64,000 nucleotides of DNA from Natrinema salifodinae (lineage in GTDB: Archaea > Halobacteriota > Halobacteria > Halobacteriales > Natrialbaceae). Shown here piece by piece: positions 1-64,000 of this stretch (positions within the stretch are counted from its first letter, which is position 1; each line of letters starts with the position of its first letter). Made by a program: the position numbers and the translations under genes. The notes beneath the pieces were generated by a model that ran no database searches, was not told the origin of the DNA, and was given only the letters and a program-made list of their open reading frames with translations. Location: positions 1 to 64,000 of the forward strand of contig NZ_FOIS01000006.1 in NCBI RefSeq assembly GCF_900110455.1, read 5' to 3'.

Positions 1-579
1 CGGGTTGACGAAGCGAGTTGAACGCTTCGTCGGTCACGCGTTCTTTTGCGTTCGCGTTCTCATCCGAATGCCCTCGTACACTTAAGGGCGTCGGATCGAT
101 GCCCGCGCCGGAAATCGCAGCCGGCGGGGGAATGCGCGTGATTTCTTGTACGCGCCCAGAGTGTATAAGGGCATCGTACTGGAACGCCGATAGTCGGCGT
201 CGATCACGCTCGATCCGCACGCCCTCGCTGAGTGTCGAGGGGCGGATGAAGTGCCTGCCTCCGTGCCGGAATGCGGCCGGAGGGAACGTGGCGGCGTGCG
301 CCACGTCGTTCGCATTAGTGTCGAACGCCGGTCGAATATATAAGGCCGTCGTCTCGGACGCACATTGCTCTGCGTTGGGAAGTCACGAGGGAACGACTCT
401 TACCCGATATGGTAAACAGCGGAAAGCGAGTCCGAGATCCGCACAGATAGGCGGTATCGCATAGTTTGCTGCCGATCATCTGGCCGAGACCTCTCACTGA
501 CTCCAGACGAACAGTACCGGCCAGTATCACACCCATTTGTAGACCGACGCTTTAGTTGCCAGGCGATGTCCGTTCGGAC
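1..579. other. Gene-free stretch upstream of first lipoprotein
   Basis: I see no convincing gene here. Open frames exist on both strands but are rich in Arg and Ser and lack haloarchaeal acidic composition. The stretch holds a hairpin at 7-31 and three AT-rich motifs ending in AAGG(G/C)C near 77-90, 160-172 and 335-347. These could be TATA-like elements or decayed promoter copies. Confidence 0.5.
7..31. terminator. Perfect 9-bp inverted repeat, possible terminator
   Basis: GACGAAGCG at 7-15 is perfectly complementary to CGCTTCGTC at 23-31, with a 7-base AT-rich loop. It may terminate a gene lying just left of the window. There is no clear T-tract after it, so the terminator role is only inferred. 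Confidence 0.35.
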
Positions 580-1893
580 ATGACCGACCAGCGAGCGGAC
601 GATCGACCGGCGGCCGAATCGTCAGTTGGCGTCCGACCGGTGGACCCCTTCGCGGAGGGCGTCGATCGGCGGCGGCTCCTTGCGTCCTCCGCGACCGTCG
701 GCGCGACGGTCTCGCTCTCGGGTTGCCTCTCGGATTCAGCAGGCGAGCGCGAGCGCGTGCCCACGGTGTTCGCGTTCAATAACGGCGATCGAACGGTGAG
801 CGTCATCGACGCCGAGGCGGACGAACACCTCGAGACCGCGTTCATCGACACGACGGCCTCGTTTCCCGCGAACCAGTACGGGACGAGCGCCGACTCCGAG
901 TACGACGTCTGTTGGCTCAACGTCGACGGAGGGATTCGCGCGGTCGACCAGCACACGCTCGAGGAAGTCGCCGCCGTCGAGACCGGCTACGGACCGAACT
1001 ACCCGAACTTGACGCCAGGCGAGGACCAACTGGTCGTCGCCGCGGGCGGGACGACGACGCTCGACCCCGACCCCGACGAGCCGGAGACGCATTCGATCGT
1101 CCGGGTCGACGCCGATCGCAGCAACGACGAGTTCGGGACGGTGACCGGCGAAATCGAAACGGAGTACACGGGGCCGTGTGACGCGACGCTCGGTCCCGAC
1201 GGAGAGTACGCTTTCGTCCCGGAGATTGCGAACGAGACGCTGGCGGTCGTCTCCCTCGATCCCTTCGAGATCGTCGCGCGAATCGACGCGGGCGAGCCGG
1301 TCGGGGAGGGGAAGGTCTTGCCGTTCATGGCGACGGCGTCGTTCGACGGCGATCGCCTCCTCGTCGAGAACGGCGAGGGCGAACTCGGGCCCGATCCCGA
1401 CATCCCTCGGGAGGGCTCCGAGAGCATCTGGGACGTCTCTGACCCCGAGGAGCCGGTCGAACGCGAGCGCATCACGCGCGACGACGGGCTCTCGGCGGCA
1501 CCGATCACGAGCGAGATCGGCCCCGACGGTGAGACCGGCTATCTCTTCACGCCGGATGCCGAGGCCGTAACGGTGCTCGACGTCGAGGACGCGACAGTCG
1601 AGCGAGAACTCGACGTTGGCGGGCGGTCGATTTCAGGTGCCTGGGGACCGAATCGAGAGAAGTTGTACGTCCCGGTGCAGACGGCGAACCACGTCGCGGT
1701 GATCGACCACGTCGACGGAGAAGTCGTTGCGACGATCGAGGCGGGCGAGTCCCCGACGGGTGCGGTCGCCGGAATGACCAGGCCGGATACCGACGCGACC
1801 CGTCGGCTGCTCGGATCGCTCTCGGCGCTCGGCATCGAGGTCGGTGATCGAGAGATGACCCACTGTCCGCCGGACAACTGTTACTGCGGGTAG
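580..1893 (+). CDS. Tat-exported YVTN/YncE-type beta-propeller lipoprotein
   Basis: Predicted secreted, membrane-anchored beta-propeller of 437 residues. The N terminus has a twin-arginine run (Arg30-Arg32) followed by a hydrophobic stretch and lipobox LSGC with Cys49, so Tat export and lipidation are likely. The body has YncE/YVTN-like blades such as VFAFNNGDRTVSVID and HVAVIDHVDGEVVATIEAG, which are typical of seven-bladed propellers. The protein ends in the unusual tail HCPPDNCYCG, with three cysteines that could bind a metal or form disulfides. I chose ATG 580 over an upstream TTG at 556 because the former gives a normal Tat N-region. Substrate or partner is unknown. No obvious operon partner: the next gene is convergent. 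Confidence 0.8.
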   Translation: MTDQRADDRPAAESSVGVRPVDPFAEGVDRRRLLASSATVGATVSLSGCLSDSAGERERVPTVFAFNNGDRTVSVIDAEADEHLETAFIDTTASFPANQYGTSADSEYDVCWLNVDGGIRAVDQHTLEEVAAVETGYGPNYPNLTPGEDQLVVAAGGTTTLDPDPDEPETHSIVRVDADRSNDEFGTVTGEIETEYTGPCDATLGPDGEYAFVPEIANETLAVVSLDPFEIVARIDAGEPVGEGKVLPFMATASFDGDRLLVENGEGELGPDPDIPREGSESIWDVSDPEEPVERERITRDDGLSAAPITSEIGPDGETGYLFTPDAEAVTVLDVEDATVERELDVGGRSISGAWGPNREKLYVPVQTANHVAVIDHVDGEVVATIEAGESPTGAVAGMTRPDTDATRRLLGSLSALGIEVGDREMTHCPPDNCYCG

Positions 1894-1924
1894 CTCCGAC
1901 AGCGGTCGACCCAACGAGAGACCG

Positions 1925-2551
1925 CTAGTCCGATCGGTTCGCGCGCGACGACTCCGCATCCCGCGCGAGGAGCGCTCGGACGCCTCTCGTCCCCGCCACC
2001 AGGCACTCGCGGAGGACCGGCGCGCCGTCGGCGAGCCACACCAGCAGCGCCAGGCCGGCCAGACCGACCTGCGTCCAGCGGTACGTCGAGAGTTCGCCCG
2101 CGATCAGGTGGTGCCAGTAGCGGTCGAACAACATGGTGAACGCCTCGACGACGCCGGGGCCGGGTGGCCGACCCTCGACCGTGGCGGCGGGCCAGAGCAT
2201 GAGTTCGACCTGGAGCACTCCCTGTCGGAACAGCGCGTCCGCGACGTCCGCGGGGAGGTGCGATAGGTAGCCGAACCCGAATGCGAGTCCGGTCCGCGGC
2301 CGGCCGGCCGCGTTCGCGACGGTCCCGACGACCAGCGCCAGGGGCACCGCGAAGAAGATCGAGTGGCCGATCCCGTAGCCGACGTCGAAGACGCCGTACT
2401 CCCACGCGAGCGGCTTATCGATCAGGTCGGGGAGCACCGACGCGACCACGACCGCGAAGCCGTCGAGGCCGCCTGGCGACTCGCGGGTGAGGATGTGACG
2501 GCACAGCGAGTAGGCGAGATAGGCGACGATCGCGTGTTCCCACGGCCACAT
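1925..2551 (-). CDS. YdjM/DUF457-like membrane metal-dependent hydrolase
   Basis: Integral membrane protein of 208 residues starting MWPWEHAIVAYLAYS. It resembles the YdjM (LexA-regulated, DUF457) family of putative membrane-bound metal-dependent hydrolases: an early conserved His (His6), an acidic site in VLPDLIDKP, the motif GHSIFF, and a late YLSHLPADV segment that aligns with the family's HxxxD-type metal site. Several hydrophobic segments span it. The open frame extends upstream, but its first 76 residues are Arg/Pro-rich, so ATG 2551 is preferred. A second, larger member of the same family lies at 7160-8170. The biochemical substrate is unknown. Confidence 0.7.
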   Translation of the reverse strand: MWPWEHAIVAYLAYSLCRHILTRESPGGLDGFAVVVASVLPDLIDKPLAWEYGVFDVGYGIGHSIFFAVPLALVVGTVANAAGRPRTGLAFGFGYLSHLPADVADALFRQGVLQVELMLWPAATVEGRPPGPGVVEAFTMLFDRYWHHLIAGELSTYRWTQVGLAGLALLVWLADGAPVLRECLVAGTRGVRALLARDAESSRANRSD

Positions 2552-2844
2552 AGCGGGAGGTCCGGCCGCCGACGAATAGTTATGGCACGCTTGCGGGGCC
2601 GAACGGAGGTGAGGCGGGCGTACCGGTCTCTCCGGGCGTTCCGAGAGCGATAGGAACCGGTTACCGGCCGCGTCGTGACTGATGACCGGGACGGCACTCG
2701 CCAACTGCGATTCGTTCGGTTCGCGTTCGTCGCGGTTTGTGGTTTGTATTTGGTTCGTATGCGCGCCTCGCGAGCGCACGCGAGAACAGACGATCCATGC
2801 TATCGAATCGACACGATTTAGCGACCGGGATCGTAGGGAGACAC

Positions 2845-3066
2845 ATGGATCGATCGGGATTCGTCAAACTCGCGGTCGTCGCGTTCGGGCTCGTGACCCT
2901 GAGTTTCTTCGTCCGGGGGCTCAGTCGGATCGTGCTCGGCGCGGAGACCGCGAGCCTGCTCCAGGCCCCCTTCGCCGTCGTCGGGTTCGCCCTGCTGGTC
3001 TACCTGTTCGTCAGGGCGACCCTCGACTTCGTCGGGGTCTGGGAGGTCGAGAACTCGGACGCGTGA
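2845..3066 (+). CDS. Small two-TM membrane protein, unknown function
   Basis: A 73-residue protein beginning MDRSGFVKLAVVAFGLV. It has two hydrophobic segments (about residues 6-24 and 34-58) joined by a short loop with Arg and Glu, and an acidic C terminus. The open frame continues upstream, but codon choice and acidic composition begin only at ATG 2845. It sits 43 bases before hisD on the same strand and may share its transcript. I do not recognise the family with certainty. It is probably a conserved haloarchaeal membrane protein. Confidence 0.6.
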   Translation: MDRSGFVKLAVVAFGLVTLSFFVRGLSRIVLGAETASLLQAPFAVVGFALLVYLFVRATLDFVGVWEVENSDA

Positions 3067-3109
3067 GCGGAAGGAAACCGTTTTTCGACCGCCGCACGAA
3101 CCCGAACGC

Positions 3110-4411
3110 ATGACAATCGACGTGCAGGCGATCGCCGATCTCGGACCGGCCGACCGCACGGCGTTTTTTGAGCGCGACGCCGGGATCGAGGCGGTCAGAG
3201 GAGACGTCCGCGAGATCGTCGAGCGGGTCCGCGAGGAGGGCGACGTCGCCGTCCGCGAATTCACCAGCGAGTTCGACGGCGTCGAGGTCGGCAACCTCGA
3301 GATCACCGACGAGTGCGAGCGGGCTTACGACGAGATCGACGCGGAGATCCGGGAGGCCATCGAGACCGCGGCGACGAACGTTCGCAAGTTCCACGACGCC
3401 CAACTCCCCGAGGACTGGCGGGAGGAGTTCGGCGACGGCCGCACGCTGGGCCGACGGTTCCGACCGATCGACCGCGTCGGCGTCTACGTCCCCGGCGGCT
3501 CCGCGGCCTACCCCTCCAGCGCGATCATGGGCGTCGTCCCGGCAGTCGTGGCCGGCGTCGACCACGTTTCCGTGGTGACGCCCCCGGCCGACGACGTAAA
3601 TCCCGTCACGCTGGCGGCGATCCACGCCGCGGGCGCGGACGCGGTCTACAGCGTCGGCGGTGCCCAGGCGATCGCGGGCCTGGCCTACGGCACGGAGACG
3701 ATCACCCGCGTGCAGAAGATCGTCGGCCCGGGCAACAAGTGGGTGACGGCAGCTAAGGCCGAGGTCCGGGGCGACGTCGAGATCGACTTCCTCGCGGGAC
3801 CGAGCGAGATCGTCGTCGTCGCCGACGAGACGGCCGATCCCGACCTCGTCGCGGCGGAACTGCTCGCCCAGGCCGAGCACGATCCCAACGCCTCCGTCGT
3901 CGCGGTCACGGCTGACGAGGCCACCGCGGACGAGATCGCCGCGGCCGTCGACGACGGGGTGGACGCGCGCGAGCGCGAAGACGTGATCCGCGAGGCGCTG
4001 GCCAACGACGCGAGCGGCGTCTTGCACGCGCGATCGATGAGCGAGGCCATCCTCTTCACCGAGGAGTACGCCCCCGAGCACCTGTCGATCATCGCGGACG
4101 ACGACGAGTCGCTCCTCGACCGGATCGACAGCGCAGGCAGCGTCTTCCTCGGCCCGCACACGCCCGTCGCGGCCGGCGACTACGCCAGCGGTACGAACCA
4201 CGTCCTGCCGACCGACGGCGGCGCGCGGGTGACCGGCGGGCTCTCCGTCGAGACCTTCCTTCGGTCAACGACAGTCCAGCGGCTCTCGGCGGGCGGCCTG
4301 GCCGACCTGGGCGAGACGATTACGACGCTGGCGGACGCCGAGGGGCTCGAAGCGCACGCCGAGAGCGTCCGGACGCGACTTGATCGGCTCGAAAACGACA
4401 GGGATCGGTAA
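3110..4411 (+). CDS. hisD: Histidinol dehydrogenase
   Basis: Catalyses the last two steps of histidine synthesis, the NAD-dependent four-electron oxidation of L-histidinol to L-histidine, in the cytoplasm. The 433-residue length is normal for HisD. Family blocks are all present in order: VPGGSAAYPSSAIMG, GPGNKWVTAAKAEV, DFLAGPSEIVVVADE, AEHDPNASVVAVTA, EYAPEHLSII and GPHTPVAAGDYASGTNHVLP, which carry the zinc and active-site residues. No other his gene is adjacent, as is usual in haloarchaea, where his genes are scattered. The start ATG 3110 gives the expected N terminus MTIDVQAIADLGPADR. Confidence 0.97.
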   Translation: MTIDVQAIADLGPADRTAFFERDAGIEAVRGDVREIVERVREEGDVAVREFTSEFDGVEVGNLEITDECERAYDEIDAEIREAIETAATNVRKFHDAQLPEDWREEFGDGRTLGRRFRPIDRVGVYVPGGSAAYPSSAIMGVVPAVVAGVDHVSVVTPPADDVNPVTLAAIHAAGADAVYSVGGAQAIAGLAYGTETITRVQKIVGPGNKWVTAAKAEVRGDVEIDFLAGPSEIVVVADETADPDLVAAELLAQAEHDPNASVVAVTADEATADEIAAAVDDGVDAREREDVIREALANDASGVLHARSMSEAILFTEEYAPEHLSIIADDDESLLDRIDSAGSVFLGPHTPVAAGDYASGTNHVLPTDGGARVTGGLSVETFLRSTTVQRLSAGGLADLGETITTLADAEGLEAHAESVRTRLDRLENDRDR

Positions 4412-4431
4412 CGAACGGGACCGTTACACCG

Positions 4432-4483
4432 CGTAACCGGAGTTTCAGGACCGTTGCGCGTCGTAACACGATTTTCAGGCCGG
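4432..4483. repeat. Two-copy direct repeat upstream of small gene
   Basis: Two related copies of about 22 bases start at 4432 and 4462, a 30-base period. Each carries CGTAAC, then a G-rich triplet, TTTCAGG and CCG. They lie between hisD and the small gene at 4533, about 50-100 bases before its start. They could be tandem regulator sites, but there is no direct evidence. Confidence 0.4.
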
Positions 4484-4532
4484 TGACCTTCAAACTGGTT
4501 TTACGTGGATGGAGGACGGAGTGGGTGGTGAG

Positions 4533-4754
4533 ATGGAACCGCATGTCGACCCACTGGACGAGCGCGTCCTCGAGCGCAACTACGATTACGCACAGCGAAA
4601 CGTGCGGCTCCTCTCGATGTGGTACGACTGCGAGCTCGAGCGGATGCTCGAACTCCTCGCGGAACACGACATCGAGCTCTCGCGAAATGACGAGCGGCAG
4701 TTCGGAACGTACTACCGCTCGCTTCGGCGGCGGACGAACCGTTTCGGCGAGTAA
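4533..4754 (+). CDS. Small conserved haloarchaeal protein, unknown function
   Basis: A 73-residue acidic protein beginning MEPHVDPLDERVLERNYDYAQ. It is predicted to be mostly alpha-helical, with a charged basic tail (RSLRRRTNRFGE). No transmembrane segment, cysteine pair or known catalytic motif is visible. An in-frame ATG 24 bases upstream would add MEDGVGGE; I prefer 4533 because acidic haloarchaeal composition starts there. Upstream lie two copies of a direct repeat (4432-4483). Function is not inferable. Confidence 0.55.
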   Translation: MEPHVDPLDERVLERNYDYAQRNVRLLSMWYDCELERMLELLAEHDIELSRNDERQFGTYYRSLRRRTNRFGE

Positions 4755-4856
4755 GCAGCTATTAGGGTCGTCGAACTGTCGCGTAACCGTATTCAGCTAG
4801 CTCGTTCGGGCGAGAATGGCGTCACAGTTAACATCGTCGCGCCGGAAGGGAATACT

Positions 4857-5231
4857 ATGAGCACGGACAGTATGGACGGCGGGGAGGCGGAGACGCGCCC
4901 GGAGATCGAAGTGACCGAAGATGCGGCCGAGCAGGCCCTCTCCCTGCTCGAGAGCGAAGGGCTCGACGCGTCGGAAGCCGGGCTCCGCCTGTTCGTCCAG
5001 CAGGGCGGTTGTGCCGGTCTCTCCTACGGGATGCGGTTCGACGATGCGCCGGACGGGGACGACACGATCTACGAACACCACGACCTGCGCGTGTTCGTCG
5101 ATCCCGCGAGTCTGAAGTACATCGAGGGCAGCGTGCTCGACTACGAGAGCGGCCTCCAGGCCGAAGGGTTCCACGTGGACAACCCGAACGTCGTCAGTGA
5201 ATGCGGCTGCGGCGAGTCGTTCCGGACGTAA
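4857..5231 (+). CDS. IscA/ErpA-type iron-sulfur carrier (HesB family)
   Basis: A-type carrier that receives and hands on Fe-S clusters to client apoproteins in the cytoplasm. The 124-residue protein has the three hallmark cysteines: Cys52 in QQGGCAGLSYG and Cys116 and Cys118 in the C-terminal SECGCGES. The fold core GLRLFVQQGGCAG and LKYIEGSVLDYE fits the HesB/IscA/ErpA family. The first 15 residues are an acidic haloarchaeal extension. An internal ATG at 4872 is a possible alternative start. No isc or suf operon is next to it; a NifU C-domain protein and a BolA protein appear at 45.3-46.0 kb. Confidence 0.93.
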   Translation: MSTDSMDGGEAETRPEIEVTEDAAEQALSLLESEGLDASEAGLRLFVQQGGCAGLSYGMRFDDAPDGDDTIYEHHDLRVFVDPASLKYIEGSVLDYESGLQAEGFHVDNPNVVSECGCGESFRT

Positions 5232-5438
5232 GGAGCGGCCCGCCGATCCGCCGTTCGACGACGACGGCATCGCGTCTCTCGTCGCATCAATCCGTTTTCT
5301 GCCGCATTCCGCCGTTTTCTCCGCTTTCGAACCGGAAGTAGTCACGATTTCGGTCGACGTCCCGACGAGTCGAAAAACGAGGACCCCGATAGCGTTGCGG
5401 GTTCCCATTTCCGCTTCTCCGTCCGATCGCGGTCGCGC

Positions 5439-5639
5439 TTACTCTTCGAGTTCGAAGGCGACGGTGACTTCGGCCTGGTACTCTCGGTCGTCGGCGCTGG
5501 CGAGTTCGACCCCGAGTTCGTCGACCTCGATCCAGTGGACGTTCTGGAGGGTTTGTTCCGCGCGGTCGATGGCGTCGTCGGCGGCGGCGTCGAAGCTCTC
5601 GGGACTGGTGCCGATGAGCGTGATCTTCTTGAAGACCAT
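5439..5639 (-). CDS. Dodecin flavin-binding protein
   Basis: Small protein of 66 residues that in haloarchaea forms dodecameric shells storing riboflavin or lumichrome. The sequence [25 protein letters not shown] followed by a Trp in NVHWIEV (Trp36), which stacks on the flavin, and the C-terminal strand [14 protein letters not shown] are diagnostic. An open frame continues 58 codons upstream, but the family starts at this Met. It is followed by a convergent gene-free gap of about 200 bases. Confidence 0.95.
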
Positions 5640-5748
5640 AGCCGCCCGTCCTACACCGCACGGCGACGTAAAACCGCGCGTCGGTTTCGGAGTGAGTCGG
5701 ACCCTAACGGGCGCGAGACGAAAAGTAGCGGTCGATGCTGGAGTCGGA

Positions 5749-6408
5749 TCAGTCGCTCCGCGCATCGAGTCGCTCGCGGATCGCGCCGGAGACGTCCGTG
5801 AGGTAGGCGCCACCCCACAGCGCGACGACGAGCGCGCCGATCGAGTTGAACACGAAGTCGAGCATCGTGTCGCCGAGGCCGTACTGCGTGAGTACGGCGT
5901 CGAACCCGAAGGCCTCGGCCGACAGGGCGATGGCGAACTCGAGGATCTCCCAGAGGACGCCGAAGGCGACGACGAACAGGAGGATAAACAGGGAGACGAA
6001 CTTCCGCGGGAGGTAGACGCCCTCTGCGTGCTCGTCGATCGCGCGGACGGTGGCGTAGCCCGCGCCGGCGACCAGCGACGCCGACAGCGCGTGGGTCATG
6101 TGATCCCACCACCAGACCTGCCGGTAGAGGTTCGTCGTCGAGCCCGGCAGCCCGACGGCGCCGAACGCGTGGAGGAACACGGCCGTCGTGATCCACAGCG
6201 TGAGCCGCGGATCCATCGGAATCTCGTAGTCGCGTTCAAGCAGCGGCGGCAGTTGGGTCACGGCTAGTGCGACCCCGGTGTTGACGACGATGCCGCCGTT
6301 GCCCCGGTCAATGCCGACGAACAGCATCCCGACCAGGCCGAGTTCCATCAGATAGGAGAGTTGGCGCTGGCGCTCCCGCGAGGATAGCCAACCGATGCGG
6401 TTACGCAT
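5749..6408 (-). CDS. YjdF/DUF2238-like polytopic membrane protein
   Basis: Multi-pass membrane protein of 219 residues. Motifs [27 protein letters not shown] and [17 protein letters not shown] match the DUF2238/YjdF family, which has conserved His, Glu and Asp in membrane segments and no established activity. It overlaps the upstream gene (6401-7048) by 8 bases, so the two are probably translated as one transcript. The upstream partner carries a similar WEFVYSAVAGFGAGIVFEI segment, suggesting the two are distant paralogues that work together. Confidence 0.75.
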
Positions 6409-7048
6409 CGTCCACCTCCGCCTCCGCTTCCATCTCGATCGCCGCGTCCGCGAGCGGGCCGACGTCCTCGGGCAGGCGCTTTTCGGGCGGAACCAGGCGC
6501 CTGAAGTAGATCTCGAAGACGATCCCGGCGCCGAAGCCGGCGACGGCGGAGTAGACGAACTCCCACATCACCGCGTCGTGGTCGGCGTCGAACGGGACGC
6601 CCAGAAGCTGAGCCGCACTCCACCTGCACAGCGCCCACAGCCCCGCTGCGGCCATCGTCGTCACCACGACGAAGACGACGGCGAAACTCGGCGTCATCCG
6701 CACGGCGGTGAACGCGTGGAGTTCGACGGTGAGCACGAGCGCGATCGCCGCGACCGAGAGGTACGACGCGAAGTGGCCGGTCAATCGGTCGGCTCCGAGG
6801 GCCAGTCCGAGGACGGGCAGCGCCGCCAGCAACAGGACTTCCCAGGGGAGCATCGCGAGCGGCGATCGGAAGAAAAGCGGCGGCAGCAGCGCCAGGCCGA
6901 CGAGCGTCGCCGCGAGCGTCGTCCAGAGCACGCCGCCGGTCGCCAGTTCGCCGAGGCCGATGACCGCGATCGCGGCGACCAACAGCCACGCGACCGCCGC
7001 GTTCGAGCGGCCGTCGGCGATCAGGTCCTCGAGTGACGTCTGAGACAC
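6401..7048 (-). CDS. Polytopic membrane protein, partner of YjdF-like gene
   Basis: A 215-residue protein with about six hydrophobic segments, starting at GTG 7048 (MSQTSLEDLIADGRSN). A good Shine-Dalgarno (GGTAGGAG) ends about five bases before the GTG, which decides the start. The frame continues further upstream, but that part is Arg/Pro-rich. The conserved motif DAVMWEFVYSAVAGFGAGIVFEIYF near residue 170 resembles the WEILEF and DxxxNxxG regions of the downstream YjdF-like protein. The C-terminal tail is acidic ([11 protein letters not shown]). Function is unknown; the overlap with the next gene suggests a complex. Confidence 0.65.
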   Translation of the reverse strand: MSQTSLEDLIADGRSNAAVAWLLVAAIAVIGLGELATGGVLWTTLAATLVGLALLPPLFFRSPLAMLPWEVLLLAALPVLGLALGADRLTGHFASYLSVAAIALVLTVELHAFTAVRMTPSFAVVFVVVTTMAAAGLWALCRWSAAQLLGVPFDADHDAVMWEFVYSAVAGFGAGIVFEIYFRRLVPPEKRLPEDVGPLADAAIEMEAEAEVDDA

Positions 7049-7159
7049 GGGTACTCCTACCGACCGATTCCCCAAAAGGATACGTAACGGAACCGGCGGA
7101 CGCGGCGCGCGACAGCAACCGATCGCGACGGACCGCATGCCGCGCCGCGGGAAGGGCCG

Positions 7160-8170
7160 TTACGCCGGTGCGACGGCCGTCAGGTAGACGAGCGCGTACG
7201 CGACGAGCGCGATCGTCACGGCGGCCAGGCCGGTGAGCGAGACGTCGAGCAGCGAATCGACCGACGGGACCGATACCGGTACCGGCGACCGGCGATCGCG
7301 ACCGAGCGACCGGGGTAGCGTCGGCGACGGCGGCGTTCGAATCGCGCCACAGAGGAGGCCGACGCCGAGGATGGAGAAGACGAAGTGATAGGAGACCGCG
7401 AGGGTCGGCGGCGTCGCCGCGAGCGCGGCGATCCCGTAGGCGCCGCCGACGGCGGCCCGCCGATCGACGAGCGCGACGGGCGACCGGCCGGTGAGCCGGC
7501 AGCACGTCGCGAGCGCGAACCAGATCACCGCGAGTTCGATCGCGAACGCGCCGAGTAGGTGCAGCGTCGGGTCCGCGTGGAGGACGACCCGCGAGGAGAG
7601 GACCGGCGACGCGAAGGGATAGAGCCACTCGGGCGGGGACCCGGTCACCAGATCGCCCCACGGATGCGACCACAGCCCCCAGAGCGCGGCCAGGCCGACC
7701 GTCGTCGGCGAGAGCGACGTCCGCCTGGCGGTCGCGGCGACGAGGATGCCGCTCGCGACGAACAGTCCCGTTACAAACGCGGCCAGGGGGCCGTCGACGG
7801 CGAACGCGATCCCGACGAGGCTCAGGAGGAGCCCGCCGGCGACGCCGCGGGCGAGGGTCGCACGACCCGCGCCGCGGACCGCGACCAGGCCGAACGCCGG
7901 CGCCGCGATCGCGCCGACGACCAGCGAGTGGGTGACCGAGCGGTGGACGACGCGGCTCGCGTCCCAGAAGGCCGTCGACGCGCCGAGCGCGCCGTCCGCG
8001 ACCCGCCACTCGAGGAGGCCGACGAGCGCGTACGCGACGTCGACGTCCGGAATCGTCGCGAAGGCGCCCGCGACGGCGCCGAGGGTCAGGGTCCGTCGAC
8101 CGTCCCAGCCACGTCGCTCGGCGGCAAGCGCCGCGACGGCGAACGCCAGTAGTGCGTGACCGACGAACAC
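7160..8170 (-). CDS. YdjM/DUF457 family membrane metal-dependent hydrolase
   Basis: A 336-residue integral membrane protein. The classic family signals are present: N-terminal GHALLAFA, the acidic IPDVDVAYAL, VHRSVTHSLVVG (the HR..TH..L signature) and a late SHPWGDLVTGSPP block. Together these give the His/Asp metal site proposed for this family of membrane hydrolases (YdjM-like). The C-terminal third has three or four further hydrophobic segments. The family is linked in bacteria to the SOS response, but nothing in this promoter shows such control. It is separated from the downstream membrane pair by about 110 bases. Confidence 0.85.
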   Translation of the reverse strand: MFVGHALLAFAVAALAAERRGWDGRRTLTLGAVAGAFATIPDVDVAYALVGLLEWRVADGALGASTAFWDASRVVHRSVTHSLVVGAIAAPAFGLVAVRGAGRATLARGVAGGLLLSLVGIAFAVDGPLAAFVTGLFVASGILVAATARRTSLSPTTVGLAALWGLWSHPWGDLVTGSPPEWLYPFASPVLSSRVVLHADPTLHLLGAFAIELAVIWFALATCCRLTGRSPVALVDRRAAVGGAYGIAALAATPPTLAVSYHFVFSILGVGLLCGAIRTPPSPTLPRSLGRDRRSPVPVSVPSVDSLLDVSLTGLAAVTIALVAYALVYLTAVAPA

Positions 8171-8305
8171 GACGTATCGGCTACGTGACGCGTGATCTTA
8201 AGCGGCTCGCAGCCGTGCGTGTCGAAACCGAGCGGCAGTCGGGCCGATCGCTGCACTTACCGATGTCGGTAGCTCTTTGCGAGTGGCACGTGAGCACTCG
8301 CCTAC

Positions 8306-9517
8306 ATGGCTCAGCAAACGTCGAGCGAGACGGTTCGTGCACCATCCGTCGGCGAACTCACACCCCCGGATCGAACCCTGATGGGACCGGGCCCGAGCGA
8401 CGTGAACCCCCGCGTGCTCCGGGCGATGAGCACGCCGCTGGTCGGCCACCTCGATCCCGCCTTCGTCGAGATCATGGACGAGGTCCAGGAGCTGCTGCGC
8501 TACACCTTCCGGACGGACAACCGGTGGACCATCCCGGTCTCGGGGACCGGTTCGGCCGCGATGGAGGCCGCGATCGGGAACGTCGTCGAACCGGGCGACC
8601 GGATGCTCGTGCCGACGAACGGCTACTTCGGCGGGCGGATGGCCTCGATGGCACGGCGGGCCGGCGGCGAGGTCGTCGAAGTCGACGCGCCGTGGGGCGA
8701 GCCGCTCGACCCCGATGACGTCGCGGATGCGCTTGCCGACCACGATCCGGACGTCTTCGGCTTCGTTCACGCCGAGACGAGCACGGGCGTACTCCAGCCC
8801 GACGTGCCCGAGCTCACCGCCGCGGCCCACGACCACGACGCGCTGGTCGTCGCCGACACTGTCACCTCCCTCGGCGGCGTCGAACTCCGCGTCGACGAGT
8901 GGGACATCGACGTCGCCTACTCCGGTCCCCAGAAGTGTCTCTCCTGTCCGCCCGGCGCGAGCCCGCTGACCCTCTCCGACGAGGCCATGGAGAAGGTCCT
9001 CTCCCGGGACGAGGACCCCCGCTCGTGGTACCTCGACCTCTCCCTACTCGAGGGCTACTGGGGCGACGACCGCTCGTACCACCACACCGCGCCGATCACG
9101 AACGTCTACGCGATCCGCGAGGCCCTGCGCCTGGTCGCCGAAGAAGGAATCGAAGCGCGGTGGGCACGCCACGAACGCCTGGCCGGTGCGCTGAAAGCGG
9201 GCGTCGAAGCGATGGGCCTGGCGATGAACGCGCCCGATGAATACTGGCTGCCGAGTCTCAACGCCGTCCGCGTCCCCGACGGGATCGACGACGGCGCGGT
9301 CTGCGATCGACTCGTCGAGCAGTACGACCTCGAGATCGCCGGCGGCCTGGGCGACCTGGCCGGCGAGATCTTCCGGATCGGCTGCATGGGCCACTCCGCG
9401 CGACCGGAGAACGTGATCTACGTTGTGACGGCGCTGGGAGACGTGCTCGAGTCGATGGGCGCGAACGTCGATCCGGGCGCCGGCGTGACGGCGACGCGGA
9501 ACGCGCTCGAAGAATAG
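8306..9517 (+). CDS. Alanine-glyoxylate/serine-pyruvate family aminotransferase
   Basis: Class V PLP-dependent aminotransferase of 403 residues. The pyridoxal lysine is Lys210 in [14 protein letters not shown]. The PLP-pyridine Asp is Asp184 in [11 protein letters not shown], and the N-terminal block [13 protein letters not shown] and substrate block [13 protein letters not shown] are typical of AGXT and serine-pyruvate or serine-glyoxylate aminotransferases. It probably moves amino groups between alanine or serine and glyoxylate or pyruvate; exact substrates cannot be read from sequence. It stands alone between a divergent membrane gene and a convergent small gene. Confidence 0.9.
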
Positions 9518-9574
9518 GGCCGCTCGGTGTCGCTGGCCGCTTGAACGTCGGGTTCGGTTTTAGTTTTCAGGTTT

Positions 9575-9898
9575 TTACACGGAGACGTGTGGTCCTGGCG
9601 GAGCTCGTTCGACCTGATAGTCCTCCCCGTCGATGACGATGATCGCCCACTCGTAGTTCGGCTCGGCCCGCTCGAGTCGCGCCTCGAGGTCGTCGGCGTC
9701 CGACGGTTCGGCGACGAAACAGTGGAACTGTCCCGACGCCGACGTCGGGAGGTCGCCGGTCTCGAGTACTGTGTTCACGTGAACGACTTTCCATGCCCGC
9801 TCGGCGCGGAACTCGGGGCCGTTGCCTTCGACGGTGTAGCCCAACTCTGCGAAGATCGACCTGGCCTGCTCGACGAGTCGCATGTTAACAGGACCCAT
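9575..9898 (-). CDS. Conserved haloarchaeal protein, unknown function
   Basis: An acidic cytoplasmic protein of 107 residues. Conserved-looking elements are VEQARSIFAELGYTVEGNGPEFRAER, SGQFHCFVAE and WAIIVIDGEDYQVERAPP, which suggest a small alpha/beta fold. A TATA element (9925-9930 on the reverse strand) lies about 27 bases before ATG 9898, so a nearly leaderless transcript from this start is likely. ATG 9883 is an alternative. I believe this is one of the haloarchaeal DUF families (possibly DUF7116), but that assignment is from memory only. Confidence 0.65.
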   Translation of the reverse strand: MGPVNMRLVEQARSIFAELGYTVEGNGPEFRAERAWKVVHVNTVLETGDLPTSASGQFHCFVAEPSDADDLEARLERAEPNYEWAIIVIDGEDYQVERAPPGPHVSV

Positions 9899-10101
9899 TC
9901 AGAACCAGCTACGTCACCGACCACTATAAATGTTAGTACGTAACGAGAACAAACGGTTACTTCCCGATGATCAGGAACTGGGTCCGTTTCTAACCCATCG
10001 ATTTTCGCGAATGAACGAGTCGGCTTCGGTAATCGTCTATTATCGGTCGCGGACTGGATCGTCGATCAGCCGGCGGACCGAGGCTTCGTTCCGCGGCGTC
10101 G

Positions 10102-10341
10102 CTACTCGTGGGCGGCGTCCCATTCGGTGGGTTTGCGGAAGTTCCCGCACCGGTTGCATTTGATCCGACCCATCGCGTCCATCGCATTGTCGAAGGTTTC
10201 GCAGTTCGTACAGAACCAGCCGTACCGGCGGTCCGTGTCGGGGGTCTCGTAGGCGACGAGAAACGGCCCCTTCGATCCCTTGTCGCCGTCGGTCTCCGAA
10301 ATGTAGACGGTCTCGCCGTCTTCGGTCGACCAGATGTCCAT
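10102..10341 (-). CDS. DUF5816-like zinc-ribbon protein
   Basis: A 79-residue haloarchaeal protein with two CxxC pairs (Cys44/Cys47 in FCTNCETF and Cys62/Cys65 in KCNRCGNF), which form a zinc ribbon. The C-terminal half, with FDNAMDAMGRIKC and FRKPTEWDAAHE, matches what I recall of the haloarchaeal DUF5816 family. The N-terminal half is an acidic beta-rich segment (DGETVYISETDGD). Role unknown; many small haloarchaeal zinc-ribbon proteins act as protein- or nucleic-acid-binding regulators, but nothing here proves that. Confidence 0.8.
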   Translation of the reverse strand: MDIWSTEDGETVYISETDGDKGSKGPFLVAYETPDTDRRYGWFCTNCETFDNAMDAMGRIKCNRCGNFRKPTEWDAAHE

Positions 10342-10520
10342 GTCCGGCCGTACTCCCGCTCGCGGTAAATGACTGTCTGTCCCGGCGGACGTCGCCTGGC
10401 TCGCCCTCGAGGGACGGATCGACCCGGGCTTCCGGGCCGAACCGACCGTGTGGGACAGGTTCGCAGTGTGGACAGTCCGGACTGAAAGGTTTACCCGGGC
10501 GGGAAGCGTTCGGCTTCCTA

Positions 10521-10931
10521 ATGTCGTTGGTCGTGGTTCCCGTTCGGTATCCCCTGTCGAAACACTCGAAACGAACGCTCGAGCAGGCGATCGAGGTCGC
10601 CCGCGAGCGGGACGCGGCGCTGACGATTCTCCACGTCGACCTCTACCAGAACGGGAAGAAAGTAACGCGAATGGACCTGAAAAACGCGGTCGAGGGGACG
10701 TTCGGGCGGATCGAAAACGCCCGCTACGTCGTTCGAACCGGCTTCCTCGTCGAGGAAAGCATTCTCGACGAAGTCGCGGCGGAGGGCGCAGACGCCGTCG
10801 TCATCGGAACCAAACAGGCGAGTCGACTTCGTCGGATCTTCCGGCGGTTCACCGACAACCCCGACATCGACCGCTACCTGCGAAGCCACCTCGACTGCGA
10901 GGTCATCACGGTCGAGAGCGCACGCGCCTGA
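10521..10931 (+). CDS. Universal stress protein (UspA family)
   Basis: A 136-residue cytoplasmic Usp-fold protein. It starts MSLVVVPVRYPLSKHSKRTLEQAI and has the strand ALTILHVDLY, then the block GADAVVIGTKQASRLRRIFRRF and the final strand CEVITVES. The usual ATP-binding glycine pattern (G-x2-G-x9-G-S/T) is degenerate here, so it may belong to the non-ATP-binding group. It is transcribed toward the next Usp gene, which lies on the opposite strand (11009-11452). Confidence 0.85.
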   Translation: MSLVVVPVRYPLSKHSKRTLEQAIEVARERDAALTILHVDLYQNGKKVTRMDLKNAVEGTFGRIENARYVVRTGFLVEESILDEVAAEGADAVVIGTKQASRLRRIFRRFTDNPDIDRYLRSHLDCEVITVESARA

Positions 10932-11008
10932 ACCCGTCCGGCCTCGGCGTCGGCTTCGGCCCGCCGCTCCCCCGCGATTGTTTTCTCCTCGCTCGTCGCC
11001 GTCCCTCG

Positions 11009-11452
11009 TTACTCGCGCTCGCCCGCGTTTCGGACGACGAACACCGGAATCGAGGCGTTGTCGACAACCCGCTCAGAGACGCTGCCCAGCGAAGTCACCT
11101 TCTCTCGCGGACTCTTGCCCCGCGTTCCGATGACGATCAGGTCGATCCCCCGCTCGTCCGCGTACTCGAGGATCGTCTTCGCCGGCGTCCCCTGTCGCAC
11201 CTCGGCGACCGTCTCGAGTCCCTCCGCGCTCGCGCGCTCGTCGACGGTCTCGACGGCCGCCCGGCCCTCGTCCTCGAGCGTCCGCTCTAAGTCCGTACTG
11301 GCCTCCGAGTCGGCCGCGGCGGTGACGCGGCTGTCGACTACGTACAGCGCGTGGACCGTCGCGTCGTTGTTCGCGGCGATGGGCAGCCCGTGGGCGAGTG
11401 TCTCGGAAATCGTGTCGCTGCCGTCGGTAGGGATGAGAATATCGTCGTACAT
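11009..11452 (-). CDS. Universal stress protein (UspA family), ATP-binding type
   Basis: A 147-residue Usp. The N-terminal MYDDILIPTDGSD carries the conserved Asp of the nucleotide site, and the block IVIGTRGKSPREKVTSLGSVSERVV fits the G-x2-G-x9-G-S ATP-binding signature. It ends in the strand IPVFVVRN. An acidic helix-rich insert separates the halves. It is convergent with the Usp at 10521-10931. The upstream 120 bases up to the MscS gene contain its promoter, with an AT-rich tract about 20-30 bases before the ATG. Confidence 0.93.
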   Translation of the reverse strand: MYDDILIPTDGSDTISETLAHGLPIAANNDATVHALYVVDSRVTAAADSEASTDLERTLEDEGRAAVETVDERASAEGLETVAEVRQGTPAKTILEYADERGIDLIVIGTRGKSPREKVTSLGSVSERVVDNASIPVFVVRNAGERE

Positions 11453-11574
11453 CTGTCGGTACGTTGTGAATTACACCGGGAGCGATATAAATCACACCCA
11501 CGAGACGTCGAAGCAAACCCCCGAATTCGGTCCCGTTTCCGTCAATGCCGCCACCGCAGCAGTTGCAGCTACCG

Positions 11575-12627
11575 TTACTGATCGGCCGGATCCGCGGGAC
11601 TCTCGCTCGCGCCGCTCTGCTCGCTCCGTTGCTCCTGCTCGTCCCGCTCGCTCGGCCCGCCTGGTTCGACCGGCGAGCCCGCGGGTGCCCGATCGACGTC
11701 GATCTCGGCGTCGTCGACGGCCAGGCGGGCGACCCCGCTGGTCTCGTCGAAGACGTGGTGGCGCCGCGGGTACGCGAACTCCACGTCGAGGTCCGCGTAG
11801 CGCTCACCGATGGCCGTCTGAACCCGGTCCCGGGCGACGGAGAGTTTGTAGGGGTGTTTGATCCAGAAGAACAGTTCGAGCGTAATGCCGTCGTCAGCGT
11901 ACTCGTCGATCCGGCAGGAGGGCGCTGCAGCGTATCGCGCGCTGCCGATCCGGATATCTGGTCCGCCGGAGATGACCATGTCGACGTTGCGGGCGGCCCG
12001 CTCGGCGGCCTGGCGGGCCGCGGTGAGATCGCTGTCGTAGGTGACGTCGAACGAGACCGTGATCCGAGTGCGCTCGTCCTCGGCGGAGTAGTTGATGACG
12101 TCGCGCGCGTGGATCTCGGAGTTGGGGATCACGATGAAAGTGTTCTGGAGGGTGAAGATCTTGGTGTACCGGATGGTGATGTCCTCGACGAAGCCGCGGT
12201 GGCCGGCGTCGGTGACTTCGATCATGTCGCCGATCTCGTAGGGCCGGTCGGCCAGCACGTACAGCCCGTTGATCAGGCTGCCGACCAGCGGCGCGAGCAC
12301 GATCGCGATCACGGCCGAGATGACGGTCACCGACAGGAGGAGTTCCGTGTCGCCGACGCCGAGAATACCGGCGGCGATGGTGCCTGCCCAGACGAGGACG
12401 GCGAGCCTGACACCGCGTAGGACGGTTCGGGTGACGCTCGGCCGTTCGATCCGGCGGGCGACCGTTCGTCCTGCGAGGCGGACGACGAGCTTCGAGAGGT
12501 ACCAGCCGACGACGAGCACGGCGAGTGCGAGGGTGATGGCGACTACTCGCTCCGGTACCGGGACCGGGATGGCATTTTCGAGGCCCTCGACCATCGAGCC
12601 CTCGTCTACTAACGGGACCTCGCGCAT
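11575..12627 (-). CDS. Small-conductance mechanosensitive channel (MscS family)
   Basis: A 350-residue membrane channel that opens under membrane tension and protects against hypo-osmotic shock, relevant for a halophile. Three transmembrane segments lie at about residues 27-48, 75-95 and 97-125. The last continues into the pore-lining helix and the MscS hallmark LVGSLINGLYVLADRPYEIGDMIEV. The beta domain follows (ITIRYTKIFTLQNTFIVIPNSEIHARDVINYS), then the cytoplasmic alpha/beta domain. The last 50 residues are an acidic, Ser/Pro-rich tail without structure. Confidence 0.93.
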   Translation of the reverse strand: MREVPLVDEGSMVEGLENAIPVPVPERVVAITLALAVLVVGWYLSKLVVRLAGRTVARRIERPSVTRTVLRGVRLAVLVWAGTIAAGILGVGDTELLLSVTVISAVIAIVLAPLVGSLINGLYVLADRPYEIGDMIEVTDAGHRGFVEDITIRYTKIFTLQNTFIVIPNSEIHARDVINYSAEDERTRITVSFDVTYDSDLTAARQAAERAARNVDMVISGGPDIRIGSARYAAAPSCRIDEYADDGITLELFFWIKHPYKLSVARDRVQTAIGERYADLDVEFAYPRRHHVFDETSGVARLAVDDAEIDVDRAPAGSPVEPGGPSERDEQEQRSEQSGASESPADPADQ

Positions 12628-12776
12628 GGCAACACACTCAGGCCGGGTGTGGTTAAGGGTTCTGACCGTTTGGCTGGGACCGCCGGTAGCGAATCGACTG
12701 AAACAACCTGATTACGAAAACACGTGCTACTCGATATATAATAAATCATTTAGCGATCGGGAACATAGGGTGGTGT

Positions 12777-13841
12777 ATGGCACCAGACGAACTGCGCTCG
12801 ACCGTCGAGCACGTCGGGGATCGCTTCAACCTCGGCGAGTACGAGATCGACGCCTACCTCACCGTCTTAGAGCAGGGCCAGCTCACGGCGAGCGAGATCG
12901 CGGACCAGACGCAGATCCCCCAACCGCGGGTCTACGACACGGTCCGCAGTTTGAGCGATCGCGGCCTGGTCGAACTGCGCGAGTCTCGGCCGATGAAGGT
13001 CGTCGCGATCGACCCGGAGGAGGCCTTCGACGACGTGCAGTCCTCCCTCGAGCAGATGATCGACGAACTCGAGGCCCGCTACACGGCGCCGGCCCGGGAC
13101 ACGGAAGCCGTCTCGCTGGTCAAGTCCCGATCGACGATCCTTCGCTACCTCGAGGAGGTTATCGATGCCGCGGAGTTCGAACTCGCCCTGTCGCTGACGC
13201 CGGACCTGCTGACCCGGTACGAGGACGAGCTGCGCGCGGCGGTCGACGCCGGCGTGAGCGTCGATCTGATCGTCACGCCTGCGCGCGAAGCGCCCGATCC
13301 GGCGGAGTTCGCCTACGGCGAGGTCGCCTCGACCGCCCGCGCCCGCCGCGGGATCACGACGCCGGTCATCGCCGTCGCCGACGGGAACTACTCCGTCTAC
13401 GCGACCCAGGACGCCCTGCGCGACGACCAGGACCGCTACGGCGTCATCTTCAACCGGTCGGCGCTTGGCTTCCTCGTCTCCGGCTTCTTCGGGACGGTCC
13501 TTTGGACGACCGCGGAACGCACCCTCGGTGAGGACGGCCGCAACGAGGCGTACCCCCGGAAGTACGCCTCCATCCGCCGGTGCGTGAAGGACCTCATGGA
13601 CGAGGGCGGGGAATTCTACGCGACCATCGAGGGCCGAGACGTCGAGGTCGGCGGCCAGCGGATCGTCCGCGGTCGCATCCGCGACATCGCCTTCGAGGTC
13701 AGCGAGGAAGTTGCCAGCCTCACGATCGAAACGACGGAGGGCGAGGAACTCTCCGTCGGTGGCCGCGTCGCCGCGCTCGAGGACATCGAGGCCCACGAGA
13801 TCCACATCGGCCGGAACGAGCCGCCGACGCTCGAGGACTGA
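12777..13841 (+). CDS. TrmB family sugar-responsive transcriptional regulator
   Basis: A 354-residue regulator. The N-terminal winged HTH (residues about 12-80) contains [40 protein letters not shown], followed by a helical linker and the TrmB C-terminal sugar-binding region. Known TrmB proteins control sugar ABC transporters and central sugar metabolism and respond to bound sugar. The gene sits immediately upstream of a complete sugar ABC importer on the same strand, so that importer is the likely target. An AT-rich promoter (12731-12752) and a ribosome site (GGTGGT) precede the ATG. Confidence 0.9.
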
Positions 13842-14292
13842 CGATCGTCTGCGATCCCTGACCGGAGCCACCCTCGTTCGACGATCGACCGCCGATCGAG
13901 GTCCGGAAATCGCGCTCTTATACCGTTACGTGTCGACGTGTCGACGTGGCCGGATCGCGTCCGCTCCCGATACCGATACCGCCAGGCGATCGCGCTCGGC
14001 GGAGTCGTCGATCCGACCGTGGGAGGTCGTACTGACGGAGCGTGCGCCGCGAACGGCCCTATAGCGTATCTCGGCAGCGGGCCATCGGTGATTTGCCGGC
14101 AGCTGCCGACCCGCGGTCGGCAATGGGGGATTGAGCGGCGGCGGCGGGATCGACGGGACCGAATCCGAATCGGAGGCCGACGGATCGGCGATGGCAAAGC
14201 TGACGTAACAGACACGAGATCCTGACAGTCGCGCTTTATTACTCCATTTATTGCCAACAACTAAGTCCCATAACGTGGACCGATCACTGGTC
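13842..14292. promoter_or_regulatory. Control region of sugar ABC operon
   Basis: About 450 bases without a convincing gene between the TrmB gene and the solute-binding protein. It contains nested palindromes at 14097-14122 and an AT-rich element TTTATTACTCCATTTATT at 14235-14252 that could be the core promoter. I did not find the TACT-spacer-GAGTA motif reported for Halobacterium TrmB. Short open frames inside are basic and unlikely to be real. Confidence 0.5.
14097..14122. promoter_or_regulatory. Nested palindromes, candidate operator
   Basis: CGGCAGCTGCCG (14097-14108) is a perfect 12-base palindrome. It overlaps TGCCGACC-CGC-GGTCGGCA (14104-14122), an inverted repeat with perfect 8-base arms. 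It lies about 170 bases before the solute-binding protein start. It could be an operator for the TrmB-family protein encoded just upstream, or a transcript hairpin. Confidence 0.4.
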
Positions 14293-15765
14293 ATGGGACG
14301 CGATACCGTCGGTCGGTGCGATCGGTCTCGCCTGGGACGTCGATCGTTCCTGAAGACCGCATCGGTCTCGACCGCGGCGGGGGCGGTCGCCGTCACCGGC
14401 TGCCTCGGTCGGGGTCGCCAACCAGGCACCGTGGTGATGACAGCCGCCACGGACGTCGAGGGGATCATGCACAGCGACGGCGACGGGCCCTCGATCCAAC
14501 AGGCCCTGTGGGACGCCGGCCTCGACGAGGACATCCGCGTGGAGATCCAGACCGTCGTCAGCGATTCCGCACAGCGGATGCAGGGCGCTCAATCGGCCCT
14601 TCAGGCGGGTCGCGCACCGCCCGACATCCACATGATGGACAGCGGGTGGACGATCCCCTTTATCCTCCGAGAGCAGACGCTCAACCTGAGCGAACACCTC
14701 GGGGACGAGGCCCTCAACACCGTCGAGAACGACTACCTCGACGCGATCGTGGAGACGGCCCGCCACCCGGAGACCGGCGACGTCCACGGCGTGCCGCTGT
14801 TTCCGGACTTCGGACTGATGCTGTATCGACAGGACCTGATCGAAGACGCGGGCTACGAGACGAACGGCTGGGGCACCGATCCGCCCTCCTGGGAGGAGTT
14901 CTCGAACGCCGTCGGCGACGCGCTGGACGCCAACGAGGACATCAGCTACGGCTTCACCACGCAGGGGGCCGCCTACGAGGGCCTGTCCTGTTGTACGTTC
15001 AACGAGGTGATGACCTCGTGGGGCGGCGCGTACTTCGGCGGCACCGAGAACCTGTTTACGGCCGGCGACCGCCCGATCACGGTCGACGACGGACACACGG
15101 TCGACGCGATCCGGATGATGCGCGCGTTCATCGACAGCGACGATCCGAACGGGCTCGACGGGTACTCCGAGATCTGCCCCTCGGCGATCGTCCAGTGGAC
15201 CGAACAGGAGTCGCTCAACCCCTTCGCGGACGGCAACGCGATCGCCAACCGCAACTGGCCGTTCGCGATCGCCGAGACCGGGGGCGAGGACGCGTTCGGC
15301 GAGGACCTCGGCGTGATGACCCGTCCGTACGCCGTCTCGCAGGAGGAGACGGAGTTCGAGGGCGTCGGCGGCACCGCCGCGGCTCTGGGCGGGTGGAACC
15401 TCACCGTGAGCCCGCACACGGAGCGCCGCGAGGAGGCCCTGCAGGTCCTCGAGGCGTTCACCGCCGAGGACGTCCAGCTCACGGTCTTCGAGTTGGGCGG
15501 GTTCCTGCCGCCGAACATCGACCTGATCGAAGAGGCTGATCCCGACGAGATCGGCCCCTCCGCGCGGTACACCGAACAGCTCCAGGCGGCCGGTGAGAAC
15601 GCGATTCCGCGACCGGTAACCGACCTCTGGCCCGAACAATCGGCGCTGATCTACCAGGAGGTCAACGCGGCCTACCGCGGGGAAAAAGCGCCCGAGACCG
15701 CGATGAGCGACCTCGAAGAGCGGCTCCAGCGGAGCGAAGCGGAGGTGGCCGAAAATGGCAACTGA
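14293..15765 (+). CDS. Sugar ABC transporter solute-binding lipoprotein
   Basis: Extracellular family 1 (MalE-like) binding protein of 490 residues that captures a carbohydrate for the importer. The signal contains a twin-arginine motif (GRRSFLKTA) and lipobox VTGC with Cys37, so it is Tat-exported and lipid-anchored. The mature part shows the family pattern PDIHMMDSGWTIPFILREQ, GDVHGVPLFPDFGLMLYRQDLIED and GGWNLTVSPHTERREEALQVLEAF. I chose ATG 14293; GTG 14275 is possible. It overlaps the first permease gene by 11 bases, so the operon is translationally coupled. The sugar is unknown; length suits an oligosaccharide or disaccharide. Confidence 0.92.
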   Translation: MGRDTVGRCDRSRLGRRSFLKTASVSTAAGAVAVTGCLGRGRQPGTVVMTAATDVEGIMHSDGDGPSIQQALWDAGLDEDIRVEIQTVVSDSAQRMQGAQSALQAGRAPPDIHMMDSGWTIPFILREQTLNLSEHLGDEALNTVENDYLDAIVETARHPETGDVHGVPLFPDFGLMLYRQDLIEDAGYETNGWGTDPPSWEEFSNAVGDALDANEDISYGFTTQGAAYEGLSCCTFNEVMTSWGGAYFGGTENLFTAGDRPITVDDGHTVDAIRMMRAFIDSDDPNGLDGYSEICPSAIVQWTEQESLNPFADGNAIANRNWPFAIAETGGEDAFGEDLGVMTRPYAVSQEETEFEGVGGTAAALGGWNLTVSPHTERREEALQVLEAFTAEDVQLTVFELGGFLPPNIDLIEEADPDEIGPSARYTEQLQAAGENAIPRPVTDLWPEQSALIYQEVNAAYRGEKAPETAMSDLEERLQRSEAEVAENGN

Positions 15766-16837
15766 TCCCGACGCCGAGACCGAACCCGAGACCCCGCCCC
15801 CGACCGCGACCGACGGCGGCGCCGTGACCGATGAAACCGGACGGGACCGGGAGCACGAACGGACCGGCAACGTCCTCGTCAACTGGATGGAGAACCTGAG
15901 CGAGGCGGCCTACGCCTACCTGCTCCTGTTACCGGCGTTCGCCTTGCTGGCCCTGATCGCGTTCTACCCGCTGCTCCGGACGTTCGTCATGTCGCTGCGC
16001 GCCGACGAGACGCGGGGCATGGACCCGCTCGGCGGCTTCGTCGGCATCGAGAACTACGTCGACATCTTCACCGGGAACGCGCGCCTGGCCAGGCAGTTCC
16101 TCGACGTCTCGCTGACGTCGTCGTTCCCGTTCGTCGACCTCGGCGTCCCGTTCTTCCAGCAGGCGCTGTTCGTCACCGTGGCGTTCGCGGTCATCAGCGT
16201 CGTCGTCGAGACGGTGATCGGCTTCGGCCAGGCGTACGTGCTCGATCAGGACTTCCGGGGCCGGCGGTGGGTCCGCGTGGCGATCATCCTCCCGTGGGCG
16301 GTGCCGATCGTCATCCAGGGGATGATCTTCTTCCTGATCTTCCAGCCGGAGGTCGGCTTCGGGACCGATATCATGCAAGCGCTCGGCGTCTTCAGCGCCG
16401 CGCCGCTGGCCAACAGCCGGGATGCGTTCATCATCATCCTCGTGGCAGACATCTGGAAGTCGTCGGCGTTCATGGCCCTGCTGATCCTGGCGGGACTCCA
16501 GAGCGTCGACCGGAGCCTCTACGACGTCGCGCGCGTGGCCGGGGCGTCGCCCTGGCAGCGGTTCAAGCTGATCACGCTGCCGCTGGTGATGCCGGCGCTG
16601 TTGGTCGCGATGCTGTTCCGGACGATGGACGCGATGCGCGTCTTCGGACTGATCGAGTCGACCGCCGGCTGTACGACCGTGCCGTCGCTGACCTGCCTGG
16701 TCGTCGAGGCGATGTTCGGCGGCACGCGGATCTACGCGACGGCGGCAGCCGTCGCCTTCGCGACGGCGCTGGTAATCGGCGTGATCATCGCGATGTACAT
16801 CCTGCTCTTCCGCGATACCGAAGGAGGTGTCACCTGA
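15755..16837 (+). CDS. Sugar ABC transporter permease (MalF/UgpA type)
   Basis: First permease of the importer, 360 residues. After an acidic, disordered N-terminal 45 residues come about six transmembrane segments. The EAA loop that contacts the ATPase is YDVARVAGASPWQRFKLITLP near residue 250. Residues between the first two membrane segments form a long external loop. Its gene overlaps both neighbours: 11 bases with the binding protein, and one base (TGATG) with the second permease. Confidence 0.93.
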   Translation: MATDPDAETEPETPPPTATDGGAVTDETGRDREHERTGNVLVNWMENLSEAAYAYLLLLPAFALLALIAFYPLLRTFVMSLRADETRGMDPLGGFVGIENYVDIFTGNARLARQFLDVSLTSSFPFVDLGVPFFQQALFVTVAFAVISVVVETVIGFGQAYVLDQDFRGRRWVRVAIILPWAVPIVIQGMIFFLIFQPEVGFGTDIMQALGVFSAAPLANSRDAFIIILVADIWKSSAFMALLILAGLQSVDRSLYDVARVAGASPWQRFKLITLPLVMPALLVAMLFRTMDAMRVFGLIESTAGCTTVPSLTCLVVEAMFGGTRIYATAAAVAFATALVIGVIIAMYILLFRDTEGGVT

Positions 16838-17913
16838 TGACTGACGAATTCGACCGCGACCGCACCGAGAGCGAAACCGAATCGACGCCCGAGAGCCGGG
16901 GCGACCGCGCAGACGTGCGGAGCCGACGGACCGCACCGACCGGAACCGGCGGCCGCAGGCTCCGGCCGGACGGGGGCGGCGCCCTCACGGACGATCGCGA
17001 GGCCGAACTCGACCGAGGTCCGTTCCAGCAGTGGGTAGCCAACTCCATCTCCCACCCCGAACGGGTCTACCGAGCGATGTTCTACGTCGCCGCGATCTTC
17101 TTCCTGTTCACGACGCTGTTCCCGTTCTACTGGCTGCTCATGGTCGCGCTGACGCCGGAAGGCCAACTTCAGGACATCGTCTTCACGCCGAACGGGTTCA
17201 ATCCCGGCGCGTTCGTCGAGGTCTTCGAGGTCATCCCGTTCCACTGGTACATGTTCAACAGCTTCGTGATCGCGCTGGGGTCGACCGTCGTCGTCCTCGT
17301 CGTGGGTAGCCTGGCGGGCTACGCCTTCGGCCGCCTCGAGTTCCCCGGCCGCACGCCGCTGATGCTGCTCGTGTTGGTCATTTCGTTCTTCCCGCCGGCG
17401 TCCTTTTTCATCCCGCTGAACGACCTCTTCAACACCTCGTTCGCGATCCTCGAGCCGATCACCGGCGACGGCACGCTGTACAACACGCCGTTCGCGATGG
17501 TGACGCCGCTGTCGGCGATCTTCATGCCGCTGGCGATCTTCATCCTCACGACGTTTTACGCCCAGATTCCGGACGGGCTCGAGGACGCGGCCCGCGTCGA
17601 GGGGACGACCAGGCTCGGCGCACTGTTCCGGGTCATCATCCCGCTGTCGGCGCCCGGCGTCGCGACCGCCGGCGTGTTGACGTTCATCGCCGTCTACAAC
17701 GAGTTCTTCTTCTCGTTCCTGATGACCGACGGGCAGCCGCAGAACTGGGCGCCGATCCTCGAAGGGATCCTCGCCTACCAGGGCCAGTACGAGGTGCTGT
17801 ACCACCTCATGGCCGCCGCGAGCATCCTCGGGGTGATCCCCGTGGCGATCCTCGTGGTGATCGCGCAGGAAAAGATCGTGAGCGGACTGACCGCAGGCGC
17901 ACTCAAGGAGTAA
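16837..17913 (+). CDS. Sugar ABC transporter permease (MalG/UgpE type)
   Basis: Second permease, 358 residues, starting at ATG 16837, which shares its first base with the stop of the preceding gene. A strong Shine-Dalgarno GGAGGTG is seen 8-10 bases before. The first 65 residues are hydrophilic, with Arg, Glu and Asp, and unlikely to be ordered. The rest holds six membrane segments and the EAA motif EDAARVEGTTRLGALFRVIIP. Together with the MalF-type partner it forms the channel. Confidence 0.93.
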   Translation: MTDEFDRDRTESETESTPESRGDRADVRSRRTAPTGTGGRRLRPDGGGALTDDREAELDRGPFQQWVANSISHPERVYRAMFYVAAIFFLFTTLFPFYWLLMVALTPEGQLQDIVFTPNGFNPGAFVEVFEVIPFHWYMFNSFVIALGSTVVVLVVGSLAGYAFGRLEFPGRTPLMLLVLVISFFPPASFFIPLNDLFNTSFAILEPITGDGTLYNTPFAMVTPLSAIFMPLAIFILTTFYAQIPDGLEDAARVEGTTRLGALFRVIIPLSAPGVATAGVLTFIAVYNEFFFSFLMTDGQPQNWAPILEGILAYQGQYEVLYHLMAAASILGVIPVAILVVIAQEKIVSGLTAGALKE

Positions 17914-17917
17914 CACA

Positions 17918-19105
17918 ATGGCACGAGTCAAACTCGAGAACATCACGAAACGGTACGACGACGTCACCGCGGTCGACGACGTGAGCATGGAGATCGAAGA
18001 CGGGGAATTCGTCACCTTCGTCGGCCCCTCGGGCTGTGGCAAGTCGACGACGATGGAGACGGTCGCCGGCCTCACGCAGCCGACCGAGGGTCAGGTGTAC
18101 ATCGGCAACGATGACGTCACGAACCTTGCACCAAAGGACCGGGGCGTCGCGATGGTCTTCCAGAACATCGCCTTGTTCCCCCACATGAACGTCTTCGAGA
18201 ACATCTCCTTCGGGCTGCGGCTCCGGAAGTACGACGACGAGGAGATCCAACGCCGCGTCGAGCAGGCCGCCGACATCGTCCAACTCGAGGGGATGCTCGA
18301 TCGCATGCCCGACGAGATGTCCGGCGGCCAGCGCCAGCGGGTCGCGATCGCGCGCGCGATCGTCCGCAACCCCGACGTCTTCCTGATGGACGAACCGCTG
18401 GCCAACTTAGACGCGAAGCTGCGCGTCCACATGCGCACCGAACTCCAGCGCCTGCACAAGGAACTGGACACGACGATCATCTACGTCACCCACGACCAGG
18501 CGGAGGCGATGACGATGTCCAACCGGATCGCCGTCCTGAACAAGGGGCGACTCCAGCAGCTTGCGCCGCCGCTGGTCTGTTACAACGAACCCGCGAACCT
18601 GTTCGTCGCGGGCTTCATCGGCTCGCCGTCGATGAACTTCGTCGAGGGCGAACTCGTCGAGAACGGCCTCGAGACGAACAACTTCACCGTCGAATTCGAC
18701 CCGACGCACGTTCCCGACGTGTCGGTCGGCGACGCCGTCACGCTCGGAGTCCGTCCGGAGGACGTCCATCTGGTGCAGTACGCGGACTCGCTTTCCTCCC
18801 CGACGGATCCGATCGACGCGCAGACCGACGTGATCGAGCCGATGGGCGACGAAGTCTTCGTCTACCTGTTACTCTCCGAGGCCGCGGTGGGGTCGATGGA
18901 GGAGGATCCCGCGACGTCGCCCAATCAGTTGCTGATGAGCGTCACTCCAGACACAGACATCGAGGCCGACCAGTCCGTCAACGTCGTCCTAGACCGGTCG
19001 AAGATCCACCTCTTCGATACGGCCTCCGGCGATGCGTTGGTCCACGGCCTGGCCGACCGCTCGGAGCGAGAGCCCGGAACGACGCCGACGGAAGCGGACA
19101 GCTGA
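17918..19105 (+). CDS. Sugar ABC transporter ATPase (MalK/UgpC type)
   Basis: ATPase subunit of the importer, 395 residues. It has Walker A GPSGCGKST, the signature MSGGQRQRVAIARAI, Walker B VFLMDEPLANLD and the switch His in YVTHDQAEAMTM. The C-terminal 150 residues form the TOBE/MalK regulatory domain (VTLGVRPEDVHLV). It starts four bases after the permease stop, completing a four-gene operon. The C-terminal tail is acidic. In archaea such ATPases often serve several importers, but here a full set is local. Confidence 0.95.
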   Translation: MARVKLENITKRYDDVTAVDDVSMEIEDGEFVTFVGPSGCGKSTTMETVAGLTQPTEGQVYIGNDDVTNLAPKDRGVAMVFQNIALFPHMNVFENISFGLRLRKYDDEEIQRRVEQAADIVQLEGMLDRMPDEMSGGQRQRVAIARAIVRNPDVFLMDEPLANLDAKLRVHMRTELQRLHKELDTTIIYVTHDQAEAMTMSNRIAVLNKGRLQQLAPPLVCYNEPANLFVAGFIGSPSMNFVEGELVENGLETNNFTVEFDPTHVPDVSVGDAVTLGVRPEDVHLVQYADSLSSPTDPIDAQTDVIEPMGDEVFVYLLLSEAAVGSMEEDPATSPNQLLMSVTPDTDIEADQSVNVVLDRSKIHLFDTASGDALVHGLADRSEREPGTTPTEADS

Positions 19106-19271
19106 CTGACCCCGTGCGATGTTCGAGCGCTCTTGTGCCGTCGTTTTCGAACTTCATCGGCTGTCGTTTAGCGACGGACAGAAGTCGCTCCAACCGAACA
19201 ATTCAATATAGCGGCTATGGGTGTATCGGTCTGAAACGAGACGGACGCTGGCAGTTCCAGAACTAAGGGCA

Positions 19272-20357
19272 ATGACAAATCGATCTGACATCGAAGCAGG
19301 GATCGTCGGCCTCGGCAACATCGGCCAGTACCACGCCGAGCGGCTCGTCGACCTCGGCGTGACCCTCGCCGGGGGCATGGACGTCGCCGCCGAGGCCCGA
19401 ACGCGGTTCGCTCGACGGTACGACGTCGACGTCTACGACGACCACCACGAGTTGTTCGACACCGTCGACGCCGTCATCATCACGACGCCGAACAAGTACC
19501 ACGAGGAATACGCGATCGACGCCTTCGAGCGAGATCTCCACGTCTTACTCGAAAAGCCGCTGGGACACTCGATCGAGAGCGCCAGGCGGATCGCCGAGGC
19601 GGCGGCGGAGTCAGACGGGTACGCCATGGTGGGGTTCAACAATCGGTTCGCGAACACGGTCCGGATCGTGAAAAATCGGATCGAACGGGGGGATCTCGGC
19701 GACGTGACTCACGTCGAGGCTAACTACGTCCGACGGCGCGGCATTCCGGGACGGGGTTCGTGGTTCACCCGCCGACAGATCGCGGGCGGGGGTGCGCTCA
19801 TCGACCTCGGAGTGCACGCCATCGATCTCGCGCTGTATCTGCTCGGCTACCCCGACGTCACCGAAGTCAACGGGGTCGCCCGCGGCGAGTTCGGCTCCCG
19901 CGAGGAGTACGCTTACCTCGACATGTGGGCCGACGACGCGGGCCCCGAGGGGTTCAACGTCGACGACTCCGCCAGCGCCTTCATCCGCTGTACGGGAGAT
20001 CACACGGTCTCGCTCGAGGTCGCCTGGGCGACGAATCGGCCGGCGACCCACGAGTTCGTCGTCCGCGGGACCGAGTCGGCGGCCCGGTTTGACCTCCTCG
20101 AAGGGGACCTCACCTTCCACTCGGCGAGCAAGATCGGTCCAGACCACCTGGAGGACACGTCCGTCGAGACGCGCCAGAACGATACCCACTCGGACGAACA
20201 AAAGGTGTTTTTCGACCGGGTCGTCGGCGAGGGCAAGCGCGAGCGCGGAAACAGCGTCACGGAGGCGCTCGAAGTTCAGCGGGTCATCGACGGCATCTAC
20301 CGCTCGAGCGACGAGGGTCACACGATCTCGATCGGCGGCGGCGAATTCGACGAGTAA
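19272..20357 (+). CDS. Gfo/Idh/MocA family NAD(P)-dependent oxidoreductase
   Basis: A 361-residue sugar or inositol dehydrogenase-like enzyme. The Rossmann motif GIVGLGNIGQYHAERL is at the N terminus. It is followed by TTPNKYHEEYAIDAF and the catalytic-lysine block HVLLEKPLGHS, and then the C-terminal substrate domain with GGGALIDLGVHAIDLALYLLG, whose Asp and His are typical of this family. An upstream in-frame start exists, but ATG 19272 places the Rossmann strand correctly. It has its own AT-rich promoter (about 19200-19212) and follows the sugar importer, so it probably oxidises the imported sugar or a derivative. Confidence 0.93.
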   Translation: MTNRSDIEAGIVGLGNIGQYHAERLVDLGVTLAGGMDVAAEARTRFARRYDVDVYDDHHELFDTVDAVIITTPNKYHEEYAIDAFERDLHVLLEKPLGHSIESARRIAEAAAESDGYAMVGFNNRFANTVRIVKNRIERGDLGDVTHVEANYVRRRGIPGRGSWFTRRQIAGGGALIDLGVHAIDLALYLLGYPDVTEVNGVARGEFGSREEYAYLDMWADDAGPEGFNVDDSASAFIRCTGDHTVSLEVAWATNRPATHEFVVRGTESAARFDLLEGDLTFHSASKIGPDHLEDTSVETRQNDTHSDEQKVFFDRVVGEGKRERGNSVTEALEVQRVIDGIYRSSDEGHTISIGGGEFDE

Positions 20358-20438
20358 CGCGGTGCAGTCGAGCGATGAGGCGGATAGTAGGCGATTTCGT
20401 GCACGACGTTTACGGCGGGGAGTCGCCAACGGATGCAC

Positions 20439-20684
20439 ATGGAAACGCCACCCGAACTGGAAGCCGCGGCCGACGACCAGAACGACGTCACGATCACGAA
20501 CCGCGAGTACGAGGGCGAGAGCGTCATCGCCGTGGACTTCGGCCCGACGGGTGCGAAACCGTCGGTCGACGTCGTCGGTGACACGGCGATCGTCACCGTC
20601 GACGGGAACCAGTTCGAGTTCGACGTTCCGAGCGACGCGAGCGACGTCACCGTCAACGACGGTATTCTGACGATCAAGGGCTGA
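20439..20684 (+). CDS. Small Hsp20-like fold protein (haloarchaeal)
   Basis: An 81-residue acidic protein beginning METPPELEAAADDQNDVTITN. It ends with the strand pair VDGNQFEFDVPSDASDVTVNDGILTIKG, which resembles the end of an alpha-crystallin domain (NGVLTI pattern), though the protein is much shorter than an Hsp20. I recall this as haloarchaeal DUF7127, without certainty. ATG 20433, two codons upstream, is an alternative start. No operon partner is apparent. Confidence 0.65.
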   Translation: METPPELEAAADDQNDVTITNREYEGESVIAVDFGPTGAKPSVDVVGDTAIVTVDGNQFEFDVPSDASDVTVNDGILTIKG

Positions 20685-20759
20685 GCCCACCGTCCCGCGA
20701 TTCTCGGGCTCGACGTTACGGCGGCGGCTCGCCTTTCCCTCGGTGCGTGCCGCCCCTCA

Positions 20760-20767
20760 TTTTATTG
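20760..20767 (+). promoter_or_regulatory. TATA box of leaderless isomerase transcript
   Basis: TTTTATTG starts 31 bases before ATG 20791, so initiation about 25 bases downstream would give a transcript with almost no leader. This supports ATG 20791 over an upstream in-frame ATG at 20743. Confidence 0.55.
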
Positions 20768-20790
20768 CACCGGCTGTGGTCGTCGCTCCT

Positions 20791-21759
20791 ATGGAAATCG
20801 GCGTCCACACTCCACCGCTGGCCGACGAACCGCTCGAGAGCGCGCTCCCCTATCTCCACGAGTTAGGCGTCGGTGCGATCGAGCCGGGGGTCGGCGGCCA
20901 TCCGGGCCAGGATCACGTCGCGCGGGCCGAGTACCTCGACGACGAGACCGAGCAGGCCGAGTTGCGCGACCTGCTCGACGAGTACGAGATGCGGATCAGC
21001 GCGCTCGCGATCCACAACAATCCGCTCCACCCCGACGACGACCGGGCGGACCAAGCGGACACCGAGCTCCGCGAGGCGATCCGACTCGCCGGCCAACTCG
21101 ACGTCGACGCGGTCACCTGTTTCTCCGGGCTCCCGGCGGGAAGTCCGAGCGGCGAGGTCCCGAACTGGATCACGGCCCCCTGGCCGCCGGAGCACGCCGA
21201 GGCCCTCGACTACCAGTGGGATCTCGCCGTCGAGTACTGGGCTGAGATCGACGGCCTGGCCGACGAGCACGGAGTGGATATCGCGATCGAGATGCACCCG
21301 AACATGCTGGTCTACGAGCCCCACGGGATGGCGCGGCTGCGCGAGGAGACCGGCGACCGGATCGGCGCGAACTTCGATCCGTCACACCTCTACTGGCAGG
21401 GGATCTCGGTCACCGACGCGATCCGCTACCTGGGCGAGCGAGAGGCCATCCACCATTTCCACGCGAAGGACACGCGGATCTACGAGGAACAGGCCCGCGA
21501 GAAGGGCGTCCTCGACACGACGGCCTACGACGACGAGATCAATCGCTCATGGCTCTTCCGCTCTGTCGGCTACGGCCACGACGAGTCTCACTGGAAGGAT
21601 ATCGTCTCGACGCTCCGGCTGGTCGGCTACGACGGCGCCCTCTCGATCGAACACGAGGACTCGCTGACCAGCGGGCGCGAGGGGCTCGAAAAAGCGATCG
21701 ATCTCCTCGATCGGGCGATCTTCGAAACCCAGCCAGGCGAGGCCTACTGGGCCGAGTGA
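20791..21759 (+). CDS. Sugar-phosphate isomerase/epimerase (AP-endonuclease 2 TIM barrel)
   Basis: A 322-residue TIM-barrel enzyme of the xylose isomerase-like / IolE / endonuclease IV group. Metal-site blocks are visible: AIEMHPNMLVYEP (Glu), GANFDPSHLYWQG (Asp and His), HFHAKDTRIYE (His and Asp) and LSIEHEDSLTS (Glu). Such enzymes isomerise or epimerise sugars or keto-inositols using a divalent metal. Located after the Gfo/Idh dehydrogenase and sugar importer, it likely belongs to the same catabolic route, although it has its own leaderless promoter. Confidence 0.9.
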   Translation: MEIGVHTPPLADEPLESALPYLHELGVGAIEPGVGGHPGQDHVARAEYLDDETEQAELRDLLDEYEMRISALAIHNNPLHPDDDRADQADTELREAIRLAGQLDVDAVTCFSGLPAGSPSGEVPNWITAPWPPEHAEALDYQWDLAVEYWAEIDGLADEHGVDIAIEMHPNMLVYEPHGMARLREETGDRIGANFDPSHLYWQGISVTDAIRYLGEREAIHHFHAKDTRIYEEQAREKGVLDTTAYDDEINRSWLFRSVGYGHDESHWKDIVSTLRLVGYDGALSIEHEDSLTSGREGLEKAIDLLDRAIFETQPGEAYWAE

Positions 21760-21772
21760 TCGGCGCGGGCCG

Positions 21773-22114
21773 TCACTCCCCGATCGGCCCTCGGCCCCGT
21801 TCGTGGCCCCGAACCGAGTCGTCGGCGGCTCCAGATCCGTCGCGGATCTCGACGTCCCGGCCGTTGCGGACGACGATCTCGTAGCCCTCGTACTCGAGGA
21901 ATACCACGACATCGCCGGACGTATCAGTGCCGGCGTCGGTCGTCTGGAACAGTTCGTCGAGCGCCTCCGGATCGACGACCGTAAACAGCGGGTCGTAGGC
22001 CGGGGGCTCGACCTCGGTGACGTCGACGCCCTCGTGGGCCGCGATCGCCTGGATGATGGCCTGGCTCGGCGGTACCTCGCCATCGGGCGACGACGTGTTG
22101 TCCGGCGTGGACAT
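21773..22114 (-). CDS. HalOD1 output-domain protein
   Basis: A 113-residue stand-alone haloarchaeal HalOD1 domain. The pattern PSQAIIQAIAAHEGVDVTEVEPPAYDPLFTVVDPEALDELF, followed by VVVFLEYEGYEIVVRNGRDVEIRD, matches this family, which is found as an output module of halophile signal-transduction proteins. No receiver or sensor domain is fused. An element reading CTTAT on the reverse strand lies about 27 bases before the ATG, so a leaderless transcript is likely. It runs convergently to the isomerase. Confidence 0.85.
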   Translation of the reverse strand: MSTPDNTSSPDGEVPPSQAIIQAIAAHEGVDVTEVEPPAYDPLFTVVDPEALDELFQTTDAGTDTSGDVVVFLEYEGYEIVVRNGRDVEIRDGSGAADDSVRGHERGRGPIGE

Positions 22115-22650
22115 ACTGCTCCGTTAGGTATTCCGACGGATAAGGGTATTGGCAAATATACCTCTCCGATAAACCGCCGCCATACCCGCTGTGACGGCAA
22201 CTAAGCGGGCCGAACGATATCGGATTCCAGCCGTGTCGGCTCGATGTCGACGCCGGCCGACGATGGATCTCAGCGTTCGCACCGCGACGCGGACGAGTTC
22301 GCGTCGTCGCTCGCGCGGAGGTCTCGGGAGGGCAGCGACAGATCCCGGTCGACTTGGACACCGGGGTCCGAGAACGCCGATATCGACGTCAGCGACTCGC
22401 AAACGGGTGCGGTCGAAGTGAGAGGAGACCGCACGCAGGTTACCCCGCTATTGATGAAATTCAGTATTAGACGAAAGTAGTCAGTTGATTAAACTCTTTT
22501 CTGCAGTGGTATGTAAGCAATAACAATAGAACGGTCCGTCGACGGTCTCGTCGTGGCACCCGTTCCAGTTCCGGCCGGTTCGCCCGGTCACCGCTGATCG
22601 GTTGCGGTCGCGCCGGGGAACGGCCACGACAGACGGAGATTGAGACAGCT
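22115..22650. other. Promoter region between HalOD1 and cetZ genes
   Basis: A 535-base divergent intergenic region. It contains the HalOD1 promoter (about 22137-22160) and an AT-rich tract (22447-22530) that probably holds the cetZ promoter, implying a leader of about 120-150 bases. An open frame at 22244-22480 (MSTPADDGSQRSHRDADEF) has high third-position GC over its first 60 codons but no recognisable fold; I leave it as a weak candidate only. Confidence 0.45.
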
Positions 22651-23808
22651 ATGAAACTCGCACTCATCGGCTTCGGACAGGCAGGCGGGAAGGTCGTCGA
22701 CGAGTTCCTGGCGTTCGACGATCGAATCGACGGCGGCTTCATCGAATCGGCGGTCGCGGTCAACTCCGCGACGACGGACCTGAAAGGACTCGAGCACGTC
22801 CCCCGAGAGAATCGTGTCCTCATCGGCCAGGCGCGCGTGAAAGGCCACGGCGTCGGCGCCGACAACGAACTCGGCGCGGCGGTCGCCGAGGAGGACATCG
22901 ACGAGATCCAGGGCGCGATCGACTCGATTCCGGTCCACGAGATCGACGCGTTCCTCGTCGTCGCCGGGATGGGCGGCGGCACCGGCTCGGGCGGCGCGCC
23001 CGTGCTCGCAAAACACCTCAAGCGGATCTACACCCAGCCCGTCTACGGGCTCGGGATCCTCCCCGGGATGGACGAGGGCGGCATCTACACGCTCAACGCC
23101 GCGCGCTCGTTCCAGACGTTCGTCGACGAGGTCGACAACCTGCTGGTCTTCGACAACGACGTCTGGCGCAGCGCCGGCGAGTCCGTCGAAGGCGGCTACG
23201 ACCGCATCAACCGCGAGATCGTCGAGCGGTTCGGCCTCCTCTTCGCCGCCGGCGAGGTCGAGGAGGGCGACCACGTCGCCGAGAGCGTCGTCGACTCCTC
23301 GGAGATCATCAACACCCTCTCGAACGGCATCTCGACGATCGGCTACGCGAGCGAGACCGTCGAGACGAATTCGGGGCTGCTTTCCTCGCTCACCGGCGGC
23401 GACGACTTCGACGAGGGCGCGGCGACTAATCGGATGACCAGCCTCGTGCGCAAAGCCGCCCTCGGGCGGCTCACCCTCCCCTGTGACGTCGCCAGCGCCG
23501 ACCGCGGCCTGGTCGTCGCGACCGGCCCACCGTCCCACCTCAACCGGAAGGGCGTCGAGCGCGGCCGCCAGTGGCTGGAAGACGAGACCGGCAGCATGGA
23601 GATCCGTGGCGGCGACTACCCGATCCCCCACCGGGACGAGGTCGGCGCGATCGTCCTGTTGTCGGGCGTCACCGACGTCCCCCGGATCGACCAGCTCCAG
23701 CAGGTCGCGATCGAGGCCCAGGAGACGACGGAAGAGGTCCGCGCGACCGCCGAAGAGGATTTCTCGTCGCTGATGGACACCGGCGGTGAGCTCGACGCGC
23801 TGTTTTAA
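22651..23808 (+). CDS. cetZ: CetZ-type tubulin/FtsZ-family cytoskeletal GTPase
   Basis: A 385-residue tubulin-superfamily protein of the archaeal CetZ group, whose members control cell shape and motility in haloarchaea. The tubulin signature MGGGTGSGG spans residues 107-115, and the N-terminal MKLALIGFGQAGGKVVDEF is the first nucleotide-binding loop. The block FDNDVWRS and later NRMTSLVRKAALGRLTLPCD lie where the T6 and T7 regions are expected. A C-terminal acidic tail ends GELDALF. It is not FtsZ: the N terminus starts directly with the first strand, and the GTPase surroundings are CetZ-like. It is transcribed alone. Confidence 0.92.
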   Translation: MKLALIGFGQAGGKVVDEFLAFDDRIDGGFIESAVAVNSATTDLKGLEHVPRENRVLIGQARVKGHGVGADNELGAAVAEEDIDEIQGAIDSIPVHEIDAFLVVAGMGGGTGSGGAPVLAKHLKRIYTQPVYGLGILPGMDEGGIYTLNAARSFQTFVDEVDNLLVFDNDVWRSAGESVEGGYDRINREIVERFGLLFAAGEVEEGDHVAESVVDSSEIINTLSNGISTIGYASETVETNSGLLSSLTGGDDFDEGAATNRMTSLVRKAALGRLTLPCDVASADRGLVVATGPPSHLNRKGVERGRQWLEDETGSMEIRGGDYPIPHRDEVGAIVLLSGVTDVPRIDQLQQVAIEAQETTEEVRATAEEDFSSLMDTGGELDALF

Positions 23809-24095
23809 CGATTCGGCACACTGAACGCTACCTTTTACGACTCGGTCGGAAGACGGGAGAGAACGGACCAGCGCCGGAGAAGACGTTCGCCTGGGTATCG
23901 TGGACGAAGGGACGAACGGAGAGCTGCCGAACCGGTTCGGTGCGAATCCGTCCGAGACGGTTGCGGAAGCACAGACGGCGTCACGGTTATAGGGGCCGAT
24001 TACCACAGTATGGACTCCCAACCGAATAGCTAGCTACTCTAGATATTCTCGATAACAGGAGAATAACGAATTGTGATATCCGCAACTGAACGGCT

Positions 24096-24299
24096 ATGCG
24101 GGGACAGGAGAGATCGAACGGTACCTCGAGTACCACGACGGGGTCGACAGTGCGGAAAGCGCTCGCGGCCGTCCTACGACGATCGGACGATCGGACGATC
24201 ATCGAAGAGTGTCGCCGGTGCGGGACGACGCTCGAGTCGACGCCCGCGGACTGTCCGGCCTGTGGCTGCAGCGATATCGTCGAATACCGAATTCAGTGA
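24096..24299 (+). CDS. Small zinc-ribbon protein
   Basis: A 67-residue protein. The N-terminal 30 residues are polar and basic. The C-terminal half contains CRRCGTTLESTPADCPACGCSDIVEYRI with Cys39/Cys42 and Cys53/Cys56 as two CxxC knuckles, and an extra Cys58, a typical zinc ribbon. It probably stays cytoplasmic. Similar small zinc-ribbon proteins are abundant in haloarchaea and mostly uncharacterised. It runs convergently to mptE. The preceding 286 bases hold no evident gene. Confidence 0.7.
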   Translation: MRGQERSNGTSSTTTGSTVRKALAAVLRRSDDRTIIEECRRCGTTLESTPADCPACGCSDIVEYRIQ

Positions 24300-24328
24300 T
24301 CGCGGCGCGGGCGGGAACGGATCTCGGG

Positions 24329-25036
24329 TCACCGTGAGCCGATCGGCACCCCGGCCGTCTCGATCGCATCGCGACGCCCGTCCAGCACCGCGAACCGCTC
24401 GCCGCGGCGCGACTCGAGCCAGGCGAGGAGCCGTTCGGCCCACTCGAGCTTGCGGGCCTTCGCGGGGTCGACGCTCGGATCGTCGACGTCCCAGCCGACG
24501 AACGCCAGGCGAGCGGCGCCGAAGTGATCGGCGAGAAACGCCGCCCGATCGCCGTCGGTGAAGCCGCCGAAGTTCCGAACCGGACCCGCGGGTTCAGCCT
24601 GAGTCGTCGGCAAGACGAACGCGTCGTTGCAGTCGGGGACGACCTCGCGGATCGCGTCGCGGTTGTCGCCGTGACCGTGGACCGCGACCGGCACGCCCCG
24701 CTCCGTGAGGGCCACGACCGTCTCCGGATTCTTGTCCAGGTCCGTCACCATGCAGTCTACCTCGACGCCGCGGGCTGCGAGGGTATCGGCGGCCGTCGAC
24801 GCAGCCACGACGACGTCGGCCTCGCGAGCGCGTTTGATGGCCTGGTCGGTCTCCACGGACGGACCGGCGCCGGCCACGGCGACGGTCGCGTCGCGAACGA
24901 ACGAGAGCGCGTCGGGATCGAGCGGATCGTCGACGAGCGACGCCAGGAGGTCGCGACCCCGCTCGTCGCCGGCGCGGTCGTAGCCGAAATCGCGTAGAAT
25001 CGCTTCGTAGACCGGTTCCCACTCCTCGAACTCCAT
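24329..25036 (-). CDS. mptE: 6-hydroxymethylpterin diphosphokinase (MptE)
   Basis: A 235-residue DUF115/MptE-type enzyme that pyrophosphorylates 6-hydroxymethyl-7,8-dihydropterin, the archaeal alternative to FolK, providing the substrate of dihydropteroate synthase. The family signatures are EEWEPVYEAILRDFGYD at the N terminus, VAVAGAGPSVE, MVTDLDKNPE, VHGHGDNRDAI and PVRNFGGFTDGDRAAF. It lies 179 bases downstream of folP on the same strand, which fits a joint role in tetrahydrofolate or methanopterin-like cofactor synthesis. The length is normal for the family. Confidence 0.9.
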   Translation of the reverse strand: MEFEEWEPVYEAILRDFGYDRAGDERGRDLLASLVDDPLDPDALSFVRDATVAVAGAGPSVETDQAIKRAREADVVVAASTAADTLAARGVEVDCMVTDLDKNPETVVALTERGVPVAVHGHGDNRDAIREVVPDCNDAFVLPTTQAEPAGPVRNFGGFTDGDRAAFLADHFGAARLAFVGWDVDDPSVDPAKARKLEWAERLLAWLESRRGERFAVLDGRRDAIETAGVPIGSR

Positions 25037-25215
25037 GGGCGTACTCGTCGCTAGAGGGGTTTGTGTGTTCGGGAGTCGGACCCAGTCGCCACTGGTCGAC
25101 GTAGCACCGCAATAATTCCGTGTTGTGGGCCGGGGGTCGCCTCCAAAGTACCCCTACCCGGGAGGCCGCCCGGCGTCCACTCCCTCATTTCGAAGCATCC
25201 GGTATAAGCTTTCTC

Positions 25216-26409
25216 TTAACGCAGTACCTCTGACAACTTCTCGCCTAATTCGCCGAGGGCACCGTCTTCGTCGTTCAGACGTTCTGTCACTCCGGAAACG
25301 GCCGTCGTCGACCCCATGAGTAAGGGTTGCACGTCGGACGCGCATTGGACGACCGCGCCGTTCTCGGCGGCGATCGCGGTCAGTCGCTCCCGCGCGTCCG
25401 CCTCGAGCCCCTCGATCTCGACGAGTTGAGCCTGCCAGTCGTCGGCGAAGGCGGGATCGACGCCGCGTTCCCGAAGCTGCGCTCGGAACTCGCGAGTCGA
25501 GTGCACGTCCAGTTGTGAGACCGTCAGCCCGTCCGCGGCGGCGCTCGCGCGCTCGGTGAACGCCTCGCCGATTAGCGTCGCGTCCCGCGTCTCGGCCACG
25601 TCGTGGGTCCGGATCACGTGCGCCCCGCGCTCGACGGCCATCGACGTGGCCGCCAGGCTGACCGGGAGCCGCTCGTCGGTCTCGCGGTCGGCGATCTCGC
25701 CGAGGAAGTTCTTCCGGTTGATCGAGACCAGCATCGGCTGGCCGAGCGCGCGGAACTCCCGCAGCCGGCGGAAGGTCTCGCGGTCGTCCGCGAGCGTCTG
25801 AGCCTCGCTCCAGCCGCCGAAGGCGGGATCGATAATCGTCTTGTCAGTGAGGCCGTTCTGCTTCAGCGCCTCGTAGACCTGATCGACGTAGTCCGCCTGA
25901 GCCGCCCACTCCGGAGACTTTCGAGAGGCCCAGTCGGTCTCCTCGACGGCGCCTGGCCGTTCTAAGTCCGGCGGGCTCGCCATCTTCGCGACCGCGGCGT
26001 CGTGGTCCTCACAGACGGTCGGCATCTCTGGGTCGGCGAAGCCGCAGATGTCGTTGACCATGTCGAACCCCTGCGAGAGGGCCGCGTCGGCGACCTCGGC
26101 GTAGCGGGTCTCGATAGAGAAGATCGCGTCGCCGGAGACGCTCTCGATCGTTTCGAGGGCGACGTGGAGTCGGTCGAGTTCCTCCTCGGCCGAGAGTACG
26201 TCGAAGCGCTTGTTCGCGGACTCGAGACCGACGTCGACGATGTCTGCCCCTTCGCCGATCAGTTCCTCGTCGACGTAGCGGGCCGCCTCACCGGGATCGT
26301 CGTAGACGCTCGGATCGTAGGGCGACTCCTCGCTGACGTTCAACACGCCCATGATCCGGGGCGGGTAGTCGTCTCCGATCCCCAGGCCGGCGGCGTCGAC
26401 GCTGTTCAT
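25216..26409 (-). CDS. folP: Dihydropteroate synthase
   Basis: A 397-residue TIM-barrel enzyme condensing pterin pyrophosphate with p-aminobenzoate. Visible blocks: RIMGVLNVSEESPYDPS, GADIVDVGLES, FDMVNDICGF, TIIDPAFGGW, LVSINRKNFLGE and HVIRTHDVAETRDA, the last being the C-terminal substrate-binding motif. About 120 residues follow the barrel (from about residue 275). They are acidic and of unknown role, so the protein is longer than bacterial FolP (around 280). ATG 26409 is chosen over an in-frame start 24 bases upstream. It lies just downstream of orc1 on the same strand, with mptE next. Confidence 0.9.
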   Translation of the reverse strand: MNSVDAAGLGIGDDYPPRIMGVLNVSEESPYDPSVYDDPGEAARYVDEELIGEGADIVDVGLESANKRFDVLSAEEELDRLHVALETIESVSGDAIFSIETRYAEVADAALSQGFDMVNDICGFADPEMPTVCEDHDAAVAKMASPPDLERPGAVEETDWASRKSPEWAAQADYVDQVYEALKQNGLTDKTIIDPAFGGWSEAQTLADDRETFRRLREFRALGQPMLVSINRKNFLGEIADRETDERLPVSLAATSMAVERGAHVIRTHDVAETRDATLIGEAFTERASAAADGLTVSQLDVHSTREFRAQLRERGVDPAFADDWQAQLVEIEGLEADARERLTAIAAENGAVVQCASDVQPLLMGSTTAVSGVTERLNDEDGALGELGEKLSEVLR

Positions 26410-26471
26410 ACCCGGAGTGAGGAAGCGAGGCAAAAAGGTACCGCGGTTCCGGCGAGCCGCCGGGTCGGCGA

Positions 26472-27701
26472 TTATTCGTCGTCCTCGAGTACGGCCAGGC
26501 GCGAATCTCGCAGGAGCACCTTCTTGACGATCGAGGGGTTCTCGAGCAGGCGGTGTTTCGCGTGGGCGCCGCGGCCGCGGCCCCGCCCTTCGCGCTCGGA
26601 CTGGATGACGTTGAGGAAGTTCTGTTCCTGGAGGATCTCCTGGACGCGGCGTTCGGAGAGCACGTCGAAGTCGAGCTGGCGGGCGACCTCCTTGTACTGG
26701 TTGTAGATAATCTTCGTCGGGAACTCCTTCTCCGAGCTGTTCTCGGTCAGCAGCGTCAGCGAGTAGAGGATGGCCTTGGCCTGCTGGGGCGAGCCCTCGA
26801 TCAGTTCGTTGAACCGGTCGGCCTCGGTCTTCTCCTTGGCGTCGCGGACGTGGTCCGCCGTGACCCGCGTGTCGTTTCGCTTCTTCGCGATCCGGCCCGC
26901 GTTCCGGAGGATGTCGATCGCCTTGCGCGCGTCGCCGTGTTCTTGGGCGGCGAGTGCGGCAGTCAGCGGGATGACGTCGTCGGAGAGCACCCCGTCGTGG
27001 AAGGCGTCGCGACGTTTCTCTAAAATTTCGACGAGCTGGTTGGCGTCGTACGGCGAGAAGACGAGTTCGTCACGCGAGAGGCTGGACTTGACCCGCTCGG
27101 AGAGATGATCCGGGAAGTCGATCTTGTTCGAGATGCCGATGATGCCGATGCTCGAGTCTGATATTCGACGGTTCTCGCCGGCCCGCGAGAGCTTTCGGAG
27201 GACCTCGTCGTCCTCGAGCATGTCGATCTCGTCTAAGATGACGATGGTGACGTCGGTGCAGTGGTCGACGGCCTGCCAGAGGCGCTTGTAGTAGTCGCCG
27301 GTCCCCAGACCGCGGTCGGGAACGGTGATCCCGCTTTCGTCGGGATCGTTGACGATCTGGGCGATCGTCTTGACGATCGACGCCTCCGTGTTCTGTTCGC
27401 CGCAGTCGATAAAGGCGTACTTCACGGTGACGTCGTCGTGCCGGGCTTCGGTGATCACGCGCTGGGTCACCGACCGCGAGATGAGCGATTTGCCGGTTCC
27501 GGTCTTCCCGAAGATGAACAGGTGGTTGGGCTCGCTCCCGAAGATGGCCGGATTCAGGGCGTCCGCAACCCGTTGCATCTGCTCGTCGCGGCCGACGATC
27601 CGATCCGGACCGGGCAGGTGCGTGATCTCGAGCAGACGCTCGTCGGCGAAGACCGGATCGTCGTACCGAAAGAGCGGGTCTCGATCGTCGTTGGCGGACA
27701 T
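26472..27701 (-). CDS. orc1: Orc1/Cdc6 replication initiator
   Basis: AAA+ origin-recognition protein of 409 residues. Walker A GKTGTGKS is at residues 65-72, Walker B VILDEID at about 154-160, and sensor-like GIIGISNKIDFP follows. The C-terminal region (from about 290) is the winged helix that binds origin boxes, ending RGAHAKHRLLENPSIVKKVLLRDS. Its start faces a gene-free region with clustered G-string repeats, the standard arrangement of a haloarchaeal origin with its own initiator. It is full length with no disrupted motifs, so it is likely functional. Confidence 0.95.
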   Translation of the reverse strand: MSANDDRDPLFRYDDPVFADERLLEITHLPGPDRIVGRDEQMQRVADALNPAIFGSEPNHLFIFGKTGTGKSLISRSVTQRVITEARHDDVTVKYAFIDCGEQNTEASIVKTIAQIVNDPDESGITVPDRGLGTGDYYKRLWQAVDHCTDVTIVILDEIDMLEDDEVLRKLSRAGENRRISDSSIGIIGISNKIDFPDHLSERVKSSLSRDELVFSPYDANQLVEILEKRRDAFHDGVLSDDVIPLTAALAAQEHGDARKAIDILRNAGRIAKKRNDTRVTADHVRDAKEKTEADRFNELIEGSPQQAKAILYSLTLLTENSSEKEFPTKIIYNQYKEVARQLDFDVLSERRVQEILQEQNFLNVIQSEREGRGRGRGAHAKHRLLENPSIVKKVLLRDSRLAVLEDDE

Positions 27702-27948
27702 TGCGGTACCCGGTCCCTACCAACTGGACTGAAATAAAGGTATGGAGATCGATCGCGGATGTAAATGTCCCGTCTAAGATACGAGCACCGGGAGAAACGG
27801 CCGCATGGCTAATAGAACCGGGAACCGCCTCCCTCGCGCTTCTAACCGCGACCGGCAGCGCGACGAGACACGCCAGGCGACTCCCGTCGAATCGACGGTT
27901 CGGCGGCGGGCGATGGCGGACGGCGGCGGACGACGACGAATTCGGGAC

Positions 27949-27972
27949 GGACACCCCCGTCGCGGATGTAAG
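27949..27972 (-). promoter_or_regulatory. Origin recognition box 1
   Basis: On the reverse strand it reads CTTACATCCGCGACGGGGGT followed by GTCC. It shares the core and G-string with the boxes at 28127 and 28278. Confidence 0.75.
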
Positions 27973-28126
27973 ACTCCGACGCTCACACCGGTAATCGGAA
28001 CGGTGCGCTCGGTTTCGGCATCGCGACCCCGTGTTCTGACCGGAAACAGAACCCCTATAAGGTCGGCAGAAACCGACGCGATCGTGACTGTACGCGAGAT
28101 TCCGCGACCCACACTGATCACCTACC

Positions 28127-28154
28127 GGGGACACACCCCCGTCGCGCTTGTAAC
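28127..28154 (-). promoter_or_regulatory. Origin recognition box 2
   Basis: Reverse strand GTTACAAGCGCGACGGGGGT then GTGTCCCC. It matches the box at 28278 at nearly every position and lies in the opposite orientation, with the two pointing toward each other. Confidence 0.8.
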
Positions 28155-28222
28155 GACAATAGGGCGGGGGTGATCGAGAAGTATCCGCGAATACGTGGAA
28201 ATAGACCCCCGAATCCGACCAG

Positions 28223-28250
28223 TTTTTCATCCGCGAGGGTAGTGTGTTCC
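28223..28250 (+). promoter_or_regulatory. Degenerate origin box
   Basis: Forward strand reads TTTTTCATCCGCGAGGGTAG then TGTGTTCC. It keeps the CCGCGA core and the TGTGT end, but the G-string is broken (GGGTAG). Likely a weaker binding site in the same orientation as the box at 28278. Confidence 0.5.
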
Positions 28251-28277
28251 AAAACAGAGTCCCCCCACGTACTTCTG

Positions 28278-28304
28278 CTTACAAACGCGAGGGGGGTGTG
28301 TCCC
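28278..28304 (+). promoter_or_regulatory. Origin recognition box 3
   Basis: Forward strand reads CTTACAAACGCGAGGGGGGT then GTGTCCC, the best box in this region, inverted relative to the copies at 27949 and 28127. Confidence 0.8.
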
Positions 28305-28494
28305 TCTCTCACTGGCAACCGACACGACCTGCCGCGTTCGATCGACCGTTTCCGCCGATTCCTTCCTTTTCCTCCCATCTACCCACACACTACTTCCCGT
28401 CTACCTCCCACACTATCGTCTCCCCGACACCACGTCCACTCGTTGGACATTACATCCACTCGTTGTCGCACGTTCATCTGTTATCGTGGTGGTT

Positions 28495-28547
28495 CTAGCG
28501 ATCTATCTAGTGACGTTCTATCTAGTGATCTAGAGTCCTAGAACTAG
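28495..28547. repeat. CTAG-rich, AT-rich tract in the origin
   Basis: Six CTAG tetranucleotides start at 28495, 28507, 28522, 28530, 28538 and 28544. The 11-mer CTATCTAGTGA is directly repeated at 28503-28513 and 28518-28528. The tract is much richer in A and T than its surroundings and is a candidate duplex-unwinding element. Confidence 0.5.
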
Positions 28548-28665
28548 GTATCTATCAGGAAGATAGGGAAGGAAAGGGAGGAAAGAGACGTTTCGGAGAG
28601 AAGACGACCGCAGAACGAAGTCCCGGAACACGCTCCTTTTTGCGATCCCGCTCAGTACTTCGGCT

Positions 28666-28848
28666 ATGACCGCAAACGCGACCGGTATCTTCCCGGCGTC
28701 CCGCCGGATCGAGACCGTCCGGCAGACCGCCGCGACTCCCGTCGGCAACGGGCCCGAGTCGAAGGCGAACACCGTCTCCGAGCGCCGTCTCACGATCACC
28801 TCCACTGCCGTCCCTCCTCTCACACCTAGTCCCTCCTCTCACCAATGA
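28666..28848 (+). CDS. Candidate 60-residue protein overlapping trmJ start
   Basis: Open frame of 60 residues beginning MTANATGIFPASRRIETVRQ, whose stop TGA overlaps the trmJ ATG (ATGA). Third positions are G or C in nearly all of the first 50 codons, as in real genes here, and the ATGA overlap would allow coupled translation. Against it: no acidic bias, no recognisable domain, and a Ser/Pro-rich end. It lies at the edge of the origin region. It might be a leader peptide or a chance frame. Confidence 0.35.
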   Translation: MTANATGIFPASRRIETVRQTAATPVGNGPESKANTVSERRLTITSTAVPPLTPSPSSHQ

Positions 28849-29636
28849 GCGACGATACTCCCACCACCGACCGACCGACAGATCGAACGCCGCCAGCCGT
28901 CGCCGTCGTCGACGCCCAGTCGCCTGGCAACGTCGGCACCATCGCCCGCGCGATGAAGAACTTCGGGTTCGAGGACCTCCTGCTCGTCGATCCGCCCGAA
29001 CTCGATCCCGACGGCGAGGCCTACGGCTTCGCGGGCCACGCCCGCGAGGACATTCTCCCCAACGCCGAGGAGGTCAGCTTCGATCACCTGGTCGAAAACT
29101 ACCACACGATCGGCTGTACGGCCGTGACCAACGAGGACGACCGCAGCCACATCCGATTTCCCTACTCGACGCCCGCCGACCTGGCCGAGCGGCTGCCGAC
29201 CGTCGAGGCTCCGACCGCGCTCGTGTTCGGCCGCGAGCGCGTCGGCCTCACGAACGAGGAACTCGCCCGAATCGACGAGATTTGCTCGATTCCCGCGAGC
29301 GCCGAGTACCCCGTGCTCAACCTCGGCCAGGCGGCCACGGTCACGCTCTACGAACTCCGGACGCTCACGCTCGAGGAGACGCAGTTGCCCGACGTCGAGC
29401 GAGTCCGCGCGCCCGAGGCGACGGTCGACCGGCTCTACGACCAGTGGGGAGACTTGCTCGGCGAGATCAACCACCCCGAGGAGAAACGGGACAAGACGAT
29501 GCGGATGCTGCGACGGGTGTTCGGCCGGGCGGACGTGACCGAACGCGAGGCGAACACGCTGTTGGGGCTCCTCCGGCGCGCGACCGAGCGGCCGGCCGAG
29601 AACCGATCGGCCGAGAACCGATCGATCGAGGAGTGA
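28845..29636 (+). CDS. trmJ: tRNA 2'-O-methyltransferase TrmJ (SPOUT family)
   Basis: A 263-residue SAM-dependent enzyme that methylates the ribose of tRNA nucleotide 32 (TrmJ group). The trefoil-knot SPOUT motifs are clear: AVVDAQSPGNVGTIARAMKNFGF, TALVFGRERVGLTNEEL and YPVLNLGQAATVTLYEL. The C-terminal region (residues about 165-263) is helical and charged, with a Glu/Arg-rich end. It is next to the origin region, and to my knowledge a SpoU-type methyltransferase gene near orc1 is common in haloarchaea. Confidence 0.92.
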   Translation: MSDDTPTTDRPTDRTPPAVAVVDAQSPGNVGTIARAMKNFGFEDLLLVDPPELDPDGEAYGFAGHAREDILPNAEEVSFDHLVENYHTIGCTAVTNEDDRSHIRFPYSTPADLAERLPTVEAPTALVFGRERVGLTNEELARIDEICSIPASAEYPVLNLGQAATVTLYELRTLTLEETQLPDVERVRAPEATVDRLYDQWGDLLGEINHPEEKRDKTMRMLRRVFGRADVTEREANTLLGLLRRATERPAENRSAENRSIEE

Positions 29637-29758
29637 TCGTCTCGCGATCGCACTCGAGCGCTCGCGATCGTCCGACCGAATGAGAGCGGCCGGTCACGGT
29701 CGGGAACCCGGCCGAACGGCCATCACAGTAATATGGGCGTAGTCACCAGCAACACGAG

Positions 29759-30808
29759 ATGACTGCACTTCGCCGACGGACGGCGCTGAGTCTGCTGGGT
29801 GCCGGGATGGCATCCCTCGCCGGTTGTTCGGAGACGTCCGACGAGACCGATCCCGAATCCGATGCCGAAGACGAGGACGAAGCCGACGATCCAATCGAGG
29901 GCGAACTCCCGTCATACGCCTCGATCCTCCCGACGACCGAGAACTCGTCGTTCTTCTACGGTGCGATCGACGTCGAAACGATGGGGACGTTGCTCGAGGA
30001 CGAAGGGGCCGAAACGGGCCGGGAACCGACGGATCCGCTCGTCGGCAACCCGGTCGTCGTCGCGCTGCTGTGCTCGTTCGGCCTCCGCCTGCTCGGGACC
30101 TCGGCCGGGTTCGACGCCTATATGGAACACAACGAGACCGCCGACGGCGAGGAACAGTTCGTCTACGCCGAGGGCGTCTACGCGCTCGTCGGGACCTACG
30201 ACCGCGACGAACTCGCGGCCGATCTCGAGGAATCTAGCTACAGCGTCGAAACCGAGGCGGATGCGTACGCGGTCTACACCGACGACAACAGCGACGAAGT
30301 CGTCGGCGTCTCCGACGATGTCTACGCCTACTCCTACCCCAACGGGAGCGATTCCGAGTTCGACCCGATCGCCGCCGTCGAGCGAACCGTCGCGACCGCG
30401 GCCGGCGAACGCGAACCGAAACACCAGGCGGACGCCGACTTCGAACGGCTGCTCCGCGCCGGCGACGCCACCGGCATCACCTGCTGTCTGTACACCGACG
30501 ACGACGAGTTCGACGCCGACACGCTCGCCGACGACCAGGCGAGCGACGATAAGGGACTGGCGTTCGAATTCGACGCTTTCGACGGGGCCTACGGCGCTCA
30601 CCAGCAGCTCGCCGTTTCGGGTGACGCGGGCGCAACCGCTCGTGCAACTGTTGCCTACGGCAGCGAAGACCAGGTCGACGAGGACCGCCTCGAGTCGGCG
30701 CTCGGGACGGAAGCGGACGCGGAGACAGTGGCGATTAGCTCCGCAGATCACAGCGAAGCGACGGTGACCGTCGAGGCCGAGTACGGCGGCGAGTTCGCGC
30801 GCGAATAG
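29759..30808 (+). CDS. Acidic predicted lipoprotein, unknown function
   Basis: A 349-residue protein beginning with LRRRTALSLLGAGMASLAGC, a Tat-like n-region followed by lipobox LAGC (Cys23). A 25-residue Asp/Glu-rich linker then leads to the main part, probably two alpha/beta repeats: one around SFFYGAIDVETMGTLL to VYALVGTYDRDEL and another around ITCCLYTDDDEF. A Cys-Cys pair (ITCCLY) is present in the second half. It resembles other haloarchaeal surface lipoproteins of unknown role. It stands alone, with its own short promoter region. Confidence 0.7.
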   Translation: MTALRRRTALSLLGAGMASLAGCSETSDETDPESDAEDEDEADDPIEGELPSYASILPTTENSSFFYGAIDVETMGTLLEDEGAETGREPTDPLVGNPVVVALLCSFGLRLLGTSAGFDAYMEHNETADGEEQFVYAEGVYALVGTYDRDELAADLEESSYSVETEADAYAVYTDDNSDEVVGVSDDVYAYSYPNGSDSEFDPIAAVERTVATAAGEREPKHQADADFERLLRAGDATGITCCLYTDDDEFDADTLADDQASDDKGLAFEFDAFDGAYGAHQQLAVSGDAGATARATVAYGSEDQVDEDRLESALGTEADAETVAISSADHSEATVTVEAEYGGEFARE

Positions 30809-30831
30809 CTGTACCGCTTCTCGTTCGACCG

Positions 30832-30876
30832 CTCTACTGCTACTGAGTCTACTGCTACTGGGTCTACTGCTACTGG
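30832..30876. repeat. Three tandem 15-bp repeats
   Basis: Copies at 30832-30846, 30847-30861 and 30862-30876, reading GTCTACTGCTACTGG with small changes in the first copy. The last copy covers the stop codon of the HTH gene on the reverse strand. In that frame the repeat gives multiple TAG codons in tandem. Confidence 0.8.
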
Positions 30877-31529
30877 GTTACCGGCGACGCGTCTCGCTCG
30901 CGTGCGGGCTCCGCACGGGACTCGTACTGCCCGGTCGAATTGACGGTTCCGACCCAGCCGCAATCGCCGCAGGCGAACAGCCCCTGGCCGTCGATCAAGG
31001 CGCCGCCGCAGTCGGGGCAGGTGTTCGTCGCGGCCGATTCGGCCGCCGCGTCGGCATCGGCGGCGGATCCGAGCGGCGTCGGCACGTCACCGGTTCGGAG
31101 CGTGGCGATGGCTTCGTCGGTCGTGTACGTCTCCTCGGTTGCGTCGTCGGTGTGAGGGAAGACGCCGATCAGGTCGTCGTCCGCGTAAAGTTCGAGACAT
31201 AGCAGCGGCGTCACGAGCCGCGCCCGGGTCTCGCCGGTCACCTGCGAAGTCGTCGAGCGCTCCCGGAACGGCGGGCTGACGCTGACGCCGCGCTCGCCGG
31301 CCCACCGCGTGAACCGCTCGTAGTTCTCGAGGACTTCCTGATGGGGGCTGTCGTCGGACAGCGCGACCTCCTTGGGCCAACTCCGGAGCAGCAGGTCGTC
31401 GATTGCCCCTTCGGACTCGCAAGCGCGGAGCGTCTCGATCTGCTCGTCGATCGGTTCGAGCAGCAACGGCGCGCGCACGTGACACACCGCGGTCAGCTCC
31501 GCCGGGTCCGCGTCGCTCATCTCAGTCAT
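30870..31529 (-). CDS. HTH_63-like regulator with C-terminal zinc ribbon
   Basis: A 219-residue protein. Residues about 12-140 follow the haloarchaeal HTH_63-type pattern: EPIDEQIETLRACESEGAIDDLLLRSWPKEVAL, then YERFTRWAGERGVSVSPPF, then VTPLLCLELYADDDLIGVFPHTD. An Ala-rich linker follows, and then a zinc ribbon with CPDCGG and FACGDCG. It may bind DNA or RNA in regulation; the targets are unknown. ATG 31520 is an alternative start. It ends inside three tandem 15-base repeats (30832-30876), which supply a series of stop codons. Confidence 0.7.
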   Translation of the reverse strand: MTEMSDADPAELTAVCHVRAPLLLEPIDEQIETLRACESEGAIDDLLLRSWPKEVALSDDSPHQEVLENYERFTRWAGERGVSVSPPFRERSTTSQVTGETRARLVTPLLCLELYADDDLIGVFPHTDDATEETYTTDEAIATLRTGDVPTPLGSAADADAAAESAATNTCPDCGGALIDGQGLFACGDCGWVGTVNSTGQYESRAEPARERDASPVTQ

Positions 31530-31829
31530 TGATCACATAACAGACCAACGTGTGAACTGATAAAGGTTTTCGACGGCGCAGATATGCGACTCTATCGGGT
31601 CGACGTGAGTGTCTACTGCAACCGATAGTTCACAGAACCACCAGAAGAGACGTTATTACGGACGCCCGGAACCAGCCCGGTACGGAAATGCATCCGTGTG
31701 AAGAAACCGCCCCTCTCGTTGATTCGACCCGTTATCGGCGGTTCGAACTGTTCTAAGCGAGGCGACAAATCAGCGGGAACGAGCCACCATCGGTCGTCGA
31801 GCCCACTCGGGTGGAACCGCTCGCTTCGC
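31530..31829. other. Non-coding spacer with HTH promoter
   Basis: A 300-base spacer. On the reverse strand CCTTTATCAG (about 31557-31566) sits about 30 bases before ATG 31529 and is the likely promoter of the HTH/zinc-ribbon gene. I see nothing else recognisable. Confidence 0.5.
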
Positions 31830-32780
31830 TTACGACGTCGCGCTCGATCCCGTCCCGAAGGCCGAACGAAGCAGCGCCCGCAGCGCCTGGCGCTTGATGA
31901 TGACGAAGCCCGCGAGGATCGTCACCAGGCCGACGAGCGTGAGCGAGTCGACGACGTAGCCCAGCGCGATCCAACTCACGCCCATCGCGACCACCGGTTC
32001 GGCGTAGCTGACGAGGTTCACCTGCGTCGCCCCGCTGTGTTCGAGCAGTTCGAAGTAGAGCAGGAACGCGAACACGCCGGAGACGATCGTCAGGTAGCCG
32101 TAGGAGAGCAGGGCCGTCCCGGTCAGGTCGATCGCCGCGACCGATTCGCCCCGCAGGAACGCCCAGCCGAGCAACACCGCGCCGCCGACGAGCATCGCCC
32201 AGGCCTGGAGCGTCTCGAGGGGGAGGTCAGAGTCGATCGGCCGCGTGAGCACGCTGCCGAGCGCGAACATGATGGCCGAGGCGAATACGAGCACGGCTCC
32301 GACGGTGACGTCGCCGCCGAGCGCGTCGGGGGAGGGCTGGACGACGGCGATCACGCCGACCAGGCCGAGCACGAAGCCGGCGACGCCGGCGGGCGCGAGT
32401 CGCTCATCCGGGAGGACGACGCCGGCGAACGCCACCGTGAGGATCGGGGCGGTACTGACGAGCGTCGCCGCGACTGCGCCCGGGACGTACAGCTCGCCGA
32501 GGTACAGCAGTCCGTGGTAGAGCGCGATGACGAAGACGCCGGCGACGGTGACCGCCAGCCACTCCGACCGGTCGCGCGGCCGCGTACGATCGGTCGCGAC
32601 GGCCGCGTAGCCGAAGACGATCGCGCCCGCGACCGCGTAGCGGAGGCCGGCGAACAGCAGCGGCGGTACGTGTTCGAGTCCGACCTCGATCGCGACGAAC
32701 GAGGTCCCCCAACAGAGTGCTAGCATCGAAAAGAGCACCGCTTCGCGGTACCCGTCCGGCACTGAATCGAGTAGAGTCAT
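31830..32780 (-). CDS. EamA/DMT family transporter
   Basis: A 316-residue inner-membrane transporter with ten predicted helices in two EamA repeats. The repeat starts are ALCWGTSFVAIEVGLEHVPPLLFAGLRY and ALGSVLTRPIDSDLPLETLQAWAM. Members export amino acids, nucleosides or metabolites; the substrate is not readable. A TATA element (CTAAATA on the reverse strand, 32804-32810) sits 27 bases before the start, so the mRNA is leaderless. The gene is divergent from an Lrp-type regulator, which suggests control of this exporter by amino acids. Confidence 0.9.
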   Translation of the reverse strand: MTLLDSVPDGYREAVLFSMLALCWGTSFVAIEVGLEHVPPLLFAGLRYAVAGAIVFGYAAVATDRTRPRDRSEWLAVTVAGVFVIALYHGLLYLGELYVPGAVAATLVSTAPILTVAFAGVVLPDERLAPAGVAGFVLGLVGVIAVVQPSPDALGGDVTVGAVLVFASAIMFALGSVLTRPIDSDLPLETLQAWAMLVGGAVLLGWAFLRGESVAAIDLTGTALLSYGYLTIVSGVFAFLLYFELLEHSGATQVNLVSYAEPVVAMGVSWIALGYVVDSLTLVGLVTILAGFVIIKRQALRALLRSAFGTGSSATS

Positions 32781-32960
32781 ATTCGATTCGGAAATCGTCC
32801 CCGTATTTAGATGCTTCTACAAGCAACTCGGTTCTGCTGGACCAAAAATCATACATATGAATGCATTCCGAATCACCCGCCAGATACGCAAGTCGAGTTG
32901 GATGAATCTCCAAGTACATCGGTCGGAAGACACATCTTATCGGCCTCCCAACGTCCGTCC
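32781..32960. promoter_or_regulatory. Divergent promoter between exporter and Lrp regulator
   Basis: This 180-base stretch contains leaderless promoters on both strands: CTAAATA (reverse, 32804-32810) and TCTTATCG (forward, 32935-32942). Between them is the perfect palindrome GAATGCATTC at 32859-32868, inside a short AT-rich tract. The palindrome is a plausible site for the Lrp-type protein. Confidence 0.55.
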
Positions 32961-33449
32961 ATGGACATCGACGACCGCGACGTGCGCCTGCTAAAGGCGA
33001 TCGCCGAACTCGAGACGGGGAGCCCCGAACGGCTCCACGACGCGACCGGCATCCCGGTCTCGACGATCCATTACCGGCTCAACAACCTCCGGGAGGAGGG
33101 GATCATCGAGAACGACCGCTACGAGATCGACCTCGAGGAACTCGGTCTCGGGGTGACCGTCCTGATCCAGGTTCACGCCGACTATCAGGGTTCCTACGAG
33201 GAGTTCGCCGATCGTCTCCTGACCGTCGAGGGCGTCACGAACGTCTACTTCACGATGGGCGAGACCGATTTCATCGTCATCGCGCGGTTGAGCGACAGCG
33301 GGATGGTCGAGCGCCTGATCGCCGAGTTCGAGCAGATCGAGGGCGTCGACCGGACCGACTCGACGTTCGTTATCTCGGCGATCGAGGAACGGGACGCGCT
33401 CCAGAGCTACAGCCTCGAGACGCTGTTAGAAGAGTTGGTCGACGAGTAA
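32961..33449 (+). CDS. Lrp/AsnC family transcriptional regulator
   Basis: A 162-residue regulator. The N-terminal HTH (residues 1-55) contains DVRLLKAIAELETGSPERLHDATGIPVSTIHYRLNNLREEGII. The C-terminal RAM-like effector domain (residues about 65-140) contains VTVLIQVHADYQGSYEEFADRLL and NVYFTMGETDFIVIARL. A C-terminal alpha-helical tail is acidic. A leaderless promoter (TCTTATCG at 32935-32942) supports ATG 32961. It is divergent from the EamA transporter, and an intervening palindrome may be its binding site. Confidence 0.88.
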   Translation: MDIDDRDVRLLKAIAELETGSPERLHDATGIPVSTIHYRLNNLREEGIIENDRYEIDLEELGLGVTVLIQVHADYQGSYEEFADRLLTVEGVTNVYFTMGETDFIVIARLSDSGMVERLIAEFEQIEGVDRTDSTFVISAIEERDALQSYSLETLLEELVDE

Positions 33450-33548
33450 AACGGCGGTGATGAGCGGAGAGAAGACGAAAGTCGAAAGAGAATCGAAAAG
33501 AGGGATCGATTCCGCCGATCGCGTTTGCTCAGCCCATCTCGAGCCGGT

Positions 33549-35465
33549 TCAGGCTCGCTTCTGAATCTCTTCGCGAAGCAGTTGGCTCACCAGGTCCCCG
33601 TCGGCCTTCCCGCGGAGCGCGCCCATGCACTCGCCCATGAGACCGGAGAACGCCTGCATGCCCTCGTCTTCGACCTGAGCTTCGTTTCGTTCGACGACCT
33701 CGACGACGGCTTCGCGGACTTCTGCCTCGTCGGCGCCCCCGAGTCCGGCGTCTTCGGCGGCCTCCTCGGCGGTCCGATCCGGATCCTCCGCGAGGGCCGT
33801 CAGGAGGTCCGGCACGCCCTCGTTCGGCAGGTCGCCGTCCTCGACCAGCCGGAGGACGTCCGTCAGATGCCGCTCGGTCAGGTTCTCGACCGCCACGTCG
33901 TCACGGCGGAGTTCGGTCAGCGTCGACTCGAGCGTCGTCGCGGCCAGCGTCGGATCGACGCCGTCAGACGAGTCCGACGAGCCTCCGCTCGCGTCGCTCG
34001 CGGAGATACCGTCGGCCACCACGTCCTCGAACAGCGGCATGTACTCGCCGTAGGCGACCTGCTCCGCCAGGCCCTCGCCGAGATCGTACTCGGCCTGGTA
34101 GCGCTCGACCTTCTCGGTCAGCAGTTCGGGCTCGGGGACGTCGCTCGGGTCGGGTTCGACCGGCGGCACGTCCGTCTCGGGGTACATCCGCGCCGCCCCG
34201 GGCAGGGGCCGCAGGTAGCGGGTCGTGCCGTCGTCGTTCGCGCCGCGGGTCTCCTCGGGAACGCCCGCCATCGCCGTCTCGGCGCGGGCCGCCACGGCGT
34301 CGATCGCAGCCTCGGCGACATCGGTATCGGCCGCGACGATCGCGACGGCGTCCTCGGGACCGGCGCCGACGGCCTCGCGCAGCGCGTCGACTTCGTCCTC
34401 GGTGACGCCGTAGGCCGGCAGTTCGTCGGTGTGGAAGATGCCGCCCGCACCGTGGCGCTTCGCGTGATCGGAGAATTCGGTCCCCAGGCGGCGGTCGGGC
34501 GCGATCTCGCGACCGACCAGGCCATCGAAGCCGAAGAGGGGCACGGCCGTCACGGCGCCGCCGGAGTTGACGGCCCCGGCGATGACCCCGCTGTCGGTGT
34601 CCTCGAAGACCTCGGTTACGTCCTGCACGTCGCCGACTGACGCCTCGCGCCCGGTCAGTTCGTCGGCGATCTCGACGAGTTCGACCTGGCGGGCAACCTC
34701 GTTACGGACGATGTCGTCGATGTCGTCGAGACTCTGGACGCCCTTGATCTCGACGCGGGCGCCCTCCTCGATGGAGACGTTGACGTCCTGGCGGATCGTC
34801 CCCAGACCGCGCTTGACCTTGCCGGTCGAGCGCAGCAGCATGCCGATCCGCTCGGCGGCCTCGAGCGCCTGATCGGGCGTGGAGATGTCCGGTCTGGTGC
34901 CGATCTCGACCAGCGGAATGCCGAGCCGATCGAGGCTGTAGCGGACGCCCGCGTCGGTCTCTTCGACGCGCTGGGCGCTTTCCTCCTCGAGCATGAGGTC
35001 CTCGATGCCGACCGCGCCCTCGCTGGTCTCGATCTCGCCGTCGGTCGCGATCAGCGTCGAGCGCTGGAAGCCGGAGGTGTTCGAGCCGTCGACGACGATC
35101 TTGCGCATGACGTGGGCCTGGTCGACGGGGGACATGTCCATGAGCTGGGCGATCTCGAGGACCGTCTCGAGTGCCTCCTCGTCCAGTTCGTGGGGCGGCT
35201 CGTCGTCCTCCTCGACGAGGCAGGTCGAGTCGTACGCGAGGTACTCGAACTCGCGTTCGACCTTGCTCTCTTCGAGGGCGGCCTGGTCGAGTTCGCCCAG
35301 TTCGCTCCGGGTGGGATGGAGGTAGCGCGTGAACGATCGCGTCGCCTCCTCGGGGTCGCGGAGCTCGGTCGGACACTGGCAGAACAGCTTCGTCGCCGTG
35401 TCGAGTTGCTGGTGGATCTCCAGCCCGGCGACGAGTCCGAGGTCCTCGTAGTCGTACTCGGTCAT
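33549..35465 (-). CDS. gatE: Glu-tRNA(Gln) amidotransferase subunit E
   Basis: Archaeal GatE, 638 residues, recognises mis-acylated Glu-tRNA(Gln), phosphorylates the glutamyl group and with GatD makes Gln-tRNA(Gln). The N-terminal GatB-like catalytic domain has GLVAGLEIHQQLDTATKLFCQCPTEL and the metal/ATP segments IVVDGSNTSGFQRSTLIATDG and VEIGTRPDISTPDQALE. A GAD-like insertion and the C-terminal YqeY-like helical tail domain (about residues 530-638) complete it. ATG 35465 is used; the frame extends further upstream but that part is not conserved. gatD is not in the window. Confidence 0.96.
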   Translation of the reverse strand: MTEYDYEDLGLVAGLEIHQQLDTATKLFCQCPTELRDPEEATRSFTRYLHPTRSELGELDQAALEESKVEREFEYLAYDSTCLVEEDDEPPHELDEEALETVLEIAQLMDMSPVDQAHVMRKIVVDGSNTSGFQRSTLIATDGEIETSEGAVGIEDLMLEEESAQRVEETDAGVRYSLDRLGIPLVEIGTRPDISTPDQALEAAERIGMLLRSTGKVKRGLGTIRQDVNVSIEEGARVEIKGVQSLDDIDDIVRNEVARQVELVEIADELTGREASVGDVQDVTEVFEDTDSGVIAGAVNSGGAVTAVPLFGFDGLVGREIAPDRRLGTEFSDHAKRHGAGGIFHTDELPAYGVTEDEVDALREAVGAGPEDAVAIVAADTDVAEAAIDAVAARAETAMAGVPEETRGANDDGTTRYLRPLPGAARMYPETDVPPVEPDPSDVPEPELLTEKVERYQAEYDLGEGLAEQVAYGEYMPLFEDVVADGISASDASGGSSDSSDGVDPTLAATTLESTLTELRRDDVAVENLTERHLTDVLRLVEDGDLPNEGVPDLLTALAEDPDRTAEEAAEDAGLGGADEAEVREAVVEVVERNEAQVEDEGMQAFSGLMGECMGALRGKADGDLVSQLLREEIQKRA

Positions 35466-35520
35466 TAGCGGCCACTCTGGGGCGGAAGGGTAAAAAACCG
35501 TCCAGTCCGGAGCGCCGGGA

Positions 35521-36096
35521 TCAGTACTCGATTTCGGTATCGCTCGATTCGTTATCGGTCTCGTCGTCGGGTTCCATTCCTTCGTGGTGCTCCTCGTGCT
35601 CGCTCGCGGAGAGGTCGAACCCGCCGTCGAGTTCGACGGCACCGCGCATCTCCTCGGGGTGGTATTCGCAGTAGTACTCGGCAGCGTCCTCGTCGGCCTC
35701 GATCGTCATCGACACGGCTTCGCCCGCCGTCTCCGACGAGTCGGACGCCTCGAGTTCCTCCCCTTCTTCGGACTCGACGATCAGTTCGTGTTCCGCGCCG
35801 TCGACGTTGATCCAGACGAGGTCGTACTCCCCGCCCTCCTCGAGGTTCAGATCGGGGTTTTCTTCGCCTTCGATCTCCTCCGGCGCGATGCCGTACCAGT
35901 ACTCGCTTCGACCGGCAAGGATGATCGGCTGCTGGTCAGTTTCTTCGTCGTCGTTCACGGCCTCGTCCGTCTCGTCGTCGGTCTCGTTCGTTTCGTCCTC
36001 GTCTTGGGCCGCTATCGGTGCCGGCAAGCCGGCGATCGCGGCCGTCGCCCCGATGAGTTTGAGCGCCGTCCGCCGCGTTCTATCAGAACCTGTCAT
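35521..36096 (-). CDS. Secreted cupredoxin-like (blue copper) protein
   Basis: A 191-residue exported electron carrier-like protein. The Tat signal begins MTGSDRTRRTALKLIGATAAIAGL. An acidic linker (about residues 30-55) precedes a cupredoxin domain with the type 1 copper ligands His in GAEHELIV, Cys in YYCEYHPEEM, and the His and Met of that same block (C-x2-H-x3-M). This is similar to halocyanins and plastocyanins, but there is no lipobox, so it may be soluble outside the cell. The C-terminal tail is very acidic. It lies just upstream of gatE with a 55-base gap. Confidence 0.85.
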   Translation of the reverse strand: MTGSDRTRRTALKLIGATAAIAGLPAPIAAQDEDETNETDDETDEAVNDDEETDQQPIILAGRSEYWYGIAPEEIEGEENPDLNLEEGGEYDLVWINVDGAEHELIVESEEGEELEASDSSETAGEAVSMTIEADEDAAEYYCEYHPEEMRGAVELDGGFDLSASEHEEHHEGMEPDDETDNESSDTEIEY

Positions 36097-36332
36097 ACTC
36101 GCTGCGAGACGGCTACGGGAGAGAAAAAGCCGCACTCCCGTTTCCCGGGACAGATCGGCGTTTGCCTCCGGAAACGAACCGCGGGTCGCATCTAGTCGCA
36201 GATAGAACGCTCGCCGGATCGACGTAACAGCGGATTATCGCCCGTCGAAACGACGGAACGGCGTGCGATCGCGCGGCGACGGTCCCGCGCCGCGTTGCCG
36301 GCGTTTGGCCGGATCGCTTCGCCCGCAGCCTC

Positions 36333-37739
36333 TCAGCCGTCGATCGAGTCGGTCGACGCGGACGACTGCGAGCGAGACCGGGATCGATCCGCGGCCGCGT
36401 ACGCGGCTGCGACCGCTTCGAGGATCTCGGCGGGCGTCGACTCGATGGCCTGGCCCCGATATTCCTCGTGGCGCGCTCGATCGCCCATCTCCGAGACGGC
36501 CGACCCGTCGGGCGACTGCGTCTCGACGACGACCAGCGGTTCCGACTCGGCCAGCGCGGCGTGAATCGCGCGCTCGCCGCCGTCGCCACCGGCACCGCCG
36601 CCGAGCGGGTGCTCCGCGAGCACCGTCGCGTCGGCCGCGCGGACCAGGCGCGCGGCCTCGTTCCAAACCGCTGCCGAGAGCGGTTCGAACGGCGCGACCT
36701 CGAGCGCGTCGACACCGAGCGAGCGGGCCGTCTCGGCGGCCGCGTCCCCGCGGGGGACCGGGCCGAGCGTCACCTCGAGTCCGGTGGCCGCGAGTCGGGC
36801 GACCGCGCCGGCCGCGGCGGTTCCGAGTCCCGCGACGTGGACGCGATCCGGCCGGGGGCCGGCTTCGGAATCACCACCGGTGTCCGCCAGCGCGGTCACC
36901 GTCTCCGTCCCCGTGATCGGGTTCGGCGTCACCACCGCGGTCGCGTCGAACGACTCGGCGAGCGCGTCGCCCGTCAGCACGTCCGACGGCGGCCCGTCCC
37001 GTGAGACCGCGCCGTCCGCGAGCAGGACCAGGCGATCGCAGTACCGCGCCGCGAGGTCGAGGTCGTGGATCGCCGCGATCGCGGTCCGGCCGTCGGCGAC
37101 CAGGTCACGGACCAGTTCGAGCGTCTCGACCTGATGGTTGACGTCGAGACTCGCCGTCGGCTCGTCGAGCAGCATGACAGGCGTCGCTTGGGCGATCGCA
37201 CGCGCCAGCACGACCCGCTGGCGCTGCCCGCCGCTGACTTCGTCGATCGGTCGGTCCGCCAGGTCGGTCGTTCGGGTTCGATCGAGGGCGCGCTCGACCG
37301 CGGCGCGGTCCTCGGGTCCCGGCGAGGAGAACCGAGACCGGTGGGGGTGTCGGCCCATCTCGACGACGTCGCGGACGGGAAACGAAAACGAGAGCGACGT
37401 GTCTTGGGGAACGACCGCCACGAGCCGGCTCGATGTTCGCGAGGAGACGCCGTGAATATCGACGCCGTCGACCGTTACCGTCCCGGAATCGGGCGCAAGC
37501 GACCCGCTGATCGCGCGCAACAGCGTGGTTTTGCCGGCCCCGTTCGGCCCGACGAGTCCGACGAACTCGCCTGGTTCGATCGAAAGCGAGACGCGTTCGA
37601 GAACGGAAACGTCGCCGAACGACAGCGAGAGGTCGTCGACGGTGATCGTCGTTGGCTCGAGTTGTGCTCCCATCTCGTCCCGGATTCCATCGGTTCCGGT
37701 CTCGGTCTCGGGATCGTCAGGAGCCGTCGAATCGATCAC
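36333..37739 (-). CDS. btuD: Corrinoid/haem ABC transporter ATPase with extra C-terminal domain
   Basis: ATPase of a BtuCD-type importer, 468 residues. Residues about 28-265 form the ABC domain, with Walker A GPNGAGKTTLL, the signature VSGGQRQRVVLARAI and Walker B VMLLDEPTASLD. The next 200 residues (about 285-468) are an additional domain starting RPDRVHVAGLGTAAAGAVARLA, with Rossmann-like character, absent from bacterial BtuD but present in other haloarchaeal BtuD proteins as far as I recall. Its start overlaps the end of btuC by four bases. The substrate is corrinoid or haem; the corrinoid assignment is from gene order. Confidence 0.88.
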   Translation of the reverse strand: MIDSTAPDDPETETGTDGIRDEMGAQLEPTTITVDDLSLSFGDVSVLERVSLSIEPGEFVGLVGPNGAGKTTLLRAISGSLAPDSGTVTVDGVDIHGVSSRTSSRLVAVVPQDTSLSFSFPVRDVVEMGRHPHRSRFSSPGPEDRAAVERALDRTRTTDLADRPIDEVSGGQRQRVVLARAIAQATPVMLLDEPTASLDVNHQVETLELVRDLVADGRTAIAAIHDLDLAARYCDRLVLLADGAVSRDGPPSDVLTGDALAESFDATAVVTPNPITGTETVTALADTGGDSEAGPRPDRVHVAGLGTAAAGAVARLAATGLEVTLGPVPRGDAAAETARSLGVDALEVAPFEPLSAAVWNEAARLVRAADATVLAEHPLGGGAGGDGGERAIHAALAESEPLVVVETQSPDGSAVSEMGDRARHEEYRGQAIESTPAEILEAVAAAYAAADRSRSRSQSSASTDSIDG

Positions 37740-38833
37740 AGCGAATGCACCTCCCGGCGGACGAGCAGGAACAAGAAGAAGGGGACTCCGACGAACGCGG
37801 TGATGATGCCGACGGGAACTTCGGCCGGCCCGGCGCGAGCGATCGTGTCCGTTACGACGAGAAACGACGCGCCGGCGAGTGCGCTCGTCGGTAGCAGGAT
37901 GCGGTGGTCCGGTCCGACGATCAGCCGCATGACGTGGGGGACGACGAGGCCGACGAAGCCGATAACGCCGGCGACCGCGACGCCCGCCGCGGTGACGATG
38001 CTTGCGAGGGCGAGCAGGTAGATCTTGGTCCGTTCGACGTCGACGCCGAGATGGTGGGCGTCCTCCTCACCGAGCAGGAGGACGTTCAAATCGCGGGCGT
38101 AGGCGCCGAGGACAAGCACCCCGAGCAGCGCTACCGGGAGGGCGAAGCGGACGTCCTCCCAGGTGGTGTTGTTCAAGTGGCCCATCATCCAGACGACGGC
38201 CTGGCGGAGGTCGTCGCCGCTGTGGACCAGCATGTACGAGATCAGCGCGCCCAGGAAGGCCTGGATCGCGACGCCGGCGAGGAGCAGGGTCGCGACCGGC
38301 GTCCGTCCACCGTCGGTCGCGATGGCGTAGACGAGAAACGCGGTGACGAGCGCGCCGATGAACGCCGAGAGATGGACGCTCGACAGCGGCACGAGCGCTG
38401 GAAACGCGATGGCGGCGACGGCGCCCGCCGCGGCGCCGGAGGAGACGCCGATGATCGACGGATCGGCGAGCGGGTTCCGGAAGAAACCCTGCATGACCGT
38501 CCCCGCGGCTGCGAGGCCGAACCCGACCGTGGCCGCGAGCGCGATGCGCGGCAGTCTGATGTCCGCGACGATCGTCTGGTGGGGTCCGTGCGTCTCGAAC
38601 GCGAATACCTCGGTGTACTCGAGCCCCGGCACGGGAACGGGCCAGCCGATCACGGGGATCGTCCACGAGCCGAACGCGACTCCGGACGGGACGACGAGGG
38701 CGTTCAGGGTCGCCAGCGCAACCGTGATCGAATCGATCCTAACTGGACCGAGCCCGGCGCTGACGATGACGACCCCAATGAGGAGCACCGTCAGTCCGAT
38801 CGACCACGAGAGAACCCGACCCCTGAGTGTCAC
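37736..38833 (-). CDS. btuC: Corrinoid/haem ABC transporter permease (FecCD/BtuC family)
   Basis: Polytopic permease of about 365 residues with roughly ten membrane helices. Family blocks: RLPRIALAATVGFGLAAAGTVMQGFFRNPLADPSIIGVSSGAAAGAV, WMMGHLNNTTWEDV and GFVGLVVPHVMRLIVGPDHR. GTG 38833 is preferred because a palindromic AT-rich element (38859-38868) lies about 27-30 bases before it. A frame start at 38884 would run past that element into btuF upstream sequence. It is co-transcribed with btuD (four-base overlap) and divergent from the binding-protein gene btuF. Confidence 0.9.
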   Translation of the reverse strand: MTLRGRVLSWSIGLTVLLIGVVIVSAGLGPVRIDSITVALATLNALVVPSGVAFGSWTIPVIGWPVPVPGLEYTEVFAFETHGPHQTIVADIRLPRIALAATVGFGLAAAGTVMQGFFRNPLADPSIIGVSSGAAAGAVAAIAFPALVPLSSVHLSAFIGALVTAFLVYAIATDGGRTPVATLLLAGVAIQAFLGALISYMLVHSGDDLRQAVVWMMGHLNNTTWEDVRFALPVALLGVLVLGAYARDLNVLLLGEEDAHHLGVDVERTKIYLLALASIVTAAGVAVAGVIGFVGLVVPHVMRLIVGPDHRILLPTSALAGASFLVVTDTIARAGPAEVPVGIITAFVGVPFFLFLLVRREVHSL

Positions 38834-38858
38834 AGTGATCAATCTCGCTTGCTTTAGG

Positions 38859-38868
38859 CAAATATTTG
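38859..38868. promoter_or_regulatory. Symmetric TATA palindrome shared by btuC and btuF
   Basis: CAAATATTTG is a perfect 10-base palindrome in the short region between the divergent genes. It lies about 27 bases before both GTG 38833 (btuC) and ATG 38895 (btuF). It can serve as TATA element on either strand and both mRNAs would be nearly leaderless, so the two operons would compete for one promoter core. Confidence 0.55.
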
Positions 38869-38894
38869 TTGGAGTGGCCCGCATGATCGGGCCA

Positions 38895-39980
38895 ATGCGA
38901 ACAGCAACGATCGTACTGATGACGACGGTTCTCGTCGTCGCCGGCTTCGCACCCGCGACGGTCGCCGGCGGCGCCGCAACCGATGCGACACAGCAAGACG
39001 CCGATTGCGACTATCCGCTGACGCTCACGGACACGACCGGCGAGGAGGTAACGCTCGACGAACCGCCGGAACGAGTCGTCGCGCTGCAGCCGAGTGACAC
39101 GCAGACCGTCTTCGAGATCGGCGCCGAGGACCGCCTCGTCGGAATGCCGATCAACCAGTACACCGACAGTCACGATCCCGGTGATCGGACCGATATCGAC
39201 ATCTCCGGCGACACGCACGTGGACGTCGAGACGGTGATCGCCCTCGAACCTGATATCGTTCTCGCCGACAATGTAACGGAAGACGGCGACGTCGAACAGC
39301 TTCGGGACGCCGGCCTGACGGTCTATCACTTCGATACCGCGACGTCGATCGACGACATCCGCGAAAACGTTCGGCTAACCGGGCAGCTCACCGGCGAGTG
39401 CGCCGGTGCAGAAGAGCGAATCGACTGGATGGACGACCGTCTCGAGATAATCGAATCGGCTCTCGAGGACGAAGAACGGCCGCTTGCGTACTGGTCGCTC
39501 GGATTCGGCTATACGGCCGGTGCCGAGACGTTCCAGAACGAGGTGTTGACTACCGCCGGCGTCCAGAATCTCGCCGCCGAGGCGGGACTCGAGGGATGGC
39601 CCGACATCAGCGACGAAGTGATCGTCGAGCAAGACCCCGAGTGGATCATCTACGGCGTCGACGACGAGGGCGACGACCCCGGCCTCTCGGAGGGCGCGAT
39701 GGCGACGACCGCCTACGAAAACGACCAACTGGTTGCAGTAGACGCGAACCAGATCAATCAGCCGGCGCCGCACGTCGTCTACGCGATCGAAACCATCGTC
39801 GAGGAAGTTCATCCCGAAGCCTACGCGGAAATCGAGGCGGAACTCGAGGACGATGCTGATACCGATGGGGCCGACGACGACCAATCCGATGCGAGCGACG
39901 AGGCGATCCCCGGCTTCGGCGTTCCCGTCGCGGTCGCAGCGCTGCTCGCGACGCTCGGCGCGTTGACCCGGCGGCAGTAA
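38895..39980 (+). CDS. btuF: Corrinoid/haem-binding protein with PGF-CTERM anchor
   Basis: Periplasmic-binding-protein-like surface protein of 361 residues (BtuF/TroA fold). It starts with a Sec-type signal (MRTATIVLMTTVLVVAGFAPA). The mature part has ITLTDTTGEEVTLDEPPERVV-like opening strands (DYPLTLTDTTGEEVTLDEPP), EPDIVLADNV and YGVDDEGDDPGLS, which belong to the vitamin B12/iron binding family. An acidic linker (DADTDGADDDQSD) leads to the tail PGFGVPVAVAALLATLGALTRRQ, a PGF-CTERM signal for archaeosortase anchoring. ATG 38883 is a possible start. It is divergent from btuC-btuD. Confidence 0.88.
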   Translation: MRTATIVLMTTVLVVAGFAPATVAGGAATDATQQDADCDYPLTLTDTTGEEVTLDEPPERVVALQPSDTQTVFEIGAEDRLVGMPINQYTDSHDPGDRTDIDISGDTHVDVETVIALEPDIVLADNVTEDGDVEQLRDAGLTVYHFDTATSIDDIRENVRLTGQLTGECAGAEERIDWMDDRLEIIESALEDEERPLAYWSLGFGYTAGAETFQNEVLTTAGVQNLAAEAGLEGWPDISDEVIVEQDPEWIIYGVDDEGDDPGLSEGAMATTAYENDQLVAVDANQINQPAPHVVYAIETIVEEVHPEAYAEIEAELEDDADTDGADDDQSDASDEAIPGFGVPVAVAALLATLGALTRRQ

Positions 39981-40254
39981 GGGGAGCGGGAGCGCAGGAT
40001 CGTTTCGAAGTCGTTTCTCCGTTTCTTCACCGGTGAATCGGCGCTACGTCAGCGAAACTGCACGCGTCGGCGTCCAGCAATACCGTGTATCCGAACACAG
40101 GGTCGTATCACGGGAGGAGGGTCGGTAGTCAGTGGTCTCCCTCGCCGTTCGACGCTCCTCGCCGGAACGATCTCCGTTGCTCTCCCGTTCGAAGGCCACG
40201 CCCGACGAACCGGTGAACGACCGATTTTTATCCCGCCTCCACAGACGACCCGAT

Positions 40255-40536
40255 ATGGTCGAGAACGTCATCTGGCCCGCCTATCTCGATGCGTCCCTCT
40301 CGCGGGCCGAGGGACGGCGCGTGTCGGAGGATCTGGCAGTCGAGGAACCGACGGTCGACGAGATCGCGAAAGCCGTCCAGCAGATCGGCTACGACGCCAC
40401 GATCGAGCGGGACAAGGCCTACTCCCGGGAGCACTGGGCCGATCGGGGCCGGGTCGTCGTCCGCGGGGCCGACGACTCCGCAAAGAACGACCTCGTCCAA
40501 GCCGTCGCGGCGTACGTCGTCGCGATGCGCGAGTGA
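40255..40536 (+). CDS. srp19: Signal recognition particle 19 kDa protein
   Basis: A 93-residue archaeal SRP19 that binds the 7S RNA and prepares it for SRP54. The opening [23 protein letters not shown] is typical, followed by [33 protein letters not shown], with the conserved basic patch that contacts the RNA tetraloops. The open frame extends 41 codons upstream, but the family begins at this Met. The stop ends one base before gar1, so the two are co-transcribed and coupled. Confidence 0.95.
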
Positions 40537-40537
40537 A

Positions 40538-40798
40538 ATGCGCCGGGTTGGATCGGTCATCCGCACCGCACAGGGCCTGGCCGTCCTGCGGGCGGACCAG
40601 GCCGACGCCGACGGCGGGAGCAACGGGACCGAGAAACACCGCGACGAGATCGGGACTGTCGTGCTCGACGACTCCCTCGACGAGGTCGGCCGCGTCGTCG
40701 ACGTTTTCGGGCCGGTCGCCGAACCCTACGTAGCGGTGACGCCGGACGACGACGTCCACCTGCCGTCGCTGGTAGGATCGACGCTGTACGCACGGTAG
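40538..40798 (+). CDS. gar1: H/ACA ribonucleoprotein subunit Gar1
   Basis: An 86-residue archaeal Gar1 of the box H/ACA guide-RNA pseudouridylase, in complex with Cbf5, Nop10 and L7Ae. The sequence MRRVGSVIRTAQGLAVLRA, IGTVVLDDSLDEVGRVVDVFGPVAEPYVAV forms the beta barrel; the GPVAEPYVAV segment is the family's signature. The start ATG 40538 lies one base after the srp19 stop. The presence of srp19, gar1 and the presenilin-like gene in a row looks like a conserved archaeal neighbourhood. Confidence 0.93.
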   Translation: MRRVGSVIRTAQGLAVLRADQADADGGSNGTEKHRDEIGTVVLDDSLDEVGRVVDVFGPVAEPYVAVTPDDDVHLPSLVGSTLYAR

Positions 40799-40901
40799 CG
40801 CGTTTTCCGACGTCTCCGCCACCGCGTTTCGGCTCGCTGCGCTCGACTCGTCGGACCGCCGAGTGGAAAAGGCAATAGGAGCGGGGTCCTAACGCCGCGC
40901 C

Positions 40902-41972
40902 ATGAACGACCGGACGCGGGTCCTCGCCGCCGTCGGCGTGACGGTACTGCTGTTTCTCGGCGTCCAGCTCGGAGCGCTGGCGCTGATCGAGCCCTTCCAC
41001 CAATCGGAACGCCAGGCGGTCGAGAACCCCCAGGATCCGACCAACAGCGTCCTCTACTTCGGCGTCATGCTCGCCGCGACCGGGCTGATGCTCGCGGCCT
41101 TCAAGTTCGACCTCGACTGGCTGATCCGGCTCCTGATCGTCGGCGTCAGCGTGATGATCGCCCGGTACGTCTTCGCGGAACTCGTGCCGCCGGTGCTCGG
41201 CCCGATCGCGTCCGCCGGCGCGGTCGACGCGGTCGTCCTCCTCGCTGCGCTCGGCGTCGGGGCAGCCCTCCTGTGGCACCCAGAGTGGTACGTCATCGAC
41301 GGCGTCGGGGTGTTGATGGGGGCCGGCGCCGCCGCCCTGTTCGGGATCAGTTTCGGCCTCCTGCCGGCGCTACTGTTGCTCGCGGTGCTCGCCGTCTACG
41401 ACGCGATCAGCGTCTACGGCACCGAACACATGCTCGATCTGGCCGAGGGCGTGATGGACCTCAAGATCCCTGTCGTGCTCGTCGTGCCGACGACGCTCTC
41501 GTACTCCTACCGCGCGGCCGGCAGCACCGACGACGTGATCGAAGACGATCGCCAGGCGAAGTCCCGAGCCGACGTCGACGCCCCGGCAGCCGACGGTGAG
41601 AGCGAGACCGTCGATGATGGGGACGCTGACCCGGGCGCCACGGAGACGGACGTCGATGATGCCGGCGAGGACGCCCTCGAACGCGACGCGCTGTTCATCG
41701 GGCTCGGCGACGCCGTCATTCCGACGGTGCTCGTCGCCAGCGCGGCCTCCTTCCTCGAGGTCGGCACCATCGCGGTCCCCGGAATCGCGCTGAACGTGCC
41801 GGCCCTCGGGGCCATCGTCGGCACGCTCGCCGGGCTGCTCGTGCTCATGTACATGGTCCTCAAAGGACGGCCCCACGCCGGCCTGCCGCTGCTCAACGGC
41901 GGCGCGATCGGCGGCTACCTGATCGGCGCGATCGCGAGCGGACTCTCGATCGTCACCGCGCTGGGACTCTGA
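40902..41972 (+). CDS. psh: Presenilin-like intramembrane aspartyl protease (PSH)
   Basis: A 356-residue polytopic protein with about nine membrane helices. The two catalytic aspartates are Asp167 in AVYDAISVYG and Asp270 in FIGLGDAVIPT, the YD and GxGD motifs of presenilin/SPP enzymes. A late GLPLLNGGAIGG corresponds to the PAL-type motif. A hydrophilic, acidic stretch of about 55 residues (around 208-262) sits between the two catalytic helices, as in presenilins, where it is the cleavage-activated loop. It is transcribed on the same strand as srp19 and gar1. Substrates unknown. Confidence 0.9.
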   Translation: MNDRTRVLAAVGVTVLLFLGVQLGALALIEPFHQSERQAVENPQDPTNSVLYFGVMLAATGLMLAAFKFDLDWLIRLLIVGVSVMIARYVFAELVPPVLGPIASAGAVDAVVLLAALGVGAALLWHPEWYVIDGVGVLMGAGAAALFGISFGLLPALLLLAVLAVYDAISVYGTEHMLDLAEGVMDLKIPVVLVVPTTLSYSYRAAGSTDDVIEDDRQAKSRADVDAPAADGESETVDDGDADPGATETDVDDAGEDALERDALFIGLGDAVIPTVLVASAASFLEVGTIAVPGIALNVPALGAIVGTLAGLLVLMYMVLKGRPHAGLPLLNGGAIGGYLIGAIASGLSIVTALGL

Positions 41973-42023
41973 GCGCAGGACGAACTCGAACGCTCGATCA
42001 CGATTCCGTTCTCTCGCGGTCTC

Positions 42024-42719
42024 TCAACCCTCGTCGCCGGAGCGCTCGACGATTTCGACGTCGAGACCGTCGTAGTGGTTCAGGTCCGCGACGAGTGCGT
42101 CGATCCGCTCTTGCTCCGATTCGTCCGGAACGAGGTCGTCGGCCGGGTAGACGGCGGCGATGACCAGGTGGTCCCCGTCGTGATCTGGCTGGGCGACGTC
42201 GACGAGGACGTCGAGTTCGAAGTCGTCGCGCAGCGTCGCGGTCCCCTCGTAGGACGTGAGCGAGAACTGCTCACCCAGGGATTCGACCGCGCGACCGCCG
42301 ACGGAGCGCCCGATCTCGAGGCCGTCGTAGCGGTTCTGTACGTGGGCGGCCAGCTCCCCGTCCGACAGGTCGCCGACGGGGTTGAACGACTCGTCGCCGA
42401 CGGTGACCTGCGGAGTGGTAGCCACGCCGAACACGCCCGCCCGGACCGGTTCCTCGCTGTATTCGGCCGGCAAATCGATGGTCCGGTCGTACAGGCTCGC
42501 GTAGCTCGTCACCTCGACGTCTTCGCCGCCCATCCGGTCCTCGTCGACTCGCTTTTCGGTGCCCTGGTACTCGTAGCCGGCCTCTCGGACCGCCTCCTCG
42601 GAGACGCGCGCCGGCGCCGCGGTGAACGTCGTCGCATCGTCGACGAAGCTACTGAGGCAGCCGGCCGCCGCGCCGACGCCGCCGGCCGCGAGGGTTCCGA
42701 TGAACAGCCGTCGATTCAT
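42024..42719 (-). CDS. DUF6517-like lipoprotein
   Basis: A 231-residue haloarchaeal surface lipoprotein. Signal peptide MNRRLFIGTLAAGGVGAAAGC carries two arginines and lipobox AAGC (Cys21). The remainder opens with TTFTAAPARVSEEAVREAGYEYQGTEKRVDED, typical of the DUF6517 family as I remember it, and includes VAGVFGVATTPQV-like and VADLNHYDGLDVEIVERS segments. No enzymatic residues are apparent. It lies convergent to psh and downstream of cysS on the reverse strand, about 140 bases from it. ATG 42719 is chosen because the upstream frame is not conserved in composition. Confidence 0.75.
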   Translation of the reverse strand: MNRRLFIGTLAAGGVGAAAGCLSSFVDDATTFTAAPARVSEEAVREAGYEYQGTEKRVDEDRMGGEDVEVTSYASLYDRTIDLPAEYSEEPVRAGVFGVATTPQVTVGDESFNPVGDLSDGELAAHVQNRYDGLEIGRSVGGRAVESLGEQFSLTSYEGTATLRDDFELDVLVDVAQPDHDGDHLVIAAVYPADDLVPDESEQERIDALVADLNHYDGLDVEIVERSGDEG

Positions 42720-42855
42720 CTCACTCGTCTCGACCAGCCTCGAGAAAATAAACGCCCGGACGATCGTCACGCGCTGATGACCCTTCGACTGACCGACCGG
42801 GGTCACCGATTTCGGCGGCTCCCTCCCCGCCCTCGCGACCGTCGTTTCGCGCCCG

Positions 42856-44385
42856 CTACTCGCCGGAGGGAAGCCGGTAGGTCGGTCCCTCGTCGGTGTC
42901 CTGCACTTCGATGCCGAGCGCCTCGAGTTCGTCGCGCAGCTCGTCGGCCCGTTCGTAGTTGCCGGCCTGGCGCTCTTGCGTGCGCACGTCGAGCACGAGG
43001 TCGACCACGTCGCCCGCGAGCTCGGCCGTGCCGGTCGCGTCGCCCGCGAAGGAGAGCCCGAGCACGCCGCCCAGTTCCTCGAGCGTCTCGACGGCCAGGC
43101 GGAGGCCGCGGTAGTCGTAGCGGCCGGCCGCGGCGCCGTCGGCGTCGTCACCGTCGCCGTCGGCTTCCTCGAGGTGGCGGTTGATCGCCGTGGCGACCGA
43201 CAGGAGCGCGGACTGGGCCTCCCGCGTGTTGAAATCGTCGTTCATCGCGGTCGTAAAGGCCTCGCGCGCGCCGTCGATCTCGTCGCGGAAGGAGCCGTCC
43301 TCTACCTTCGAACTCGCCGCGGGGGAGTCCAGCGCGTCGACGGCCGCCTCGTAGGCCCGTTCGAGACGGTCCCACCGCTCCTCGGCCTCGGCGATCGTCT
43401 CGTCGGAGTAGAGCTGTTTGCTGTTGTAGGAGCCGGCGGTCAGGAACGTCCGCATGACGTTCGTCCCCCAGCGGTCGATCGCCTCTTCGACGGTAACGAA
43501 GTTACCGAGGCTCGAGGACATCTTCTCGTCCTCCATCTGGAACAGCTCGCAGTGGAGCCAGTACTTCGCGAACTCCTGCTCCGTGGCGGCCTCGGATTGG
43601 GCAATCTCGTTCTCGTGGTGGGGGAAGACCAGGTCCCGGCCGCCGACGTGGACGTCCAGCGTCTCGTCTAAGTGGGTCATGCTCATCGCCGAGCACTCGA
43701 TGTGCCAGCCGGGGCGGCCCTCGCCCCACGGCGACTCCCAGGTCGTGCCCGCGGGCGGGTCGCCGCCGTGGTCGACGCCCTCGTGGCGGTGCTCTTCGAC
43801 CGCGTCGGGGTCGACGCCGTCGGCCTTCCAGAGCGCGAAGTCCGCGGAGTGGCGCTTTTCTGCGCGCTCGTCTGGGTCGCCCTGGGACTCGATCTCGTCG
43901 AGTTCCTGGTTCGAGAGCTTGCCGTACTCGTCGAATTTCGTGACGTCGAAATAAACCGAGCCGTTGGACTCGTAGGCGTAGCCCTTCTCGATCAGGGTCT
44001 CGACGAGGTCGATGATCTCGGGGACGTGCTCGGACACTCGGGGGTAGACCTCCGCGCGCAGGAGGTTCAGCGACCGCATGTCGTCGATCGTCCGCTGGAT
44101 GTAGGTCTCGGCGACCTCGCTCTCGTCCTCGCCGAGGTCGTCCTCGCCGACGCGGGCGACGATCTTCTCGTTGACGTCGGTGAAGTTCTCGACGTGACGC
44201 ACGTCGTAACCGAGGTACTCGAGCCAGCGGTGCATGACGTCGACGTGGACCCACGACCGCGCGTGGCCCAGGTGGGGCGGATCGGAAACCGTCAGGCCAC
44301 AGTAGTAGAGCAAGACGTTCTCGGGGTCCCGTGGCTCGAACGGCTCCTTCTCGCCCGTCAACGTGTTCGTCACGTGCAGGGTCAT
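42856..44385 (-). CDS. cysS: Cysteinyl-tRNA synthetase
   Basis: Class I aminoacyl-tRNA synthetase of 509 residues that charges tRNA(Cys). The HIGH-type motif lies in VSDPPHLGHARSWVHVDV and the KMSKS motif in EDEKMSSSLGNFVTVEE. Zinc ligands Cys in LYYCGLTV, with Cys and His in WHIECSAM and HVGGRDLVFPHHENEIAQSEA, are complete. An Asp/Gly-rich insert (EEADGDGDDADGAAAG) lies near residue 425, where haloarchaeal proteins often carry acidic loops. ATG 44385 is chosen over an in-frame start three codons upstream, which gives an unconserved MRV. Confidence 0.97.
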   Translation of the reverse strand: MTLHVTNTLTGEKEPFEPRDPENVLLYYCGLTVSDPPHLGHARSWVHVDVMHRWLEYLGYDVRHVENFTDVNEKIVARVGEDDLGEDESEVAETYIQRTIDDMRSLNLLRAEVYPRVSEHVPEIIDLVETLIEKGYAYESNGSVYFDVTKFDEYGKLSNQELDEIESQGDPDERAEKRHSADFALWKADGVDPDAVEEHRHEGVDHGGDPPAGTTWESPWGEGRPGWHIECSAMSMTHLDETLDVHVGGRDLVFPHHENEIAQSEAATEQEFAKYWLHCELFQMEDEKMSSSLGNFVTVEEAIDRWGTNVMRTFLTAGSYNSKQLYSDETIAEAEERWDRLERAYEAAVDALDSPAASSKVEDGSFRDEIDGAREAFTTAMNDDFNTREAQSALLSVATAINRHLEEADGDGDDADGAAAGRYDYRGLRLAVETLEELGGVLGLSFAGDATGTAELAGDVVDLVLDVRTQERQAGNYERADELRDELEALGIEVQDTDEGPTYRLPSGE

Positions 44386-44561
44386 TACCCTCACTTCCCG
44401 CGGACGACAGTTAAAGCGTGTGATGCCGCCCGAATACGGCCGTTACCCGGTGCATCGGTCACCGAGCGAACTGCAACGGGTGGGCGGGTTCGTCACCACG
44501 GCTTTTGACTTTTGAGAGACTGGTCCCTCGTCGACGAACCGGCCTGGTACGCGGAGCCGAC

Positions 44562-45131
44562 TTAGTCGCCGTCGATCTCGCTTTCGCGAACGCCGACGCG
44601 GTCGAGCGCGTCCTCGACTGCCCGCAGGGCGTTCGCGCCCGCGAGGCGGTCGACGGCGATCACCAGCGTTCCGTCGGCGACGCCCGCCGCGGCCGGCGAA
44701 ATCCCCGCGGCGGAGAGCCGCGCGAGCGCGTCGGCCAGCGCGGCCGCGTCGACGTCGCCGGTCGCGACGATCGCGGTTCGATCGCCGCCGGTGGGACCGA
44801 CGGCCGCGCCGCCGACGGTGAGCAGCGCGTCGGCTGCGCCGCGGTCCGCGCTCTCATCGTCGCCGTCTCCGTCTTCGTCTTCGTCACCGTTCCCCGCTCC
44901 CGCGACCGGTCCGATGCCGCTCTCCATCCGGACGCGGACGTTCCGCGATTCGGTCTCGTAGGCCGGCAACTCGTCGGCGTACCGGCGCAGCGCCGTCGCG
45001 ATCGCGTCGGTCTCTCCGTCGACGTCGAGATAGCGGGCCGCGGCGGTGTAGTTGACGACCCCCGCCCGAAGGGCGGTCAGGAGAAACGGGTCGCGCTCGA
45101 CCGCCTGGCGCGTCTCGGCTGCCAGTGACAT
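44562..45131 (-). CDS. Haloarchaeal protein with HTH-like N terminus and ACT-like repeats (DUF7523?)
   Basis: A 189-residue protein beginning MSLAAETRQAVERDPFLLTALRAGVVNYTAAARYLDVDGETDAI, an alpha-helical segment of wHTH character. It is followed by VRVRMESGIGPV and later TAIVATGDVDAAALADALARLSAAGISPAAAGVADGTLVIAVDR, a betaalphabeta ACT-like unit. An Asp/Glu-rich linker (GNGDEDEDGDGDDESADR) joins them. I recall this as the haloarchaeal DUF7523 family, not sure. It is divergent from the NifU-domain gene and may bind an amino-acid-like ligand. Confidence 0.6.
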   Translation of the reverse strand: MSLAAETRQAVERDPFLLTALRAGVVNYTAAARYLDVDGETDAIATALRRYADELPAYETESRNVRVRMESGIGPVAGAGNGDEDEDGDGDDESADRGAADALLTVGGAAVGPTGGDRTAIVATGDVDAAALADALARLSAAGISPAAAGVADGTLVIAVDRLAGANALRAVEDALDRVGVRESEIDGD

Positions 45132-45279
45132 ATCGGGTGCAGCGTCGCGCGCCGGCATAAAGTCGCTGCCATCGGCATCGGCGGTGGAATCACCGTCACA
45201 ACCGCGATGCCGACGAACGACGAGACGGCTCGACCGGTTCGTGAACAGGGATATACCCCTTCGGTCCCTCCCCACCGGT

Positions 45280-45606
45280 ATGAGCGACTCCGACGCCGAG
45301 CGGTCCCCTGAGGATGCCGTCCGCGAGGACGTCTCGCTGTTCCTCCGCCGGAACTTTCCCCAGATCGAGATGCACGGCGGCGACTCGACGATCACCGACC
45401 TCGACCTGGACGAGCGCCGGGTTTCGATCAACCTCAGCGGCGCCTGCAGCGGCTGTGGCGTCAGCCCGATGACGACCCAGGCGATTCGCCAGCGGCTCCC
45501 GGCCGAGATCGACGCGATCGATCGCGTCGACGTGAGCACCGGGCTCGACGGCCTGGCCGAGCAGGGATCCTCGGGTCGCGACGTGCCGCCGGACACCCCA
45601 TTCTGA
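45280..45606 (+). CDS. NifU C-terminal domain protein (Fe-S scaffold/carrier)
   Basis: A 108-residue NifU-C/NfuA-like protein that binds or passes an Fe-S cluster. The CxxC cluster ligands are Cys56 and Cys59 in NLSGACSGCGVSP, and the start EDVSLFLRRNFPQIEMHGGDSTITDLDLDE is typical. A TATA-like ATATAC lies about 29 bases before ATG 45280, giving a leaderless transcript. It is followed on the same strand by the bolA-type gene (103 bases further). Together with the IscA-type protein at 4.9 kb this gives several Fe-S trafficking parts in the window. Confidence 0.9.
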   Translation: MSDSDAERSPEDAVREDVSLFLRRNFPQIEMHGGDSTITDLDLDERRVSINLSGACSGCGVSPMTTQAIRQRLPAEIDAIDRVDVSTGLDGLAEQGSSGRDVPPDTPF

Positions 45607-45709
45607 CGGGCCGGGCCACCGCTGCTACCGGTACCGCTAGCCTCGCGTCCGCCTACCCGCGCCTGCCGGGACCGCGGTGCTTTTGCCGCGAGCGCCGTAT
45701 TCTCCCCCT

Positions 45710-45967
45710 ATGAAGCCAGCCGAAGTCGAGGAACTCATCGAATCGGGGCTCGAGGACGCGGACGCGACCGTCACCCACGCCCGCGACGAACACGACGAGG
45801 ACCACCTGGCCGCGACGGTCGTCTCACCGGCCTTCGAGGGCCTACCGCTCGTCCAGCAGCATCAGCAGGTCTACGACGCGCTCGACGACCACATGACGAC
45901 CGATATTCACGCCCTCGAACTGTCGACGTACACGCCCGAAGAGTACGAGGATCTCGACGCCCAATAG
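45710..45967 (+). CDS. BolA family protein
   Basis: An 85-residue BolA/YrbA-like protein with the class II KH-like fold. The pattern MKPAEVEELIESGLEDADATVTHARDEHDEDHLAATVVSPAFEGLPLVQQHQQVYDAL is diagnostic, including conserved HLAATVVSPAFEG and the helix LVQQHQQVY. BolA proteins cooperate with monothiol glutaredoxins in Fe-S cluster handling. It is downstream of the NifU C-domain gene on the same strand, so a shared Fe-S role is likely, though the gap of about 100 bases suggests its own promoter. Confidence 0.92.
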   Translation: MKPAEVEELIESGLEDADATVTHARDEHDEDHLAATVVSPAFEGLPLVQQHQQVYDALDDHMTTDIHALELSTYTPEEYEDLDAQ

Positions 45968-46177
45968 GCGGCGACGGCACGGTTTCCGGACCGGCGGGTT
46001 CACCGTTCGCGTTCGAGCATCGTCGCCAGCACCGGTTCGGATCCTGCACGATTGACCTCCGGTTTCACGCCGTGAATTCGATTCACGGATCGACCCGAGC
46101 GCGGGGGGTGAAAACTCGGGGCGATATGAATCATTTTCTGGACAATTATATAGATCTCGGCAGCGTGCTAGGACGTA

Positions 46178-46696
46178 ATGGGATCGAAGTCGATCGAAAC
46201 GGACGAACCGGCCACGATAGGGGGCCGCGACATCGCGGACGCGCCGACGAACGAGACGGAGCACGGCGAGGGGCAGTTCGACCGCGTGCTGGTCGCGGTC
46301 GAGGCAGAAACAGACGAGGCGGTCAGCGAGATCGCCACCTCGCTGGCCGCCCGTCACGACGCGCGCGTCGACGCGCTGTCGATCGTACGTATGACCGCGT
46401 CCGTCGACCACTGGGACATGGTCGTCGAGCGACGGGAGGACAGCGCCGAAGCGGCGCTTGACGCGGTCGGCGACGCGGCCGCCGAGACCGACATCGACGT
46501 CGCGAAACGGCTCCGATACGGGGACCCCGCGACGGAAATCGCCCGATACGCGGCGGAAACTGACGTCGATCTCATCGTCATGGGCGAACCGGACCGGAGC
46601 GGCCTCCGCCGCTACCTCGCGCCGACGAGCGTCACCGACCAGGTCCGACGCGACGCGTCGGTCCCGGTCCTCACGGTCCCGTCTCTCTCCCGGTAA
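46178..46696 (+). CDS. Universal stress protein (UspA family)
   Basis: A 172-residue Usp. The N-terminal 33 residues are polar and not part of the fold. The fold proper begins FDRVLVAVEAETDEAVSEIATSLAARHDARVDALSIVRM and continues with DVDLIVMGEPDRSGLRRYLAPTSVTDQVRRDASVPVLTV. The ATP-binding glycines are altered. A TATA box (TTATATAG, 46146-46153) sits 32 bases before ATG 46178, implying a leaderless mRNA. It is a single gene separated from the Usps at 10-11 kb. Confidence 0.88.
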   Translation: MGSKSIETDEPATIGGRDIADAPTNETEHGEGQFDRVLVAVEAETDEAVSEIATSLAARHDARVDALSIVRMTASVDHWDMVVERREDSAEAALDAVGDAAAETDIDVAKRLRYGDPATEIARYAAETDVDLIVMGEPDRSGLRRYLAPTSVTDQVRRDASVPVLTVPSLSR

Positions 46697-46820
46697 TCTC
46701 CCCGTCGAACCGACTGCCGCTCGCTCGATCCTCGACTCTCACCGCCCACCGCGCCGTGCGGCCGCTTCGTTCATCGCCCGCGACCGTAGTTTTATCCACC
46801 AGTCCTGATACGATATTCGT

Positions 46821-47282
46821 ATGGAATCGCTGCATCCGCGCATCAGACTGCTCTGGATCGCCCGCGGAGCGCTCGCGGCGGTCGTCTTCGGCGTCGGCCT
46901 CGCCGCGGTCGAGCGGTGGCTGGTCGCCGTCCCGACGTCCGCGATCGCCGGAGCGGTCGCCCTCGGACTCCTCCTGGGCGTCGTCTACGCCGTCCGCCTG
47001 TACCAGGCCTGGCGGTTCGAACTCCAGGACGACGCGCTCTACCTCGAACGGGGTGTCGTCACCTTCGTCGAGACCGCGGTCCCGTTCGTCCGCGTCCAGC
47101 ACGTCGACACGCAGTTCGGCCCCGTCGAACGCGTGCTGGGGCTCTCGAGCGTCGTCGTCTACACGGCTGGCTCCCGGAACGCCGACGTCCGGATCCCGGG
47201 GCTGACGCCGGACCGGGCCAGGCGCCTGCAGGATACCCTCCGCGAGCTGGCCGTCGAAAGCGAGGCCGAGGATGCCGTCTAA
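46821..47282 (+). CDS. Bacterial PH-domain membrane protein (YdbS-like), copy A
   Basis: A 153-residue protein. Two N-terminal membrane helices (about residues 9-30 and 36-60) precede a bPH2 domain: RFELQDDALYLERGVVTFVETAVPFVRVQHVDTQFGPVERVLGLSSVVVYTAGSR. The signature QxVRxQHVDxxxGPxERxLGLxxVVVYTAGS is that of YdbS-type PH proteins. A six-base gap joins it to the YdbT-like partner. An almost identical architecture occurs at 52241-52729. These pairs probably form a membrane complex of unknown function. Confidence 0.9.
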   Translation: MESLHPRIRLLWIARGALAAVVFGVGLAAVERWLVAVPTSAIAGAVALGLLLGVVYAVRLYQAWRFELQDDALYLERGVVTFVETAVPFVRVQHVDTQFGPVERVLGLSSVVVYTAGSRNADVRIPGLTPDRARRLQDTLRELAVESEAEDAV

Positions 47283-47288
47283 CGTGTT

Positions 47289-48974
47289 ATGAACCGGCTT
47301 CATCCACTCAGCGCGGTCTCGATGGCCGTTCAGCGGGGCGTCACCGGGCTCTCGATCCCGATCTTTCTCGTGTCGATCTCGTCGGGCGTCTTCGACGTCG
47401 TCGACGTCGGGTGGCTCTTCGTTCTGGCCCCGCTCGGCCTCGTCGCCGGCGTCGCGTACGGCCTGGCGTACTACTATCGATTCACCTACGCGGTCACGGC
47501 GGACACGTTCGACGTCACTGCGGGCGTGGTCGCTAAGCGCGCCCGCGAGATCCCCTACCGGCGGATCCAGAACGTCGACGTCTCCCAGGGCGTGGTCCAG
47601 CGCGTGCTCGGCCTCGCCGTCGTCTCGATCGAGACCGCCGGCGGCGGCGACACCGAGGCGACGCTGCAGTTCGTCGGTGATGCCGAGGCGCAGCGCCTGC
47701 AACGGGAGATCCGCGACCGGACCGCGGCGGTGAAAGAGCGGCGCCGCCAGGCGGGTGCGACGGGGTCCGGTGCCGAGACCGACGCGGCCGCCGACCGCGG
47801 CCGGGCGCCCGATACGACGGACGCACCGCAAACCGATGCGGCGACGGCGGACGCCGGCTCCGAACGGGCCCCCGCTTCGACGCCGTCCGCGGCGCGGGCG
47901 TCCGAAGCGGGGGCGGCCCGCTCCGGCCGGACCAGGCGACAACGGTTGTTCGCCCTCGAGCCGCGAGACCTGCTCCTGTACTCGCTGTCCTCGTTCCGGC
48001 CGGCCGCCGGCGCGGGACTGCTGTTCGTCTTCTTCGTCGCGAGCGACGCGATCGTCGACTACCTCCTCGCGGTCGCCAGGCCCGTCGGCGGCCCGACGGA
48101 CCTCCAAAGCGGGACCGCCGGGAGTTACGGGATCCTGACGCTGATCTCGGTCGTCAACGGGGTCGCCGTCACCTACCTGCTGAACGTCGGGTACACGTTC
48201 GTCGCGTACTACGACTTCCGGCTGGGCCGGGCCGGCGACGACTTCGTCTACGAGCGGGGGCTGCTCCAGCGCTACAGCGGATCGATCCCCGCGGAGAAAA
48301 TCCAGTCGGTGACGATCACCGACAACCCGATCCAGCGGCTGCTGGGCTACGCCGGCCTCTGGGTCGAGACCGCCGGCTACGGCCCCGATAGCAGCGGCGG
48401 CAGCCAGTCGGCCGTCCCGCTGGCCGCCGATACTCGAATCCGGCGCTTCGCCGAGAACCTCACCGGGGTCGAGACGCCCGACTTCCGGCGGCCGCCGCCG
48501 CTGGCCCGACGGCGCTACCTGGTCCGCTATTCGCTGGTCGCGGCCGTCGTCGTCGCCGCCGCGTTCGGCCTCGCGCGAGCGACCTCGCTGGAGCGGTGGT
48601 ACCTCGCTGCGGTCGTCTTCGCGGCCGTCCCGCCCGCGGCCCACCTGCGGTACGTCCACCTGGGTTACTTCGTCGGCGAGGACCACCTGGTGGTCCGATC
48701 CGGGTTCTGGAAGCGGCGCACGACCGTCATCCCCTACTACCGGATCCAGACGGTCTCGACGCGGCGGTCGGTCTTCCAGCGACGGCTCGGCCTGGCCTCG
48801 CTGGTCGTCGACACCGCCAGCTCGCGGACGTTCGTCTGGGGAACGCCGACGATCCGCGACGTCGACCTCGAGACGGCCCGCGAGATCCACGGGACCGGCC
48901 GCGAGCGACTCCAGTCGGCGCTTCGCGAGCGCGCCCGCGCGGACGATATCGGGCTTTCGGTGGATTTTACCTGA
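47289..48974 (+). CDS. Multi-PH-domain membrane protein (YdbT-like), copy A
   Basis: A 561-residue protein with three bPH2 domains and paired membrane helices between them. The PH units start near FAVTADTFDVTAGVVAKRAREIPYRRIQNVDVSQGVVQRVLGLAVV, around YDFRLGRAGDDFVYERGLLQRYSGSIPAEKIQSVTI and YFVGEDHLVVRSGFWKRRTTVIPYYRIQTVSTRRSV. An Ala/Thr-rich acidic linker of about 70 residues lies between the first and second units. The partner gene YdbS ends six bases upstream. fumC begins 20 bases downstream, so the three may share a transcript. Function unknown. Confidence 0.9.
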   Translation: MNRLHPLSAVSMAVQRGVTGLSIPIFLVSISSGVFDVVDVGWLFVLAPLGLVAGVAYGLAYYYRFTYAVTADTFDVTAGVVAKRAREIPYRRIQNVDVSQGVVQRVLGLAVVSIETAGGGDTEATLQFVGDAEAQRLQREIRDRTAAVKERRRQAGATGSGAETDAAADRGRAPDTTDAPQTDAATADAGSERAPASTPSAARASEAGAARSGRTRRQRLFALEPRDLLLYSLSSFRPAAGAGLLFVFFVASDAIVDYLLAVARPVGGPTDLQSGTAGSYGILTLISVVNGVAVTYLLNVGYTFVAYYDFRLGRAGDDFVYERGLLQRYSGSIPAEKIQSVTITDNPIQRLLGYAGLWVETAGYGPDSSGGSQSAVPLAADTRIRRFAENLTGVETPDFRRPPPLARRRYLVRYSLVAAVVVAAAFGLARATSLERWYLAAVVFAAVPPAAHLRYVHLGYFVGEDHLVVRSGFWKRRTTVIPYYRIQTVSTRRSVFQRRLGLASLVVDTASSRTFVWGTPTIRDVDLETAREIHGTGRERLQSALRERARADDIGLSVDFT

Positions 48975-48994
48975 CCCGCCGAGAGCCTCCGGGT

Positions 48995-50410
48995 ATGGGA
49001 GACGAAGACGATTACCGAATCGAGGAGGACAGCCTCGGCGAGATGCAGGTTCCCGCGGACGCCTACTGGGGGGCCCAGACCCAGCGCGCGATCCAGAACT
49101 TCCCCATCTCGGGGATCACGTTCAGCCGCCGGTTCGTCCGCGCGCTCGGCGTCGTCAAGAAGGCCGCCGCCCAGGCCAACCGCGATCTGGGCCTGGTCGA
49201 GGACGACGTCGCCGAGGCGATCATCGAGGCCGCCGACGAGGTCATCGCCGGCGAACACGACGACCAGTTCCCGGTCGACGTCTTCCAGACCGGTTCGGGC
49301 ACGTCCTCGAACATGAACGCCAACGAGGTCATCGCGAACCGCGCCGCCGAGCTCATGGGCGCAGAGATCGGCGACCGCGTCGTCCACCCCAACGATCACG
49401 TCAACTACGGCCAGTCGAGTAACGACGTCATCCCGACCGCGATGCACGTCGCCTCCCTCGAGGCGGTAGAAAAGGACATCATCCCCGCGCTCGACACCCT
49501 TCGCGAGGCCCTCGAAGAGAAAGAAGACGAGTTCGACGACGTCGTCAAGACCGGCCGTACGCACCTCCAGGACGCGACGCCGGTTACGCTCGGCCAGGAG
49601 TTCGGCGGCTACCGCACGCAGGTCGAGAAGGGCCTGGCCCGCGTCGATCAGGTCCGCGACCACCTCGGCGAGCTCGCGCTCGGCGGCACTGCGACCGGCA
49701 CCGGCCTCAACACACACGAGGAGTTCCCCGGCCGCGCCGCCGAGTACATCACGAAGGAGACCGGCGTCCAGTTCCGCGAGGCCGACAACCACTTCGAGGC
49801 TCAGGCGGCCCACGACGCGATGTCCGAGGCCCACGGCGCCTTGCGGACCGTCGCCGGCTCGCTGAACAAGATCGCCAACGACCTCCGGCTGCTGGCCTCC
49901 GGCCCGCGCAACGGGCTCGGCGAGATCGAACAGCCCGAGAACCAGCCCGGCTCCTCGATCATGCCCGGCAAGATCAACCCGGTCGTCGCCGAGGCCGTCA
50001 ATCAGGTCCACAAGCAGGTCGTCGGCAACGACGCCGCCGTCTCCGCGGGCGCCGCCGAGGGCCAGATCGACCTCAACCTCTACAAGCCGGTGCTGGCCCA
50101 CAACTTCCTCGAGTCGGCCGAACTCATCTCGAACGCGAGCCAGGTCTTCGCCGAGCGGTTCGTCCGCGAACTCGAAGCTAACGAGGAGTACTGCCGGGAC
50201 CGCGTCGAGCAGTCGATGGCGATGGCCACCTCGCTCAACGTCCACATCGGCTACGACAAGGCCAGTGAGGTCGCCAAGACCGCGCTCAAGGAGGGCAAGA
50301 CCGTCCGCGAGGTCGTCCTCGAGAAGGGGTACCTCGACGAGGAGGAGGCCGACGAGGTCCTCGACCCCCGGAAGATGACCGAACGGGGCATCCTCGGTCA
50401 GGACGACTGA
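48995..50410 (+). CDS. fumC: Class II fumarate hydratase
   Basis: A 471-residue enzyme of the TCA cycle that interconverts fumarate and L-malate, and needs no Fe-S cluster. Signature GSSIMPGKINPV is present, as are the family blocks QTGSGTSSNMNANEVIANRA, GQSSNDVIPTAMHVAS, KTGRTHLQDATPV and GGTATGTGLNTH, with Thr, His and Ser of the active site. Start ATG 48995 gives the family-typical N terminus DDYRIEEDSLGEMQVPADAYWGAQTQRA. It follows the YdbS-YdbT pair by 20 bases. Placement after PH-domain membrane proteins is unusual and its meaning is unclear. Confidence 0.97.
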   Translation: MGDEDDYRIEEDSLGEMQVPADAYWGAQTQRAIQNFPISGITFSRRFVRALGVVKKAAAQANRDLGLVEDDVAEAIIEAADEVIAGEHDDQFPVDVFQTGSGTSSNMNANEVIANRAAELMGAEIGDRVVHPNDHVNYGQSSNDVIPTAMHVASLEAVEKDIIPALDTLREALEEKEDEFDDVVKTGRTHLQDATPVTLGQEFGGYRTQVEKGLARVDQVRDHLGELALGGTATGTGLNTHEEFPGRAAEYITKETGVQFREADNHFEAQAAHDAMSEAHGALRTVAGSLNKIANDLRLLASGPRNGLGEIEQPENQPGSSIMPGKINPVVAEAVNQVHKQVVGNDAAVSAGAAEGQIDLNLYKPVLAHNFLESAELISNASQVFAERFVRELEANEEYCRDRVEQSMAMATSLNVHIGYDKASEVAKTALKEGKTVREVVLEKGYLDEEEADEVLDPRKMTERGILGQDD

Positions 50411-50426
50411 CTCTCCGGCAGCGAGT

Positions 50427-51542
50427 TTACCGACCGCTCGCGTCGATCTCTCCCCGATCGAGCGGGTCCTCGATATCCCCCATCACCGCCTCGAGTAAGT
50501 CGGTCACCGTCACCAGGCCGACGACGTCGCCGTCGCCAGGCCGCGTCCGACTGCTCGGGGAACGCCGTTCCTCGCCGTTCTCTATCACCAGCGCGAGTTC
50601 TTGATTCTCCGTCTGGAACTGGTCGATCGCGTCGCTGACGTCCGCGTCGGGCGCCAGGGTCATCGGCGGCGCCGCCAGTTCGGTGAGATCGAGGTCGCCG
50701 GATGCCAGGGCCTCACGGCGGCCGACGAGGACCGGCGTGTAGACGATCCCGCGGAAGTCGGTCAGCTCCTCGCCGACCAACGGATAGCGGGTCTGCGGCC
50801 GCTCCTCCATTCGACGACGGTTCTCCTCGGAATCGACGGCCGTGGACAGCGCGACGATCTCGTCCGGCGGAACCATCACTTCACGAACCGACTGTTCTCC
50901 GATCCGTAAGGCGTTCAGCACCTCTTCTCGGCGTTCCGTCGAGAGATCGCCCTCCTCGAGCACCGAACCGAGCTGGTTGCGGAGTTCGGCCCGGGACTCG
51001 ATAACCTCCTCTTCGGTCTCGGTCCACGACCCGGTCATCTCGACGCCGAACAGCCGGAGCGTCGCCTTGGCCACCCAGTCGCCGAATTTGATCAGTGGCG
51101 TGATCGTCGCCGCGAACCAGTACAACGGCCGCGCTCCGTACCGACACACCTGCTTCGAGCGCTCGACGCCGAGGTACGTCGGCGTCTGCTCGCCGTGAGT
51201 GAGGTGGACTACGTTGATAATGAAAAACGCGAGCAGCGAGCCGGCGCCGACCGACGCCAGCGCCGTGTTCTGTATCGTCGGTTCGATCAGCGCTGCCAGG
51301 CCAGGCTCGGCGACGACCCCCAGCGCGATGCTCGTCCCGGAAATCCAGACCTGACACGTCGTCAGGTAGAACTCGAGGTCGTCGGTCATCTCCCAGGCGC
51401 GCCGGAGTCCCGGAGTATCGAATTCCGACTCGGGATACTGCCGGGCGCGAGTCAAACCGAACTCGACCGCGACGAAAAACGCGTTCAGCAGGATGAGCAC
51501 GATCCCGGCCAGCAGCCGACCGCCGATCTCGAGCGCGTTCAT
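50427..51542 (-). CDS. CNNM/CorC-type membrane protein with CBS domains
   Basis: A 371-residue protein with a DUF21 (CNNM) membrane domain of about 180 residues: three to four helices around LLAGIVLILLNAFFVAVEFGLTRAR and LLAFFIINVVHLTHGEQTPTYLGVERS. A linker with EVMVPPDEIVALST leads to the tandem CBS domains (YPLVGEELTDFRGIVYT; VVGLVTVTDLLEAVMGDIEDP) near residues 235-365. Such proteins are linked to divalent-cation (Mg, Co) transport and efflux. It has no hemolysin C-terminal CorC-HlyC domain. It is divergent from the zinc-finger gene. Confidence 0.9.
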   Translation of the reverse strand: MNALEIGGRLLAGIVLILLNAFFVAVEFGLTRARQYPESEFDTPGLRRAWEMTDDLEFYLTTCQVWISGTSIALGVVAEPGLAALIEPTIQNTALASVGAGSLLAFFIINVVHLTHGEQTPTYLGVERSKQVCRYGARPLYWFAATITPLIKFGDWVAKATLRLFGVEMTGSWTETEEEVIESRAELRNQLGSVLEEGDLSTERREEVLNALRIGEQSVREVMVPPDEIVALSTAVDSEENRRRMEERPQTRYPLVGEELTDFRGIVYTPVLVGRREALASGDLDLTELAAPPMTLAPDADVSDAIDQFQTENQELALVIENGEERRSPSSRTRPGDGDVVGLVTVTDLLEAVMGDIEDPLDRGEIDASGR

Positions 51543-51841
51543 CGTCGGCCGTAGGCCGAGGACGGACAAAGTAAGCGGGGCGGTACGTGAGTTTCGTAAC
51601 GAGGACTATCCGCCTATAAACCAGCCCCGTGACATACCGCCAAGCGCACTGTTTACACGAAGCAATGTTGGTGTGTTCTACCAACGAGTGAACCACTCGC
51701 AGTCGAGTAAACACGGGCACCGACCGTTCTTTTTTCCCGATCGATTTCCCGCAAATCGGGAGGTCGGGGCCGTATCAGGGCCGAATCGAACGGAATAAAA
51801 GAACCCAAGCAGTTTTGGCAGCGGCTCTCGTCAGACGAAAT
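51543..51841. other. Divergent promoter region
   Basis: About 300 bases with AT-richer patches (51588-51620, 51640-51670 and 51720-51800). They probably carry the promoters for the CNNM-type gene and the zinc-finger gene. A long A/T-rich patch just before 51842 (GGAATAAAAGAACCC) may be the latter's TATA element. No gene is seen. Confidence 0.4.
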
Positions 51842-52075
51842 ATGCACACCTGTCGTAACTGTAACCAGTCGTTCCAGACCGAACTCGCCCTCGAGTTACA
51901 CCGAGACACGTGCAAAAAGGGACAGCTCTTCTGTCAAGTATGCGGAGAGCGATTCCGAGAGGGCGAAGCGACCCAGGACGGCTGGCACTACGAGTGCCCG
52001 AACGAGGACTGTGACGGGGACGGCCTCAAAGACGATCTCTATCGCGTCGAAGACGTCCGCGCCACGACCCACTGA
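51842..52075 (+). CDS. HVO_2901-type two-finger zinc protein
   Basis: A 77-residue protein. The first finger is C2HC (Cys4, Cys7, His20, Cys24; MHTCRNCNQSFQTELALELHRDTC). The second has Cys31/Cys34 in LFCQVCGERF and Cys52/Cys57 in HYECPNEDCDGDG. This resembles the haloarchaeal HVO_2901 family of small zinc-finger proteins, recalled from memory. ATG 51842 is chosen because the finger starts at residue 4; the preceding frame is unrelated. The function may be regulatory; no operon partner. Confidence 0.85.
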   Translation: MHTCRNCNQSFQTELALELHRDTCKKGQLFCQVCGERFREGEATQDGWHYECPNEDCDGDGLKDDLYRVEDVRATTH

Positions 52076-52240
52076 CGCCGCGCTGCATCGCTGCCCGCCG
52101 TCGGCTCGCTTCCGCCGACATCAGCGACGGCTTGCGTTCCGTTCTCCTCTCCCGCTTCGCTTCGCTCCTAATCCCTCTCAGTCGGTGAGAACCCCCGCCG
52201 CTTTCCCACCCTTTAATCCGTTCGTTCCCTCACGGTCAGT

Positions 52241-52729
52241 ATGGAACGGCTCACGCCGCGAATCCGGGTCGTCTGGCTCGCGCTCGCACTCGTTCGGGCC
52301 GCGATCCTCGGCGGGATCCTCGTCGGCGGAGCGATCGGGCTCACGCGGACCAATCTCTGGGAATCCGCGCCGGACGCTCTGGTACCGGCCGCCGCGGGGC
52401 TCGCCGCCGTCCTCGCCGTCGTGCGCATCTTCGTCGCCTGGCGACGGTACGGCGTCTGGCGGTTCGACCTCCGGGACGCCGACCTGTACATCGAACGGGG
52501 CGTCTTCACTCGCATCAGGACGGTCGTCCCCTACGTCCGTGTCCAGCACGTCGACTCCCGGCGCTCGCCGCTCGAGCGGACCCTCGGGCTCGCGACGGTC
52601 GTGATCTACACGGCCGGGTCCCGGAGTTCGGACGTTGCGATCCCCGGCCTGACGCCCGCGCGCGCCGAGGATCTTCAGGATGCGCTGCGCCGGCTCGCGA
52701 TCGAGAGCGCGGGTGAGGACGCGGTATGA
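52241..52729 (+). CDS. Bacterial PH-domain membrane protein (YdbS-like), copy B
   Basis: A 162-residue paralogue of the protein at 46821-47282. Two N-terminal helices are followed by a bPH2 domain: RFDLRDADLYIERGVFTRIRTVVPYVRVQHVDSRRSPLERTLGLATVVIYTAGSRSS. The diagnostic VPYVRVQHVDxxxxPLERxLGLxxVVIYTAGS is retained. Its end overlaps the downstream YdbT-like gene by four bases (ATGA), so the two are translationally coupled. This pair lies after the zinc finger protein, about 5 kb from pair A. Confidence 0.9.
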   Translation: MERLTPRIRVVWLALALVRAAILGGILVGGAIGLTRTNLWESAPDALVPAAAGLAAVLAVVRIFVAWRRYGVWRFDLRDADLYIERGVFTRIRTVVPYVRVQHVDSRRSPLERTLGLATVVIYTAGSRSSDVAIPGLTPARAEDLQDALRRLAIESAGEDAV

Positions 52730-54324
52730 GCGCGCGGACGCTGCACCCGGCCTCGGTCGCCGTCCGATCGCTCTCTCGCAGCCTCAACACCGGGTTCCTG
52801 TTCTTCGTCATCGGCGTCGTCGTCTCGCCTGGCGGCAACGGGATCGATCTGCTGTCGGTCGTCGGGCTCGTCGCGATCGGGATCGTCACCGGAATCGTCT
52901 ACGAGTTCGCGTACTACCGGCGGTTCAGGTACGACCTCACCGACGACACGTTCGACGTCACCTCCGGCGTCATCGCGCGTCGGGATCGCGAACTTCCCCT
53001 TGGACGGATCCAGAACGTCGATATCCGACAGAACGTGATCGGCCGACTGCTCGGCATCGCGGCCGTCCACATCGAAACCGCGGGCGGCGGCGAGACCGAA
53101 GTCAGCCTCCGGTACGTCGCCGAAACGGAGGCCCAGCGACTCAGGCGACAACTCCGCCGCGGGGCGAGCGCAGAGGCGGACGCAGCCGAGGGACCCACTC
53201 GCGAGGCCCGAGACCGGAATCGAGCCACCGACGCCGCGACGGCCCCCGCGGAAGCGGACGAAACGCTCCTGTTCGAGATCCGCCCCCGCGAACTCGCGAT
53301 CCTGAGCCTCTTTACGATCGATCCCGGGGCCAGCCTCCTCGGCGGGATCGCGCTCTCCTTCGCCAGCGGGTTCGACCCGATGACCCTGTTCTCCGACCGC
53401 GTCGGCGTGTTGCCAGGCGCGGAAACCGGCCTGGTCGCGCTCGCGTGGGCCGTCGTGGGCTTCCTGTTGGCCGCCTGGTTCCTGAGCGCGACCCTCACGT
53501 TCACCCGTTACTACGACTTCCGGCTCACCCGTGTCGGCGACGAACTCTACTACGAGCGGGGGCTGCTCCAGCGCTACAGCGGGACGATCCCGCTCGAGAA
53601 GGTCCAGACGCTGACGATTTCGGAATCGGTCCCGTTCCGGTGGTTCGGCTACGCCGCCCTGAGCGTCGAGACGGCCGGGTACGCGCCCGGTCAGGACGGT
53701 CGGAGCACGGAGTCCGCGATTCCGCTCGCCGACGCCGACCGGGTGGCCGCGCTCGCCCGCGCGATCGAACCCTTCGGCTCGACTGACCTCGAGTCGCCGC
53801 CGCGGCGCGCTCGCGAGCGCTACGCCGTTCGCTACCTCCTCGTCGTCGCGGCAGTCGTCGGCCTCGCGTACCTGGTCGCGCGGTACACGACCGTCGTCCG
53901 GGACTGGTACGTCGTCGCCGCGCTCGCCGCTCTCGTCCCGATCGCCGCCCATCTGAAATGGACGAACCGCGGCTACCGCGTCGGCGACCGTTACTTCCTC
54001 ACGCGCACGGGGTTCTGGCGGCGCACGACGAAGGTCGTCCCCCACTACCGGGTCCAGGCCGTGCTCCACCAGGCGACGATCTTCCAGCGCCGGCGGCGAC
54101 TCGCGAGTGTAACGGCCGACACCGCCAGTTCCGCTACCTTCCTCGGCCGGGCCGCGACGGCCCACGATATCGACGCCGATCGCGGGCTCGAGCTGCAGGC
54201 GCTCATTGAGGAGCGGTTACAGGACCGACTCCGAGCACACGAGCGCCAGCGGACGGTTGGCCGGTGGTTCCGCGATGCGGCCGAGTCGACGAGGGAATCC
54301 GACGGGGACGGCGACGAGAACTGA
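52726..54324 (+). CDS. Multi-PH-domain membrane protein (YdbT-like), copy B
   Basis: A 532-residue paralogue of the protein at 47289-48974, with three bPH2 units and paired helices. Units are recognised at RYDLTDDTFDVTSGVIARRDRELPLGRIQNVDIRQNVIGRLLGIAAV, YDFRLTRVGDELYYERGLLQRYSGTIPLEKVQTLTI and YRVGDRYFLTRTGFWRRTTKVVPHYRVQAVLHQATIF. The linker after the first unit is acidic and shorter than in copy A. The start overlaps YdbS-B by four bases. Beyond it lies the low-GC island. Confidence 0.9.
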   Translation: MSARTLHPASVAVRSLSRSLNTGFLFFVIGVVVSPGGNGIDLLSVVGLVAIGIVTGIVYEFAYYRRFRYDLTDDTFDVTSGVIARRDRELPLGRIQNVDIRQNVIGRLLGIAAVHIETAGGGETEVSLRYVAETEAQRLRRQLRRGASAEADAAEGPTREARDRNRATDAATAPAEADETLLFEIRPRELAILSLFTIDPGASLLGGIALSFASGFDPMTLFSDRVGVLPGAETGLVALAWAVVGFLLAAWFLSATLTFTRYYDFRLTRVGDELYYERGLLQRYSGTIPLEKVQTLTISESVPFRWFGYAALSVETAGYAPGQDGRSTESAIPLADADRVAALARAIEPFGSTDLESPPRRARERYAVRYLLVVAAVVGLAYLVARYTTVVRDWYVVAALAALVPIAAHLKWTNRGYRVGDRYFLTRTGFWRRTTKVVPHYRVQAVLHQATIFQRRRRLASVTADTASSATFLGRAATAHDIDADRGLELQALIEERLQDRLRAHERQRTVGRWFRDAAESTRESDGDGDEN

Positions 54325-54498
54325 CCAGGCGAGGGTCGATCTCTTGTCCAGCACAACCTCGGAGGATGGTTCTGATGCGTGCCTTATTTACGTCGTAGTT
54401 ATTTTCGAAAAATCAACCAGTATCGTTGCAAGTGCGTCAGTACGACGAAGTGATTAGCGGCTACTGGCCTGTTCGTCACGAAGCGTGGTTAAAGGACT

Positions 54499-55278
54499 TT
54501 AGCTACTAACCGACTTCGCATCATCAAGATACTGCTCGAACAGAGAATTTGCCCACTTATGGAGCGGTCTTGACTTCGATTCAACCATCGCACGGATAAC
54601 ACCGTGTTCGTCTCGGAGAACAAGCTGAACCACCTTGTCTACGATCGTAACGGAACAAGGAATCTCCCCGTTATAAACCGAGATAGCTGTCGTATCGGCG
54701 TCGAGAATCGTATCCAACTGGTCACGCCACTCGGGGTTGTCATATAGCGATTGAATGGCCTCATCACTATATACGGCCTCGTACCGTTGACCGCGTTCTC
54801 GAACCGCAGTCATGTTCGCGTCAAGGCAGGTCTTGTTGTATGCGTACGAGAGTATGCGAACATGCTGTCCAGTACGCAATGAGTGTTCGACTCGATCCAT
54901 CGGTGCGTTCGGCTCAATCGGCGTCGGCGTGATTACTTCGGCATTAGCGAGCCAGCTCACGTCGAATCCATCAATATCCGTTGGAAGCCACGCCTCAAAC
55001 TCCTGCAACTCGTCGCTCACGCTGAGAGCTTGTTGGAGTGCACTCAGACAGTCAGAGACCCATGATCCGAGAGCGGTCGCTTCGTAGACGGCGTCCCGTT
55101 TCTGTATCCACTGACGTTTCTCAAAATCCTGGAGAATCCGACTGAGGGTTGCTTGCGAAGCACCAATCTCGTCCTGCAATTCACGGCGCGTAAGCGCGTC
55201 TCTTGTGAGTAATTTGAGTACCTGAACCCGATTCTCCGATCGAGACAGATACTCGATCTCATCGAGTGATTGGTCCAT
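54499..55278 (-). CDS. Winged-HTH regulator with FilR1-like effector domain
   Basis: A 259-residue haloarchaeal regulator. Residues about 8-75 form a winged HTH: YLSRSENRVQVLKLLTRDALTRRELQDEIGASQATLSRILQDFEKRQWI. The rest (about 100-255) is an effector domain resembling the FilR1-type regulatory domain, with RTGQHVRILSYAYNKTCLDANM and DTTAISVYNGEIPCSVTIVDKVVQLVLRDEHGVIRAMVES. A TATA-like CTTATACTG on the reverse strand gives a leaderless transcript. Its codon choice is less GC-rich than upstream genes. It is the left edge of the island and may be part of its control. Confidence 0.8.
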   Translation of the reverse strand: MDQSLDEIEYLSRSENRVQVLKLLTRDALTRRELQDEIGASQATLSRILQDFEKRQWIQKRDAVYEATALGSWVSDCLSALQQALSVSDELQEFEAWLPTDIDGFDVSWLANAEVITPTPIEPNAPMDRVEHSLRTGQHVRILSYAYNKTCLDANMTAVRERGQRYEAVYSDEAIQSLYDNPEWRDQLDTILDADTTAISVYNGEIPCSVTIVDKVVQLVLRDEHGVIRAMVESKSRPLHKWANSLFEQYLDDAKSVSS

Positions 55279-55455
55279 ATGGAACGAAGACCACGAGTCA
55301 GTATAAGCGCCGGTATCTCGGAGTCTTCGTTCGTGACTGAAGCGGGCTAGGTTGATTCAGTATGCACGGCTCCCCGTGAGATTTGAGCTGTAGATGTAGA
55401 TTCAGCATCTGCTGTGCACGAGAAATCATTTGCCTGACTTCAGGGACTCTCAATA

Positions 55456-55707
55456 TCACATGGGATGGTCTCCGAAGGATACGTTTCTGCTCTGTGATTG
55501 TTCCCAGTCGTACTGATTTTCGATGATATCCGCGAGTGTTTTCCTCGGGGTATCGGCTGATTCTACTGCCTTACGTGTCTTTTGTTGGTACTTTTTGACC
55601 GTGTTGCGTGCAACTCCCACCTCGTCGCTGATTTCCTGCTGGGAGTATCCGAGTGCCGAGTAATAGATGATCTGGCTCCGTTTCTCATCGTCTATCTCTG
55701 CTGGCAT
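55456..55707 (-). CDS. Short HTH DNA-binding protein
   Basis: An 83-residue protein whose first 50 residues are a helix-turn-helix of the resolvase/sigma type: IIYYSALGYSQQEISDEVGVARNTVKKYQQKTRK. The rest is polar, without a catalytic domain, so it is a stand-alone DNA-binding protein. Its promoter region (55713-55735) holds an imperfect copy of the operator palindrome found at 55777-55793, positioned between its TATA-like element and its start, which suggests autorepression. It is divergent from the aminotransferase gene. Confidence 0.7.
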   Translation of the reverse strand: MPAEIDDEKRSQIIYYSALGYSQQEISDEVGVARNTVKKYQQKTRKAVESADTPRKTLADIIENQYDWEQSQSRNVSFGDHPM

Positions 55708-55712
55708 GAGTA

Positions 55713-55732
55713 ATGTTCTACACTATGCTCAA
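55713..55732. promoter_or_regulatory. Imperfect operator copy before the HTH gene
   Basis: Reverse strand TTGAGCATAGTGTAGAACAT. It shares TTGA-x-CATAGTGT with the perfect palindrome at 55777-55793 and lies between the probable TATA element and the start of the HTH gene, the position of a repressor site. Confidence 0.55.
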
Positions 55733-55776
55733 ATGGAGTGATTTTACATAATATTTTCTCCTACTACAGGCGGTTA

Positions 55777-55793
55777 TTGAACATAGTGTTCAA
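55777..55793. promoter_or_regulatory. Perfect palindromic operator before the aminotransferase
   Basis: TTGAACA-TAG-TGTTCAA has perfect 7-base arms with a 3-base spacer. It lies just upstream of the TATA element ATTTTTATC (55806-55814), whose start codon distance is 26 bases, giving a leaderless aminotransferase mRNA. A site upstream of TATA suits an activator or a regulator acting on both divergent genes. Confidence 0.65.
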
Positions 55794-55835
55794 ACAGCCC
55801 GCAATATTTTTATCACTCTACTATGAGTCGGTAGT

Positions 55836-56792
55836 ATGAGCGAGCTCAAATCGTTTTCCGAGAAACAATCCACTGTTGAGTCGCTAGATACCATCTGGAT
55901 GGATGGGGAATTCATTGACTGGGATGAGGCCACAATTCACGTCCTCACCCACGGACTCCATTACGGAACCGGCGTCTTCGAGGGTGTTCGTTGCTATGAC
56001 ACTGAAGATGGTCCTGCTATCTTCCGGTGGGGCGATCATCTCGATCGTCTCTATGGGTCGGCTCAATCCTTTGATATCGAACTCCCATATACACCCGAGG
56101 AGTTAACCAAAGCAACTCGGGAACTCATCGACCGCCAACATCTCGACGACTGTTACATCCGTCCTATCGTTTTCTACGGGTATGATCATCTCGGCTTGAA
56201 CCCAACCGGAAGTCCGATACGGACCGCGATCGCTGCTTGGCCGTTCGGGGCGTATCTTAGAGACGACGGTCTTGAGAATGGGGTCGATGTGACCGTCTCA
56301 AATTGGCGGCAGTTCGCCTCCTCCCAGGTTCCGACGAATGCCAAGATGACAGGCGGGTACGTCAACAGCGTGCTTGCAAACCTTGAGGCGCGACAGGGAG
56401 GATATGACGAAGCGATTCTCCTCACTCCGGACGGGACCGTGGCCGAAGGACCTGGCGAGTGTCTCTTCCTAGTGAGTGACAACAAACTTCACACCCCTGC
56501 CCTCTCAGAAGGTGTCCTCCCGAGCATTACACGTGAAAGTGTTATTCGGATCGCGCGAGACCTCGGCTACACTGTTCACCACGAGTCGACTATCTCACTC
56601 GACAAACTGGAGACTGCCGATGAATTGTTCTTCGCGGGGACGGCCGCGGAAATCACACCAATCCGCTCGGTTAATGACATCGCCGTCGGCAACGGTACCA
56701 AAGGCCCTGTCACGGACGAAATCCAGTCCCGATTCTTCGACATCGTTGCACGTCGGACTGATGACTACGGGGAATGGTTCACTCTAGTGTAA
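55836..56792 (+). CDS. ilvE: Branched-chain-type aminotransferase (class IV PLP enzyme)
   Basis: A 318-residue fold-type IV PLP enzyme. The catalytic lysine is Lys170 in PTNAKMTGGYVNSVLA, the N-terminal substrate block HVLTHGLHYGTGVFEGVRCYDTEDG is intact, and EGPGECLFLV and the phosphate-binding ELFFAGTAAEITPIRSV follow. IlvE-type enzymes interconvert branched-chain amino acids and 2-keto acids with 2-oxoglutarate. Its codon use is AT-richer than that of the chromosome around it, and there is no ilv operon nearby; with an exporter downstream it may be an accessory copy. Confidence 0.88.
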   Translation: MSELKSFSEKQSTVESLDTIWMDGEFIDWDEATIHVLTHGLHYGTGVFEGVRCYDTEDGPAIFRWGDHLDRLYGSAQSFDIELPYTPEELTKATRELIDRQHLDDCYIRPIVFYGYDHLGLNPTGSPIRTAIAAWPFGAYLRDDGLENGVDVTVSNWRQFASSQVPTNAKMTGGYVNSVLANLEARQGGYDEAILLTPDGTVAEGPGECLFLVSDNKLHTPALSEGVLPSITRESVIRIARDLGYTVHHESTISLDKLETADELFFAGTAAEITPIRSVNDIAVGNGTKGPVTDEIQSRFFDIVARRTDDYGEWFTLV

Positions 56793-56800
56793 ACTAGAGT
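56781..56800. terminator. Hairpin enclosing the aminotransferase stop codon
   Basis: ACTCTAGT (56781-56788) pairs perfectly with ACTAGAGT (56793-56800). The four-base loop GTAA is a GNRA tetraloop and contains most of the stop codon (TAA 56790-56792). It is a probable transcript 3' structure, with a second inverted repeat at 56817-56838. Confidence 0.55.
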
Positions 56801-57200
56801 ACGCGCTAGTCAACGACCACGGGTTAGGTGACCCGTGGAATCTTGCCTCGACTATTTGAACACAGCGTCGGCACTTGGTGTGAACACAGATCACAATATG
56901 CTGAGTCGACACTCAGGGTCATCTAATTATCACACTCTGGTAATTTCTGATATGAACATACAATCAATGCAATAATCGGCTACCTAGCCGACATCAGTTC
57001 GTGAAAGGTTTTCACCATCGTGAATATCTTGCAGGAATGGTATAACTTCGAGTGGGTCGAAAGCTATTCCATGCAACAAACTGGATGGAAGCAGGTGTCT
57101 AACTATTGATGGGAGCGCTTCCTCGCGGATTTAACAGGGTATTTCTTCCCGAGAAAGAATTCGATATGAGACAACTGTCTCGATTTGTCAAACTTCCGGT
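56793..57200. promoter_or_regulatory. Intergenic control region before the exporter
   Basis: A 408-base AT-rich region. It contains the inverted repeat CCACGGGT/ACCCGTGG with 6-base loop (56817-56838), a third partial operator TTGAACACAGCGT (56856-56868) and the inverted repeat GAGACA-AC-TGTCTC (57168-57181), 19 bases before the exporter start. The last could be a repressor site. No gene is seen. Confidence 0.5.
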
Positions 57201-58145
57201 ATGAATCAGTGGACGGCATCTTTGGAAGAGCGGGTTGACCCGATGGTGGGCGTTGCGGTCGCAGTCATCGCCATCAGCACAAGTGCGATCCTCGTCCGGT
57301 GGAGCGAAGCGCCGAGCGTCGTGAAGGCGTTCTACCGTGTGTTGTTTGCGACGAGCATGGTCGCACCGTTCGCGCTCCGCGACATTGATGGTATCAAGAC
57401 TATCTCGGTCCGTGACCTCGGCTTCGCTGTGGTTTCAGGTTTGGCGCTTGCAGCCTACTTCGGGAGTTTTTTCGAGAGCCTTGAGTGGACATCGGTGGCA
57501 GCGTCAGTGACGCTCATCAGTACTCAGCCGATATTTGTTGGTATTGGCGCGGCATTCCTGCTCAACGAACGACTTACTTCGAGAATGTTTGTCGGGATGA
57601 TTGTCGCGCTTGTAGGGGCGTTCACGATGTCAGTCGGACCACTCATGGTCGATCCCCTCCTCGGTGGGGGGAACATCGTCGAAGTGCTTGCCGCCGCATT
57701 TGCAGGCAGCTCCGCCCAGCTCTACGGCAATGCCATCGCGTTCGGTGGGGCACTCGCAGGTGCCATTTATACCCTCACAGGGCGCTCACTCCGCCAGCGG
57801 CTTTCGCTGTTCGTCTACACGTTCATCATCTACACCGTGAGTACGGTCGCCCTCGGCGGCCTTGCCATCGGAACCGGCGCACAATTGCTCGGCTATGCGC
57901 CGACGGAGTGGGTACTTTTCTTCGCAATGGCGCTCATTCTAGACCTGTTCGGGCAAACCGTATATAATTGGGCGCTGAAGTACGTCAAGGCGAGTGTTAT
58001 GAGCGTCTCGCTATTGGCCGACCCAGTTGCAGCCACAATTCTCGCGCTCGTGCTACTCGGTGAAGTCCCGGAAGTCGTGATGATTCTCGGTGGTGTCGTC
58101 GTGCTGGTGGGAATCTACCTCACGAATCGTGCACGGGTGACGTAA
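57201..58145 (+). CDS. EamA/DMT family transporter of the island
   Basis: A 314-residue protein with about ten membrane helices in two EamA repeats (first ISTSAILVRWSEAPSVVKAFYRVLFATSMV; second GNAIAFGGALAGAIYTLTGRSLRQRLS). The second half ends SVSLLADPVAATILALVLLGEVP, a signature of DMT exporters. It probably exports amino acids or related metabolites and may pair with the aminotransferase upstream. A possible alternative start is Met15 (57243). The upstream intergenic region has two inverted repeats and a partial operator copy. Confidence 0.88.
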   Translation: MNQWTASLEERVDPMVGVAVAVIAISTSAILVRWSEAPSVVKAFYRVLFATSMVAPFALRDIDGIKTISVRDLGFAVVSGLALAAYFGSFFESLEWTSVAASVTLISTQPIFVGIGAAFLLNERLTSRMFVGMIVALVGAFTMSVGPLMVDPLLGGGNIVEVLAAAFAGSSAQLYGNAIAFGGALAGAIYTLTGRSLRQRLSLFVYTFIIYTVSTVALGGLAIGTGAQLLGYAPTEWVLFFAMALILDLFGQTVYNWALKYVKASVMSVSLLADPVAATILALVLLGEVPEVVMILGGVVVLVGIYLTNRARVT

Positions 58146-58171
58146 ATGGCCAATACATCTGAAATACGTAA

Positions 58172-59748
58172 TAGTTTAGGATGGTACAACTGGCCCAGTT
58201 GAAGCGCTTATTATGTAATCTCTATCACCAATCTTGTATGAATAGTTTCAACGAATCCCGCCCCAAAGAGAGTCCTCGTAGGTGCTATCTGTGCGAGGCG
58301 TACCAACTCGGAATTACCATTCGAAACGAACTCCAGCATACTGATCTCGTCACCGCATTTGAGAACCTCGACCAGTCGATTGATGCCATCGAAGACGGCT
58401 ATCCAGCATGGCATCCTGCCCCGCTCTCCTTTCGCGCGATGGTTCTTGCGTCCATCTTCATGGAAATTACGGGTGATTCGTACGCCGCATTCACGCGACA
58501 GCTTACCCGGCAGCCGGAAATTTCCAGTCTCCTTGGGTTCAGCCGTATCCCTGACGAATCGGCGTTTTCTCGAGCGTGGCGGAATCGGTTTGACGACGCT
58601 GTCCAAGAATACGTCCAGACTGCGGCTTACTTCGTCGTCAAAGAAGTCCACTTTGAATCTGGGCGGGCGTCGAACGCCTCCTACGAGGACACACAATTTT
58701 TCGAGTTACAGACGTTCATGGGGATGGTTCGGTGCGGGACCGCACAGGGAGCTACTCGCTTCCAGTACCGGCGTGGTGAAGAGTATGGACCCCATGGCGA
58801 CACCCATCTCCGCGCAGTCAAGCAGTTCGATCCTAAAGAACTCGTAAACGGATTCAATGAGACGACGGATCGCTTGCTCTCTGTCATCGCCTCTGAAGCA
58901 TCATTCCCCCGGCCAGTCACTGCCGCGATCGACATCACCACCATTCCCTATTACGGAGACGTCGAAGAGATGCCGATGGTCAGCGGGACGAAAGACAGAG
59001 ACGGTCGAGCGTTCAAATTTGCGACGCTCTCGATCATCGGGCAGAATGTCCCGCTCGTTCTCGCCGTTGAGCCGGTCCGAGAGAGTTCTGCGTGGGACGA
59101 AAACTCGCCGAATCAGATTCATCGTACTGTGCGGCGACTCGTTCAACGAGCGAAAGAACACGTCCCCATCGAGACGGTGCTCTGTGATCGGGAGTTCGAC
59201 TCAATAAGAGTGTTTCAGACGCTCTCGAACCTCGATATGAATTACCTCATCCCAAAACGAGTCTCCAGCCCCGAGCAGGACGTATTTGACCAGATGGACG
59301 AAGACGATCAGGACGTGGCTGTTGAATCGGCCTCCATCCACGTCGAGGCGGGCTCGCACCCAATGCGGTTCTTGTACGTTCCGTCGACGAGCGGCGAGGG
59401 GACAACCGTCTTCGCAACTAATCTCCGAGTTGGACCCGACGAGGCTGAGACATTCTGTCGGCGTTACAGCCGGCGCTGGCAAATCGAGAGCGAGTACAAA
59501 TCGATCAAAGGTGATTTCCTCGCCAAGACCTCCTCAAAAGACTACCGTGTACGCTTGTTCTACTTCGTGTTTGCCGTGCTCTTGTACAATATCTGGCGGC
59601 TCACCGATTTCCTACTGAAAGCGGGCGTCGAGGGCGAGATGGACTACGCGCCCGTCTTGACTGCAGGCGAATGTGTGGAACTGATCGCCTCCGCGCTGAT
59701 TCCGCCTGACTAACCGCTTTACTCTCGCCGAGTTAGCTGTTCGAGAGT
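58172..59748 (+). mobile_element. Insertion sequence of the IS4 superfamily
   Basis: This interval encloses one full-length transposase gene and short flanks, starting after the DMT exporter. No firm terminal inverted repeats were found. A perfect palindrome CAACTGG-C-CCAGTTG (58187-58201) lies at the left side and a 7-base-stem hairpin (59721-59748) at the right. Real ends may be a little further out: an imperfect match of AGTTTAGGATGG (58172) with the reverse complement near 59886-59902 is too weak to decide. Confidence 0.5.
58181..59713 (+). CDS. IS4-superfamily DDE transposase
   Basis: Transposase of 510 residues, catalysing cut-and-paste transposition with a DDE/YREK core. Asp251 (AAIDITTIPYYGD), Asp336 (VLCDREFD) and Glu436 are the catalytic triad. 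The IS4 signature Y-x2-R-x3-E-x6-K is met exactly by Tyr429, Arg432, Glu436 and Lys443 in RRYSRRWQIESEYKSIK. The next block, GDFLAKTSSKDYRVRLFYFVFAVLLYN, is typical of haloarchaeal members. The frame is intact, so the element may still be active. Met20 (58238) is a plausible alternative start because the first residues overlap a palindrome. Confidence 0.9.
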   Translation: MVQLAQLKRLLCNLYHQSCMNSFNESRPKESPRRCYLCEAYQLGITIRNELQHTDLVTAFENLDQSIDAIEDGYPAWHPAPLSFRAMVLASIFMEITGDSYAAFTRQLTRQPEISSLLGFSRIPDESAFSRAWRNRFDDAVQEYVQTAAYFVVKEVHFESGRASNASYEDTQFFELQTFMGMVRCGTAQGATRFQYRRGEEYGPHGDTHLRAVKQFDPKELVNGFNETTDRLLSVIASEASFPRPVTAAIDITTIPYYGDVEEMPMVSGTKDRDGRAFKFATLSIIGQNVPLVLAVEPVRESSAWDENSPNQIHRTVRRLVQRAKEHVPIETVLCDREFDSIRVFQTLSNLDMNYLIPKRVSSPEQDVFDQMDEDDQDVAVESASIHVEAGSHPMRFLYVPSTSGEGTTVFATNLRVGPDEAETFCRRYSRRWQIESEYKSIKGDFLAKTSSKDYRVRLFYFVFAVLLYNIWRLTDFLLKAGVEGEMDYAPVLTAGECVELIASALIPPD

Positions 59749-61397
59749 GGCAACCCTATTCAGCAGCGTCAAAATCCACACAATTTCTGACGCTCGCCCG
59801 GTAGTTCGACCCCGAGGATTCAAAATTAATGCTTGATCGGTGTGAATCACCACGAATAGATGTCGATTCAACCCAAAACTGGCCTATCCTCCGAAACTGT
59901 GGTGTCCAGTGATGCGGTTACTTTGTATAGCGATATGGGATATATACGTCCAGTGCCCGACGGCACTTCACTCAAAACATGGTATGTGCTAACGTGAATG
60001 TGAGCGGAACCACCGCGATTTCGCGGTCGCAGAACGCGATTCGGTCCGGCAGACGTGACTCGGTACAGCGGTCTCCGCCCGTTCCCAAGCGGTTCCGGTG
60101 GCCCAGACGCTGATCTCCCCTTCGATCGGGAACAGACGCGCTCAGTGGGCGTCTGCGCGCGTTTACGATAACCGCTGTCCCGTTCGCTCGGCGTCCGTCT
60201 TCACCGTCTGTATGCCTGCGTGCTGGTGTGCTGATCTCCCGGCGCCGGACCGGGCGCCTAGTCGCCACTTCTCCTTCCTCACGTCTCGAGTCCCCGGTTT
60301 TCGTCGCCGCTATCGCAGCCGCGACGGTCTCCACCTTCGGATCCGTCGAGACCGGGACGGGGTGTTCCGAACGAACCGGATCGTCGAATCGGCGTCCGTG
60401 CTCCGACGCCGAGACCGCCACAATCGACTGCGTATCGCGAGGACGTCGTTCGCCACTGGCACCCGATCGTCACGGCGATTACGACCGGGATACTCGGACG
60501 GCGATCTACGAACGGAACGCGAGAATCCAACTACCGAAACCAGGCGTCGAGCAGCGACCGTTCCAGACGCTCGCTCCAGTCAGCACTACCGATTCCAGCC
60601 ATGGACCCGGGCGGGGCCGCGTTGCGTTCCCTGAGTCTGCTTCCTCGTCAGTAGGTCTCAGTGCTTGGTGTCCGATGCTCGGTGGTAGGGAGGCCAATCC
60701 GAACGCGTCGCCGGCCCGATTGCGAGGCCGGCACCGGACGGTCGTCTCCGATGGCGCGGTTGGCCGTCCAGTTCTCGCAGAGAGTCAAGGAGCGCAACTG
60801 ATTTTCCTGGCGTTTGATCGGTCTCTCGCCTTCCTCCACAGCCAAGCCTCCTTCCGCGTTCCGACGCCTTCGAAGAGAGCCGGTCCGGGGCCGGTTCGCC
60901 AGGCCGGGAAAGTCGCCACATCGACGGTCCCGCCGATTCCGCTCGTCCCGACCGGTGCCGGCGAACGGCGTCCGTCGACTCGTTTCGGACTGCCGTGCGT
61001 TCGATCGTGATCCGATCGGGGGTGTGGTACCGAGACCGTACATGACTGACTCGGCGAACCGCGCCGCGCTCGATCGACGGGCAAATCAAGTCGACCTCGC
61101 GACTCGGTCGACGGCCAGGCGGTCGTCTCGAGTGGCAGTCGCCTACTCGATGAGGCGAACAGATGCCCGGCATCGCGACACCGATGGGCCCAGTACGAAC
61201 TCACCCGCTGTATCTGTATCTCGAATTCTGGTACTAGACTTACAACATCTTTATCTCAAACGGTAGGACTTAGAGTAAGCTAATCTTATATTCTGGCACC
61301 CATTTTGGCGCAAATGATATCCCACAATCTGAGATAAACATACTTAGCTCGAATAATGGGTAGATTGAATATCGTCGCTGCTAACGGGTTGGGTATG
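59714..61397. other. 1.65-kb region with no recognisable gene
   Basis: Between the insertion sequence and the DUF5805 gene. The first 240 bases and the last 180 are AT-rich; the middle (60000-61250) is GC-rich but its open frames, including one at 60228-61010, are Arg/Ser/Pro-rich without any recognisable motif or acidic bias. It contains a short hairpin CCGCGA-TT-TCGCGG (60013-60026). It could be a decayed gene, non-coding RNA or an integration scar. Confidence 0.5.
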
Positions 61398-61793
61398 AGC
61401 GATTCGGCGGATACATCTCGAACCGCTGTCAAGACCTACGTGCCGGCCTACCAGAAAACGGAGTGGCAGTCCCACGCCGACGAGTTCGGGATGAGCCAGA
61501 GCGAGTTCGTTCGGACGATGGTCCAGGCCGGTCGAAAGGGGTTCGAACCCGATTCAGAGGAACCCGATTCTCCGGACGCAGACCCTGGGGGTAACGGCCT
61601 CGAAAGACAGGTCCTCGAATTACTCTCCGCTGACACGTACTCGTGGGAGGAACTCCTCGATGCGGTCTCCGACGACATCGAGTCGCGACTGGACGAGGCC
61701 CTCGAGGAACTGCAAGCGAACAACCGGATTCGATACAGCGGTCGCCACGGCGGGTACACCACGGTCGACGGCGGAGGGGCCGATGGCGACTGA
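61398..61793 (+). CDS. DUF5805-like protein paired with the recombinase
   Basis: A 131-residue protein beginning MSDSADTSRTAVKTYVPAYQKTEWQ. It continues with SHADEFGMSQSEFVRTMVQAGRKGFE, a ribbon-helix-helix-like region, and then a C-terminal helical part (EELLDAVSDDIESRLDEALEELQANNRIRYSGRHGGYTTV) resembling a wHTH. I recall this family as DUF5805, found next to integrases in haloarchaea. The gene's 3' end overlaps the recombinase start by 11 bases, indicating coupled expression. It may be an excisionase-like or accessory DNA-binding factor; that role is inferred. Confidence 0.75.
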   Translation, partial: SDSADTSRTAVKTYVPAYQKTEWQSHADEFGMSQSEFVRTMVQAGRKGFEPDSEEPDSPDADPGGNGLERQVLELLSADTYSWEELLDAVSDDIESRLDEALEELQANNRIRYSGRHGGYTTVDGGGADGD

Positions 61794-62847
61794 CCCCGAA
61801 TCCGCCGCCGGCGCGTCCGACGGCGTCGACGATCCGATCGCGTACTTCCTCGACGACCAGCGCTATCACGGCAAGAGCGAGCAGACGCTCGAGGCCTACG
61901 AGCGCATCCTCCGCCGGTTCGAGGCGTTCATCGACGAGCGCTTCGGCGTCGACGCAGTCGCGGGGGCCCAACGCCGGGAGTGCATGGCATGGATCCACTC
62001 CCTTCGCGGCGAGTTCGAACCCAGTACGATCGCCACGTACGCGTCCTACCTCAACCGGTTCTACGACTACATGACCCGCGTCGGGGCCTTCGACGACAAT
62101 CCCATGGGCCTGGTCATGGAGGAACTCCCCGAGTCGATCGATACGAACCCGACCAGGCGGGACATCTCGGTGCCGGAGATGCGCTCGTTTGTCGGCGGGA
62201 TCGCCCATCCGCTCGAGCGGGCCGTCGTCGTCACGCTCCTGAAGACGGGGATGCGCGTCGGAGAACTCTGTAACCTCGACCTGCGGGATCTGCACCTCGA
62301 AACGCCGGAACTCGACCTCGAGTGGACGACGCGGGTCGGTCTCGAGCGGCGGCCGTCATCGCTGTTCGTCGCGGCCGAGCCGGCCCGCGGGACGACCGTC
62401 AACGGCGAGGAGCGGACGGCCTCAAACAAGCGCAAGCGTGAGACGGTCGTCCCCGTCGACGGCGAACTCCGGCGGGTGCTACTCGAGTGGCTGGCAATTC
62501 GGCCGGACGCTGTCTCGTCGGCCAGGCCGCTCTTTCTCGACACTGGCGAGTCGTGGGGACGACGGCTCGAACCGTCCGACGTCCGCTATATCGTCGAGAA
62601 ACATGCCCGCGATCACGGCTGGTACCGAACCGGCGGCGGGACCCAGGAGAACGTCACACCCCACTACTTTCGGCACTTCTTCACCACGCATCTGCGGGAC
62701 CGAACCGGGGACCGAGGGATCGTCCAGTACCTCCGTGGCGACGTCGCCGGCGACGTGATCGATACCTACACGCACAACTGGGGCGACCGCGTCCGCGAAA
62801 CCTACCTCGAGCACATCTACACCGTGGCTCGGCGACCGGTGCAGTGA
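61783..62847 (+). CDS. Tyrosine recombinase (integrase, phage-type/XerD-like)
   Basis: A 354-residue tyrosine recombinase. The N-terminal SAM-like core-binding domain (residues about 17-110, YFLDDQRYHGKSEQTLEAYERILRRFEAF) is followed by the catalytic domain. Catalytic Arg158 lies in KTGMRVGELCNLDL, the lysine probably among Lys216/Lys218, and the H-x2-R box is His294/Arg297 in TPHYFRHFFTTH. The nucleophile is probably Tyr329 in IDTYTHNWG. The usual LGH before the tyrosine is replaced by YLRGDV. It may integrate a mobile element or resolve dimers. The start is fixed by an 11-base overlap with the DUF5805 gene. Confidence 0.88.
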   Translation: MATDPESAAGASDGVDDPIAYFLDDQRYHGKSEQTLEAYERILRRFEAFIDERFGVDAVAGAQRRECMAWIHSLRGEFEPSTIATYASYLNRFYDYMTRVGAFDDNPMGLVMEELPESIDTNPTRRDISVPEMRSFVGGIAHPLERAVVVTLLKTGMRVGELCNLDLRDLHLETPELDLEWTTRVGLERRPSSLFVAAEPARGTTVNGEERTASNKRKRETVVPVDGELRRVLLEWLAIRPDAVSSARPLFLDTGESWGRRLEPSDVRYIVEKHARDHGWYRTGGGTQENVTPHYFRHFFTTHLRDRTGDRGIVQYLRGDVAGDVIDTYTHNWGDRVRETYLEHIYTVARRPVQ

Positions 62848-62883
62848 TCGGCTGGAGTCGGATTCGTTCACCGACTCCCCAAA

Positions 62884-62909
62884 GGAGTACTACTACCGTA
62901 GTAAACTCC
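62884..62909. terminator. Hairpin after the recombinase gene
   Basis: GGAGT-AC-TACTAC-C-GTAGTA-A-ACTCC forms an 11-pair stem with small bulges. It begins 37 bases after the recombinase stop. It may end the transcript or be part of a recombination site. Confidence 0.5.
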
Positions 62910-62933
62910 ATTGGCTGAGAACCGACGAATAAA

Positions 62934-62951
62934 TCCTATACTGCTATAGGA
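62934..62951. repeat. Second inverted repeat after the recombinase gene
   Basis: TCCTATA at 62934-62940 and TATAGGA at 62945-62951 are perfect 7-base arms around CTGC. It could be a recombinase binding site or a promoter element. Confidence 0.4.
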
Positions 62952-63128
62952 ATATTGGGGGTGACGGCGCTGGAATTCTTCGACGCGAACTCCGCGTTTC
63001 ACCCCCTGCTCCGTCGTTGCCGCGGTACTTGGCCCGTTGAGCGGTTTTTGTCGTCCCACTAGCGGCGACCCCCTTCTCCCCGTACTATTATGATATTTCT
63101 CGTGGTCGAACAACCGTGACGATTGCTA

Positions 63129-63935
63129 ATGGTCGATGCTAGCATTCACGTTCTCGATCGCGGCGGCCTCGAGTGCGACATGAACTACATGATGGAAGGG
63201 CACGTGCTCGGCACGCACGACGAGCCGAACCCGGATATCGACTACGGCGAGATCCCGGTCTGGAACCTCGTGATCGAGCACCCCGAGGGGACGATCCTCT
63301 GGGACACCGGTTCCCACCACGACGCCGCTGACGGCCACTGGCCCGAGGGCCTCGTTCAGGCGTTTTACCCGCACGACGCCCACGAGCATCGGCTCGACGA
63401 CGATCTGAACGAGGCCGGCTTCGGCGTCGACGACATCGATTACGTCTTTCAGACCCACCTACACTTGGACCACGCCGGCGGCCTGGAATTCTTCGCCGGG
63501 ACGGACGTGCCAGTGTTCGTCCACGAGCGCGAACTCGAGTTCGCCTACTACAGCGCGAAGACCGACAAGGGAAGCGACGCGTACGTGCTCGAGGACTTCG
63601 ATCACGACCTGAACTGGCACGTCTTACACCAGGACCGCGAACGACACTTCGAGGATCTGGAATTCGTCCGATTCCCGGGACACACGCCAGGCCTCACGGG
63701 AACGATGATCCACCTCGACGACGAGGGCACGCTCGTGTTCACCGGCGATCAGGTGTACATGGCGGATAACTTCGAGGAAGAGATCCCGCTCGGGGCGGCC
63801 CTCCTGTGGGGGCGGACCGAGTGGATCGAGAGCCTCCGTCGCATCGAGGCGCTCGAGCGCCGTCACGACGCCGAAGTCGTGTACGGCCACGACCCCGACC
63901 AGTTCGACGCCGTGCAGCCGGGGTGGGGGCTGTGA
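63129..63935 (+). CDS. Metallo-beta-lactamase-fold hydrolase, AHL-lactonase-like
   Basis: A 268-residue protein with the MBL zinc motif H-x-H-x-D-H (His110, His112, Asp114, His115 in QTHLHLDHAGG), then His185 (FPGHTPG), Asp207 (FTGDQVYM) and a late VVYGHD. The N-terminal segment WNLVIEHPEGTILWDTGSHH is like AiiA-type N-acyl homoserine lactonases, which open lactone rings of quorum signals. Haloarchaeal substrates are not known. ATG 63129 is used; an in-frame TTG lies six bases upstream. Its stop codon overlaps the next gene (GTGA), suggesting one operon. Confidence 0.88.
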   Translation: MVDASIHVLDRGGLECDMNYMMEGHVLGTHDEPNPDIDYGEIPVWNLVIEHPEGTILWDTGSHHDAADGHWPEGLVQAFYPHDAHEHRLDDDLNEAGFGVDDIDYVFQTHLHLDHAGGLEFFAGTDVPVFVHERELEFAYYSAKTDKGSDAYVLEDFDHDLNWHVLHQDRERHFEDLEFVRFPGHTPGLTGTMIHLDDEGTLVFTGDQVYMADNFEEEIPLGAALLWGRTEWIESLRRIEALERRHDAEVVYGHDPDQFDAVQPGWGL

Positions 63936-64000
63936 GCTACGATCGATCCGTCTCCGCCGATCCGCACGAACTCGCACCCGAAACCGTCTGGCACGTTCGG
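63932..64000 (+). CDS. Truncated gene following the lactonase, start only
   Basis: GTG 63932 opens a frame overlapping the lactonase stop by four bases (GTGA). The 23 visible residues, MSYDRSVSADPHELAPETVWHVR, have the acidic composition of a real gene. The window ends here, so nothing about function can be said. The overlap points to an operon with the lactonase-like enzyme. Confidence 0.55.
   Translation, partial: MSYDRSVSADPHELAPETVWHVR

Follow-up and report, generated by a model that had tools for sequence, protein, structure and literature searches.

The intergenic DNA upstream of an orc1/cdc6-family gene in the 64-kb stretch analyzed here (the window) very probably serves a Natrialbaceae haloarchaeon (Natrinema type) as a chromosomal replication origin, with the adjoining Orc1/Cdc6 protein as its initiator. 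As a whole, this assignment draws on boxes that chance does not account for, their recurrence in 99 of 125 genomes, near-fixed spacing, the linkage between box and Orc, a full-length Orc, an ortholog with ARS activity, and a CTAG-rich zone of low stability. Counted against it are the weakness of the pFJ5 clone, the lack of a clear skew inversion, the dormant origin of Haloferax mediterranei, and genomes that lack the CTAG cluster. The sequence-only reading of this DNA had proposed an orc-linked origin with a non-classical box core and two sets of sites; the box/Orc linkage and the ARS activity of the ortholog (PMC5350488) bear out the first part of that proposal but two sets of sites are not supported. 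The analysis provides a box consensus and an array for an origin kept across most of the Natrialbaceae, at a locus type for which the standard predictor, Ori-Finder 2, reported one ORB where four boxes are present.

A box array upstream of an orc1/cdc6 gene

The gene at 26472-27701 (minus strand) encodes a 409-aa Orc1/Cdc6 protein that scored 413.6 bits against TIGR02928 (cut-off 181.3) and covers the full profile, with intact Walker A (GKTGTGKS) and Walker B (ILDEID) motifs. The protein is full-length (AAA+ and winged-helix domains, >300 aa), its sequence matches 2qby_A and 2v1u_A, and its kin include Sulfolobus Cdc6-1 and Aeropyrum ORC1. The boxes lie upstream of this gene in the intergenic region that directly adjoins it, and their placement next to orc1 in the sequence-only reading was correct. 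An Rfam search of the 64-kb window gave no matches.

The consensus TTACAnnCGCGAnGGGGGTGTG occurs four times upstream of orc1/cdc6, in three copies that are near-perfect and one that is degenerate. The proximal copy (TTACATCCGCGACGGGGGTGTC, 27950-27971, minus strand) has one mismatch, and the inner copy (TTACAAGCGCGACGGGGGTGTG, 28132-28153, minus strand) and the distal copy (TTACAAACGCGAGGGGGGTGTG, 28279-28300, plus strand) have none; the latter two are 147 bp apart from start to start. The degenerate copy (28225-28246, plus strand) retains a G-run and has three mismatches. The repeats between 27950 and 28300 thus carry a G-string and are arranged in inverted orientation, two facing two. The four matches in the window compare with a mean of 0.00 in 100 dinucleotide shuffles. 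When the whole 4.27-Mb genome was scanned, no further copies with two or fewer mismatches were found, a single site on a different contig was the sole other match at three mismatches, and a reversed control pattern had 0 matches. The core TTAnAnnCGCGA is also present at 27753-27764 and 27834-27845, and five such cores fall within 540 bp compared to 0.5 expected over the whole window. Because the pattern was derived from the window's own copies, the independent test is its recurrence in relatives.

Three strong inverted boxes had been recognized previously at these places, as had a degenerate copy (given as 28223) and a half copy (given as 27752), and all were recovered here. The observation that the core is unlike the classical ORB also holds, since the canonical Orc1 of this genome is accompanied by a different ORB, TCCAGTCGAAACGAAGGGG. 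The G-string consensus is present as claimed but it is less distinctive than was suggested, given that haloarchaeal ORBs are already known to be diverse, G-string-bearing, and linkage-specific (PMC3528665).

Conservation with the Orc family and origin activity

At two or fewer mismatches the box is present in 99 of 125 Natrialbaceae genomes, compared to about 1 of 125 for the reversed control. The array was then compared around 50 orthologs, the locus in the window included. The same four-box array, in the same order and with near-fixed spacing (54/93/147 bp), recurs across the 50 Natrialbaceae loci: the distal copy, the degenerate copy mostly 54 bp from it, the inner copy facing the opposite way, and then the proximal copy (present in 49 loci). 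The distance from the distal to the inner copy is mostly 147 bp and ranges from 138 to 149 bp. These spacings appear to be near whole helical turns. The degenerate copy keeps its place across the 50 loci and is therefore a real, conserved element. A motif search beside orc1 in related genomes had been suggested as a check on the boxes, and the four-box array passes it.

Presence of the box is tied to presence of the Orc. All 11 box-positive genomes tested have an ortholog with 81-96% identity, whereas all 26 box-negative Natrialbaceae genomes, a few of which are incomplete, lack one, their best matches having 49-52% identity. The box persists with small changes or shifts in Halorussus, Halomarina, and Halogranum, where Orc identity is 65-76% (for example TTACAGCGGCGA in Halomarina). 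With other boxes at other Orc genes of the genome, the box sequence is specific to the linked Orc family. Because the array recurs in 50 loci and box and Orc are present together and absent together, the sequence comparisons identify the four boxes as Natrialbaceae-specific origin recognition boxes (ORBs) of the known haloarchaeal kind.

Predicted origins of Natrinema sp. J7 have been cloned (Wang et al. 2017, PMC5350488), and the ortholog of the present locus is oriC9 (ARS-5, pFJ5). Its identity follows from the PARS-5 primers, which match the N. gari ortholog exactly (L029:3008-3030 and 5310-5330) and bracket the boxes, the CTAG sites, and the orc gene. The origin was hence already known as a locus, but Ori-Finder 2 counted one ORB for oriC9 and the four-box array is not described in PMC5350488. 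The pFJ5 clone was reported to replicate independently, although poorly (<10 cfu/ug, compared to about 1000 cfu/ug for other J7 origin clones; PMC5350488), and the origin may therefore be weak or dormant.

An inversion of GC skew near 28 kb had been predicted. Skew in the window changes sign near 28 kb, with similar local changes elsewhere. In the complete chromosome of N. zhouii, in which the ortholog is at coordinate 2261, skews are about 0.01; they form a wide plateau of low values around 0 and peak near 1.85 Mb, and no sharp inversion was seen in 80 sampled 20-kb stretches. The predicted inversion was thus not observed, but haloarchaeal skew is too weak here to refute an origin.

That the site is dormant or very weak, with Orc-bound boxes kept at a place that rarely fires while other origins do the work, is a serious possibility although not the one we favor; it overlaps with our preferred explanation and differs from it only on firing. 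The low efficiency of pFJ5 relative to the other J7 origins and the lack of a clear skew inversion fit a dormant origin, and Haloferax mediterranei provides a precedent in a dormant origin that bears inverted ORBs (PMC4595724). It is harder to reconcile with an array and spacing conserved over the whole family and with the independent replication reported for pFJ5. Titration or incompatibility can also lower efficiency, as oriC2 of Haloarcula hispanica shows, and the J7 clone pFJ2, whose forward primer matches the canonical oriC1-type locus with three mismatches, gave no colonies (PMC5350488).

The CTAG cluster and the candidate unwinding zone

Six of the 31 CTAG sites in the 64-kb window fall within 28495-28547, beyond the distal box, and are putative targets of an orphan m4C methyltransferase. 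A candidate unwinding element, the 60 bp with the lowest stability in the intergenic region (28501-28560), overlaps with this cluster. Neither the cluster nor the overlap had been described in the sequence-only reading. In most relatives the cluster lies beyond the box pair, at a distance of 100-300 bp. When the 50 loci were anchored on the distal box, CTAG density was 31-38/kb at 250-150 bp outside it and 24/kb in the next 50 bp, compared to 0.28/kb elsewhere in these loci. The commonest distance between neighboring sites is 5 or 6 bp. Within the zone from −300 to −60, CTAG is the most over-represented of the 256 4-mers (266 observed versus about 43-45 expected), and in the six pairs tested this zone aligned no better than shuffled sequence. 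Relatives thus maintain the number of sites, whereas the positions turn over. In 46 of 50 loci, the least stable 60 bp is on the outer (CTAG) side of the box pair; the DNA between the boxes contains a moderately AT-rich stretch (44-49%).

CTAG enrichment beside orc is accompanied by a gene for a putative orphan CTAG-type methyltransferase. The probable gene (L102) encodes TSPPY and FWGTGTT motifs and matches PF01555 with 124 bits; CTAG is its presumed specificity. Methyltransferases of this type were present in all 47 relatives searched, both with and without a CTAG cluster. Because Salinadaptatus, Natribaculum, a metagenome-assembled genome (MAG L053), and Halorussus (loci including L042, L053, and L062) have the boxes and the methyltransferase but no cluster, the cluster is dispensable.

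Blow et al. 2016 (PMC4752239, Fig. 6D) were the first to report CTAG clusters upstream of orc1/cdc6; their report and the present locus share a high CTAG density next to orc1/cdc6 and an orphan m4C methyltransferase. What is new here is the exact position of the cluster, 100-300 bp beyond the distal box, and its overlap with the candidate unwinding zone over the least stable DNA; in addition, the cluster is not obligatory here even when the methyltransferase is present. Work on Haloferax volcanii in 2018 found CTAG enrichment at only one of its origins, and a strain without the CTAG methyltransferase and other restriction-modification genes had no growth defect (PMC5867850).

By analogy with solved archaeal Orc-ORB complexes, the winged helix of the Orc would read TTACAnnCGCGA and the AAA+ insertion would read the G-run, and contact of the AAA+ domain with the G-run has been reported for other archaeal ORBs. 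The assembled Orc array would strain the neighboring DNA. Melting is expected on the far side of the distal box, where the DNA is AT-rich and CTAG-dense; the 125 bp that separate the inverted boxes are a less likely site. MCM would be loaded at the opened zone. The conserved orphan methyltransferase probably modifies the CTAG cluster to m4CTAG, and the state of methylation may set the timing of initiation or change how the DNA melts. We consider it rather unlikely that the locus represents a variant layout in which the unwinding zone lies outside the inverted ORB pair, is made of freely turning-over CTAG sites, and controls firing through its m4C methylation. If true, such a layout would be an archaeal analogue of Dam/SeqA control in which the number of sites is maintained but their positions are not. 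The CTAG patch over the least stable DNA provides a precise, testable element for the role of the conserved haloarchaeal CTAG methyltransferase.

Sites beside the presumed promoter and other origins of the genome

Closer to the gene, a half box without a G-run (TTACATCCGCGA, 27753-27764, minus strand) is located directly upstream of a conserved, presumed TATA element of orc (CTTTATTT, 27732-27739, minus strand). Of the 50 loci, 40 carry TTTACAnnCGCGAnCGA at the half-box position, where Halorussus instead carries ATACATCCGCGACG. The half box is likely an autoregulatory site through which the Orc would repress its own gene. A variant box (TTAGAAGCGCGAGGGAGGCGGT, 27824-27845, minus strand; core TTAGAAGCGCGA at 27834-27845) had previously been overlooked, and TTAGAAnCGCGA is found in 34 of 50 loci.

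Because most loci have the half box immediately next to the presumed TATA element, and because H. hispanica is known to have titrating ORB arrays downstream of cdc6E, the boxes might be mainly autorepression sites for orc or a reservoir that titrates Orc, and not an origin at all. This explanation is improbable: the main array is 250-600 bp from the gene and consists of inverted pairs at nearly constant distances, with DNA of low stability on its far side, features that are needless for promoter control, and the J7 ortholog has ARS activity. A second initiator-site class in the same origin has next to no probability, because the palindrome proposed for it (GTTCTG-N8-CAGAAC), although present at 28033-28052 with its 6-bp inverted arms and although two ORB classes at one orc gene have been reported for two other haloarchaea, has no counterpart at the aligned position in 17 close relatives.

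The genome contains about 13 orc-like genes; besides the one next to this array, at least six have a repeated box of their own, and each of these boxes includes a G-run. Because haloarchaeal ORBs are diverse (PMC3528665) and these Orc genes each have their own box, the consensus found here is not surprising. The Orc encoded at 26472-27701 was also considered as the canonical Orc1, the oriC1 initiator, and rejected: it scored 319 bits against NF001625 (cut-off 501), which places it outside the universal haloarchaeal Orc1 group, and another Orc fits better. The best fit, and the Orc of canonical type, is encoded at C4:565493 (L012), with 473 bits on a fragment and classical ORBs. The box core in the window is TTACAnnCGCGA instead of the classical TTCCA...GAAAC.

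Like the canonical haloarchaeal oriC1 (TTCCA...GAAAC plus a G-run), the window origin has inverted boxes, G-runs, an ORB-like site near the orc start, and a CTAG cluster nearby. In oriC1 the AT-rich/CTAG zone is usually between the inverted ORBs, whereas at the window origin it is outside. The least stable DNA is likewise between inverted boxes at several other origins of this genome and at most oriC1 loci of relatives, where CTAG clusters, if present, overlap with or adjoin it. An AT-rich unwinding element flanked by inverted ORBs is the typical layout but not a requirement in Wu et al. 2012 (PMC3528665). The origins in that study share with the window origin inverted G-string boxes upstream of orc/cdc6 and a box linked to the Orc family; the window origin differs in its core, TTACAnnCGCGA, and is not oriC1. 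A printed statement of the TTACAnnCGCGA consensus was not found in the literature text; the logos in PMC3528665 are figures.

Several features of the other origins were also observed. The canonical Orc1 (G000:C4:565493-567256; L012, L019, L212) is a 624-aa frame in which a long insert, acidic and of low complexity, separates Walker A from Walker B, and the corresponding frames in relatives are about 490-700 aa. Between the canonical ORBs of the oriC1 loci (L212-L230), CTAG sites in different species keep spacings of about 10, 20, 21, and 31 bp, which approximate whole helical turns; the cluster at the window origin is irregular by comparison. Another Orc gene (L007, G000:C1:339661-343842) is accompanied by eight copies of a different box, TCACCGGAAACCCGGTGTGGGG, and has no CTAG within 1.5 kb on either side, making it an origin-like region without a CTAG element. 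Elsewhere in the window, the segment at 54000-60000 looks like acquired DNA, with a GC content of about 51-54% compared to 64-70% around it and several CTAG sites. Judged from their translations alone, its open reading frames encode an IS-type transposase-like protein (58181-59713), an aminotransferase-like protein, and an EamA-like transporter.
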